A DNA stretch of 64,000 bases, from contig NC_133234.1 in the NCBI RefSeq assembly GCF_040436345.1, positions 12,089,446 through 12,153,445 of the forward strand. Direction: 5' to 3'. This DNA comes from Pagrus major (lineage: Eukaryota > Chordata > Actinopteri > Spariformes > Sparidae). Below, piece after piece: positions 1 through 64,000 of this stretch. The notes under the pieces are model-generated. The model saw only the letters and a program-made list of their open reading frames with translations, was not told the origin of the DNA and searched no databases. Each line of letters starts with the position of its first letter. Position 1 is the first letter of the stretch. The translations under genes were made by a program, and so were the position numbers.

Positions 1-208
1 GTAGATCACAAGGTTCACACATCTAGACTGTAAACCTCGTTATGTAACTGCACCATAATCACAGGTGGCAGCTCACATATCCTTTGCATGTGTGTGTCTA
101 AATGAGAGGGTTTTGCCTCCCAGGGAGATGTCTAAGTGGGATCCACTGCCGCTTCCATGGCTACAGGTATAACACATTTTCACTATTTTCAGACCAATAC
201 AAGTTGAA

Positions 209-252
209 GCAAAGAGAGAGACAGAGAGAGAAAGAGAGAGAGAGAGAAGAAG
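209..252. repeat. (GA)n microsatellite
   Basis: An imperfect AG-dinucleotide run interrupted by AGAC and AAAG. Confidence 0.85.
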
Positions 253-375
253 GAGGAGGGCTGTTGGTCAACTAAAGGCCTTGGCAGTACTAAGACTGTG
301 TTGTAAAAATGAAAACAGAGTTATATTGAGATTTAATATTCAATCTTGAGGATACTTTTTTATTAGGATTAAAAC

Positions 376-598
376 CGACACTTATTTTCATTGTTGATTA
401 ATCTGTTGATTATTTTCTTGAACTATTGATTAGTTGTGTGGTCTGTAAATTGTCAGAAAATGGTGAGAAATGTTCACCATTCAAGAATCTGGAATCAGAG
501 CATTTAGATTTATTTTTTCTTAAACAACTATTCAAACCGATTAATGAATTAACAAAATAGTTGGTGATTAATTGACAACTAATCTCTAAAGCTCTAAA
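376..598 (+). repeat. AACGATTA-type MITE, copy 1 (5'-truncated)
   Basis: It shares the body of a family seen four times in this window: TTATTTTCAT, GATTATTTTC, GTCAGAAAATGGTGA, a GGAATCAGA block, AATAGTTGGTGATTAATTG and a terminal segment ending AGCTCTA. The left end is incomplete. It resembles a MITE I know to be common in percomorph genomes; the superfamily is not assigned. Confidence 0.7.
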
Positions 599-2559
599 TT
601 TTATTTTGCTGGTGAATTTAAGTGTTGTTTTCACATATGTCTTGCTCCATATCTCACCCATGAGCCAGTATCAGGCCCAATAGTGGCAAAAAAGCTGTTT
701 TGTAGTTTGTAGTATGTAGTTTTGTAAGATCACTGTACAAAAGCATAACTTTATAACTTAATTCAGTAATTTGGGTGAAACTGAGTCATGTTTAATAGAG
801 AAAATATTTGTTGTTTTTTCCTCTGCTTCCCTCAGGCTGCTCTGCCTCGAGCAACTCCGGACAGATAGCTTTACTTGTTGCTAAAGTAACTGCTGACAGA
901 CATACTGATAATCAGCAGCTTCTCGATGAACATCTCCGGAAGTGGCCACCAGTTACAGTACCGAGGTGACTTATGGACTCTCCTGGTTGACAGATACCAA
1001 TAGCTTTGTTGATAAAGTAAGCGCTAACTGCTGAATGCATAACCTACATTTCTCGCTATTGGCTGCTGCCTGTTTCTACAGGAAACACGTGACAATGCAG
1101 AAACAAAAAGCACTCCATTAGCCGTTTAATGAGAACTTTAAACTAACTCAGGTTAATACACCATAAATGGAGATGTGCTTGATTGGCTCCACTCAGTAAA
1201 GGTTTAAAGAAAATCCTCCTAATCCAGCCATTTCACAGCATTTCCCAATCCATCCAAATTCTACATCATTAAATATAAACTCAAATATTATATTTTGATT
1301 TGCAAAAATGACCCGATCACAAATGAAATCATGCAACCCTTTGCCACAGTGTCACTGAAAGAAAGTCACAAACACAGGGTCATATTTCATTTTCATTTAA
1401 AATACAGACTTTAATGTGGAAATGGAAGAAAAAAGTAGCACACTGAGGTATTAAAACAGCAGCTAAGCAGAGAAAGTTAAGAAAAGAGTTAGTGAGAGAT
1501 AGTCAGATCTCTCAGCTCCTGCCAGTTGTTGGCAGTAAGGTGTAATTTGCATTAATCAGAAGGATCCTCAGAATAAACTTTTCAAAATCTTTCTGGTAAT
1601 AGTGATTGTGGCATTTCATCTTTCACAGTGACGCCTGCCTGAGGCAGACACTGCACAGGAGCTCTATTGACTTATTGCTGCTGACAGCTCAATCTCTCTC
1701 CATCATAATCAAGAAATATCATCGAAAGGATTTTGACACACAAAGGGACATACAGTACAAATGAAGTATATGCTGCATTAGACGTACTTGAAGTTAATTA
1801 AATCAGCATGTTTTTTTCCTAATTTAGAGATTTGTTTAGGGAGCTTCTGAAAATGATATATTAGCCTAATAGGTAGGATGTGACAGAAAAAAACTCATAT
1901 GACACCCACATCGCACTCATTTATTTCACCTTATAAAGATGGCTGGATTAATTCATACTGAATTATTTAATAAATGAAAACCACCCTCTGTCATTTTGAT
2001 ACTTGAAAACCACAGCTACATATGGCCACTGGACCTTCCTCTGCCTCTTTAAAGCTCATCGTGACAAATCCTTTTGTCTCACACTAATGTGTCTTAGTAT
2101 ATTGTGTGGAAGCCCGGAAGAGCTCTGAACTTTCCCCCTCTCTCCCTCCCTCCCTGCTCGGCTTGTCACTAAGCACCCCAATTACATTATTCTCCGAGAC
2201 TCCTGTCTGATGCAGCTATTTCAGGCTTTGGAGCCATTCCTGTTCATTTCATTTTTGCAACTTCATTTCTTGTCAGCAGGGATTAGGAATGTGATATTAC
2301 TGTACTCAAGCTGGCTGTAATAGTTGTGAAAAGGCCTTCTTGTTCTTGGGTCCAGCTGGTTGTTGTTTAGCGTGGCGGCGGTGGTGGAGCGTGCATGTGA
2401 GTGTTAGAGGACAGTGTGGAAAATAAAATTGTCCAGGGTATAAGCATAAAGCCTTAATTGCAGTTTGTCCACTCTTCATTTTTTTCCAACACATCCTAAT
2501 ACCTTAGCTACTGAATAGGTAGATTGTCAGCATCTCCGAAATTGACATATATCACTGTC

Positions 2560-2770
2560 CTCACAACAACACAACCGCTGCAGCATAACAGCATCACACG
2601 ACCTTTGTCATATGGTCAAAGTTTGGTTAGTTTTAGGCAAAAAAACTACTTCGTTAGGTTCAGGAAAACAATGTGGTTTGGGTTGAAAATACTGAGTTAC
2701 TTCAATGACAAACTTATTTATTTTATCTGAGTAACTTACGTTACGTAATGTATGTGGCATAATTTCAGGC
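2560..2770 (+). repeat. CCTAACCAA-type interspersed repeat, copy A
   Basis: It contains AGTTTGGTTAGTTTTAGGCA, AAACTACTTCGTTAGGTTCA, GTGGTTTGGGTTGAAAATAC and ACTTACGTTACGTAATGTA. The same order occurs in reverse complement at 4.26-4.44 kb. A widespread percomorph repeat of this type exists; its class is uncertain. Confidence 0.6.
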
Positions 2771-3009
2771 GACATGGAGGACTTTGCTCTTGTAACACAA
2801 ATGGAGAACTGTTCTTCCATTTTCAGTGTAAATAAGAATAAATCGAAATTCCATGATCATAGTTAAAAAACAAAAACAAACATTAGTTAAAGTCACCAAT
2901 AACAAAACTGAGGAGCAACTTACTTTGATGTACAGAAGAACATATTTGGCCTATTCAAATTCATGAGAAAGTTTCAGAATTTTGAAGCGGCCATGTTTTA
3001 AAGACTTCA

Positions 3010-3171
3010 TTAAAAGTGTAATCAAGTAATCCTTGACACTGTGACTATAATCTTATTTCATATTTTTTTCAAGTCTAATCGAGGATTATTATAGTTCATC
3101 ATCATCAATCATTTTTTGTAATCTCATAACACTGTCCGAAGTACATGTAATCTGTTACAACCCAACCCTGT
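3010..3171 (-). repeat. Diverged CAGTGTTGGG-ended (hAT-like) repeat fragment
   Basis: It ends GTAATCTGTTACAACCCAACCC and carries AAGTGTAATCAAGTAATCC. This is the pattern of a common fish element whose terminal repeat is CAGTGTTGGG(T/A). It is degraded, and the left boundary is uncertain. Confidence 0.4.
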
Positions 3172-4261
3172 ACATGTCAGCGCTAAGCATGATCATGAAG
3201 TTGGGACTGATGACCTATGTAGCCTGAAGCAGACCAAGCACACATTTGGTCACTACATCACATTTGTAAGGGTTATTAAAGAATTTGTGGGGATGAGACT
3301 AAAACACATTTCCTATATAGATTTCCCGAGGTTATGAAGAAATATGTGTAAAATATGGTCCTGAAGACACCTATTGGAGCAGGAACTACCATAGAAGTGG
3401 TTTTGAGTACTTTGTGGACAGATTTTGTCAGCTCTCTAGCATCACAAACATGCAGGATGCAGTCATTAAACTTTACAGGTGTGTAGTTGAAAACAAAATG
3501 AAGGCCAATTTGAAAGAATGTACTGACTACTAATGTAAAAATGTAGTAATGACTACTGAGTACTTATGAGGTCATGTGACATTAAGGTCAACGCAAAATC
3601 ACTGCATGCTCTGATACTAGTTATTGCCTGCCACTCCCAAGAAGTAACAGGAAATTAAAAAAATCCCTTGCCTGTTAGTTTGCCAGAGCCACAGTTGATT
3701 TCCAGCTAGGTTTGACACTTCCAAGCTTGGGTTTGTTCAAAAAAACACCATCATAGTAGGACATTCCATAACACCTACTACACTTTCACAGTCACAGGAG
3801 CCACGACTGCATGTGAGGACAGAGACCGTTAATGCTTTTATGTAATGACTCCTACAGCTGCACTCAACATCCCTCTCTCTCCCTCCGCCTCACTCAGGGC
3901 GACTGGTGCTTACTTCAAGTCCAGGAGATGGACAATGATGGCGGTTCAATCAGATGGCCATTCTGCCTACCCGTAATAACGTCATTCTCATTACCCATCA
4001 ACTGCCGACACTTGTACAGTGTATTCATCCAATCTGCTGTGAATTAGGTATTGACGTTACCGAGGAATAACAGGCAATGTCTCTGATTGGCATGTAGGTG
4101 TTCATTGAAATTATATCAGGACACATGAAACATACAACAGTCAACAGTTCAACCACTGGTTTAAATTAATGCTCAAATTACTTTAAACTGCAATGACCAG
4201 TTGTTTCCCTTTATGTTTTCGGTAAATGGACATGGTAAAACCTTCTTTGTTCTACAGTTGT

Positions 4262-4440
4262 ACAGTATGTTACGTCATGTACATAACGTAATGTAAGTTA
4301 CACATGTAACGCTGGGGCGTTTGTAACTGAATTTACAGAAGTAACGTAGTTATTTTAAGCCAAACCTCAATGTTTTCCTAAACCTAACCAAGTAGTTTTC
4401 TTGCCTAAACCTAACCAAACTGCAAGTGTACATCAAAGGT
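4262..4440 (-). repeat. CCTAACCAA-type interspersed repeat, copy B (opposite orientation)
   Basis: On the minus strand it reads GTTTGGTTAGGTTTAGGCAA, AAACTACTTGGTTAGGTTTA, then TTGAGGTTTGGCTTAAAAT and a terminal ACGTTATGTACATGACGTAA. It aligns with copy A 1.7 kb away in inverted orientation. Confidence 0.65.
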
Positions 4441-7400
4441 CCGGTATGCCTATTGCTGGGGCGCTGCAACAGTCATGTTGTTTTGGGAACAGTGGTCTGA
4501 CTTAATTTGGCAGTCGCTGGCCATCGACCTATTCTGTCATTTGGTATGAGGATGTATTGTACATAAAATCAGCACAGCAGAAACGTCAGATAGGTTGGAC
4601 CACACCACATCTGATTAATTTATTTACCTTTACAAACCTTAGCATAAGAGTGGTCCTGAAATCCTTGTTTACCATGTTTCATAATGTATAGTCACCAACA
4701 CTCAGCTAGTATTTACTTTATTGTCTCTTAGTGCTAATGCTAATCTGTGAAAGCTTTGACATATTTATTAAAAGTAAAAGTTGATCATTGAGACAAGCGT
4801 TGGCTCTGCAGATTGTAATAATTTATCACTCTGTGAGGCATAACAGGACCTATTCTTAGCCACAGTTGCATAAGCTTTTGAAGCTTCATTATACAATAAC
4901 TAGTTGTTTGGATCAATGAAGTTTTTACTGTCAGACTGGCTACACTTTGTTAAATGGGATGACACAAGGGTGTGTGTGACAGCAACATAAGCACACTCAA
5001 ACTTTTGTTCGACATTTTACATTTTGGACCACTAAAAACTGAACAAATGTAATTTTCCACTTATGATGCCACTCAGCACAACTCAGTAGCTTTTACTGTT
5101 AATACATATAAACATCAGCTCTTTAAGAATATTGTCTTGTTATGTTGTTAAAGTGAGATGCATAGTTGTTTTTCAGTGAATAACATCTGCATTAAAAGGA
5201 ATGCATGCCTCTCATTTTGACTGCTGCTGGTTTTGAGTTAGAATTTAATTTTGAAGGCAGTGAGTCACTTTTTTTGACAGCTAAATATAGGTATAAAGGC
5301 AGTATAAAAATGTTTCCATACACACTGAAACCCTTTATATAGTTTTTACCCTGCCCGAAACTTGTATCCTAGCTTTTCACAAGAGTTTCATTACCTAATG
5401 TGCTATGCGGGGCAACACTGCGGGTGGCAGTTGGGTGTCTATGGTTCAGGATGTCCTCACCTTGACAGCACACTGAGAAAAGCTCCCGTCTGCCTTTTTC
5501 GCTGATGCCCTGGGGGTGAGGAAAGTAATCGGCTCAGGATCCAGTGTCCCTGCAGCCACCTATCCCTATGCTGACCCTGAACTCTGCTTCTGACCAACCC
5601 TGTGGTGATCAAACGCTATTGCCCCCCTTTAGAACTTGTGGAAGTACATTTACTCAAGTACTGTACTTACTTACTGAACATACTGGAGAATTGTCTTTTA
5701 AGGAGGTGTTCTACTTCTCTTCCACCATATATTAGATGGATGAACCACATTCATCTTACAGCTGCAAAAACTAGTTATATTACAGATTAATATTTTACAT
5801 AGAAAACATTATGGTAGCTTAAATGACAGTACATTAAGTCATTAGAGTGAGCTCAACTAGCTATAACATTGTAATGCTTCCTTACCAATATTGCATCAGT
5901 AGTAATAATCCAAATGGCAATATGTATAATATTATATAACATATAAGAAACAATATAAGAATTATAAGACAACCCACAGAAGATGTACATTATGCAAATA
6001 TATAGCATCAGTTCAGTATAAATGCAAATGTACAGTGTCAGTGCAATATACATTATTAGTGCAGATATGCATTGTCAAGTAACGACAATCTCTGCAAAAT
6101 GTATGCACATACTCTGCCCTTCTTCAACACCAGCAAATAGAAGTAATGAAAAACAGCTTTAGGCTTTTATTGTGTCACATTGAACATCTTTTACAAAATG
6201 CAGAGAAGAACAAAATCTGAATCCCATGTTTTTTATTTGTGGAAAAACTATTGTGCATTGAAATACCTACTGTGGGATGATTTAATAAGATTTTTTCAAT
6301 AACATTTGCTTTAGTGTGAGCAAATGTGAAACATGTTGCCAAGCACTGGCATAATCTCTTTGAGGTGTTAAAGCCAATTAAGTAGCAGGCAAGATTGTTC
6401 ACGATCAATTCATTTCCGGCTTTGAACCATTCAGGTGCTTTTAATTTAGCCACAGAAAGTGCTTGATGTCTATGGGGGAAATTAGGTTCATTGTTTTTAT
6501 GTAAGTCACAGTGAGCTCTAACACAATGTTACGACTAAATGAGGTAATGGACTGAGAGATGACCGCTCACCTGATGTTCCTGCAGTCCCTCCTCTTTCCC
6601 GTGTGACAAGCTTGGCAAGTTCATTATAACAGATGTTGACACTCGTGACACAAATTAAACCTCTCTGCTGAACAGATTATACCTTCAGGCACTCTCGGAC
6701 TCCCTCTCTCTGTTTCTATAGCTGATATTTTTAGAGCTAGATTCACACAGCAAAAAAAAAAAAAAGAACACCCAGTTCATTTATTTTCCGCGGGCACGAC
6801 CACCTGTATGTAGGACTGCTTGTCACTCATCCGATAAAAGACTAATGGAGGGTGTTTTCATTACGAATAAAGCCTTGTCCATCTTTAGAACAAAGAATAT
6901 GGATGAATGGACATACAGACAAGACATGCAGTCCTCATTAAACTGCTTTATATTCTTCAAAGTTGTTCAATCCCCTGCGTTTCTTGCAAATTAGCTCACT
7001 TTTATGGCAGAACGAGGACAGGGCAGCAGGCCAATCGTCAGAGCTACTGTATGTGTTACCTCGTTTCTGTGTTCCTTTAACCTTGATCACTAAACTGCAA
7101 TGTGATTAGGCAGTTTCTGTGGATTCCTCAGAGTTAGTGCCAAGGAGGGGACGAAACCAGGTGCAAACAGGACAAGAACCAGATCACATCTTGTCACGTA
7201 GTATAGAGACATGAGAACCAAGATGACAAGTTTATAGTACTCTCTTATATGTATATTTTTTCAGACATAACTACAGTCGCAGTAGTAGTAGACAAAAACA
7301 ATAGTTTTGTCTGAAAAAATACATTTTCCATTGTTTTTTCCTTTGTTTTTACTAACCCCTGGAAATAACATGATACCCTCTGGAGGCCAGTGACAATGGT

Positions 7401-10400
7401 GGCTATATACGCTGCCTGAACAATGTTTGAGTGCTGTTTGAAGGAAGACGAATAGAAGACGAACTCTTTACTTGGCAGCATCCTTAACTTCAACGAACAT
7501 GATTGCATCGCACACATTAGTGTGTCCACCCAGGTGTCATGTTTCCATCACTGCCATCTGGGGCTGGAGCCGATAAATAGCCGTGACTACTGCAGAGTCA
7601 TTTAACATGGGAATGAATGCTGATTGTACTAATTCCTACTGAAGACAAAAGCCAGATGTTCGTGGGTGTTAGTAGGGTTTTTGTCCAGTGTGAAAGGGGT
7701 ATAATCATATGTGTGTCTCGTTGTCCATCGCATAAGCTGAATGTTAATTAAAGCCTACATGTGTTGTCTGAAAGCATCAGTGTGGAATATTCCATGTACT
7801 TATTTTTAAGTGTGTGTACATCTGTGTTAGAACTTGTGTTCTTGTTCTGAGCTTTATTCATGTTGTGCATGTACGAACGCACAGGAGAGTGTGCACACGC
7901 AGAGCTATTTGTAGCAGGTCCGGCTCCCTGGGAACCCATCCTCCATCTGTCAGTTCCACACAGCAGAGCCCTGATTTTACCCCAAATTTACCAGGAGCTG
8001 ACCCTTTTTCTCAGTGGCATCATAGACCCCATTATTTCCAAGCATCGATCTCTACTCTCTCTTGCTTTCTCGCTCACACTGTCTGCCTTACTCGCTCTCT
8101 TGTCTCTGTCTCGCTGACATACACACTCATGAAGACCTATCTTTACTCTCCGTATGCTCTTTCACACACCCAGGCACAGTCACTTTCACGCCTACACACA
8201 CTGGTCTGTAATGTCACTAGAATAGACACGAGACAGAAACAGCAGATTTATCACTAAATGGCAAAGAGATTTTGGAATCAGCTAATTGAAATGCCACGCA
8301 GCACTGGAGGTTGAACGAAGGTTCAAGAGTGTGTTGTGGTATCACTGGTATGTCGAGATGCTGAAAAATAGCCCTGTGGCCTTGGAAAAATGAATTAACC
8401 AGTGGGGCATATGGTGGTTTTGTGCAGGCATATGGTGGAATGCCACTTGCCCCTTTAGCTTGGGGCCATTCTGAAAAGGGCTGCAAGATGCCATTCATAA
8501 GACGGGGCTGAGAAGCTTCTCTTTACACATGAGAGCTGGAGTAAAGAGGACATGCCAGGACCATGGACTGTTTTTATTTACAGTACAGGACCATGCTGGT
8601 GGTTTTACACATTTCAAACCATTAAAGGTATAATATATACCTTATATATAGTATAATCTACTGTATATGAATGATATTGGAAATCAAACTTGGATAGTCA
8701 TGCAACTGCCCTCTAATTTTATTGTTACAGTTACATTGTGTTTTGTTATTATGCAGTTGCAAGCAAGGGACTTTTTGAAAATCGTACCTGTTGGTGTGTT
8801 CAAGGACACTCAGACATTCAGAGTGTCAGATTTGTGTGGCAATCGGCAATGATGTTAGGTTTGCTAATTATTTGTCTTTCGGGGTTCATTATCTGATATT
8901 GCTATCAAGGGTCTTTGACCAACTAGAGGAATTTTCAGCATGGTTCATCTGATTTGTAGATAATCCACTGAAACATACCACCACTAGAGGATATTAGAAG
9001 TTTGACATGTATCCAGTGTTCTTGATTGTCAACTAAACCTTCTGAAAACTCTTGGCTCAACTTTCCCATGAATCCCATCCCTTATCCTTCAAGTGCACCT
9101 CAACCTTTGCATGCACATCCATATCTGCATATTCTATATTAAAATATATCCCTCAGCATGGGCAAGGTGGAATCAGTTGTTCCCAACACTGGAGTTTCCA
9201 GGTGGGGCCCAGCGTTGCGTGGCAGGAGCTGATAGCAAGGCCACAGCAGTGCCGTTGCGTCAGCTTTATTCTCCGCTGAGGCTTTACACTAATTCACTGC
9301 ATCCGATCCCGCAGCAAGGCGCTCAATGGCCCCGCTCACTGGCTCCAAAGGCCAAACATTTCTCCTATTGTTCCCTTGAGAGAGGCCGGATTTGAAGGGA
9401 TGGCAGGGGATGGGGATGATGTTCAGCAATTTTTTTTGGGACTGCTACTGTTTACAAGGGTGAAGTTCCCTAGAACATTTTGTCAATTGTCAGTGAAATT
9501 CTGATGTATCTGTGTGTGTGTGTGCATTTGGGTGTCACTGACCCAAGGTAACACAGAGGGATTCACTACAGCTCTGTGTGAGATTAAGCTTTTTGAGTTA
9601 CTGTCCCTCTTTAACAGCTCTCACTGTGGGCGTGTGGACGAGAAGTGAGAAATAGACTGAGGCTGTGTGAAAGCATTAAAAGTCAGCCCTCCTTTTAGTT
9701 GTGGGTATCACGGTGTTGGGAGAGAGAATACAAACTGTGGTACTCAAGAAGTCAGAATGGTATCTGCTAATTGTAACATTGTGTTCTGTTTGTGATCTTG
9801 TAAAATTCAGACTTTCTAGCATTTGTTGAATTCACGGTTTTGCAGCCTTTTCCCGTCCTAGCAGTCAATGTGACAGACATGGACAAGATTCAGTCTATCT
9901 GAAGATACAAAGGCTTATTCTAAGGAAAGGAAGACACAATGATTCTTAGTTTTAAGTGATTATAAACTAATATAATCACAATAATGAGTATTACATTCTA
10001 TTTTTGCCTATATCAAATTATTTCTGCCCCTAAATACCCTAAAATCATACACCACTGGACCTTTAAAGCAACCAGAGTAAAGAATAGACAAAATAAGTAT
10101 TTTCTTTTAAATTGGGGCTTCTCATGCTCAATGGACGATAGTTTCATTACAGTGGAGACTTCAGAGATGGACGACCCAAACTTATGTAACATTTAGTCTC
10201 AGTGCATCTAATCCTCTGGCATTAAAGCCTAAAGCTGTACGCTCATAACATTATCCAACTCCAGAGACACGGGGATGGGGGGCTCTCATTACAGCGATGA
10301 GCCCTCATGTCACCATTAGGTTCAGACCTGCAGACGCATGAAAGAAGAGGTGCAAAGTAACTGACAGTCACCACTCTTCTCTATTACACTGATGGGGAGA

Positions 10401-12910
10401 GGCTCTTATTAAGCCGACAATACACACGTCAGTAAGACTAGGAACAGAGGACACCCTCTGAGGTTTTGTCTCACCTGTAACTCCATCTCACCCCTTCTAA
10501 ACTCTCGCATCCTATTGCATATCTGACAAATTGATGTGATTTTTTTCCCAAGTTAATTCTTAACACATAACTCGCCATGACTCAGATATTGGTCTCAACA
10601 TTCAATTTATTATTGCTATATCAATTTTTAGTCTCTCAATCTAATATCTGTATTTGTCTGCCACAGTTCTGTAATATGTAACTATCGTTAAAGAAATGTT
10701 TTCAAAATTGCTCTTATCCAATAGTTAGTTTTACTATTTTCACTAATAGAGAAGATATGTAATCTTTCTTTGGAAATGGAATTTATGATAAACGTAAATT
10801 CTATTTCTGTTGCAATGCTAATATTTGCCAAAGTTAGACCTTTTAATTAGCCAAACGAATCTGCAAGCTCATGTTTTATTTGTTATAGCCGATGCGTCTG
10901 GCCCTCCTTCTGTTCCGACAGATTTCCATTCGACTTGGCACGTTTCAGGCAATCACAACTGTTTATCTAATGGGGTGGGGGTGATGCATTGACTTTATAT
11001 ACAATCTATGGTTTGATATAATGTTCTGTGAGCCAATGGGGTTTGAGCATGGGTAGTAGGGTATTGTTGTATAAAGTAGTTGCTTTTACATATTTCACCA
11101 GCAATCCACACAAATTTGAGGCAAGAAATAAGCAACCCAAGGCCTAACTTAATTGTTTGTTCCTACTTTTGTAAGGCAGATGTACTACTGCACTACTCCA
11201 GTGTTTCAATTTAATGATTGACCATGCTAACTGGTGACTTTATGCCGAGTGCGTCTGTGGTTACATGGACGGATGCTAGCTTGCAAGTAGTTGTAGAGGT
11301 GGGTTGATGACATTACAAGAATGAACATGAACTGAGTGGTTACAGACTGATTCGCATTTGACAGTTGGTCTGGCGATGCCAGGATACTTTATAATTTTGT
11401 TGTACAGAGAATTTTAAAGTGTTAGCACACAGCAGTTATGTCACTGAGCCCACAACCCTGTTTTTACATATGAATATCTCTCTCTGTCAGTTTTTGTGTT
11501 GGGGCGCTTCTGAGCTGCAGCCCACTCCGACCAAAGCACAACGCTGCAGGTTAATTCACTGTGTTGCATCAGAGCTCTGCAAGGCAATAACATTAGAGGA
11601 CAGGAAGATCCCAAATAGAGATGCTTCAAGCTCTCATTTTTGAGGACTTACTTTATTTTTGGCTCATTCACCACACACAAGAGCTCAAGTGGCTGTGCCA
11701 AAAGCACAGTACAGTAACCTCAGTGACCTGACCATTAATGCATGACAGATAGAGCTTGCTTTTGATTTTAATTCACAAAGTGGATCACTATCAATTATGA
11801 TGACTTTATGCGAGTAAACAGTCAGTAATTTTCTATTCTGTTAACATAATAGTGATTCAGCTTACAGTGAAACTGATGCATTTGACCTTCTTGCAGCAAC
11901 AAAAACTAATACCCAGGAGAGAAACAGGCTCATTAGCATAAGCAGTGATAGTTATTATGACTGGATAAGCAAATAAAACAGTTTTCTCAACTAAACCTCT
12001 GCATACCCTGTGTTTTTCCTCTGGGAATTGTAGTGTGAAAAACACTATAACAAGACTGTCCCTTGTTCACCATAATCAACAAATTACATTCAATTTCAAA
12101 TCATATTAATATAAGAGAGCATGCATTTTTTCTTGTATGCTTTTTGCACACTTTTTATTAACAATTACACTTTTCATGCCGATGCTGAAACATGTCCAGC
12201 AAGAGCTATCTTAGCAGCCAGGAAATTGAGCGTTTCATCTTTCAGCGACTGGAAACGATCCTCTAATTACTGTAATTGGCTGGTGAGGAAGGCGGGTGTG
12301 GTGGCATGGAGAAGCCACGGTGGCATCCTGATCACCGGCCTCTGACTGTCCTCTGAGCATCATCGCTTCGGCTGCTTTATCACCTCCGACCACTCTATCC
12401 TCCTGGATTGTGTTTCACCAGTTTGCACCCCCCACTGAAGACCCCACAGGGAGGGTTTCTGTATATCTGTATGAGCAGAAGACTTGCAGGTTTCATTAAA
12501 ACCTTTATTGCTGGAAGCGTTGGCATAACAGAGTGATAAAATATTGAGCATAGTATTTTTAGGAGAAACTAAATTTACCCCAATGTTGTACCCATAATGG
12601 ATGGCTCAAATTTGACCTTTAGGCTGAGTTCCTCAATTATTTTGAAGCTGGGGTTAAAGAGCAGTTAAATCTTATTGATGATTGATTTTGTCCATGCGCA
12701 GAGGGATTTGGAGGGGAAACATACCAAAATCCAACCCATTAATCAATCACTTAATCAATATGAAATAATGTCACAGCTGTGTTCCCTCACAGTCTTATGG
12801 TAGTATTGTAATCTATAGAGATCAATACAGGAAGGCCTTTACAGACATAGTCAAAACAGGAGGTAAAATGAAAACAACTATTTCTATTGGTCTATATTTC
12901 TGTTATTAAA
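4441..12910. other. Gene-free stretch
   Basis: Intergenic DNA. The longest frames (7814-8257, 147 codons; 9093-9395) begin at or run through low-complexity Ser/Leu/Arg translations and resemble no family I know. One repeat fragment (5.6-5.8 kb), an AT-rich ATAT segment (5.9-6.1 kb) and an A13 run near 6.75 kb are the only structures noted. Confidence 0.55.
5620..5810. repeat. Percomorph ACTCAAGTACTGTACTT repeat fragment
   Basis: It contains ATTTACTCAAGTACTGTACT, TCTACTTCTCTTCCACCATA, and CTGCAAAAACTAGTTATATT then GATTAATATTTTACATAG. These are remnants of a dispersed fish repeat with ACTTCTACTCCACTACA blocks. Recognised from memory of the family; not confirmed by a second copy here. Confidence 0.45.
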
Positions 12911-13440
12911 GGAGCATTGTGTAAGATATCGCCAGAATTTTAGTTTAAAACATTCAAAAAATGAACAAGCATCATCAACAGAATGTGAAGAAAGAAAAGC
13001 GTTGATGTTACATCGGAGACGTCTACCAGCATGCTAACCAGCTAGCCCTGGCCCGTCCTGTCTCGTAATACTACTTTGTACTACCTTTCACAAGCTTTTA
13101 TAGCTTTCAGTGTAATAAAGGAAAACATTTCCTTATCAAACAGAAAAATACAACCAGACACCTTCTGAATTCAAGTTTCTCTCTTACTGAACTAACATGA
13201 GCTTAATTGCCTTGTTAACTTATCGTAAAAACGCACTTCATAAAACTTGTATTTCCACAATTACCTCTGGTTTGGTTGAAATAAATCCTCAATTCATCAA
13301 GTAAAATGTGAAAATATTCGGTCTCTAGACTCTCTGATAGCTAACGGTATCTAGCTACAGCAAAGGATAGCTAGCAAAGGGCACTCTGATTATATGCTAC
13401 CCCCTATGTTTTTGGAGCTAACTTAAATTCTGGAAATTGT
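12911..13440 (+). repeat. Interspersed repeat with GGAGCATTGTGTAAGATAT start
   Basis: It starts GGAGCATTGTGTAAGATAT and then CCAGAATTTTAGTTT. The far side carries GAGCTAACTTAAATTCTGGA, whose reverse complement (TCCAGAATTTAAGTTAGCTC) partly mirrors the left segment, so a diverged inverted-repeat element is possible. Similar sequence is dispersed in percomorph genomes. Confidence 0.5.
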
Positions 13441-14564
13441 TTCATGAGCTGACTCAATTGCTTTCGTCCATTTTGCCCCCTGTACAGATGCAATGTGGAC
13501 CAACTCTTTTCAACTGCTACAGAACACAAAGACATCAAATTGAAGGAAAAAGCAAAACTCCAAGCTGAAAGTGTCTTCACTCAAAACTCCCTTTGAACCA
13601 AACCGATTTGTTTCTTTAACCAAGACATAGCAGTTTTCTAAGTAAGTGAGGTAGTGCGGAGGAGAGCCGACAGTGTATGGTGCTGTCAGCCTGGCTTAGT
13701 GTCAGGGCCTGCTGAGCTGGTGTCACAGTGAGACTCCAAGGCAGGGCACCAGCAGAGCGGTGACACTCCCGGGACATGCGACCTTTTCCCAACAGTCACC
13801 CTGGACTGCTCGCTCCACTGGCTGTCTCAAGAGTAGTCATTTATGTCTTATTAACAATCTTTTTTATAGATCAGCCTCAAACGGTGTACAAGGCACTTGA
13901 GCACAGAGTCGTGCAGGTGTTTGTTTCAACAAAAGTAGTCATTGTGATATATAGCCCTTCCGATACTCAAAAAATCGATTTATTTTCAGTTCATAATTTA
14001 TATCATTGATATACCCACAATTTCTCGATTATTGTTTTCCTACATGTCTCAGAGTGTCTCTCAGAAACCTCCAGTGACTGGGTGTGAACTCGCTGCATTC
14101 GGCTGAGATTTTTCAGCTGAGAAAAGCTGCGAGTAGCACCCCTTACTGAACACAAAATGTCTTTTGGTTGCATTGCATCATGGTCTCTTGAGACCTCTGT
14201 CTGTAGATATTTTGGTAGCTTTAACACCTCCGTGATGTATTACCCTCTGCATGGCTGTTGATTTTAGCAAAATCTGCTGCTCTAGACAGCTGCTCTTACT
14301 TGTTCATTCTGAGGGATTCTTTTTTATGGTCGATGCTTGGTTGGATGAAAAAGTGTCTGATGACCGACATGATGTCAATGTTGCTTTATCTGGCCATTAA
14401 ACAATATAAACAATCACACCTCCATCATGACTGAAAATTCTTCACAACTATTGCTTTCCCCCCCTTTTTTTAAATGAGCTCATCCCTGTGTCCAAGGCCA
14501 TTCGTTTATTTAAAAAGATCTAGGCTATTTAATTGTTCTATATAGGTTATTTGGGCATTTTGTT

Positions 14565-14705
14565 GAAAGTTACGAAAAAGTAGTGTAATAGCTAATGCAT
14601 TACTCTACACAGACAGTAATATTGTAGCGTAATATATTACTTTAAAATGAACGTAACTAGCAATATGTAGTATATTGCATTTTGAAAATAACTTGCCCAA
14701 CACTG
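14565..14705 (-). repeat. CAGTGTTGGG-ended hAT-like non-autonomous element
   Basis: The right end is TTGCCCAACACTG, the reverse complement of CAGTGTTGGGCAA. The body (AATGCATTACT, TAATATATTACTTTAAAAT, ATTTTGAAAATAACTTGCCC) is typical of this dispersed fish family. It directly abuts the SINE that follows. The left end is not clear. Confidence 0.55.
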
Positions 14706-14717
14706 TTACCAAACACG

Positions 14718-14952
14718 GCAAGTGGCGGCAATATCTCAGTCCATAGGGACTTGGCTTGGGGACTCAAAGGTGGCCAGTTCAAGTCCTACTTGGACCAGAA
14801 AAAGTGTGATGTGGACTAGTAATGGAGAATGCTAGTTCACATCCTGGGCATTGCCTTCACTCATCTCCTCTATAACACTGTATGTGTGTAATGTGAGTGA
14901 AAAAGAGAATTTCCCCATTGTGGGATTAGAAGGGATTTTAAAAAAAAGTGAT
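14718..14952 (+). repeat. tRNA-derived SINE
   Basis: It has a tRNA-like head: A-box region TGGCGGCAATATCTCAGTCC at 14723 and B box GGCCAGTTCAAGTCC (core GTTCAAGTCC at 14777-14786), correctly spaced for an internal pol III promoter. A body (GTGGACTAGTAATGGAGAAT, CCTGGGCA) follows, then a LINE-like tail AATTTCCCCATTGTGGGATT. This is a common percomorph SINE layout; the copy is diverged and probably inactive. Confidence 0.75.
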
Positions 14953-17945
14953 GAAAAACACTAAAGTGCATGCAAGTGTGGTGACATAGAGAGGAGGATG
15001 GGGACAACACTTAGAGCAGCTTTAACTATATTTTGTATTTAGTGATAAATAGTTAATTTCAGCATGCCAACGCAATAAACCAACAAGGCGATCAAGGTAA
15101 ACATTACACCTATTAAACAATATCTTAGCATTGCCACTGTGATTATGTTAGCATAGGGACATTTAACTCAAAGCACCGCGTGCCTTAGTACAGCTTCACA
15201 GAGCTGCAAGCATTCAGGTCTCTTAAGTGCTCAAACATTAGCAAATGTTAGTAACTACCTGTTTAGTCTTGACAGGAGCTGCTATTTGATATGTTTTTTT
15301 GTTTTTTTATTTTTTTTAATGTTATTCCCTACTCTGAAATCTTACCTTTGTTAGTAGATACACTTGGATTATTTACTTGACTCATTTCTTGAATAAATTT
15401 TACTTTTTTTGAGAGAATGTTGAGAGCTATTTTATCAGAATTTGATAATTTGATAACATTATTACCGATAATGTCTACATTTAATATAATGGTATGTTTG
15501 GCTAGTACCTATCTATCTGAGGATTAAAAAAGACCTTACAATCAGTAATACTGTTTGCTCTTACAATAATCTGAGGTCAATTTTTGTGCTCCATTTGTCT
15601 GTCTGGGTCCCCTGTGTTCCCTCCCGGCCTTTTCTACAGGGAACATCTAATCAACTCCTGTGTAATTGGAGCTGTGTTAAGATGATCTGCAGGAGTGGGA
15701 CGTTGGCTCTAATCACACACACACACACACACAATGTGAACTGTAGCGCTCTGGCAAGAGCAATTATTACTTCAACACTGGTACGTTTGGTTACAATAGA
15801 AAAAGGCATGTCCACAGGGAGTTGGGAACTTTAATAAGATGCTGTCCATTTTCTCACTTTCCTCCCTATAACCTTTAAGAGAATGCATAATTATCCAAAC
15901 TTTATGGTCTTTTCACCTGCCTGATGTAAAAGGTTTATCATAGTGAAGGTTTGTGTTCTGTCCTATCAGACTTGGCTTTGCATAAGAGCACTGTAATTTT
16001 AGGAGAAGTGGAAAAGATTTATAATGTTCTGCATCCGATTATATCATGCAAACTGTTTACAGGCTAGTTTTCTATATATTAACCATAGCATGAGTATAAA
16101 TTAATTACACATAAACAAATTGTGTTAAGTGGAAGTTTCATGCACATCATTTGTGAAAATAAAGCCTCATACTATTTATATAACATGGTTTGTTCCTGTT
16201 TCATTGCCAACCTCTTGGTGATGGAAACCCGAGAAAATGAGAATAACGTCTCGTCTGCTGCTGGTTGGGAGCTTTTGGATTCGTTTAGCACTTTCACTAA
16301 GTTGGGCAATCGACCAGCCTCGCTTAACTGTGTCAGACAGTTGTCATTTCCTCCCAGGTTCCTTCCTTCTTTTGAAAAAAAAATCCAAAATGGGGCGTCA
16401 CTTCTTGTTTGTTCATGTATTCTCCCAGAGGAATGATAAAGTGCTCTGTGCTTTAATGGACTTCAGCACTGCTGAGCGTGCGGCTGTCGAGCAAAGTAAC
16501 TACTGCACTGTCAAAGAAGTGAGAGTCCCAAAGTACAACAGGACATGAAGTATTTTGCAGGGTCAGTGTGGAGTTCCTTCTTCTGCAGTCACCCTGGTGT
16601 TCAATCAAAGCTGGGTCAAATGCTACCAGTCTACATGTCTGAATCACAGTTATCCTCCATTTCAGTGTGGGGGTTTGACTCAAAGAGTTAGAGGCAGCCA
16701 GGAAGGATTTATTTGTACCTTTAATATCCTGATGGATTAAAATATATAGCTGAAACAGGGAATTATAGCAAAGACAGCAGTGGTGGAATAGACATGAAAC
16801 AAGAACTAAGCAGACGAGACCTTGTCGGCTTAGAAAGCACAGGTAAAAATTCCCAGCTCTTTATTGTTCTGTTTTTGATTGCAGATTGCCCACATTTGCC
16901 ATCTGCTCCCTTGACGCCTGTTGTCTTTTTATGGATGCCGGTAACCTCAGCCAACAGCTAAATACCATTTCAAGCAGACGCCTTATCAAAATGCATGTAA
17001 GGCTGAATACTGTCGCTATAACACTGATGTGTTTCAGCCTGCCAGTTATAAAAAGGGCACTTTAGCTCAATTTCAGCCAAAGATCAGCTCTAAAATCCAA
17101 GATTTGCAATGGCTGTCACGACTTTATATTGTCACCATGGTTCATTATCGAAATGCTGCTTAATTAAAATTCACACTTATGTCATACAATCAACCTTTTT
17201 TTCGGCTGAATGAGTCAAAACTACATTATTGTTGTGTATGGATCTGTCATTAGGCTCACAGCTGCTGAAGAGGATTAGACCTCCTTTACTCCAGCTCTTG
17301 TCCATTTCTTTCCAGTCAGGCTATCTAATCTTATTACTTCACTAATTAACTGCAGCCGGTGTTATTTATAGTATCTAGGTCAGCCTGGCATCCCTATGAC
17401 CTGTGTGGACCGGCTGGATTTGTGTGGCTATACACTAACTTGAAGTCATATTCTTTGACATTTTGATGGAAATGCTTTTTATTCCTGTCTGTTGCTGATT
17501 AATAAGTCTCATTAGTGGTTCAACCTTCGATCAGTTCATTAAATGACAGTCAGGAATGTGTTGAGACACTGTGATTGACAACTGATCTTTGTGGGGATGC
17601 TGTGAAAAAACACTGAGCGACAATGAGCAACAAAGATGTTTTCCATAACTAAGATAAAACACCACAAATCACATTGATTAAAACTCTACGATAGTAATTC
17701 AAAATCAAAGTTGTTTTTTTTTTTAAGAATTTATCTCATTTATTTGTCATTAGCAACATTTTTACTGCCATTTACACAAAGCGGTGACCTTCGAGAGGAC
17801 ATGCCTTCTCAGACATCTTAAAGGCAGTCTTAAGAGTGATGTGAAGTGACAGGAAGGATCACCACTGACCTGCCCACACAGGCAAACATCCAGTACAAAA
17901 TCTCCTCTCTGAGAATTTCTACCAGTCTATTAAAGTTGCAATAAA
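14953..17945. other. Gene-free stretch
   Basis: Holds a CA microsatellite and T-rich tracts (15.3 kb). Frames at 16.1-16.7 kb overlap on both strands with no domain or conserved motif. Confidence 0.5.
15712..15734. repeat. (CA)n microsatellite
   Basis: An uninterrupted CA run of about eleven units. Confidence 0.85.
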
Positions 17946-18330
17946 ATGAAAAAAGCTTCTTTATCTTTTTTCTACCAACTGTTGATGAAGGTTCTCATAA
18001 TGACGGGAGGTAATTTTGTCCAGGATTTTTGTGCTAGTTTAAAGCAGCTACAAGGACCATTGATTTGTGTTGATTCTGGCAGCCCTTGTGTACAAAAGTG
18101 GTTTGAGCAACACTGCTGCTTTGTCAGCAGGATTACACAAAAACTCCTGAACAGATCTCCACAAAACTTGGATGAAGGATGGATCTCAGCCCAGAATGGA
18201 CCCCATTAACTAACTCCAGAATTTTTTTCACACTTTCTTTGCGAGATACATAAGGTGTTGTTCCACATTTGTTGATTTATCAAGGTATAATGCATGGATC
18301 CTGAAAAAATCAGGCATATTTAAGTAGTGA
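17946..18330 (+). repeat. Interspersed repeat (CAGGATTACACAAAAACT family), copy A
   Basis: It contains CAGGATTACACAAAAACTCC, ATCTCCACAAAACTTGGATG, a TTTTTTTCACACTTTCTTTG block, and a tail with TAATGCATGGATCCTGA and AATCAGGCATATTTAAG. The 18.12-18.19 kb core recurs inverted at 57.16-57.23 kb. It is abundant in teleosts; the class is not assigned. Confidence 0.65.
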
Positions 18331-21300
18331 ATTAAAAAAAAGTCTTGATCTAGCGGACTTAAATATGTTTCATTCCATATTGAATCAGGCTTGGTTGAAT
18401 GAAAGGAGACAGTTGGGCCTTGGTAGAGATATTCACTCTACTAGCTACCATTCTAGCTTTGGAAGTGAGTGAAAGAAATGTAGAAAAAGTTTTTTTCTGC
18501 TGCGAACAATTGATTTCCATGCTCTTTTATTAATTTTTTTTATGTGCCTTTTTACATTTAAGCTGCAGTTTGTAAGATAGTTGATTGTTGAGTCTTATTC
18601 CCAACCTTCCCATTTCCAAAGAGTTTGGAATGAAACTCAACAATCAATTATTTTACCAATCGGACCTTTAAGCATAGGCCGTTACATTATTGGTCATGAG
18701 CTTCTGTTCCCTCAACAGATGAACCTCTGCTTAATGACATGTATGTGAATTGAATGCACAGTGCTTTTTAAACACTGAAAGTGTAAGAATCTATGCTGAG
18801 TGCTTTATTTATTCGCCTGTCTATAATAAGTCTTAATTTGCTCCTTTGCACTGTGTGGGAGGCCCTAATTTTGTTTCAGGCGTTTATAGTTGCACAGAAA
18901 AACCCTTACTTAGTTTTCACACTGCAGGCAACATCAACAAGTCAGTGAGTTTTTTCCTGTTTATAATTGATTTGTTATTATTAAAAAACTATATGACCTC
19001 AATAATATGTTGTGAAAGTATGTATTTTGGCTATATGGAGCACTAACCTCCACAGTACAATGAAAATGAATCTGATTCTGGTTTAAATGCCGAGCCGTGA
19101 ATTGTCAGTCTTCCTACTCATGCTGAGTGTTTTCTCAACCACGCTCTCTTTGTCTGCTCTTTCAGTGCTGTGCAATCACACTCAAAATGAATCATCTGCC
19201 ACTCTGAGTGCTTTGTTTCTGACCCGGTTACCTGCCGCACCAGCACTGGTTCTGAACCAACCTAAAGCCCTGGCTCAACCTCATCTCAGCCAACATCATT
19301 CTCTTAGTTTGCACCCGTTGGCCCTCTCTCGGTTTAAAATGGATCACTCTGCAAGTGAAGAACAACAAACGAGACTCCCATTTCTTTGTGAACAGACACA
19401 AAAACACAGCGATGACAGAGTGAAAGGCTTTTGTGTATGTAACACCCTAAAACACAAAGATGACAAGAGAAATAAGCAATGGAAGTGAGTATGCTTCTGT
19501 CGAGGAGAATGACTAATGAATATGTCATGCGTCCTCCACACTTCCAGCTGAAGTATTGTTGGTGAGGTAATGAAAAGTCTTTAGGCATGTACAGCAAACG
19601 GTGTCATCACTGATACTTGAAATATTTCTCCCTGTTTCTCTAAAATGATTTAATGTTTTAAGCCACAAAATTAGTTTGCATTCTCATTTCACCCAACACT
19701 TGTAAAGTCTTTACTCTGATTCTAGTCGTTAGAATTGCTAATGTGACAAGTGATTTACCAACAGCTATTTAGATACAGTCTAAAATTAGCACATCACTGC
19801 CTTGCCCCTCGTAACAAGGCATATGTAAGAAGATCACACTTTGAGACCTGTGATTATTAATTTTCACTTCCAGCCACTCCCTGACACCTCGGAGGAGGAT
19901 GCATGGCTGCTTCAGAGGAACCGCAGCACTGAGCATGGCTCACGTTAAATTGGTGTGTGAGTGTGCATGTGCCGTCTGAATGTTCATGCACCTGTGTGTA
20001 ACAGTCTTTGCATGTCATTTCCCATTCTGGATGCATGACATATCGGACAGATTCTGCGGAGCCTGGACTCTAAGGAGATTCCAGCTCTGGTTACCACGCT
20101 GACCATGCAACACCGGTCACCTGAAACCCAGCACCTGCATCCACCTACGACCAGTCGGCTTCATTTGTCACTTTCACCACACGGTACACTCTACTATATA
20201 TCCTCTGCCTAAAGGTGTGAAGCACAGTTTGCCTTCGTGCCACGTGAGGACGTATCAGTAATCAGCTATCATCTTCACACATCATGTGAATCATACAATT
20301 AGCGCTTTAGTGTAAGAAAAAAAATGCAGTTCACCTACTGTGGAATTTGAGCGTTCATGACAAAACGTGTAACATTTAGAAATCAAATTGTGCATTAAAT
20401 TTGCAGGCAGCCTATCGAATTGCATGAAGCGATTCCCACTTACAGGTTTTTTTCCACCAACTACAATGAGGAAGGTTGTGTTTCCTGTCATGGCTGCCAC
20501 CGGCTAACCTTTTTCCATTTTTGCCTGATGAGGCTGGCGCTGGCCGAGCCTTTCAGCGGAGCCATCTCCTCACTTTCACTCTGCGCGGTGCTGAGACACT
20601 CTGGCTCACTGCCCTGCCAGCCTCCTCCTGCTGCCTCCTCGCTTTGTCTCTGACCGCCCCACCTGCCCCGAGCCCTCACCCCCTACTCCCCCCAAGGAGC
20701 CACAACAGTGCTCCATCCAGCGAAGATGTAAACTAAGCTAGCACAACACCAACACACCCTCCTCCATTATTCATCTGGCCCCTTTAATGAGTTTTCCATT
20801 CACCTTCATGCATCTACCACAATTAAAGGAAACAATTACTGTGTTTGATCACTTTAATTTCATTGACATTACATTGTAGTAAATTGCGCAAATGCATCTA
20901 ACCTTCATTTAATGCCTCCCTGTGAGTAATATATCATAAGGAGTGAAGGGAAGCTAAATAATGGACCAGATAATGAAACACTGAGGGTGCATTCCTCAGC
21001 AAATAGGGTGCCCCAAAAAACAATAGAATACAATGTGCTGCATTTAAACTGATTTGTCTTTCACATGCTCATTTATCTCTTGAAACAAATCATATTGTAC
21101 TGAAGTTTGCTTACCTCACAAGAACCAAACTGTGTCCATCGAAGTGTGCCTGCTGTAGTGCAGTATTCCCAGTGCTCTAATCAAATCTCGCGGAAATTAA
21201 TTTGATAATTAATCCTCCTCTGTGACCCTCTTTTCCTTTTACACTAAAGAGCTGTCTAGGCTTTCACTGTCGTGCCAGGCCAAAAGATCGTGTGTCAATC

Positions 21301-22585
21301 ACACAGATAATATGTTTGTTTACATACTGTGATCATGAAAAGGAGGCCAGCTAAATATTTGATGGCTTCTTCGAGTTACCCAGGAACAGTAACCCTGTGA
21401 CCCAACACTAGAGTTGGACCTCAGGACTTTCAGTCATTGTTAAACACCTCTACAGGGCACTGGCTCACATTTGTGGGCACATGACTCCGGTTGGCAAATA
21501 ATATAAAGCACTCTCAGGCTTTGTGCTCTATCTGTGTCGGACACAGTAATGACTCTCAGCAACTAGTGGTCCTCAGTTTTCTGTATTATCTCATTCAGCT
21601 ATAGAAGTTCTGCCTCAGCATGTGAAGTGATTTTAAAATGAAACTGTAGGAATCCAGAGGACAAAGGTGGGATTTTCAATGATGTTTTCAAAATATAGAA
21701 TAAGTTGAACCGTCTCCCCATCGACCCTGACCTCGCTTTGGCTCTCCGACACACTTGCGTACACTTCACACACTTTCCATGTAGCGTCCCAGTGGACACA
21801 GTTTAACCAAGCATGCATCAGCACTCGTCTGGGCTCTCCATACTGCAGGCGCTGAGCAATACTCACCACACTACTCCAGTCAACCCACACGCAGTGGTCC
21901 TCCTCCTCCAATCTCAGAGTTGCTACTCTGTGAGCTGAGACAATGTGAAACGTATAGTCCAAACAAAAGCCGAGAGAAAGACAAAGAGCAAGTGGGACGG
22001 GAGAGAGCGAGAGAGCCGGAGATGAGACAAATGTCTGCGGCGACATGAAAGGGCAATTAAGCGTTTAGTCATGAAAGAACATTTCATCCTTTCATTGCCT
22101 ATATTATGTCACATCAAATATGTCACTTAAAACAAAAATATCTAATCGTTGTTTGATATGTTTTGTCATTTTCTCCTCTCTCATTGATCATCGCCCCGTT
22201 CCAAACACTCTCCTTTAAAATATGTACCTCAAGATGAGCTACAGGAATCTTTTTTTTTAAAGTTACTGCTTACTTCTGGTAAATCATGTACATACTGAAA
22301 ACTGTTTCCATTAATAGGTGTGGTGTATTTAGGATAAGTGTGTCATCTGTGCAGAGTTGAGATATTTCATAGAAATTGTTCAATCACAGGAAAAATTGCA
22401 GGCCCACTGAGATGTGTTCAAATCTTAGAGGCTTCAGAAAATGCTTGATTGCCTTTGAAATTAATATATACCATGACTCTGATGAGGATGATTGCTCATA
22501 ATTGAATCACTGGAGCACCAATCTAATCAGGAACTAACATCGTTTAAATCAAATATGCAACAAAGGGCTGCTTTTATGATCAACA
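18331..22585. other. Gene-free stretch
   Basis: Contains an ATG-initiated 133-codon frame at 19087-19488 with a hydrophobic start but no recognisable family, and a more GC-rich patch at 20.5-20.7 kb with frames on both strands. I see no splice-consistent gene model. Confidence 0.5.
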
Positions 22586-24048
22586 CTCTCTATGAAGGCC
22601 ATGTCTGTAATGCATTACAAGCATATTAATAGGACATGATAATGCAGATACAAGGCTTTATAAAATGTTATACATGTTTAGAATAACGCATGACCACTTA
22701 TAACAAGGTTTATAAAGTATTATAAGTGGTGGACATAATGTATTAAGATAAGCACTTATAATGCCTCATACTTACCTCCAGACTCCTGGGTTACACAGCA
22801 CATTATAACAACCGTAACTTTAGCCAGTTATAAAGACAGAAAGAAAGAAAGTTGGGTGCAGAGCCAGACCTTCTGGGGGAATAACCACATCACAGTCACA
22901 TCCAGTTGTTATCTGATTCAGAGCCGTTTACTGACAGCAGAAGAGCTCAGAGATTACTTTTAAACTTAAGCGGATTTATCTTCACCCCTGTTTATCAACC
23001 TGACTGCAACAGCAATCCACGGAGGTGACCACCATTGTCTGGTGTTCATGTACTGTATTGTTGAGTGCTGACTGGAGCTGGAAGGGAAATGCGCCTTACT
23101 TCATGAATGAAAAGTTACAGAGAGGAGAGGGGAAAAAGAAGAAAGACAACCTTAGTCTCTGGTGAGTGCTGAGTGCAGTGATTGACCTGATTGCAAACAC
23201 ACAGACACACACACCCTCAGTGCGTGCTGTAGCTTGCTAGCTTACAGCTTATTTACAGTCAAGTATTCTGGCTGACTGGGGAAAATAATCATTCCTGTGA
23301 GTAACACAAATAAACACAAATGATCCCAAGGTCAAACTTACTATGTTGGTTGTGAATACACCATTAAACAGCCACCACTGCTGATGACAATCTATCAGAT
23401 GTGACTCAGGCAAAAAATGTTCACGGATGAGGTAATAACAAAGGTCTAGTTGTTTTTAGACATTTTAATGCAGAATTATTACATATTATATGTTGTTCAT
23501 AATTGTTAAAAAAGCTTTGCAACCTGTCTTTACTGTCGGATAAACTGAGATTGCACTGATTTTGGTTTGTAAAGAGACTGTTATTTTTTATTTCAACTTT
23601 TATAAATCCAGTGTAGGTTGGCTGAGCTCTCATGCTCACTCACAGCAACACTGCTTCACTGTCTGTTGCACATTCACACCTGTCCTGGGAGATTTGCCCA
23701 ACACTACCTCTGTCTTGTATAATTGGACAGTGTGTTTATTGTGATGGTGCCATTGTCTATTTTAATTCTAATGTGAAGTTGCGTGTTCAGGAAAATACCA
23801 CACTTGACAAGGCTTTGATAATCATTGCAATTGTTTTTGTCTACACTTTACTGGCAACCAGGAAATACAGCTCATATGTCCTCATAAATGTGTTAGTAGA
23901 TAGTATCATACAATTGCTAACTACCTCATAAAGTGTTGTCACTTTACTTTTTTAAATAAACATTCATAAAGAGTTTTATGGCGCCTTGACATTGTAATGT
24001 CTTATGAATGTGCTTATAATGCATTGTAGACATGACCTTCATAGAAAG
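22586..24048. mobile_element. Non-autonomous DNA element with ~51-bp terminal inverted repeats
   Basis: The left end at 22586-22636 (CTCTCTATGAAGGCCATGTC, TGTAATGCATTACAAGCAT, AATAGGACAT) is the near-perfect reverse complement of the right end at 23997-24048 (CTTTCTATGAAGGTCATGTC, TACAATGCATTATAAGCAC, ATAAGACAT). Subterminal DNA is rich in TTATAA/TTATAAG words. The 1.46-kb span encodes no transposase; frames at 23.4-23.9 kb are unrecognisable. It may be one element or a MITE with inserted DNA. Confidence 0.7.
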
Positions 24049-25149
24049 CATGAAAGGTCGTAAAGGTCATAGCTGCACTACAGCAGCAGCCGCTGAAACA
24101 TTATGGCTGTGGCATTGTTAAAAGTGATTTATTGTACTAGAATAGAATGAAATAGAAATGAATAGCTTTTAGTATGTTAATGTCAGTTGAATTTTTCTTT
24201 TATCTTCATCAAAGATTACGTGCCTTTACAGTAGCTCTATGATTTCCCATATCTTGTGTGTTTTGACTGCCTTATAAAGTGAAAACAAGCTTGATATTTA
24301 TTTAATGATGCTACAACCAGGACAGACAATAATGTGACCTGCATCAATGCATAAAAGCAGGTTGAGCAGGTAAGACTAGGAGCTGGATTTCCCCATTTAC
24401 AAGCATCTAATTACCTCCTTGTAGATCCGTTAGTACAACATTAGATGTCTAACTCCTGCATTATTCTTTACCCTATCCTTTTCCTTCTTCCTGCTCCCAC
24501 TGTTTCTTCCACCATATTTCCCCCGGGGTCTCTCTGAAACCCCTAAATAATGCACACCGAGTGAAGGGCTTAAAGGGGCTGTATGATGGATCACTTTCCT
24601 CTTTGTGGAGCCGTTGTATTCTTCTTGTACTGAAGCTTATTTATCATTGCCATAATGACACTGCTCTCAGGTGAATCTCCAAATATCTATATTAACACCA
24701 GACAATCTTTAAAAAGAACCACCTTTTTTTCCATGATCCAGTTTTAATGTGACATCACAGCAGAAATGGGTCACATGCCTGCTGTGAGACTTTTATTTTG
24801 AAAGTTTATTTACAGACAGGCAAGATTTAAAATTTTGCTTCATGGTTGAAACAATGTTTTAGGGTTAGAAAACAATTCTTGATATAGATAAACATGTTAG
24901 TCTACATGTTACAAAAATAATGCTAAAGATATAAATGTAATGAAAAAATGTAAACGTTTCCAACAAACTTTAGGGATGCATTTTTTCAACCCTTTATGTG
25001 AAAGTTTATTATTATCATTATTATCATTATTGATTGATTTAAATAACTTTTTGGCCTGGGAAAGAAGAGAAAATGCCCCTGAGATGAAACTTCTCACCAT
25101 AATGCCTGAAACAAACAAACAGTATCTCTACATAAAGTCCACTTTAAGG

Positions 25150-25265
25150 ATGAAATGAGACTTTAATGATCCCCGTGGGGAGTATAGCTCATTGCAGCAG
25201 TAAGGAACAAAATACATAAAAATACAACAACTATGAAGATTGTTTAATACGGTTCAGAGAGGAAA
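25150..25265 (-). repeat. Possible SINE 3' tail fragment
   Basis: GAGACTTTAATGATCCCCGTGGGG resembles, on the minus strand, the conserved tail CCCCACGGGGATCATTAAAG of fish SINE/LINE 3' ends. No tRNA-like head is present, so at most this is a 5'-truncated remnant. Confidence 0.4.
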
Positions 25266-25400
25266 CTCCTACCCATCTGGTTGTAAATTAAATCTGAAAG
25301 TATTTGAACAACACATAGCGTATAGCAAGTATTTTATGAGCTGGTTGAGTTATTTTTAAATGTGCGCTCAGTCCAAAAGTATAGAGCAGACACCAGATTA

Positions 25401-25740
25401 AAGGATAAGTTCACTCAAATATAAAAATCAGTCATTATTTATTCACCCTCATGCTGATGGAAAGTCAGGTTTCCACAAAACATTTTTGGAGCTTCACAGC
25501 AAAACAGCGTTGCAGCATTCTCCTAAACAACTGAAGTAGATGGGGACTTGTTTTAAAACGTAAAAAACAACAACAACCATAATATGGCTCCGTACAGCTC
25601 GTCTGACGTAATCAAGTCTTCAGAAGCCAAGACATCCTGAATTGATTTAAAAAAAGACTTTATTTACACCCTCGACACATGGTCAAGCTTGTGCACCCAC
25701 TTCAAATGGGGTGCATGTTAGCGCTTAGCCAGAACCAAAG
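25401..25740. repeat. Interspersed repeat starting AAGGATAAGTTCACTC
   Basis: It carries AAGGATAAGTTCACTCAAAT, CAGTCATTATTTATTCACCC, TCATGCTGATGGAAAGTCAG, CTCCGTACAGCTCGTCTGAC and a GTTAGCGCTTAGCC end. This arrangement is familiar from dispersed fish repeats. Only one copy is in this window, so support rests on family knowledge. Confidence 0.5.
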
Positions 25741-28700
25741 ATGAATATTGGGAACAAGAGCTGATTTTGTGTATTTTTACGCATCCATTTTTCCTAATGC
25801 AACTTGTACCTGCAAATGTGTAATTCACATATTGTGTAATTTATCCACCTGTATAGTGTGGTATTACAAAAAAAACCAAACTGTCACATTTACACTGTTG
25901 GGAGATGCGCTCCACACTCTGCTGCTGTGTTGCCAATTAAGTCTGTTCAAAACAGAGTCATCACACTGTTTCATGTATCAAAATCAATAGCATAAGCAGT
26001 CGGATCACAGTTCACCAGCTGGCACATTTCCCGTTCAAATAAACAGCAGGCTTCAACACTATGTTTAACAACCGCTCCGCCATCTTTGCCAGAGTGACAT
26101 CATCCACAGAAGTAGGTGACAGCCTGTGGAAAGTAACAGATTTCTGCTTATAGTTGTCACTGCAGCACCCTTTGTTTCATAGAGTCAGTCTTGAAAATAA
26201 AGGTTAAACATGTTAAAATGCTCACAATGACAATGCTAACATGCTGATGTTTAGAGCCGGGGGAAAACACAAATGACCTTACAGTATATTGTCTTCAACC
26301 TACCAATCTGAATCAGTTTTTTTGTGTGCAGATTTAAGTAAATCAGCTGCAGATACAGTATTCATAAAGGTTCTGTTTGCATATCTAAGAGCAGATATGC
26401 ATGTGAGCATTGTCTCTTGCCCATATTTAGTTATTTTCAGCTTACTGAGAGAAGCAATGTGCACCGTTATCAGCTCAGTCATATGTATCGGACCAGCACT
26501 GAGTTGTTTAAATGAATGAAATATCCCCTTAAGAATGACTCTGTAAAAAAAGAAGAGTCATTGTTCAACAGATATGCTCTATATGAATGCATAGAGTGAG
26601 TCACTACGCGCCATTAATGTTAAAACAGCCGGCTACTGCTGCCGCTGCTCTCCCATCAGCAGTCAATTATACTGAGGACAGTCATTTATCACTGAGGTAA
26701 TGTAGTCTCCAGAAAGAGAACAGAGAGAGCAGCAAGCACCCCGCAATTTAACAGTGTGTTTACCGTGAATCAGACAATTATTTTTTAAGTCTGGTGTGGT
26801 AATAAATGTGAGGACTCAGATGACTTTTTTGAGTTTATATGAAGAGGTTCATTAGCTGTTTGTTTTGCCTCCTAATCAAGAGACATCGTTTGTACACTGT
26901 CAGGTTTGTGTCACCTGAAATGATTTGCCACAGGTATGGCAGATGCACATCAAAGCCTGTGGTCCACTCATTCTAGTAAAGTTGGGTCATGATCCTGAGG
27001 GATGAACTCACTGAACTACATGAGGCCTCAGTACTGAGTATGGGCTGACCCCTGGTGGCTAAAGAGTGTAAGGTTTTAACCATTTCTTACATCTTTATTT
27101 GCCCAAAGTTCACTTGATCATCTAACAATTTTTATTCTGAAACCCATGGCTGTATTTAATCTTTTTAAAATGTTTTGGTCAGTCAAACTCAAAGTCATAT
27201 ATATGTTTACTCAGTCCAGATGCTTATATTCAGGAATACATGAGGGAGGAAGCCACCCCCCCTTGTTACCTGCCTGGTAGCAGAGAAAATGCAAGGTAGA
27301 ACTGTAACATTTAGCCAATTAATCATTTAATCGAACAAAAGAAAAATTAATTGCTAACTGTTTTGACAATTGATTAATCGTTTTAGTCATTTCAAAGCAA
27401 AGATGTCCAAAATATTTCTTGTTCCTGCTTCTTAAATGTGAGGATTTGCTGATTTTCTTTTGAGTGTGAGAGTCTTTGGGTTTTGGACTATTTGTTGAAC
27501 AAAAGTAGCAATTTGAAGACGTCACTATGGGCTCTGGAAAATTGTGATGAGCATTGGCAATATTCCCTAAACGACGAACTATAAATACTTAATTCTATAC
27601 TATATTTTATCCTATAGAGTAGTGTCACTTCTGGAAGGGCGAGAGGATCATAGAGACACACTGCTGCCTGTAGTGTTCCTATAATATTTCTATGATCACT
27701 CAGTAGCATCTGCTAAAAATAGACCCTCAAACCCAGCCTTTTAGAGGAGACATGACTACTGACATAGTTTTTACTATAAGGTTAGAGTTAGTCTTTAGTT
27801 GGGTTAGTGTTTTGGCCACCACCCTTTTAAAAATGAACAAATCACCTACAGCTTGTATTCATCAGAGATGCACATGAATAAGTGAGTTTATCCAGTCAGT
27901 CTTGATGTCAGTTAAGACATCAATCAGACAGTTAGTCAGGCAGAAACAGTTGATGTCCAGAATTACTCTTTCGTCATACTGGTTTATAGGTCTACTTTTG
28001 TAGACAACCTAGTTTAGCTTATTCTGATGTTGCTGCAGGCTCGTCTTCCCACTTAGTTTCCTAGTCTGACCCCTTGTCTTCAGGAGATTACTTTACAGTC
28101 AGCCTCAAGTGTTCCTTTACAAACCTTATTTTCTGTGTGCGTCACTCATTAGGTTCTGTAGCGTTGTGTAGGATCTGTCTGAGGACATACTAACCTCAAT
28201 ATAGGACATGTTAGTGTCAGGGACCATTCGTTTTTACCAGGACACTGTTCACTTCTGAAGACACCACAGCTTGAGGCTGGAGTCTAGTGTGTCAGCCCCT
28301 GGACTGACGTCACCCAGTAAAACATGCACTTTTTCCTTCACTATGTGTCCACTGGGCTCCATCATATGGTCTATGCAGGCCAATGTGGTGCCGGAGGACA
28401 AAGAAAATGGCCCCAAAAAGTCCTCGAATAGAGGAGACTGTGCCTGCCAAGGTGACTCTATCCAGAGTGTGAAATGCAATGTTCTGATAAAGTCTACGTT
28501 ATGAGCTCTGGGGTGTTACGGCTCAGTGATATACAGCGCTGTATCAACAATACTGAACTGTAAATACGTGACCCTCTGAGATTATCAGAAGTCGTGTTTG
28601 CTGATCCACATTTTTGATTTTCCACTCTCTGCTGGAAAGTGGAGCAGAACATAAAATATACTTCAGTCCCCACAGAATACATCAGCTACAGAGGGCTTTT

Positions 28701-30387
28701 CAAGTACATTTGTACTGTGGCCGACTCACTGAAATGAACCACATTATTAAAACCTATCATTCTTGCAAGCTGGTTTAACCCTTATGATGAAGTTGCTCTT
28801 TGATTGTTTCAATAATGATTAATGTATGGAAAAAATTTTTTACTGTAAGAGCATGTGAATTTCAGCCTCTTAATTGTTTCTCTTGAAATATTAATTTAAC
28901 TGTACGTCTTATATGTTCAACGCACACATTTACTGCACATACGAGTAAGTCCCCGTTTATAATACACGTGCTACTACCTGCCATCAGTAAAAAAAACAAA
29001 CAGGAGTATACGCAAAATGACAAATGAATGTGGTTTGTGGTCAAACAAAGAGAGAATAATTAAATGATTAACCTAACGGCAGTTTTGTACATTACAGAAG
29101 TATGAGTAAATGGTCAGTAGTCTGTACCAGCGAACACTGAGCTCAGCATTCAGTAAATTGTAATGAGTCACACTGAAAGCGAATTCTCAACCCCATCTGT
29201 CAGTGACCATTAATATCTGAATGAGTCAACAGGTTCACAAAAAAAACTTTCTTTCTCTTCTGTGGAAGTAGAATTGACAGTAATGTACAAACCAAACTTT
29301 CACCACACGGGTGTCATTATTCTGGAGAAACAGCGGAAAAGACAAAATGCATACTAAGCAAAACAGATATTCTTCTTGTAATTAGATTTAAAATGCATCT
29401 CCAGAAATATTGGAGTATAATGGCACTATTTCACACACAAAGAGTAATACAGTTTTTTAAATTACCATCCAAAATAACTGAAAACTGAGCTTAAAACATT
29501 TAATTTCTACTAATCCAATAAACCAATCCGGCTTAACATTAGATTCTGCACAATGGAGAGCCTGTTAGGTCTGTTAGTTCAAGAATAATCTTGTATTCTT
29601 AATAGCATCTATAGAAAAGTGACTTTCAAAACACTGCTTAAAGTCTTTGGCACCTTATATTAGTTTAAACTTTTAATTTGCAAACGCTACAAACCCATCA
29701 TATCTGTGTCATTCATGTTAACATGTCCTTGAACATGTATGCATGTCATTTCAAAAAGCAGGCTATTTATTGTTTCTTCACTACCTGAAGAAAACACAAC
29801 AGATCTATTGTAAGATAGACCGAATGTTCAAATATGAGATGTTTAGAATTTAAGTGTAGAATATCTCTTCAATGACAAAATCATGGATAGTTATTTTATA
29901 TATTATAAATACTGCATATTATATGTATATTGCTTTTATTTTTATTGTTTATTATTATTTTAATGCAGCCTCCTAAGAGCTTGATGAAGTAGATACCTTT
30001 TTTATTTTTAAACCTGTCCTTAACAAAAACATGTCAGACTGATCAAATAAAGAAGCCTTTTAGATTCACCCTAAAGCATTTTTCTCTTTTAAAACAAACA
30101 TATTGAATAGACGGAAAAGTCGACTTTTTTTTATCGTATCGCACTTTAAATGATATTTCTCACCTTTAACCCATTTTTCATTTACATTTTTTATCCCGTT
30201 TCTTTTTCTGTTTCAGTGCGTTCCTGAAAAGCACTTTATAAATCACCTTCATTATATTTGATAAAACTTTGTAATTGCACAAAAAAAGACATATACACAG
30301 TATAAACCTATTGACCTCCGAACATGCTGTCATTATTGCATATACTAAGCTGTAAACGGCCCTCCTCCTGTGAGTCTTTTGGCCTCT
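25741..30387. other. Gene-free stretch
   Basis: Apart from MITE copy 2, this is AT-rich unique sequence. The segment 28249-28504 is open on both strands for about 75 codons but matches nothing I recognise. 29.8-30.2 kb is especially AT-rich and may include a distal 3' end of lyrm1. Confidence 0.5.
27303..27560 (-). repeat. AACGATTA-type MITE, copy 2 (minus orientation)
   Basis: The reverse complement carries the family body: GACGTCTTCAAATTG, CACATTTAAGAAGC, an AAACGATTAATCAATTGTC-like block and TAGCAATTAATTTT. It is diverged and aligns with the copies at 50.06 and 57.3 kb. Confidence 0.7.
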
Positions 30388-31047
30388 TTAATTTTTCAGA
30401 ACTTCATAGGAAGTACACCATCTGCGTACACTACAATGGATTAAAGTCTTGCGTAAGTGAAAAATGACTTGTTTCCCAACTTCCTCTGTGCTGTCACCAA
30501 CATTTCTGGGGTTCATTTCACATTTTCAACATTAACAAAACAGGCTACCTACATGGAAAAGCTGAGGAATAGGGTCAACATCAGAAGGTTTCTAAAACGA
30601 GGTGCATTCTGGAGAAGAGAGAAGACCACAAATTTTTGACTAGAATCTAAGACTTTACTGTCGGACTTCACTGAAATGAAAGTGTATTTGTATTCTTACA
30701 CAATTTTAACACGAACATGTATTTTCACATTCTATTTGATACAGAAAGAACGTGTGAAGAGTTTATAACAACATTTTTAAACAGAAAAATAAATACAAAA
30801 TACAACTTGATCTTATATTACAGGCCACTCTCAAACCTACGGTTATGACTCATGTTTACGCAGTTCACAGTAAAAAAAAACAAAAAACAATGCCGATGAA
30901 AAAAATGGCTTTTTCCTGAATGACGGATATTCAAGCATCATCGAGCGCCTCACAAACTACTCAGCCCATGAGATCAGCATGTGACTACACTCTAGTTTCC
31001 TGTCCTTGGTAACTTGAACTCTTGGCGAGGAGCGGGGATATCGAGCA
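30388..31047 (-). other. lyrm1: Probable 3' UTR of lyrm1
   Basis: This AT-rich stretch follows the lyrm1 stop codon on the minus strand and has no coding signal. A variant poly(A) signal (ATTAAA on the minus strand) lies at about 30390. The end of the transcript is a guess; other candidates lie further down near 30.0 kb. Confidence 0.35.
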
Positions 31048-32356
31048 TCAAGTCTCATCTTGTGACTGTAAGTAAATTGGCTTGGCCTGCTTCCTCAGGC
31101 GCTGCTGTGTTCGCAGCTTCCTGCCTTTCTGAGTCGCCAGTCCCAGTGGTGGTAGGTAGGTCTATGGGGATGTTCAGAAAACAAAATATGTGAATAAAAG
31201 TTGTCAACAACACAGAGAAAAACAATCTAATCTGTATAAATTATGGTTATTACTTACAGCCCTTGGATATGGGTTCCTGTAATGTAGACCTGTGAGAAAA
31301 ATGAATGTCAGTGTTGATAGTTGACATTATATAAAAACTACAAAAGCAGTGGCTACGAAATATCACTCTTCCTACTTCCTTCTACCAGCTGTTTATATTC
31401 ACTTTGATTGCATGTTTTGATCATGAGTATTTAATTTTTGCTAATTTCATCATCAGATCATGTCTCGTCTTTATTAAAAGACTTTTGATTTACGTGAATG
31501 ATTGTGGCGATGAAACACCAGATTATGTTGAAAATCAAGCATGTTTCAAGGATTATATTCAAGCATATTCTCACCTCGAAAACTGTTTAAAAATTAAGCA
31601 TTTATTAAGACTTTGTACAAACCCTGCTCTTTGCTCGCAAATAAAATACTCATATATGAAAACAAAAAAAACAAATCATCAAGCATGCAAGAGCATAATA
31701 CTTTTCTGAACTTATGTGAGCTATTCATAACAGCCAGTTTAGTAACTGATGATAATATAAACCCTGCTCATGCTGATGGTTCTGCTTTTACTGCGGCTAA
31801 AACGGATCATTCTTTGGCAAACCACTCAGTCAATGTTTACTCGTCATCTTACTCATGCTGAAACACTGAAGACTGTCAGCTGAACTTGTTTAGTCACTCA
31901 GTTACAAATACTGTGGCAATACAGTATCTATCACATCATTTTACAGTCTTACTGTGTTGTTACTGTGGTCCTCATCCAAATAAGATAAGACTTATTCAAG
32001 ACTTATGTAAGGAAACCTGTGGCATCCCTCTTACCTATTTCTATCCTTGCTTCACATTCTTCTATACACCTCTTTATTGATTCTTGATCTGCGAGCTGAG
32101 AAGAAGCACACAGAAGAAAGGATTAGTCATATAAACAGCTATAAAACTACTGCTTTTTCATTTCAGTGGGTGTGTAAAAGTGCATTGTTGTTCACACCTG
32201 CTGGTTCTGTCTGAAGAGAGTGCGGGCCTCCTGAAGTATGTACTTTCTCTCAGTCTCCGTTTCACTCGTTACCCCGCTCTGTGCCTGCCAGGTTCGGGCG
32301 ATGCGAAACACCCGCATGTACAGCGACAACACCGTCCTGTGAGTGGAGGCCGTCAT
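31048..32356 (-). CDS. lyrm1: LYR motif-containing protein 1 (LYRM1), 4 coding exons, 121 aa
   Basis: Exons read on the minus strand: 32356-32198, 32095-32035, 31289-31258 and 31161-31048 (TGA at 31048-31050). All junctions are GT-AG and keep one frame (159+61+32+114 nt). The start is the ATG at 32356 (MTASTHR); it matches the family N-terminus, while the longer open frame upstream begins at a non-ATG codon. The protein has the LYRM1 pattern: LYR-like helix at residues 10-23 ([13 protein letters not shown]), [11 protein letters not shown] at residues 39-49, then [20 protein letters not shown] and a basic tail ending YLQSQDET. Human LYRM1 is 122 aa. LYR proteins are small helical adaptors that bind mitochondrial acyl carrier protein; LYRM1 itself has been linked to mitochondrial function and adipocyte biology, but its exact role is unsettled. 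Oddity: the third LYR residue is Met. It lies head to head with dcun1d3, its neighbour in mammals too. Confidence 0.95.
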
Positions 32357-34258
32357 CGGGGCTCCAAAACAGAAGTTTAACTTCACAATAAACGGGTTTT
32401 AAATTGGATAGAAGAGAACAATGTCATCACAAAACGTGTTCATACTGTGTATAATGCTCACAGCCTTGTTAATTAATCGGTCTGTACTTGAGGACACTGT
32501 ATCACACAACAGGCCCCCTAGTTTGATACTAATTTACCTGGAAATCACTTTCATGAATGACAAAGTAACCGGAGAATAGAAAAAAAGCCTTTCTAGTGTT
32601 CCCAGAGTCTAATTAATCTGGTAGGGTGCTCTAAAGTTCCCATTAATTATTATGAAAACAGCACACTAAATGTGGGAGTGTCATTATTTGCCAAGAGACT
32701 AAGAAACTAACCAGTACTATGCTGGAATAACACCAAAACACACCAGAGTTTAACGGTTCGTGGTGATTTGATTAAACAAAACTTATTTTTTTAATTTGTA
32801 TACATCATGTGACAAAACAATCTAAAATAAAATGACAAAGAGATCCCCACAAGAATAGTTAATAATGCAAGACCTGCCTTAATTGGAGATGTATCTTAGC
32901 TGTGCAAATGTCCCAACAAATATGCTATTTATTTAAATTATCAAGCCCTGTTCACAGGCAGTCACCTGGGACCTTGAGCAAATTGTTATCAAATTGTTTC
33001 CATCATTTAACACTAGATGTCACTAAAACCAACACAGGGCTTTTATCCAAACACAGCCTTAAGTAACTGTTACATGACTGACTGAGGTATTAATCCAATC
33101 TGATACGTGTTCCGATTAAAGTAAGTCTTCTAATAAGTATAATGCTATTAGCGCCATTGAATTTATTCTCGTTTCCCAAACGGAGAGCATGAGGCAACAC
33201 TTCATCACTTGTCAACATGAAGCTAGCTCTGCTTGAGCCTTCTCCTGACAGCTCTAATAATGTAGGCCTGCCTGCTGTTAAAGAAAAGAGATCACTGTCG
33301 AGTTGAGTGCCATTTAAATTAACACCTTACATCAGCGCTATCGCTCATTATGTTTGACAATTTACGTTAATATTGCAGAACTTGACCTACCGACTGTGTC
33401 TGAGGGTAGTTTGGCAGTAGCTTGCTAGGACAGCAGAAACACATTTGTCGCCTGATGATGACGTGTTTCCCAAGCTGGCTTCTAAACAGGGAGGTCGCAA
33501 AGAAGGAATTTAAAAAAGACACATTTAAACGAGTGTCTCTAATTTTCGTCGTTCACAAAGTTGGAGATGTCTTACCTATTCAAAGTGGAAACAACATTTC
33601 TGTTAATAAAATGTATATTATTACAAGTATAAGGAATTTCGGATAAGTTATAAAGGGTTTTGACACATTTTCCAGCATTCAATATTATTCTCTCAATTGT
33701 CTCGGTAATATGTCATTATAAACACATCCTTCAGTATTTATTTTTTTTACATGTGGGTGTAAGTTTGTTTTCGTAAGCACAGAATTGTGTTACAATTAAA
33801 AAATTTATAGTATCGTTGCCATCGCTGAGAGGAGGATCAGCTGTTGGTTGCTTGTAAGCAGAGAGGAAGTGATGCAGGAAAATGCCCACAATGTAGCTAC
33901 ACTCAATGACTAAAAGGGGGAAGCACAAAGAAATTGGCTGCTTTAGTCCGAGATGGTCTTTTAACTCTCTCCAAAGAGCGAGCATAATTGAAAACGGATT
34001 CAAAGGCACACGCTGGATGCCAGCTCTTTACTTATTTCCTTTTAAAAAAGCGGAATATAATTCGATATTGATGTGGAAGTTTTTGTCAGCTGGCGGCTAA
34101 CTAGTTAGCTATAGCAATCTGAGTTAACGCGACGAGTTTGCCTCAGTTCGCTTCTGATCGTATACCCTAACCCTGGCCAACTTACCAACTACTTCATTTG
34201 TGCTGGCATTCCCGAAGTGATGTACATCCAATTCCACACAATAGAATCTCCCAGAAAG
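32357..34258. promoter_or_regulatory. Divergent lyrm1 / dcun1d3 intergenic region with likely first non-coding exons
   Basis: The two coding starts face away from each other, so this interval must hold both promoters or first exons. A good plus-strand donor (AGAAAG|GTAAGT) ends at 34258 and is the likely end of a dcun1d3 first exon. On the minus strand, a donor-like GTAAGT at 34185 could end a lyrm1 leader exon. If both were real, the exons would overlap antisense. 32.4-33.4 kb is AT-rich with no coding potential. No TATA box is obvious. Exact start sites cannot be read from sequence alone. Confidence 0.4.
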
Positions 34259-35369
34259 GTAAGTTTCTTTCCGGGGATAATCGTGGTATTTCTCGGTGTC
34301 TTAATCGAAAGACCTAGCTTAGCCGATAGCTAACTTTTAGTTAACCGAGCTGATGCTAGCTAGCTATGGCGACGTCGTCAGGGCCAGGCAGTTTTAATGT
34401 AAATGGCCCGGCGGCGGTGATGTCTCGTTAATCGATAACTGCTTCATAACGAGCACTACCTGAAATAGTAAATGGTTTAATTTGCCAGGTGTGAATTGAC
34501 ATAGAAACGCTGACATTTTTGGGTGGTGTGCGTGTCCTGTTAAGCTCACTTGATCCTGTTTGTGCTCGGCACTTCCCAATGAACATAACTTGGTAAAAAA
34601 AATAACGTTACTTAAGGTCAGCTACGTAATTTAACTGAGGATGTGCTTTGACAACAGTGTTGGCAGCTATCACGCATTTGTCTTCTAGCTCAACTTTGTT
34701 ATCTGGTAGTTTCAGCAGTAATAATCTATGTTAGATAAAGTAATTACTGTATACTGAAGTGTTCGGCTAACGCAGCATGCTAGCTTGTTGAGGATGATGA
34801 TTCAAAATTCTGATTAATAAGCAGACCTGTAGACGTCCATCAGATGTTGGGTGAAGTAAGCCTGGATTGGCTAGTGAGACATTTGCCTCAACATGCCCAG
34901 TGCAGTGATCAGTACAGTTTGATTTGCCCCGATGATGATTATATGCACGTATACACTGTATTAGCTAATGTGAGACCAAGAATCGTGGCTTGACAATCAC
35001 TGATCACAACACAAAGTAAAAGTTTGTTTCAGAAGTAAGTTGTGGATTTGACAACAGAGCCCATGAGCTTCAACTCACAACAAAGCCTAGCTGTGCCCCT
35101 GTGAGAGGTCTCTCACTGGACACCTATCAGAGATTTTCAAGCCCAGCACCAAAGATATAAAGTCTTGTCCACACTATACAGTATAGTCTCCGTACATAAT
35201 GTTCTTTGTAGCTATTAATCAGTAGTGGAATAATCCTGCAATAAGGAGAACAGTTTTATTGTACTCTAATTACCATATTCATTGCATGTTGACAAAAATA
35301 GTCCTGCAGGTTTGGGTATGATGAGCTATCACTTTCTGCTTATGATGACAAGATAATGTGTCTTTTCAG

Positions 35370-35452
35370 CATTGCGGATGTCAAGGTCACAATGATGGAG
35401 CAGAATAGGACGACACTTTGGTCTGTGGCCAATGCCATCTGAGGGACCGTCT
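35370..35452 (+). other. dcun1d3: Probable 5' non-coding exon of dcun1d3, with a small uORF
   Basis: The segment is bounded by a pyrimidine-rich acceptor (TCTTTTCAG) and a strong donor (CT|GTAAGTAA). It has no long frame but contains a 16-codon upstream ORF at 35392-35442, starting with tandem ATGs and ending in TGA. It sits between the candidate first exon at 34.2 kb and the coding exon. Assignment to dcun1d3 is inferred from strand, order and splice-site quality. Confidence 0.5.
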
Positions 35453-36492
35453 GTAAGTAATTTCCCCCGACCAGCTACTTTATTAGTTATTTAACACCTG
35501 ACCGAGTCTTGCATTTTATGTGCGGATGTGATGGAGGAATGATTCATCGCATTAACACAAAAATTAAATAAGGTACTTTGAGATTAATTGGGTAATTAGA
35601 AAAGAGATATTGCTTGTATTTGCGTTGCGTTAGTTTGATTGCCGCTGTTCAGTCAGTAAGCAGATTTTCTCCCTCCTCTCCATGAAAGCATCACATGTCA
35701 CTTCCTGCTTTTTGCATGTTCTGCACATACGTTTTCATCCTCATTATTAGAGATTTTACTTGCCAGCCACAAGTAAGAGTTCCCTACAGCGATGTTCCTT
35801 ATGAGCTGGACATCCTTTATCTTTTCCATGCGTTTATGTCCTCTCTCAAAAAAATCTGTAAAGGGGCGCAGATGACCAAGTAATCCTGTTTCCCTTAGTG
35901 TTTCTTAATCTCAAAGAGGAATGTGCTTTACATTGACTTCTTGCTACCAAAGATTGGGAACAATCACGCTAAAGTCAATTACACACAATGATTGCCAATG
36001 AAAACTGCAAGATCTTTTCTGTGTCATTTTTCAGCAAAGTAACTCCACAGTCTTGGTCCATGGTTGCTATTTTAGCAAATGAATCGTGTCTGTGATTGCT
36101 TTGTTTTCATCTGCTCCCAGGGATGTAGTATGGCAGCAACACTGCATTCACTGCTCATTGTAGAACATGGTAAAACTCCTGTCAAATGTCTGACACTATA
36201 TTTTAACTCCTGACACCAAGCAAAGATAAACACACAGTTGTACACAAGCTTTTTATGTGGATACAGTAAAGGGTTATCATGAAATTAAATGTGACAGGAT
36301 AAAGCTAAAGGGAGTAAAGAAACTAAAAGTTATGTAGTGGCTCTGTGAAAAACAAAAGCCGTTCTACCATAGTAGGTTTCTGTTGTTACCAGGCATGTTT
36401 TTCTTAATGTATTTGTAAAGGTTTCTATAATTATCTGCCATGTGTGTATGTATTCAAACAGACTGTTGTTTTCTCTCATAATCACTTTTTAG

Positions 36493-36543
36493 GGGTTTAA
36501 AGTCTGGCAGTGCAAGACCTGGATCGTGGCAGCTTTGGCACAG
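36493..36543 (+). other. dcun1d3: Possible 51-nt 5' non-coding exon of dcun1d3
   Basis: The acceptor CACTTTTTAG and the donor CACAG|GTAGCT define a 51-nt segment 135 nt before the acceptor of the coding exon (CACCTCAG, exon from 36679). It could be an alternatively used leader exon; splice-site quality is moderate. Confidence 0.35.
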
Positions 36544-36789
36544 GTAGCTTAACTTCTTGACCCTCAGTGTTAAAAAATCCCAGATTTTCTCCTACCAACA
36601 GCCACACAAATGTGGATCTTTTGATTGTGATCTCCACTCCATGCCGATTAACATTTTTCAAATTGTTTTCCACCTCAGGCCTGAGGGTATGTTGAGACGT
36701 CTCGCCAGGTCACAGCAGAGGCGTCTAGGCGGTTCGGACGGGGATTGAAGGTGCGGAGGAAAGCCAGACGAGGGACCAGGGAGAACGAC

Positions 36790-39700
36790 ATGGGCCAGTG
36801 TGTCACCAAGTGTAAGAATCCAACGTCCTCACTCGGCAGCAAGAGTGGAGACAAGGAGAGCGGCTCCAAGTCCCACCACAAGAAAGGAGGCAGTGCTGGT
36901 GGGGGCCACAAGGAAGAGCCCAGCGCCCCATGTAGCAAAGCCACCAGCGAGCTGTCGAATGGCACCAAGGCGTTGGAGGTTACAGTGGAGACACCGGTCA
37001 TCCCTGCAGTGATGGGGGAACCACGCAAGGACGAGTGTCTGGATGGAGATGGGCTGTCTATGCTGCGCATTGATGAGCTGTTCTGCTGCTACAAAGATGA
37101 ACACGAAGACGCCATCTTGGAGGAAGGCATGGAGAGGTTTTGTAATGACCTGTGTGTGGACCCAGCAGAGTTTCGTGTGCTTGTTCTTGCCTGGAAGTTT
37201 CAAGCAGCTACCATGTGCAAGTTTACAAGGTAAGGTGGAGTTTTGGGGAATGAGGTGTGTTGTTGTCTGGTATTTGTTGATCAGGATAAACGAGCATAAC
37301 TACTGCACAGTAGTATGAGTTGACGAAAGAGTATAGTGTCATTAGTGCCTCCCCTGATTTAATTACCCAGTAAGACCCTGTATCTACAAACACTCATGGA
37401 ACACAGACTACTTTAAGTCACTTGCATAAAACATTGCATATATTTTGGTATTACATTTGCCATTTCTCAATGGGGCCTGTTCCAACAAATTAGCTCTGGT
37501 TCTTGAAACATTCTGTCAGGATTCCTGGAACATGAGATTTATCTAGTGAACCAGCCCACATTCCCACCAGTTTTGAGTGGAACCATTGTAATCAAGGATG
37601 TGTCATTAACAGAGGACATTACACAATGTACAGCAGCCTGTCTAATATGACACACCCGGTTAGCATTTCAGGTCCAGGCAAACCTGCTATTTTTTTCACA
37701 AACCAGAAGAGAACTTGTGGAAAAGGGGTAAAAGTGTCCTGGTGGCCCATTCCTCTGTTGCATCTCCTACATGTCTCTTTTCTCATGTTTTCTGTTTTTC
37801 ACCTTCGCTGTCAGTCTATCCAATGAAGGTGAAAATCTTCCCCCAAAAAATCCCCTCCTCAAATCTTTAACATTATGTCATGTAAAAAGACCTGGAAACC
37901 TGCTCCATGACACTCATCCTTCTCTTCCCTGTAACATGCTGTCAACTATGTTGGCTGAAGTGAAAACATTACCCGGGATTCTCAAGTAAAACTGTGAGAT
38001 TGGGGTCAATCGAGGCATTTTTGATTATTGGTTACAGCCTGATCCATGTCAGACCCTTTTTGTTTATTGTAACACCATTCACTCAAAAACTCCTCAATGC
38101 ACTTCGTGTTTCACTTCGAGTGACATTTAACTGGAACGCCACGCCTCTTAAGTGTTGCCTTTGGCTGAGAGCTATGATTGAACTTGAGTATCTTGTTCAT
38201 GCATGGGATTAAGTGAGGCGGTCCAAAACTTCCTGCCACAAAGTGTGTTTGAATGCAAAGGTATCAGCCAGAAACACATTTCGAAAGTACATTGGCATTA
38301 TTCCTTTTATTATAGGCAGTGTACGGGCAACTCCCTGCATATTGTAAGGACGGACTGATGGCACATGACCGGCACTATGTACAGTTGCAAGTCAGTCATT
38401 TTTAAATTGGCCACATCTAAGGAGAAAGTATATTGTAGCTGTAATTAATGGCACTTGCAGTTAACTGACAAATCACCTTTTTTATCAAATAATATTTTGT
38501 CTTGTTTTGGTTATTGATCATATGTTTCAGACAGTTAATCCCAAAATACTGCTTACTAAATATCATCCACCACTAATAACTAGCTTGATGTCTTTATAAC
38601 TAAACCTCTAGCCACAGAAGCAACTTCCTGCCTGTTTAACCTTCTAGTCTGTGGTCCATCGCTCCCACCTCAAACACCCAGCTGCTCAACTAAACACACA
38701 CAAACACACATTCACACGCACCCGTTTCCCACTGTCAGGTAGGGGGCACACAGGAAATGGATCCTGCTGTGCACTCCCACTCTGCAGTCAGTGTCGGAGA
38801 TGAATAGGGCTGCCCGCTGGCCGGGTCGCTTGTCGCTGCTCCCCCTCTCTGATTTTTAACTCAGCACTTTTCTATCCACAGGCTTTGGACAACACCGCAC
38901 TCTGGTTACCAACATGTTTCATTGTCACCTGATGCTTACTGAAGCTGTTTATATTACATTTGACTTTGAAAGCCTATTATGTTGTATATCTGCCCGGGTT
39001 GAGGCCCAAAGTGCTGAAGTGAAATGATGTTTGTCAATGTCTCATTGAATGAATGAACAGTTTTAAGTACACTTTTTAAATGTATTCCCTAAATGGTAAT
39101 TGTGGTATTTTTAAACCCAGCCAGTTACATGTTTTGGTATGTAAATCGTGCATACTTTACAAAAGTTTGGGAATCTGCCCAGTAGATCAACTGGCAGCAC
39201 CGACACAGCTGCAATGGCTGCATTGGGGCAACTCTGACCATCAAAGTTAGGTCCACTGAAACTTCTTGTTGTTAGGTTGTTATTCTATATGTCTGACAAC
39301 ATTACAGAAACAATTCCTACGGAGATCGACCGTTTTGTTAAAGAGGAAGATCCTTCTTATAACCAGAAACACAAGTCTCACTCTGAAATCTTGCGAGAAG
39401 TGAGTTTTTCCAGGAAGATGACTTGGGGAGAGGGGTTTGGAGTTTACCTAGAGGAACTGCCGGCAAGAATAAATTTCAAAGTCAAGTCACGGCTGACTTA
39501 TTGACAGATTTTGACAATCTAGATGGGGATCTTACAAGTAAACCAAAAGGTCCATCTCTGGAGGATTCTTTTCTATAATGTTGTCAGACACGCAATAACA
39601 ACCTCAGGTTTTAGTGGATGTAACTGTGATGGTCGGAGTTGCCCCTAAGAAATACATTAGCAGCCATTGCAGCTGTGTCGTGGCTGCCAGTTGAGAAGAT

Positions 39701-40514
39701 CTACTTGACCGATTCCGAAACTTTTAAGTACGAATCATTTATACATCCAAAAATGTAAATATATGGCCCAGGGGTTTAAAAATACCACAATTCCCCTTTT
39801 AAACTGCAAAAAGCGATTTGTAATTTGTATCTATTAGCTATTAATTAGCTGTGGTGCTGTTAATTTTGCTTTGTTGAAGAGTATACTCGTGAAATTTAGG
39901 CCCTCACTATCCTTACCGAATTAGTTGAGTTTTATTCTGATGTCCGGTTCTGTTTACTTTGTGTCACCAGGAAGGAGTTTGTTGAGGGCTGCAAGGCCAT
40001 CCAGGCAGACAGCCTCGAGGGTATCTGCTCACGTTTCCCCTGCATGCTGGTGGACGCCCAGGGAGAGGAGAACTTCAAGGACTTGTACCGCTTCACCTTC
40101 CAGTTTGGCCTGGACGCTGAGGAGGGCCAGCGCTCGTTGCAGCGCGAAATCGCCATCGCCCTATGGCGCCTGGTTTTCACCCAGGACATGCCTGCGATCT
40201 TGGAGCACTGGCTGGACTTCCTGGGGGAGAACCCCTCAGGTATTCGGGGCATCTCAAGGGACACGTGGAACATGTTCCTCAACTTCACCCAGGCTATCGG
40301 GCCTGACCTGAGCAACTACAGCGAGGACGAGGCGTGGCCCAGCCTCTTCGACACCTTTGTGGAGTGGGAGCTGGAGCGCAGGAAAAAAGAGGAGGAACAG
40401 GCACTGATGACAAAGGAGGAAGAGGGGAGGTGTACTGAGACAGAGTGTTCTCCCAGCACAGACAGACTTGAAACAGAGGGAAGCCGCGGCTCACAGACGT
40501 GGGGGGGCCACTGA
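36790..40514 (+). CDS. dcun1d3: DCN1-like protein 3 (DCUN1D3), 2 coding exons, 327 aa
   Basis: Exon 1 is 36790-37229 (ATG at 36790) and exon 2 is 39971-40514 (TGA at 40512-40514). The Arg codon at the junction is split AG|G (440+544 nt). The protein starts MGQCVTKCKNP, the N-myristoylation signal that anchors DCUN1D3 to membranes. A low-complexity Ser/Gly/Lys segment runs to about residue 90, followed by the DCUN1 (potentiating neddylation) domain at about 92-285, with ILEEGMERFCNDL, KDLYRFTFQFGLD, GISRDTWNMFLNFTQ and DLSNYSEDEAWPSLFDTF. The last two carry the acidic-Ala-acidic cullin-binding patch known from Dcn1. DCN1-like proteins bind cullins and the NEDD8 E2 and regulate cullin-RING ligase neddylation; DCUN1D3 is reported to hold cullins at the membrane. 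Human DCUN1D3 is 304 aa; this copy has a longer acidic C-tail (EEEQALMTKEEEG to WGGH). The single coding intron carries a long-TIR element. Confidence 0.97.
39094..39800. mobile_element. Long-TIR foldback / MITE element in the dcun1d3 intron
   Basis: The two arms are inverted copies. Left: AATTGTGGTATTTTTAAACC, AACTGGCAGCACCGACACAG, CTGCAATGGCTGC, GGGGCAACTCTGACCATCA. Right (reverse complement): AATTGTGGTATTTTTAAACC, AACTGGCAGCCACGACACAG, CTGCAATGGCTGC, GGGGCAACTCCGACCATCAC. Each arm is about 200 nt, and inner segments (GTTGTTATT, GTCTGACAACAT) extend the pairing. The central ~250 nt is unique with a short open frame (39277-39504) lacking recognisable domains. It is non-autonomous; the exact target duplication is unclear. 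Confidence 0.75.
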
Positions 40515-40980
40515 CCGGGAAACAAGAAATATTTGAAAGGAAGGGAAGGATATGACCTGCGCGTGAACTGTACATCTGTGAATCATTGGATGAATATTAG
40601 TATTACCATTACGGCTGTTCATTTCGCTCTCCTTTTCTGTTGGGGTGGGATTCCTGCTTTGCAACCTTATTTTTTGGTTTCTGAAAGGGCTCTAAGAACC
40701 GTTATGTTTTAAGCACTTCTATTTAAGTTATTGTTTTACTTTTCTCTCCTCCCATGAGTGTTTTTTAGTAATTGGACATGTGGTCCATTTTAACCTGCAC
40801 CTACCTACCATAACCCAGCAGATATAGCTCAGTAAAGGCTTGGTTTTAAAAACAGGCAACAGAAAGCCATAACATTTACCCACAATTATCACGTAGACAG
40901 TGTTTATTTTTGGCCTGGTAACATTGCTGATATGTTTTGTACAAGGAAATAATTAATAATAAAGAAGAAGGGAAAAATTA
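40515..40980 (+). other. dcun1d3: 3' UTR of dcun1d3 with poly(A) signal
   Basis: The region follows the stop codon and is non-coding. A canonical AATAAA lies at 40958-40963. A second AATAAA cluster near 41.89 kb could give a longer UTR. The stretch from 41.0 to 42.1 kb has no coding feature I can support. Confidence 0.5.
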
Positions 40981-42099
40981 GGCAACTGGTCTACGAATAA
41001 CTCCTTACTACCAAAACACAAGATTTACCATAAGGGTCATGGTCAGTGAAATCATCTTTATTGGACTAATCTAGTTAGATTGTATGCTTTTATCTTGCAG
41101 TGCTGTGAGGATAAATTGGTTGCACTTGTTTTGCCTTCACAAGTGTCTGCCTGCAATTACATGGCAGACGGTAATGGATTACAATTCTGTCACAAGGGCA
41201 TTTTATTTTTAAAAACGATGCAAAGTTGTAACATCCATTTGAAAATCCAACTTGGTTTCCACAGTAACAGGCCCACCCTCTCTTCTGCGTTGAGTGTTTT
41301 TTGAGTGCTACTAGTGCAGTGAGCAGCTTAGCTTGTTTAAGCAGCTGGCTGCGCTCCCCCTTTGACCTCTAGCATGTACCATTTTGATGTCCACCTATTT
41401 TCAAGAAGCAGTTAAGTGTATACAACACAATGATGCTGGCTTTTTTATCAGATTCTTCTAATTTTAGGGAAGTCTGTAAACACAACAAATTGGCTAAAGC
41501 TAGGTCTTGGTCATTTCTCGACAGAAGACGCAAAACGTGTGCGCACACTTCACAAATAACATCGACCGCTGCTGGTGATGGTTGTAACGGATTGCACAAA
41601 AAACCAATGGCATGCTTAGTTGCTATACTCGCAATGCTTTGCAGAGAGATTGATGTCAACCACATTATTTCCATTTAAAAACTTTTTCCAAACTGTAGAT
41701 TGATCTTAAGTATAGCCTAGGCGTGTTTTGGGATGAGTGGATGAGTGTCAACTTGACATTCTGGCTAATCAAGAGTCTGTAATATGGGTCCAGTGTGGTA
41801 AGAGGGTGGCCATAACCTGAGCTGTTTGGTTTACATCTACAATGGTTTTATTTCAGACCCCTTTGTCCTTTTTTTATATAAAATGTATTGATTTATAATA
41901 AATAAAAACAGTGTTGAACTTTTGACTGTTGACCATGAAAATCTCTGTCAAATTACTTCCAAGATCTTCTTCTTTTTTTTTTTCTTAAATGTATTTACTT
42001 GTTTTTTTGTGCTAAGCAATGCTGAATGACACACCTACATGTCTTCAATGGTCCTGAAGTGGGCTTTTGCAGCATTGTGGATGCTTGTGTGGATGTTGG
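40981..42099. other. Gene-free stretch between dcun1d3 and katnip
   Basis: No exon seen. An AATAAATAAA cluster at about 41.89 kb could serve a longer dcun1d3 transcript. Short frames on both strands at 41.37-41.68 kb look like chance. Confidence 0.5.
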
Positions 42100-42270
42100 A
42101 GCAGCTGGCAGAGAGCGGACAGGCTTGGGGGCGTGTCTGACACGGATGCGGCTCTCGCCATTGGTGGACAGCTATCCTGGTTACCAACCAACACTGGGCA
42201 CATGAGAAAACACAGAAAAACTCGCTAATTTCAAAGCTAATGGCTAACAAAGTACTATCTCACGCAGAGA
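42100..42270 (+). promoter_or_regulatory. katnip: Probable promoter / first non-coding exon of katnip
   Basis: A strong donor (GCAGAGA|GTAAGT) ends at about 42270, 680 nt before the first coding exon, within relatively GC-rich, CpG-containing sequence (42.1-42.6 kb). It could close a leader exon. An ATG at 42240 opens only a short frame up to this donor. The start site is inferred, not seen. Confidence 0.4.
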
Positions 42271-42951
42271 GTAAGTATTTTTCTAATATTTGTTGGAACC
42301 GGAGTGAAGGCTGCACACAAATATGACAGCTAAAGCCAGTTTTTGTGATATTTAACGTTGGCTCGAGACGTGCTAACGCTAACTAGTTAGCTTTTCAGTT
42401 TGTTATTAGCGTCAATGCTAACTGGCTGTTTGCTAACGCTGTCTCTGCCAGTAACCCCACGAGTTAATGTGTGCGATAAGCCGTTAACGCGCAGTGGGCT
42501 CGGGCACTGGGGGAGACAGCGTCAGCTGCCCGTGTAACACTAATATAGTCCGAAATGGTTTGCGCGTTAGCTATTAATGCCACACAAGTCAATGTAGCAT
42601 CCGTTACCACACATCTGTTAACTCGGGTTAACGAGGCGTCATGCTGTTTTAAATGGGTGTTAACGAAAACCTGGTTAAATTGAATAAAATAAGCATAGGT
42701 TTGGATTGGAAACAGCGGATATCATGTGTTTGTTCTGCTGAGTCGTCCAGCGGGTGGGGCGACATTTTACACCAACTGTATTCAAGGTAATTTAAGATCA
42801 TGTCACAGGTAACCTTGGGGTTGTCATCTGTGTCTGCAGTGGCGATGATCAAAACACAACACACATCTCAATGATATTTCTCAAGGATCATCGACCCTCT
42901 CTAAAATCTGGTAGAGGGGTTATGTGAACAGCCATCATCTGCAGCCACACG

Positions 42952-45900
42952 ATGGATAACGAGGTAAGCAAATATCGCCTTATTCAACGACCCATCTGCT
43001 CTGTCAGTACTTCTAACTTCACCATAATCTGTCATCTTTCTATACATGAGGCATTGTCAGGACGATCTCTGATTTTCTGGGCATTGATCGCAACATTGCA
43101 TGCCATATTTTACATCAGCGCCTCGGCTGTCTCTTTGTTTCACTAACAAGTACTCTCTGTTCTTTTCTCCAAATGTATTTCCTTCTCTTCTGACACTGAC
43201 AGATGCTGTAGCCTAGTTGACTTGTAGAAACTGAGTAAGGGCTTTGTGATTTCTTTGCTCGTCTTGCATGATCGTTCAAACAAAATTGTGTGGCATGAGG
43301 CTGTAAATGGCTGTGTTATGTGAACAGCTGATGCTCCTTCCAAGACACACTTAATGTAGCACTGGCTGAGAATCAAGGCCAATATTTAAAGACTGAAGCA
43401 GGCACATTTTAATGAGGATGAATGGACTTTCATATGGAGAGGATTGTAGACCCTGCTGTTCGATCCTCAATTTGAGATTTAGGTTGATCTGACAGATGTA
43501 TTTTTGCAATAAAATATCTTGTCAATTTGGCTTTTGAACAAACGATCACTTGTTATCACCCTCCAGTTACATGACGTGTTAAGTGATCATCATAGATTTG
43601 TGACATGTATTGTTAATGCAAGATGTATTATGCAGGGACACATTATGGTGAGATGTAATGGCTCTTGTTTCAGTCACTTTGTTGTGCTCACACCTAATGA
43701 ATACAGGGCAGGACCACCTTTTGAAGAAGAGCCTGAATCTGACAAGGCATGGTTTTATAAAAGTGCTGGAGTTATTCCACAGGGATCTCGGCCCATGCTG
43801 ACTCAGTAATCTGACTCAGTTGATGCATATATTTCAGCCGTGATTTCGCTATTCTGCTACTCCATCTCAAAATTGAAAGTCTACAGGCATTTAGGGTTAA
43901 CTAGATATTGTCATGATCCTGAAAACCTGATGAGACAAATGCTGTATGATTATAAACTGTTCACAGATGGATGCTAATGCACTCCCAACAATTTAACATT
44001 AGCAACGATGTGAAAGGGATGATAATTTCTTATTATGGCCTGAATGTGTTCCCATCACACCTTTTAACCTCAGGATGACACTGACTGAATGTTGTCTTCA
44101 CATTGCATGTGCTGTATTGATGCTTTGTTTACTCAACACCAGAGGAGCAAGCTGTTTGCATACATTTTGTGATGTACAGAATAAAGTGGATATTGATTGT
44201 CACCCGTGAATGTGAATACCCGTGCAACAATGAGCTGTATTGTGACAGTCTGTTTTTCTTAAACAGCTGATGTATGCTTTTCTGACTCTGCATCGTGTGT
44301 GTTCGTGTGTGTGTGTGTGTGTGTCCGTGTGTATACTCATGCTCGTGTTCTTGAAGGAGAGTAAGACGTGCCAAGGAGAGAAGCTTGCCTCTGCTGTGGA
44401 TGACACTCTGGATGAATATTTAATCGCCCTCCAGCACAAAAACAGGTGAAGTGTGAGCACAGGCTGCTGGGGGAGAGACAGATTGGATTTCACAGAGGAG
44501 GTGCACAACTCCTCCATGACTTTCAGTGCTGCCTAATAGGAGCACTGATTGGTTCCTTGCTTTGAGATGCACAGGATTAGTTTGTGAAATGTGGGAAAGC
44601 GGGAAGCTGCTGTGACAGACAGCTTGCCCTATGTTTATTCATAATTGTCAAGGTTGTCACCGGTTTTCTTTGCTCCTCAGGATCCTAAAGCGCCTTAAAG
44701 TCAAAGACCCCAGGGAGATTGAGTTGGAGCAGCTTGAGCAAGGTTTCTCCATTTATCTCAACGGAGCCAATGCTGAAGCCAGTAGGAAGCAGCCAAAGAG
44801 CTCCAACCACAAGTCTGTCACCTCCTCACCTGCTTGGAGGCCCGCACGTACAGCAGGTATGCAGCTGCTGGACCAAAATAAACCTACAGACACTCCCCCT
44901 TAAATAAGATCTCATCATTTTTTAAACACCTGTTTTGTGCAAGAGGAAATATTCAGTCATTTTTACACTGAAATTGAAGGCGGCATCTCATATTCTATTC
45001 TTGTTGCTCCTGTCATTCCCTGAACCATATGGAACACCAGCTAATAGCCACCACTCCTCAGCTTGTAGTTTGCGTGGCATGATCCCACGCCCAGTCTCAG
45101 TGAATAAACGATAGTGACAGTTGTAGCTGGCAGCCAGTTTTTTCCCTCTTCCTCTATGCGCTGGACCATCTGCGTAAGTGACTGTACGTTCCGTCTCCTC
45201 TGAGGCAGTAGTCTGCTGCAAGCTGCTCATGTTCCCGTCTGTGCTCTTACTCATCTGCAGATGTCTGTAGAAGCGCCCACCAGCTAACTGAAGATAGCCC
45301 TAATCTGGAGCAGGCTCACAGGAAGAGGAGCCACACTGCCCCAGGAAAGGTCCAGAGGAAAGAATGGGTGCAGGTAGAGGCTGCTAATTGGTTAATATTC
45401 AAATCTTTAATTGTGGTGCATCAAAAATAAATATTTTCCAATGAAAGTGCACATGTTTATATGTTCCTCTCTTTTCATGTTTACAGGATTCTGTCAGAAT
45501 TCGAACAGAGGAAGGACTAAGTTTGCTGATCTGCCCAGAAAAGCGCTACTCTGAGGATTTTGAGCCCTATGAAAGCGTAGACATGGAGGTAGAGTGAAGA
45601 CATGACAATGCCTACTAAGCCTGTGTGTGTGGGTGTTTTTTTCCAGGGGAGGGGCTATGTGTCAGATGCAGCTGTCTGTGCTACTTAGCATCTCTCCATC
45701 TCTGCCATTTCCCCTTCACCCAATCACCTTGTTGCATCCAGAGCTCCAGCCCGCGCTCGCCTCGAAGTCCCTGCTCCCAGAGGGACACCTCCAAGGTGTC
45801 GCGCTCCTTCAGCTCCAGGCCTGAGAGCCAAGGGGGCCAAGCAAATCAGGAGCACAGTGAGAAGGTTCTTCTCAACCTTGAGGAAGTGAAGGTGAGCGGA

Positions 45901-48900
45901 AGAAGAAATATGTACGCCGTTTCATTTCATCTTGTCATGGTGGCATGAGATGTTGTGAATCGTCGAAATTTGATTTATGCTCCTGGGTGTAAATTTATGA
46001 CGGTTTTCAGTGTTTGTCACCTAAATCAAGGGGATACTTAAACTGTCAGCATGCATTTTTGCGCCTGTGAGTGCTTACACTGATGACTGTGTTTACGGAT
46101 GCATACGTAAACGCTGACATTTGTAAACTAGGTCCTGCGTCGGAGCCTGGAGGTTAGCATGCGGCGGAGCAGCCGTGGTTCAGCGGGGGAGGAGTCGGAT
46201 GAGGAGTGGGTGGAGGAGCAGATTGAGAGGGACGAGAGTACTGAGAGTCTGGACGAACTGGGGCTGCCTCTCTCTTCCTCCAAGTCCTCCTCCAACCCCC
46301 GGCCAAGCGGAACGCACAGCCATCTGGACTCAGCAAACCTCATTGTCCTGGACTTTGGACCCTCACTGAAAGGTATGCTTTAGTGTCCACTTTCATATGT
46401 AAATTTAGTATTGATTTTTAGGGTGAGTCTTAATTGTCCAGAGTGATTCCATCTCCCTCATCCCTAACCCTGCTTCATCAGCAATGACCTATACAGATGG
46501 AGAGTAGGCGAGTACATTAGCAGTCTTTGCACAGTTCAAGTGGTATACTAGCCAGCCTCTGGGATGCAGAAGGACATTGGTCCTTTTGTGCCAACAAACT
46601 CCCAATATCACATTATATTCTTGTAATCTGAAAATTTTCCTCACCTTTATCTATTATTCCAGGTCGTAAGATTGAACGCTCACTGTCTGCAAAAAGGAAA
46701 GAATCCATTGACACCTTTATACCTACCAAGCCTATGTTGGTGAAGAGCAAAACATTAGATAGACCACCTTCCAAAGAGAGCTGGGATGGGCAGAGTAAGT
46801 CTTATAATGTTTTTTTAAAATTGCTAAACTGAGATTTATGATAAACAATCTATGAAATTTAAAGTATGCAGTATACAAGTGGCAGCTTCGCTATTTTGAT
46901 AGAAACCTCTTAATACAGGCCCTTTTTAGAAATGTTTCTGTTGAAAGATCTGTTGGAAAGCATGGTGCATGCCTGTTGTTTTAAAGACCTGTGCTTCTTG
47001 CTTTAGGGCCGAGGAGTCGAGTGGAGAGGCCCCTGTCAGCAGCCAGAAAGGCTTCTCTTGAGGAGCGGGACACAGAGGAGATGGCATGCAGGGTGCGCCA
47101 GGCCATCCAGAGAGAAAATGACCCTGTGCAGAGTCCTGAGATCTTCAGCCGTAACACGGTCAGCCTGCCCCACACTGTGCATGTCCCACCTCTCCTCAAC
47201 TTAAACCACCACTTCTTAAAAACATCCTGTTAACTAGCACTGTAATAAATAGTTTTAAGCTTTGAAGCTTTAATCAGAAGGTGGACATTCAGATTCTAAT
47301 CAACATTGTTTGTTTTCTGTTTGAACCCAGGATTTCAGCACAGTTGCAGATAGAGATTAGGCAACACTAATATTATTAGTATTACACTATTGAGTGAATG
47401 AGATTCCAGTGGTGGCTGTGTGTGGCTTGTTTCCCTCTCGTGTGATCCAAACATTCCCTGTAACTCCACCTCTAGCTTTTGTCAGATGATGTCATCATAA
47501 AATATGACAACAGACATTCAACGCTTCAGTCAAAAACCTCTATAGAAGCTCAAATGTTAAATAAAATGACAGTAGTACCAGTTTTCTCCACCTATGACAC
47601 TACACGTGTCCTTTATGTGCTCGTGATTTTAATACAGTAACAGTGTGCTGGATTTGGCTTACATGTAAACTCTGCCCCTAAAGCTTATGTCTCTCTGACT
47701 CTTTAATTTTGCTTCCTTTTTATCCAGGGCAGGGGACACCAGATGATGAATGGCTTAGTGCGCCACAACAGCCGCGACAAGGATGAGAACAGTGTCACTT
47801 TGGCTATGCAGAGAATCACCCTCATGGGCCCCGGGTATGCTGACTGAATATGGCTCTTAAACACACACCTGGTAATCCTGTACATCCTGCAGTGTCAGTG
47901 TAAACTTGATATTGTTTTATAGACACTAATACTAACAAAGATTTATGGTGTATACACCCTCTGACCTTGAGGAATTATTTATTAGTGTTGCTGTGCTCAG
48001 CAATCACTCCCTGCTAATAGGATGAAGGTCAGGGACACTAGACAAATCAGCAGAGCTGAGGGTGTCATCCTTCTGTTCAGGCAACAACAGAAACTGCTGA
48101 AAGCCTTGGAGAAACTGGAAGCAGGACCCAGCTACGACATCACTCAGTCTGTCAAAACAGACCATGGCAAGCAGCCGGTGAGTCAGTAACACGTCTAGTG
48201 GTTCAGATGGTGTGATTGAGACAGAAGCACACCGAAGCACTCGTGAATGTTTTGTGTTGTCGTTGCAGAGAAGGCACTCCTCAGCAGAGGTCACCCCTGC
48301 ATTGTATGTTACCATGGAGATCCTGTCAAACTGGGGGAACGCGTTGCAGGTCGGGCTGACTGAGTTGCAGTTTTTCTGCCTTAGAAACAAGAGACTATAC
48401 GTGTCGCCTCACGACTTAGACATCAGGAACGCAGACTACCCCGGGAATCTGGGGGCACTTGTCAGCGGAAAGGTGAAGGTGAGTCAATGCGGCCTGTCTC
48501 AGCATTCTGTTTGAATGATTTCAGCAACGCATATCTGAACGTAGACATCATAAATTAGTAACAGTGCGTGTATAACCTGCATTTTTATTGAAACCTGTTC
48601 TCACAGCAAACATTTTAACCTGTCTCAACGGCCGATCACACCAAGACTCATCAGTAAAAACATGTCATCCAGCAAAACTATTGTTGCCCAACGCCCCTTT
48701 CCAAGGTGTTTTTAAAAGCGGCCACGCCTGCAGTGACAAGCCTGGGTGTCATTAGGGCCTTGGCAGGAAAAGTTCTGGTGTAAATAAAGACGTTAATTAT
48801 AAATCTCTTCTATTTAATTGTCCCGGTAAGCCATGACGTTAAACAAGCGTGCTCAATAACAGGATCATGAAGCTTGAACACCTAAATAGGATGCAGCTAT

Positions 48901-49188
48901 TATTAATGTTATTAATCCCAATCGTCTGTTGTGTAAAAGGCCTGTTATTTTACATACAAGTTTAAGGTGGTTCTCAGCATTTCTGAATCAATCTCACTAT
49001 TTCCATGGACAAAGTATTTGCTGATTTCATCTGTTATCTTTGGTTGACAGACCACCAAAGAGCGTCACATGTGGACGTGCCCGTTCCACCCTCCCGTCCA
49101 GCTCTACTTCATCATCAGGAACACGGAGCGCTCCTCGGATTTTGGAATATCTCGCATCAAAATCTGGAACTACAACAGAAGCCTCAAT
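42952..49188 (+). other. katnip: katnip exon map, part 1 (coding exons 1-13)
   Basis: Exons: 42952-42963, 44357-44445, 44681-44856, 45261-45373, 45487-45588, 45742-45891, 46132-46372, 46663-46794, 47007-47158, 47728-47834, 48081-48177, 48269-48478, 49051-49188. Each acceptor ends in AG and each donor begins with GT, and codon phases match across every junction. Exon 9 uses a weaker donor (ACG|GTCAGC). Exon 11 could instead start at 48021, adding 20 residues in frame. The first intron (1.4 kb) carries the GT microsatellite at 44.29 kb. Other introns are mostly short; the 47.16-47.73 kb one holds nothing recognisable. Confidence 0.9.
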
Positions 49189-52100
49189 GTAATTTTTTTT
49201 TTATTATTATGTGCCATCACAGTTAATAAGAAGTTGAATTGTAAGATCACATATTTTGATTTATTCCTCTCTCCAGTTCAGAGATTATTTATTTAGCCGT
49301 CCGTAGCACTACAGTAGAGTTCATAGATCCAACATGCTTGTGTGTTGTCAGTGTAATACGGGAGGACTGTATTGGAGTGATTATGTCGGGGGTGTGGCTC
49401 TCTTTTAGCAGTGGCTGGCTGAGCTGCCAGTCAGACTGTCCAAATGTGGAACAGCAAGAGATTAGCCCCGGAGGATTAGTGTTAGGGGAAACGTGGGCTT
49501 CTGCCTCTCCACCTCACTGCTGCTCATTGAGGGGGTACAAGACCCCGTTGTATCTCTTTTTATGTTACTACACTTATCTAGAATCACTTGATGTCTTGAG
49601 CCTGGAAGGTAAGGAGCTGTTGGTGGGAGAAATGTTCTGGTTTAATCTCGGTATATAGTGGTTTACTGTGTGGCCGATCGAGCAGATTTGAGTTGGGCTT
49701 TAGCCATTTCTACATGGCAGCCATGTCTTGGCGTCTGTGAGAGCGCTAATTACTGCTAGCTTGGAGAGCACTTATTGTGCATGAAAGAAATAGATGAATC
49801 ACCAAAGTTTTTACTTTTTTAGACTTTATGTATTTGCCGCTTGTGTTGCTTTGAATTTGAATAATTATGCACTCAAAATATTGTTCAGTATTCAAAAACA
49901 TAATATGAAATGCTTAATATTTTCCTGTGTTACTATTTAATACCACGTGACGCCTTATATCTCAAATTAAATGTGTAGAATTATTTTGTGTAGATGTCAG
50001 ATATTAAAATCTCAAATTAACTGGGTGCCGAAAGTCAAATAACGTGCAAACTGTATGGATGCAACTAACGATTATTTTCATTCATCGATTTATGAGACAA
50101 TTATTTTCTAACTTAATTATTTTGTCTATAAAACATTGAAAAAGTGTGAAAAAGTGACGTCTTCAAATTGTTTTTTTTTTGTCTGAAACCAAAACTCTTC
50201 ATTTACTGTCATAAATAATGACGAAAAGCAGCCAATCCTCACATTTAAGAAGCTGGAACCAGCAAATTTTTGATATTTTTAAAATAATTGAAACAGTTAA
50301 TCTATTATCAAAATAGTTGACAACTTATTTTCTCCCGATCGACCAACCAGTTCATCGACTAATCGTTGTAGCTCTAGCAAACTGTTGAACATGGTTGTAT
50401 ATTGATTTAAACAGGAACTCTGTTTGTTTTTGTAGGACCTTGACATCGGTGCACGCCATATAAAGCTGTACCTTAACAGCACATTGGTGTTTGAGGGTGA
50501 GCTGGCGAAGGGCTGTGGCAACCAGGTCTTTGACTACAGCACCACGATCGACCTCCAAGATTTCCAGGTGTCAGACTCTGTGTTCTCCAGTCCCGTGTCA
50601 TCAGGACACAATTTGCGGGGTGCCAGCCCCCAGCGCCATGAGGACAGGAAGAGTGTGGAGCGACACCACAGTTCGAATCAGCAGCCATTAGATGCAGCAG
50701 GCCAGGCCATGATGGAAATGCAGGAGAAATCCCATACACTGCTCCCACCCATCACTCCTTCATCCTCTGCTCGTCGCTCCTCCACACAAAGAAACTCTTT
50801 TGATCTGTCAGCCTCTGAAGAGCCTCTCTCTCTCAGACAGCAGGTGGAGCAGCCGGCGCCCATGGAACAGACAGTCACCACCCAGCCGTCCTCCTCACGG
50901 GTGGCCCCCCAGTGGCTGCAGCCCCTCAACAGAGGAGCTCCAGAGGGCTGCGAGGCCAGCAGAGAGAGGCCCCGCTGGCTGGTGCCTCAGCACTCCACAG
51001 AGCCCAAATCTCCGACAGCCTCCTCCTCCTCAATGCTCCCGGAGCTGCCGTGCAACCCGGGCCGAGTTTGTAGGGGGGTGGAGAGGACGGTGAATGGGAG
51101 TCAATGGAAAGCAAACTCTCTGGATATGAGCTGCGACCTGCTGGAGGAGCTTGGTGAGCCAAAGACAGACAGGCCCGTCAGCGGACGCAGGAGCTCGTTC
51201 AGAAACACTGCAGTCACCAGCAGGCAGACAGAGGAGCAGCACCTCAGAGCTGCTGTGCTGTCAAATACAGGTAGGAAAGATTACTACCTCCCATCTTTAA
51301 AGTTATGATACCACCATTCATTTATCCTTTATTTGTGCAGGAAGACCTTATAATTTATGATAACTTATTTGAGATTCTTTGATTTAAAAAAAGATGTGTG
51401 TCCTATCTGTGATGCCATTAAAATGTTTGTTTCCTAACAGAATGTAAGCTTAAATTGATTCCTGTATGTTTTCCTTTTGTTGCTGATTAAGTTTTGTCAT
51501 CATCAAAAGTATACCCTTTGATATTTGATGGGAATCGTCATTTCTACAGATGTTTTTGTGAACTTAAATACGATTGTGGAAAGGGGGAGATGTCACTGCA
51601 TAAAGCTGACCGCCTCTTCTATTATAATCCCTCAATCTCCCCGACTACAGATGAATAAACAACATGATTTAAGAGGCTGTACTTTGAAATGTAAATCCCA
51701 GGGATACTGTGGAAGGGAATTTTTTGTTGAAATGGGTCAATTGATGAAATGTATAACTAGACTAGTTTTTTTTCTTGTGTGATGCTAAATGTAAAGGCAG
51801 TTTACACTCATAAAAGTATTATCTTTTTTCCTGTGAATTGCTAGTATTAATAGATAATCTTTGTGTATTCTCCAGAGGAGCCATTGTCACTGGTGAGCAG
51901 CAGCAGGAGGCAGTGCACCTCTCTGTCCAAGCTGCACAGCCAACAGGACGACACCCTCATGGAGTCCTGGGACTCCCTCACAAAGTTCAACCAATGCCAA
52001 CGTGGACGAATCTCCAACATGGGCTTCGAAGGCGACATTTTTGATGAGTTCCTCCAGCGGCAGGGCCGCGGTCCACCCACAGTCCCAGTCAACTCCACCA

Positions 52101-55100
52101 CAGCACCCAGGAGCCCACTTTCTTCCTTGAGCACGCAGGGAGGGGCACTGTGTGAAGGCCCTGATGATGATCCATCCATGGAGCGGGAGGAGGAGTTTGA
52201 GATCCCGGTGCTGCCCCAGGGCCAAAGACTGGTCATCAACATCCTGTCCACCTGGGGAGACCGCCACTATGTGGGCCTCAACGGCCTGGAGGTGTTCAGC
52301 TCCAGCGGAGAGCCCCTACAACCTGCTCATATCCGTGCTGACCCCCCAGACATCAACATTCTCCCTGCATACGGCAAGGATCCACGCGTGGTCACCAACT
52401 TGATTGATGGCGCCAATCGTACCCAGGATGACATGCATCTTTGGTTAGCACCCTTTACCCCTGGTCGTAGCCACACCATCTTCCTGGAGTTCGGAGCCCC
52501 CTACCAGGTGGCCATGATCCGAGTGTGGAACTACAACAAGTCGCGCATTCACTCCTTCCGAGGGGTGAAGGAGGTGGAGATGCTGCTGGATGGGAGGTGC
52601 ATCTTCAGGGGCGAGATTGCCAAAGCCTCTGGGACCCTGTCTGGAGGTAGCTGAACAGAACAACCTCACAAATTTTGACTCCTTTGTGTGTTACCTTTGA
52701 TACATTTTATTCCTTTTTTCTCAATCTGCTGTCACTTCAGGGCTGGACCAATTTGGTGATACTATCCTGTTCACTACTGACGATGAGATCCTGGAGGCTA
52801 TGTCTCGTTACGATGAAACCTTCCTGGGTGAAGGTGAGGGTCCTGAGGGCCTGGTTCACGAGGAGGAGCTGCAGAGACCGCGCACCGCTGATGGAGAGGG
52901 AGAGGAAAGACCCTTCACCCAGGCCGGTTTCCGAGAGGAAGACCTCAAAGTAATTACATTCACTGGCTACCTTTATTTTTTAGAATTGATTTTAAAGTCC
53001 TTTTACTTACCTACAAAGCCTTACGCAATCTAGCACCTTCATATATCAGCAACTGTCTCTTATTTTATGTTCCATCAAGAACTCTCAGATCTTCCTCTGC
53101 CTTTCTGACTAAAGTTTATCCATTCATGTCTATAAAAAAACTTGTTCTTTAAATAGTTTTGTTATTCTGGGGATCAAAAATCTTCATCTGAAGTTTGAAT
53201 CTGAGGTTTTTCTGTAAATAGGTTTTTAATAAATAATGAATATAGCAACGCCTGATCAACCCAGATCATTTTCAGGCTTAAATTAAAACTACTTCAGCTT
53301 CAAAGTATGGATATGGACACGTATAATAGTGTCCTCGTTCATCCCTAGTTATTTGCACGTCATCAACAGGACAGGGTAAAGCAATTATAGTTTTAATGTG
53401 TTCATGTGTTGTTCTAGCTGAAACTCCATCTCAACCCCACTGTGAGCCAGTCTGAAGAGAACATGGAGCTCATTCCTGGGATGTACACTGGAAAGTGTGA
53501 GTAGACCATCAGCATCCTCTCCTCGCATGTTCAGTTCTATTTTTTGCTGTTTAGATACTTAAAATAAGTGACTCCTTCCACTCCGACAGGCCTTAGACTA
53601 GAGCTGGTGATGACGTGGGGGGACTCCCACTACATGGGCCTGACAGGAATGGAGGTGGTGGGGAAGGATGGAGAGAGTTTGCCTTTAGACCTCAGTATGA
53701 TGGCTGCCTCCCCCAGAGACCTCAACGACCTGCCTGAGTACGGACACGACCTGCGCACGCTCGATAAGTATGTCGGACAGCATATGTGACATTTGACAGT
53801 CTTTTTTTTCACCACACAACAGTTGATGTAAAATAACCTTACTTTTTGTGAATATTCCATCTCCTTTGTATGGGTTTCCTTACTGTGCTTGATTTCTTAC
53901 TTCCAGTACCCTGGTCACAAGAAAAATATCGAATATCACAATCCATACTTAGAACAGATCATTATTTCGTTTGGTGCAGTCATTGGGGTCTGTTGTCTTT
54001 ACCCAGACTTATAGATTGCAACAACATCACCACTGATGACCAGCACATGTGGCTGATCCCTTTCTCCTATGGAGAGCCGCACACCTTGAATGTGACGTTC
54101 AACAAGGCCCAGACCATCGCTGGACTCCGTATCTGGAATTACAACAAGTCCCCTGAGGACTCTTATAGAGGGGTGAGACACTTTTCTGTCACTTCAGTCC
54201 TGTGAAATAATCATTGTGAACCGTTTATATAAAGCAGTAAGCTTTGAAACAATTAGGTATGATACATTTTTACATTTAACAGTACAGGTCTATCAACAAA
54301 AACACACAAATCTCTACATCTTCGTTCCAGGTGAAGCTGATCCATGTGTTCGTGGACGATGTTGCCATCTCCCCATCGGAGGGATTTCTGATCAGGAAAG
54401 GACCAGGCAACTGTCACTTCGACTTTGCCCAGGAGCTCCTCTTCATAGACTTCCTCCAGACGCCCACTGAAAACAAGAGTGCAGAGGACTACCACAAGTA
54501 GGAGCCAGAAATTTAATTAGCACAAGCTGTTATCTCACGAGAAAGTTTGAAAACCGCATTTCCTCATTTTTGATGTTGTCTGTAATTCAGAGGAAGCTCG
54601 AAGAGACAAGAACAGGCCAGCATGGACTATGAAGCTCCCATCATGCCTTGTGGATGTATCCTTCTGACATGGACGTGTGGACAGTTGTGTTTACTACTGC
54701 TGTGTGTGTTGTCAGTTCAAACAGGCAATGTTAAGGCTGCAGCAATTCTTTAATGTTTTATCAATCTGCCAATTCCCGTTTTTAATGAAAAATGCACAAC
54801 ACAATTACACAGAGCCCAATTTTTACATCTTCATATTGTTTCTCTGACCAGGATAGATTTGATTTTTTAATATTTTAAATCATTTTTGATTTTATATTCT
54901 GCCAAATGTTGATTGGGACGGTCAGCATGAACACACATCCTGTGTGCCATCATGAATTCATGTCAAATTAAGGATCTGTTCTGGTGTTTTTAAAGATAAG
55001 GGCTGTTAGAAATCACTCCATCATTCCCTACTCCCTGTTTGATAATCACTACAATGAGCACAGTAAATTTAGATTTCTAAAGCAGAAGGTAGATGAAGTG

Positions 55101-57667
55101 TACTCTATTGTAAATAGGGAGTGACTTTAGCCACAGCCCAGGTCTGATGTGCGCCGTACATGTTGTTTATTCCTTGACCTTCATCCGTCAGTCATTTTTC
55201 AGCTGCAGCTGTTAACAACCTGGGGAGACCCGTACTACATCGGCCTCAACGGCCTCGAATTTTATGACCAGAACCACGAGAAGATCACTCTCAGCGACAA
55301 CAGTATCCTTCCTTCACTAACCTAAACTCAAGCTAGAATATATCCATATAATCTTATCACTCTTGTGCAGTTCATAATTTATGTATACATTCTGATTATT
55401 CCCCCTTTTGTCTCTTATCCTGGGATATGAATATTGAAACCTTCTCTAATACCATGAGGTATTTGTAGAAATAGGCTTAGTCATTGCCAACAAAAATGTT
55501 TAAAGAGGAGATGCATTAAAAGTCAAACAACCTTGAAAAGTCCTCACTGCTACACAATTGGTCCTATTTTTAGATCATATCCAGAGAGGATGCACATAGT
55601 AAATAATTGACCCAGGTGCTAAATTAGCAAAAGCTGTTGGAGGATTATTTGTAGGTGTCAATTAGCGTCTGTTCCTCAACATTATGTCCATCAGACATTG
55701 CTGCATTTCCAGACAGTGTTAATGTCCTGGACAGTGTGAGTGGTGATGTGAGGACTCCGGATAAATTAATAGATGGAGTCAGCAGCACCCATGATGGAAG
55801 GCATATGTGGTTAGCCCCGGTGCTCCCTGGACTGGTGAGGATGAGAGAGAGTGAAATTCAGTCAACACTCTGAAGAGAGTACATTTGTTTAAGTGTACTG
55901 ATTGTTTCCCCGTAGGTGAACCGCGTGTACGTCATCTTTGATCAGCCAGTGACTGTTTCCATGATCAAACTGTGGAACTACTCAAAGACACCACACAGAG
56001 GAGTGAAGGAGTTTGGGGTAAGCATCTCTATCTGCTGTGAGCTGTTGTAGTTTTGCACACTCAAACTCTAATGTATTTGTCTGTGTGTGTGTGTTCAGCT
56101 GCTGGTGGACGACCTCCTGGTGTATAACGGCATCTTGGACAGTGTAAGCCATGTGGCACGAGGCATTCTGCCCACCTGCGACCCAGTGGTGCCCTACCAC
56201 ACCATCTTGTTCACAGACAACGCCTACATCGCACACCGAGAGAGGAACACCGTCATCAGGTAACTGGATTTTTAGGATGTAGACTTTAGACAATTCAGAG
56301 TCTAAAACAGAGAAACTAATGGATTGAGAAGGTTAGATTCAACCGCAATGTCCCAAAATTGGTGAGTTGTTTTGAACAGAGATGTGCTCTTCTCCACTTC
56401 AGCCCCCGTGGCAGAAGACACCACCAACAGTGAGTAACAGAGCCCCTGAAAGCCTCGTGTCAGCACCCCCCTGTGGTCAATCCCTGTATTGAAGATTCCT
56501 CCAGTGACCTCAAATGTCCCCCAGCCATCCCACACCCTCCGTACCACATGCTTGACTTGTGATGCCTCCTCTCTCCCCCTTCTCTCTCCTTCGTTACCTC
56601 TCCAGACCCATCTTTGGTCTCAAGGCCTGGACCTGCTGGCTTCAAGCTTTGTTATCAGTCAGCCCTCCATTTTATGTCGTTCCTTGATCACAGTTTTCCC
56701 TCAAACGCAATGAATTCACTTGTTTTTGTTGTGTTTTCATTCATTTTTTTTGCAGTAATTACGTCGAGGATCAGGATGTGAAGATGACCAATGAGAATCA
56801 GATAGTGCATCACAACAAGAAGAAGCAGACAGCTGATCCAGGTGAGTCAGGGAAACAACCAGAGGGAATCAAACATGATCACAAATTTAAATCAGAAATG
56901 TATTTTCTTCACTGGGGGAGTCTGGAATCTCTTCAAGGTTCATCTTTATCTGTACCTACAGACACCCAGAGTCTACTAACATAGGTATGCCAAGTGTGAA
57001 GGACAGTGGGTAACCTCATCAATGCATAAGTAAAATGTTCTTATGAGAGGGAATCTAACATGATCACAGATTTCTTCCACACACCTGGACATTTGTGGCT
57101 TTTTTAACACACAACAGTTTGAAACTGTCATTCATCAGTCAGTTGGTGGGGTCTTTTCAGGGCAAAGACCCATTCTCCATCCAAGTTTTGTACAAATCCA
57201 TTCAGTAGTTTTTGTGTAATCCTGCGGACAAACCAACCAACAAACAAACATAACCTCTTTGGCGAAGGTGATGAAATATGGAGTATATGGGGTGCAAGGA
57301 ACAATTATTTTAATTTTAGATTAATTTGCAGTTTTTTGGTTTAAAAAAATGTCAGAAAAAGGTGAAAAACATTCATCAGTGTTTCCCAAAAGCCCAAGAT
57401 GGCGTCCTCAAATGTCAAAACATTCACATTTAAGAAGCTGGAATTACTTTTTTTTCTCTTTTAAAATGACTCAAAACCCTTTAATTGATTATTAGAATAT
57501 TTGGGGATTAATTTAATAGTTGATACCTAATCGATGATTCATTGCAGCTCAGATTAAGTCCAGTTTTAATGCACTAATTTTTACCTTAATTGTTCCGCCT
57601 AATTGCAGCTCTTCGGCCTAAAACCTGCATGACTGATGGAGGGAAGCACGGAAAGAGGAGGTACTGA
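42952..57667 (+). CDS. katnip: Katanin-interacting protein KATNIP (KIAA0556), 27 coding exons, 1615 aa
   Basis: Coding exons from ATG 42952 to TGA 57665-57667 join in a single frame (4848 nt, 1615 aa); mammalian KATNIP is about 1,618 aa. KATNIP binds microtubules and katanin and acts at the ciliary base. Human loss causes Joubert syndrome 26, and it partners the kinase CILK1. The N-terminal half is charged and low in complexity (Ser/Arg-rich exon 6, acidic exon 7). The C-terminal two thirds hold four related KATNIP/DUF4457 units with cores [15 protein letters not shown] (about residue 470), [15 protein letters not shown] (about 978), [15 protein letters not shown] (about 1212) and [15 protein letters not shown] (about 1405). 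Each is followed by an MW.xP segment and a WNYN/WNYS strand ([38 protein letters not shown]). The first coding exon is only four codons (MDNE). Two introns are U12-type. Downstream lies cox6b1 in convergent orientation. Confidence 0.96.
44293..44334. repeat. (GT)n microsatellite in katnip intron 1
   Basis: An interrupted GT run ending about 23 nt upstream of the exon 2 acceptor; length variation could influence that acceptor. Confidence 0.85.
50057..50378 (+). repeat. AACGATTA-type MITE, copy 3 (full length) in katnip intron 13
   Basis: It starts GCAACTAACGATTATTTTCA and ends ACTAATCGTTGTAGCTCTA, so the ends form imperfect terminal inverted repeats (AACGATTA). Internally it has GACGTCTTCAAATTG and CACATTTAAGAAGCTGGAA. 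It ends about 60 nt before the exon 14 acceptor and carries no coding capacity. Confidence 0.75.
52988..53130 (+). repeat. LINE (non-LTR) reverse transcriptase relic in katnip intron 16
   Basis: The plus-strand frame from 52988 reads [20 protein letters not shown], then [18 protein letters not shown]. This is the conserved segment near the C-terminus of fish LINE ORF2 proteins ([21 protein letters not shown] ... PSRxLRSS). It is a 5'-truncated fragment in sense with katnip, 39 nt after the exon 16 donor. Confidence 0.75.
54656..55191 (+). other. katnip: U12-type (minor spliceosome) intron 21 of katnip
   Basis: The donor reads GGAT|GTATCCTT, a perfect U12 GTATCCTT. The branch site TTCCTTGAC at 55170-55178 differs from the U12 consensus TTCCTTAAC by one base and lies about 14 nt before the acceptor CCGTCAG. 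There is no long pyrimidine tract. Splicing gives CCT TGT GGA T|TC ATT TTT (PCGFIFQ), the sequence conserved in KATNIP. Confidence 0.9.
55303..55694 (+). other. katnip: U12-type (minor spliceosome) intron 22 of katnip
   Basis: The donor AACA|GTATCCTTCC carries GTATCCTT. The branch site TTCCTCAAC at 55672-55680 is one step from consensus and about 15 nt before the acceptor TCCATCAG. The codon is split A|AC. Together with intron 21 it flanks the 111-nt exon 22, so both junctions of that exon depend on the minor spliceosome. Confidence 0.9.
57110..57280 (-). repeat. CAGGATTACACAAAAACT family, copy B in katnip intron 26
   Basis: On the minus strand: GTCCGCAGGATTACACAAAA, then ACTACTGAATGGATTTGTAC, AAAACTTGGATGGAGAATG. 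It matches copy A at 18.1 kb. The right side carries the CAAACAAACATAACCTC and TTGGCGAAGGT end typical of the family. Confidence 0.65.
57300..57552 (+). repeat. AACGATTA-type MITE, copy 4 in katnip intron 26
   Basis: The body GTCAGAAAAAGGTGAAAAAC, AAGATGGCGTCCTCAAATGT, CACATTTAAGAAGCTGGAA and TTGCAGCTC at the end match the family. It lies 55 nt before the last exon of katnip. Confidence 0.75.
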
Positions 57668-57856
57668 CAGACAGGTGATGACAGACGTGGATTCAGTGCT
57701 CATACAATGAGAGCACAACATAAAGGGAGGAACCGTGGCTGACTTTTTAATACCACTTTTTGGTGGGCGACTTTTGAAAAATCTCCCCAGAGCAGAGCCA
57801 CCCAGCCGCGGTCTAGACTGAAGAGGATGGAGCTTGCACAGAAAACAATGGCTTTG

Positions 57857-57893
57857 CACACACACACACACACACACGTACACACACAGGATT
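57857..57893. repeat. (CA)n microsatellite downstream of katnip
   Basis: A CA run interrupted by GTA, about 190 nt after the katnip stop codon, probably inside its 3' UTR. Confidence 0.85.
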
Positions 57894-58435
57894 CCACTTT
57901 ATGGTTGGATTACTCCCCTTCCCCTTGCTGTGAAAACGCGCCCACCCAGATCCATGTTATCCTGAACACGTACTGTAAGGTTGCCCCGGTTGTCCCCACA
58001 CACAGTGCCAGGATAAACCTGTGAGGCTGTATTTTTATCAGCCCTATTATTGTGCCTAGTACTAAACACTATATCTGTGGCTGCTATTGTGACTTCGTGC
58101 TGCATATTTAAATGCTGCTTGTGGCTTGTAAATACTAAAAAAAAGAAAGTTCCAAAGCCACATGAATACACTCTCACACCAGGATGTGGCCATTGCTACA
58201 TTTATTAACTACTTTTCTCTACTGATGAGCCGAGACAGTCAGCTCTCCGACTGACACTCCCACCAGTGCACCAACAAGTCGTAATGCTATGCAGACACTA
58301 ATTTATATCAAATAATAATTTATATCTGTTGGCTACTATATATTCAAAGCCTGATGGTTTTACATGGGAAGGTACTTCCAGAGAGGTTTTCACTTTTGGA
58401 AGATTTATATCGATGGCTCAAGTGGAACACTGATA

Positions 58436-59159
58436 TGGTGGACAGAAGCTGCCAAAATACATAAATAAATGACTCAATAAATACATTAATATGCAATTAA
58501 ATGCACAAAAATTAGTTAAAAAATAAATGTAGGCATTCATTTGTAAAATGTGCCATAAATTGGTATTTGTTTTTAATTTGCTTCTCTATTTGTTTACCTT
58601 TGTATTTATGTATGTATTTACTTACTTTCCTGTGTAATTGTCCATCTCATTTATTTATTCATTATTAAATGTATTTTTTAAATTCATATATTTGTTTATA
58701 TATTATTTCCCTTTGCATTTTTCGCCCTATTTCTTTCCGAAAATTATGTATTTCCTCATTTTCTTTTTACATTTCTTTGTGCATTTCTGCTTCTTTATGA
58801 AATTGAGGGGGCTGTCCTCCAGAGTACGTCATGGGGTTAACTTTTCACTTATTGATTTGTCAACATCGGAATGCATTGATCAACTATTGCTCCCACAGTA
58901 GACGGTCTCAAGCTCACCAGAAAATGAATTAATTGAAAAATAAAGTGGAAAATTAAATGGGGAAGTAATTATATTATTAATACAAAGGTAAATAAATACA
59001 GAAGCAAACTAAAACAAATATTTATTTATATCACATTTTTTGAAATTCATTGATGCCTGCATTTATTTTTTTAGATTTTTTGTGCATTTAATGGCGTGTT
59101 TATTTATTTATTGAGTCATTTCTTTATTTTTTATGTATTTTGGCAGTTTCAGTCCTCCA
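58436..59159. mobile_element. 724-bp MITE with TA target duplication (Tc1/mariner-like)
   Basis: The left end TGGTGGACAGAAGCTGCCAA and the right end (reverse complement TGGAGGACTGAAACTGCCAA) start inverted repeats running about 110 nt (AAAATACATAAATAAATGAC / AAAATACATAAAAAATAAAG; AATGACTCAATAAAT in both; ATTAAATGCACAAAAA in both; AAATGTAGGCATTCAT / AAATGCAGGCATCAAT). The element is flanked by TA at 58434-58435 and 59160-59161. Very AT-rich, no transposase. It lies between the convergent ends of katnip and cox6b1 and contains several AATAAA words on both strands. Confidence 0.8.
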
Positions 59160-60249
59160 TACACTAAGGAGTTAAAATAACAGCACAGTAGTCAGATTTT
59201 TGTACATTTCAACTTGGATAAAATGAAAACTGAAGCTTCACACTCCACACTTGAACCTTCATATATTTGGCTTCACAAAATTTGGTCTGTATATTTTTTC
59301 TGCATAGCACCAGGTAGAAAAAAAAACGTGTCCAATCCAAGTGACCTTTTATCGAAGTTGCTAAAGAAAGAAGACTGTTTCGGAGGCAAACATTTCTTGA
59401 GCCAGTTGAGCCGTTTTAGTAATTTGGTTGGAAATAGAAAAAAAACACAAAAAAAATACATTTGCCAGTTTAGATGTTGAGTAGATTCAGTAACAGGCAA
59501 CTTCTAAATATGCAAATACTATAACTTTACCTCAAATTGAGACGAATGATCTTTAAAAAGGGATTTATCTAATTCTACCTTCACTATAATACTTAGTAGT
59601 TGGTGTCGTTCTCTTCACTCATTCAATATTTACTGTACTAACTTGTTGCATGGGAAAGTCTCTCCAGCGCTAGCTGCTGTTATCATCCTTAAATGTTAGA
59701 TACTTTTGTTTGGAGGAGTTTTTACTGCTTCATCGAGCCCCAGTATATAAACTACTTCACACTCCTTACTCAGGAGTAAATGTATATGAAATGCAGTTTT
59801 ATGTATTTAATTTCAGTGCGTCCGACAGCAACAATAGTCATCACTCTGTATCTCAGTCCTGCTCTGTAGGGTGGTGGCTATTATTGTATGTGTGACATTT
59901 AGTGTTTTGAAATATTTAATTATTTTTCTAATCTTGATTAAATATGTATATTTGATGTAGGTTTATTTGAATGAATAAAAATGTTCAAAATCTGTTTGTT
60001 TACATTTGTAGTCCTTTTTTTTAAGACTGTCAGCGTGAAAGCATGTCAGGGCCACGAGGAGCTGCTCAACAGATCAACATGTGGGTGAATGACCTGATCT
60101 TAACTTTGTACTACTGGCCTGTATGTTTAGATTTTCATGGCCTCATTTGACACTGCTTATGAATTAACACAACACATCTATAAATACTGAGGGGATGAAC
60201 ATTGAAGAGAAAAAAAACAGGGACAACCAAGATACTTAAATACATCCTG

Positions 60250-60425
60250 AGACACTTTAATGCAGATTCTACATTTCATCACATTTATAAGGAATGACCA
60301 GTCATTTACAGAGTGCTCCTAGGACAGAGCATCAGCACTGGAAAAGGTGGCGATGGAGCCGTGTGGTCTTCCACCACTACAACACACATTCAGCTGAGAA
60401 GATTACACCTTTTGAGATGGCATCG
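60250..60425 (-). other. cox6b1: 3' UTR of cox6b1 with ATTAAA signal
   Basis: Downstream of the stop on the minus strand, an ATTAAA variant poly(A) signal lies at 60256-60261, about 165 nt from the stop, a normal distance for this small gene. Confidence 0.5.
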
Positions 60426-61164
60426 CTAGATCTTTCCCGGAAAGGTTCCCTCTTCTCTTTGGTCGTCCCATTTCTGGATCTACACGGATGAAATCAGAGG
60501 GAAACTTATTTTTAAGGACATAAAGCGAGACGTGCTCTCACTGGGTGGAGAATCTCAAATGTCTAATTTTGGCCTCAACTCTTCATGTTGTTTTGATTCT
60601 CAAGGAGCACAGACTCACAGGAATGTGAGGAACTATAAAGTTGCGTGACCCCTGCTAAACAAACTCAGCCCACACAGGGGAGATGTACCAAACATGTGTA
60701 TTCTGCCAGCAACAACTTTAGGAGATTAAAAACAGAAGTTGAGATGTGAAAAATGAATTTACCCAGGAAATGGGGCAGAGGGATTTGTAGACCCTTTTGT
60801 ACCAGTCACATGGGGCCGTGTCCACTCCTTTAGCATCCAGAGCTTTCTGGCAGCGGTGATAGTCTATTAATAGAGAAACAATAACAACAATGAATATTAA
60901 AAAAAGCACATGGCCTCGATCCAGGTTCAAGGCGAATGTCAGTGACCCTCTAGAAATCAGGAGGGGGGATTTATTTAACTAATTTGAACTGTAAGAAGAA
61001 TGTTTCATGTGCGGATCCACAGCTGACTGCTTTGACCTTGACCTGCTTGCAGTCTCACCCAGGTAGTTGGACCAGCAGTTCCTGGTCTGGTTCTGGTTGG
61101 GGAATCTGGCATCGAAGGGGGCAGTGCGGTACTTCTCAAGTTTGGCCTGAATGTCCTCAGCCAT
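60426..61164 (-). CDS. cox6b1: Cytochrome c oxidase subunit 6B (COX6B), 3 coding exons, 86 aa
   Basis: Exons read on the minus strand: 61164-61059, 60863-60763 and 60479-60426 (TAG at 60426-60428); 106+101+54 nt give 86 aa, the same length as human COX6B1. The start is the ATG at 61164 ([20 protein letters not shown]). Diagnostic motifs are [35 protein letters not shown] and the terminal EGTFPGKI. The paired cysteines form CX9C (C-WSNYLDYHR-C) and CX10C ([12 protein letters not shown]), the disulfide-bonded helical hairpin of this intermembrane-space subunit, which sits at the dimer interface of complex IV. An in-frame ATG 39 nt upstream (61203) lies before a good splice acceptor (CTTGACAG), so it is probably intronic. 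Teleosts can have more than one COX6B gene; cox6b1 rather than cox6b2 is a judgement. Confidence 0.95.
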
Positions 61165-61892
61165 CTTCACGTCTGTCAAGACGATCACACGATCAATGGG
61201 CATTTTAGGATGAAGGCGAAAAGAAAAACACTTCGACTACATTAACCCTTCATGTGTCAGACAGATAAACGCACCTATATCTGTGTCCTGTACAGTGCAG
61301 CTCATGTACTGACTCATATGAGAGCTGTTCAGCTGGAGGCTGTGCACCGACTGCAGCCTCAGCCGAGGACTATTTTTGGGAGATTTCGGGGTGCTGCATG
61401 CGGCACCTTCAAGATGTTTCTAGAAATGCAACATTTTCTCCGACTTCTCCTCCCAAAGACCAAAACCATCGTACAAAACACGACATATTACCCGTCGACT
61501 ATCAAACAAGCTTCTAATGAGAGGTTTAATGTCCGAAAACGCCATGATCGAAGGATATTGGCAGACAGCTTATCAATATCCTTGCCTGCCAGGCCTGCTC
61601 GAGCATTTCCTCCTAACATAACCCAGTTTCTCTTTCTTTTTCATACACACACGAAACACTCGATCAACCAAGGTGATTCATTTCTATTACAAAGTGAAAT
61701 ACAGTTTGAGTTAATGGGTTAAAGTAATCCACGAGCACGATCACATTAGTGTCATCTTTCAGACGGAAGCTGAGCATTTTTTAATTTTTTTTTTTTTTGG
61801 ATAACTAATCCCTCAGGATGCGTTTAAAACACACGTTTGTTTGTCTCTCGAGAGAAAGAAGCTTGAAGGAATAATGCAGTTTTAACGTTACC

Positions 61893-62060
61893 TTCAGTGG
61901 CAGTCAGCTGGCTCGAGCTCAAAGTGACTTTTGCGCGGGGCGGTGAGACTCAGTCGCTCCTCTGATAAGCAGCGTGCGCCACACGCGCGCGCTCCAGCTC
62001 GGAGATGTTGCCGTGCGGTCCGATCAGGGCGGTATGGCGGCTGCAGGTCACATTGAGATG
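61893..62060 (-). promoter_or_regulatory. cox6b1: cox6b1 promoter and non-coding first exon
   Basis: On the minus strand, a donor CTGAAG|GTAACG ends a leader exon at 61893. It would pair with the acceptor CTTGACAG just before the ATG-bearing exon. The 61.92-62.04 kb segment is GC- and CpG-rich (GCGCGGGGCGG, CGCGCGCG), unlike the AT-rich surroundings, which fits a housekeeping CpG promoter of a respiratory-chain gene. The intron 61.2-61.89 kb contains a long chance frame. Confidence 0.55.
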
Positions 62061-62069
62061 ACAGACGCA

Positions 62070-62125
62070 CGTATGTGTCTGTGTGTGAATGTGTGTGTGC
62101 GTGTGTGTGTGTGAGAGAGAGAGTG
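62070..62125. repeat. (GT)n(GA)n compound microsatellite upstream of cox6b1
   Basis: TGTGTG runs pass into GAGAGAGA next to the CpG-rich cox6b1 promoter. Confidence 0.85.
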
Positions 62126-64000
62126 ATATGAAGGCTCAGGTGATGTGGAAGTTTAAATAAAACTCCAGAGGAAGAGGCGTCTCTTTGTCTTATAAGCGCT
62201 TTAATATCATGTTCCTTACAGATGTGAACTTTTCTCCACAGGCGGAAGTATTCTGCCTGTTACTCATTTACAGATGTTTTGGACTGAGTTTTCTGTTTTA
62301 AGGTATTTCAGGTGTTTTTTCTCGGAGTTTGTGTTTTTGTGCTCCACGTGTCTTGAACTCGTGTGTTCAGTTCATTTTTGTCCAGATCAGAAACTCTGTC
62401 TAGGAATTGCAGCTGTCCGGTCATGTGAGGACACGGAGGCGATACTGTGCGAGTCACGTCGGAGAGCGCAGTCCTTATCAGCGTGGCTGCTGCGCGATCA
62501 TAATGGCATTTGTTAAGCTGGGTAACAGGTCAGGACTGACTCTAAAAGTGGTAAAAAGCTGGGCCGTGTTGCTCCACATGAGTCTCTCTTTTCCGATCAG
62601 GTGCTCCATCCTGTATCCTCATCCCGACCCCGCAGCGTCCTGTTTCCGCGCCTCCCCTCCAGCCACGTCTCAGCGCCTGTTTTTCCTGCCGTGCAACGTT
62701 TTCTTAAAAACGTCAGGTGCGCCGGGCTTCGTGTTTCATGCTCCAATTATTTCCCTACATGGAGCGACTTTCCTTTCCCGTGGTTATTCAGGAGGGCAGG
62801 GCCCGACAGCAGCTGTGCGTCATGGTGACCAAACAACGCGCGGTAATGATTGAGCGAGTAAAGTGTACTGTACAGCCCTGTGATACGTGACTGGAGTCGA
62901 TACATCCATGGACAGACAGGACATAGTGCGCATGGCTGCGGTGCTGTGTTGCAATGCATTAAACTAGTGTCTACAGCACAAGAGGGCAGCAAAAACGTGA
63001 TTTCATGTAACTGATTAACAAACCTCTCTGTTCTCTGTTACAGGAGATGACTGGGCAGGGTTTCACTGCCTGATGCAACAGTTTTAAAGCAACACATAAA
63101 AGGCATAAAAGTAAATGAATGCTTTTCTATTTTTAATTTTGATAATGATTTTCAACTGTAATTCAAAGCTGACATTCGTTGAACTTGTCCATGAACAGTG
63201 GGCTATTTTATTTTATTTTTGGTTTTCTGGCATGTGACTTTTGGGTAAGACTGTCAGGTTTCTACCAAGTAGTTTCCCTGGGGATGCTTTGCTGTAGTTC
63301 AGCTTGTTCCAGTGTGAAATAATTGAAAGCGTCTAAAACTGCTTAACAAATCGCACAATTCTCGCTCTGTTCCTGAATTCCACTGCGAGTAAACAGGCAA
63401 AAGAAATCATCCTCAGACGATGTCCCTCATGAAATCGACTGTACGCTGATCGAAGATAACTCAGTTTCTTTGGTTATGCAAAGAGGGCTTCATCCTCAGT
63501 CGCTACGATTATAAAGCTGCCCCAGCAGGTATCGTTTACCTTCATTGTATTTGCTCCTATAGTGAGACATCATGAAGACTAAACAAAAACGCAGTTATTT
63601 TAAAATAGTTTAATATTGCTCAAATTCAAAACATATCAAGTCAGAAAAAAAAGATAAGAGCTCGAACAAAGGCACGTCCCACAGGTTCAATATATTAATG
63701 TACAGCAAAGACAAGAACCTCATTTTCACTGAATGAACTAATCTGACAGAACAGCTTTTAAAATAGGAGCCGTAAACCCACAGCAACAACTCAATATTAT
63801 GGAAAACCTTTGAGACCCAGCATTGAGTGCCTTAAAGGTTAAGTCAGTGTGCGTTCAAGAGCATCACTAGTTACAGCATCTTGGATTGAGTACGTACGAG
63901 ACACACATGTTTTGATTATTGCCAACAGTACCACTGACTAAAACACTGCCATACCAATACCACAGAACACGTAACAAAAATGTAACCACATAGTACACCT
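62126..64000. other. Right-hand flank without a supported gene
   Basis: A moderately GC-rich segment (62.4-62.9 kb) has overlapping frames of up to 148 codons but no familiar protein. It may belong to a CpG island shared with the cox6b1 promoter. 63.6-64.0 kb is AT-rich and could be the 3' UTR of a gene beyond the window; nothing in it shows which. Confidence 0.4.

Follow-up and report, generated by a model that had tools for sequence, protein, structure and literature searches.

Two neighbouring introns flanking one exon of katnip in Pagrus major are very probably of the minor, U12-type class

The 64-kb stretch of Pagrus major DNA analysed here (the window) carries a katnip gene, whose coding model was built by joining exons in frame from the sequence alone:

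42952..57667, + strand: katnip coding model, 28 coding exons, 1624 amino acids, a single open frame

The coding sequence is 4875 nt long with its sole stop at the end, and all 27 introns of the model have GT-AG ends; the first exon (MDNE, four codons) is a guess. Searches of the whole 64-kb window against Rfam at the gathering threshold returned 0 families. Upstream of katnip on the same strand lies a neighbouring gene at 36685-40514, which looks dcun1d3-like. It has a Pfam Cullin_binding match at 39900-40511, and its open reading frame (ORF) at 36685-37233 encodes an MGQCVTKC-type N-terminus and has no Pfam match.

The katnip model contains four mutually alignable DUF4457 repeat units, in keeping with KATNIP/KIAA0556, for which three or four such repeats have been published (PMC4699358). 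Five of the seven katnip ORFs tested against Pfam matched DUF4457, with the matches falling in units 2, 3 and 4, and nothing was found for the unit 1 ORF or the exon 25 ORF. A search of a viral contig collection with repeat unit 2 as query returned zero relatives. The fourth unit opens with an exon that is flanked by the two introns considered in this study:

54591..54655, + strand: exon 21, 65 nt, ending CCT TGT GGA T, phase 1
54656..55191, + strand: intron 21, U12-type GT-AG (very probable), 536 nt, phase 1, U12 minus U2 donor score +7.9
54656..54663, + strand: putative U12-type 5′ splice site of intron 21, GTATCCTT, exon positions -2,-1 = AT
55170..55178, + strand: putative U12-type branch site of intron 21, TTCCTTGAC, 0 mismatches, branch A at 55177
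55192..55302, + strand: exon 22, 111 nt, 37 codons, phase 1-1, start of DUF4457 unit 4
55303..55694, + strand: intron 22, U12-type GT-AG (very probable), 392 nt, phase 1, U12 minus U2 donor score +8.2
55303..55310, + strand: putative U12-type 5′ splice site of intron 22, GTATCCTT, exon positions -2,-1 = CA
55672..55680, + strand: putative U12-type branch site of intron 22, TTCCTCAAC, 1 mismatch to TTCCTTRAC, branch A at 55679
55695..55834, + strand: exon 23, 140 nt, carrying on unit 4; the ORF containing it scores 62.4 bits (Pfam)

A first-pass annotation of this DNA had described two consecutive U12-type introns here, at 54648..55700. The location is right and the exact limits are a few bases off, since the two introns and the exon between them occupy 54656-55694; the numbering of the introns as 21 and 22 is the same in the model built here.

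The exon ends can be placed by evidence that is independent of any U12 motif. When aligned to DUF4457, the spliced unit 4 matches with residues 1-144 on profile positions 179-322 at 258.5 bits (Pfam). With exon 22 left out the score falls to 166.2 bits, and the ORF containing exon 22 reaches 57.2 bits for the same family. As 144 residues lie on 144 profile positions, both junctions fall at the places expected by the family profile. The unit alignment and the Pfam matches also bear out the earlier description of exon 22 as the start of the fourth DUF4457 unit.

The signals at these exon ends resemble those of minor-class introns. Both introns have the donor consensus RTATCCTT exactly, as had been claimed, and they have the extended donor sequence GTATCCTTC in common. 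The branch consensus TTCCTTRAC (core UCCUURAY) is exact in intron 21 and has one mismatch in intron 22, at a position that pairs with the U12 snRNA. From the branch A to the last intron base there are 14 nt in intron 21 and 15 nt in intron 22, within the 13-16 nt before the acceptor given in the first-pass annotation. Counted as the bases between the branch A and the AG, the distances are 12 and 13, which may be set beside a published optimum of 11-13 nt from branch to 3′ splice site, given with its counting convention unspecified (PMC3584512).

To place these signals on a scale, all 27 katnip introns were scored with U12 and U2 matrices. The U12 donor and branch matrices were made from the 12 U12-type rows in Table 1 of PMC7367187; with five of its 12 rows drawn from a single gene, this small set is partly redundant, and the U12 scores serve as a yardstick and not as calibrated odds. 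The U2 donor matrix used in the comparison was made from katnip's own donors, minus the donor being scored and minus those of introns 21 and 22. The U12-over-U2 donor score is positive in only two of the 27 introns, namely 21 (+7.9) and 22 (+8.2), and ranges from -2.9 to -27.9 in the remaining 25. The same two introns lead in the U12 branch score, with 12.1 for intron 21 and 8.3 for intron 22 against a top value of 6.7 among the other 25, all of which have at least two branch mismatches.

Among those 25, the highest U12 donor score (4.6) belongs to intron 7 (46373-46662), whose donor reads AAG followed by GTATGCTTT. Its branch motif has two mismatches, AG precedes the donor and its U12-over-U2 score is -4.2, so that it resembles the misclassified introns described in PMC10853781.

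For the strength of the two introns as U2 introns, every site was withheld from the matrix that scored it. This matters for the ranges: sites kept in their own training give donors of 4.4-12.0 and acceptors of 4.8-14.7, and the left-out ranges are used throughout. The U2 donor scores of introns 21 and 22 are 2.6 and 2.3, compared with 1.6-11.6 for the other 25, and the donors of introns 13 and 18 (2.6 and 1.6, at or below 2.6) are as weak as that of intron 21. The U2 acceptor scores are 2.0 for intron 21 and -3.1 for intron 22, compared with -0.5 to 12.4 for the other 25; the acceptors of introns 5 and 6 (0.7 and -0.5) lie under that of intron 21, and none of the 25 lies under that of intron 22. 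Only the sum of donor and acceptor ranks both introns lowest of the 27, with -0.8 for intron 22 and, narrowly, 4.6 for intron 21 (next 5.5). By these sums intron 22 is clearly poor as a U2 intron and intron 21 marginally so, and weak U2 signals were therefore dropped as proof of the U12 class. The U12 call rests on the donor and branch evidence, and the slight U2 weakness of intron 21 leaves both intact.

Three further properties were considered. None of the validated GT-AG U12 introns in a published set has AG at exon positions -2,-1 (PMC10853781), and introns 21 and 22, with AT and CA there, pass this filter; it discriminates little within katnip, where AG is present in 12 and absent in 13 of the 25 other introns. 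A distinct polypyrimidine tract is not expected in a U12-type intron; pyrimidines make up 0.76 of the 17 nt upstream of the acceptor in intron 21 and 0.65 in intron 22, values that fall within the 0.53-0.88 of the other 25 and are thus no lower than in the rest of the gene. Both introns are in phase 1, in agreement with published work in which minor introns tend to avoid phase 0 (PMC10639083; PMC7367187).

How often such signals arise by chance depends on where they are counted. In the whole 64 kb, RTATCCTT occurs six times with 4.1 expected, TTCCTYRAC three times with 2.3 expected, and the branch plus AG pattern twice with 1.5 expected. Motif counts on their own were accordingly rejected as evidence, as these totals are about what shuffled sequence gives, and what counts is only whether a motif sits at an exon end that the reading frame dictates. 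Judged by position, ATCCTT directly follows just two of the 3812 GTs on the + strand, and these are the donors of introns 21 and 22; its probability is 1.1e-4 under the base frequencies of katnip's other 25 donors. When introns were shuffled, 110 of 42000 had a branch motif with at most one mismatch 11-16 nt from the end, versus two of the 27 real ones, again introns 21 and 22. The possibility that both are ordinary U2 introns with U12-like ends by chance has in its favour the 64-kb totals, each of them near expectation, and the sites of intron 21, which as U2 sites are no weaker than the weakest real ones. It would, however, have to place the U12 motifs exactly on frame-fixed exon ends with the branch at the right distance, at a per-intron chance near 1.1e-4 (donor) and 2.6e-3 (branch), twice over, and we consider it extremely improbable.

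Some U12-like GT-AG pairs do arise by chance: on the + strand as a whole, 11 of 345276 GT-AG pairs lying 60-1500 nt apart have at most one mismatch at each end, and four of these 11 use the donors of introns 21 and 22. Another U12-like pair on the + strand, GTATCCTAG with TTCCTTACC at 5364-5899, lies outside the gene models built and is probably due to chance.

A narrower alternative concerns intron 22. Here only intron 21 would be minor-class, and intron 22 would be a U2 intron, or one served by both machineries, whose donor merely looks U12-like and whose branch motif arose by chance. The one mismatch in its branch site leaves room for this, as do the dual-class sites and misclassified introns that have been documented (PMC10853781). 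On the other side stand the perfect GTATCCTT donor preceded by CA, a branch score (8.3) that tops those of all 25 other introns, and a U2 acceptor score (-3.1, self left out) under the whole range of the others (-0.5 to 12.4). This alternative is therefore improbable too, if less so than chance at both introns. We conclude that katnip introns 21 and 22 are very probably both GT-AG introns of the U12 type, which would be removed by the minor spliceosome, and that a correct katnip message probably needs this machinery twice in succession.

Apart from their arrangement there is little to set these introns apart. They share with known U12-type GT-AG introns the donor, the branch, the spacing of 12-13 nt that separates the branch A from the AG, phase 1 and the lack of an exonic AG before the donor, and differ only in that two of them stand side by side. 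In humans, 770 minor introns have been counted in 714 genes, with two in 50 genes and three in 3 (PMC6717393), and in zebrafish 662 in 612 genes (PMC9501576). U12 introns clustered within genes in all 21 of the 21 genomes tested (PMC7367187). If two introns are placed at random among 27, they end up side by side 7.4% of the time, rising to 17-25% for genes of 8-12 introns, so that several neighbouring pairs would be expected among the approximately 50 two-intron genes. The first-pass annotation had called adjacent pairs rarer still than single U12 introns. The pair is indeed uncommon, but given the clustering of U12 introns in genes and the 7.4% adjacency by chance that wording was too strong, and the katnip pair is not extraordinary.

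Known genes with two U12 introns (approximately 50 in humans, for example those of voltage-gated sodium and calcium channels) resemble katnip in that all their other introns are major (PMC2831892; PMC3584512; PMC6717393). In katnip the pair flanks a single exon, and the cited text of these sources does not give how frequently this is so among the known two-U12-intron genes. In a barley gene with two, unlike in katnip, they are introns 3 and 5 and hence not neighbours (PMC3558349). A search for adjacent or flanking minor introns with a limited set of phrases in a limited library found no neighbouring pair reported in the passages it covered.

The origin of the pair can be approached through the repeat units. 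An earlier intron lies at a comparable place:

53497..53589, + strand: intron 17, U2-type, phase 1, start of unit 3

In the unit alignment its position and that of intron 21 differ by a single codon. Introns 17 and 21 might therefore be copies that arose with the duplication of a repeat unit, intron 17 having later been converted from U12 to U2, a type of conversion that has been documented (PMC7367187); this would be compatible with introns 21 and 22 both being minor-class today. Both introns are in phase 1 and have T at exon position -1, which is found at three of the 27 donors. The offset of one codon argues against common descent, however, as do units 1 and 2, which have no intron at the corresponding place, and we regard this history as possible but unlikely. 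A copying of intron 21 from intron 22, or vice versa, was also considered and rejected: blastn finds only the first 9 bases in common, and no recent duplication is therefore visible.

If introns 21 and 22 are both minor-class, the recognition of exon 22 would be unusual. The U11/U12 di-snRNP recognises donor and branch site jointly, and exon definition in minor-intron genes normally bridges minor and major sites (PMC3584512; PMC8034651). In katnip, the di-snRNP is predicted to bind GTATCCTT together with TTCCTTGAC in intron 21 or TTCCTCAAC in intron 22, with ZRSR2 at the 3′ end of each. Since minor sites would lie on both borders of exon 22, we infer that it may be defined across itself by minor factors only, by U12 and ZRSR2 upstream and U11 downstream, and that U1 and U2AF would be dispensable at its borders.

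Weak minor splicing would then have two likely outcomes. One is that either or both introns are retained, leading to an early stop and the loss of unit 4: with intron 21 retained, 32 further codons (counting the split one) are read before a TAA at 54751, and with intron 22 retained, 7 codons before a TAA at 55323. In zrsr2 mutant zebrafish the U12 introns that were retained were shorter (median 451 versus 1398 bp; PMC9501576), and at 536 and 392 nt the two katnip introns would be expected to be sensitive. Exon 22 could also be skipped, if the donor of intron 21 were spliced to the acceptor of intron 22; this would be class-compatible, keeps the frame and removes 37 codons, the opening of the fourth repeat. 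The other likely outcome is the use of U2-like acceptors within exon 22:

55201..55208, + strand: two U2-like cryptic acceptors in exon 22, AG ending at 55202 and 55208, scores 7.0 and 7.9

Their scores lie within the range of the 25 real U2 acceptors (-0.5 to 12.4, self left out), and their use would cut 11 or 17 nt from the exon and shift the frame. As for donors, a scan of 54560-55450 for U2-like sites scoring at least 4 found six, all within intron 21 (54921-55142), and none in exon 21, in exon 22 or over the initial 148 nt of intron 22; the closest one downstream of exon 21 is at 54921. The first-pass annotation called exon 22 wholly dependent on the minor spliceosome, which is fair to infer from this lack of U2-like donors around the exon, but the statement needs softening in view of the two acceptors inside the exon and of MAPK12, in which a U2 donor is joined to the 3′ site of a U12 intron (PMC8329584), so that intron class is no absolute barrier. 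Failed minor splicing usually results in the use of cryptic U2 sites and in retention (PMC8329584).

KATNBL1 is bound by KATNIP baits that contain domains 3/4 or 2/3/4, and shifting the first 30-40 residues of the repeats to their end improves the match to IFT25, which has been described as an IFT25-like jelly-roll with a permutation (PMC4699358). Exon 22 with its 37 codons appears to coincide in size and place with this permuted segment. Structure prediction for unit 2 gave a mean pLDDT of 46.6 from the single sequence and 56.0 with eight rows from the window; Foldseek with the 56.0-pLDDT model yielded nothing down to the E 0.001 threshold. A PDB sequence search with unit 2 and with the unit profiles, plain and permuted, gave nothing below E 0.14, and IFT25 was absent among its matches. 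None of these models and searches enters the interpretation.

A comparison with the human gene is possible just downstream. In a patient with compound heterozygous KIAA0556/KATNIP variants, exon 25 (102 bp), which belongs to the same C-terminal region, is skipped in frame (PMC7066839), and the window's katnip has a coding exon of the same length:

55916..56017, + strand: exon 24, 102 nt, ending at coding base 4542

The corresponding human end is c.4551 (PMC7066839). With equal lengths of 102 nt and nearly equal coding ends, the exon layout just downstream of the pair looks conserved, and this hints that human KATNIP may have the same two introns. Exon 24 is flanked by U2-type introns here, whereas skipping of exon 22 would be a minor-class event.

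That ciliary genes can carry minor introns has been reported before, and the intron class itself has been thoroughly characterised; katnip adds an uncommon arrangement. The ciliary minor-intron genes named in minor-spliceosome disease models include IFT88, IFT74, IFT80, RABL2B, ARL16, TMEM107, TCTN1 and TCTN2 (PMC13216214). Like these, katnip is a cilium gene with (very probably) minor introns and would be expected to be sensitive to impairment of the minor spliceosome; KATNIP/KIAA0556 is not named in the main text of that paper. As the link between cilia and the minor spliceosome is in print for other genes, katnip would be one more effector and not the first. Among the matches listed in a text search of the literature, no paper names KATNIP or KIAA0556 as a minor-intron gene, while U12DB, MIDB, IAOD and supplementary tables lie outside that search and may well list the introns. 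Matches that combine KIAA0556 with U12 were set aside as unrelated, judging by title and the start of the abstract (sequencing studies of hydrocephalus and ataxia).

A dependence of katnip on the minor spliceosome, and through it a link to disease, seems reasonable. RNPC3 mutation causes isolated growth hormone deficiency with pituitary hypoplasia, reported in three sisters, for which the authors proposed SPCS2, SPCS3 and ARPC5L (PMC3958305). KIAA0556 mutation leads to Joubert syndrome; of three affected siblings, two showed pituitary involvement, which in one of them took the form of pituitary hypoplasia with a lack of growth hormone (PMC4699358). Taken together, an exon 22 defined by minor factors on both sides might make katnip a doubly sensitive ciliary and pituitary effector and help to explain this overlap between RNPC3 and KIAA0556; we offer this joint reading as speculative and rather doubtful.

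If it were true, a partial deficit in RNPC3, ZRSR2 or U4atac would affect two successive introns of the same transcript and lower KATNIP, and the pituitary hypoplasia and growth hormone deficiency shared by RNPC3 and KIAA0556 deficiency would be partly explained. If human KATNIP retains the pair, the overlap would be testable in patient RNA-seq. Where minor introns flank an exon on either side, the major partner also drops out, which raises the question of whether minor factors alone can define exons. To the ciliary genes that are hit in minor spliceosomopathies, katnip is a candidate addition.
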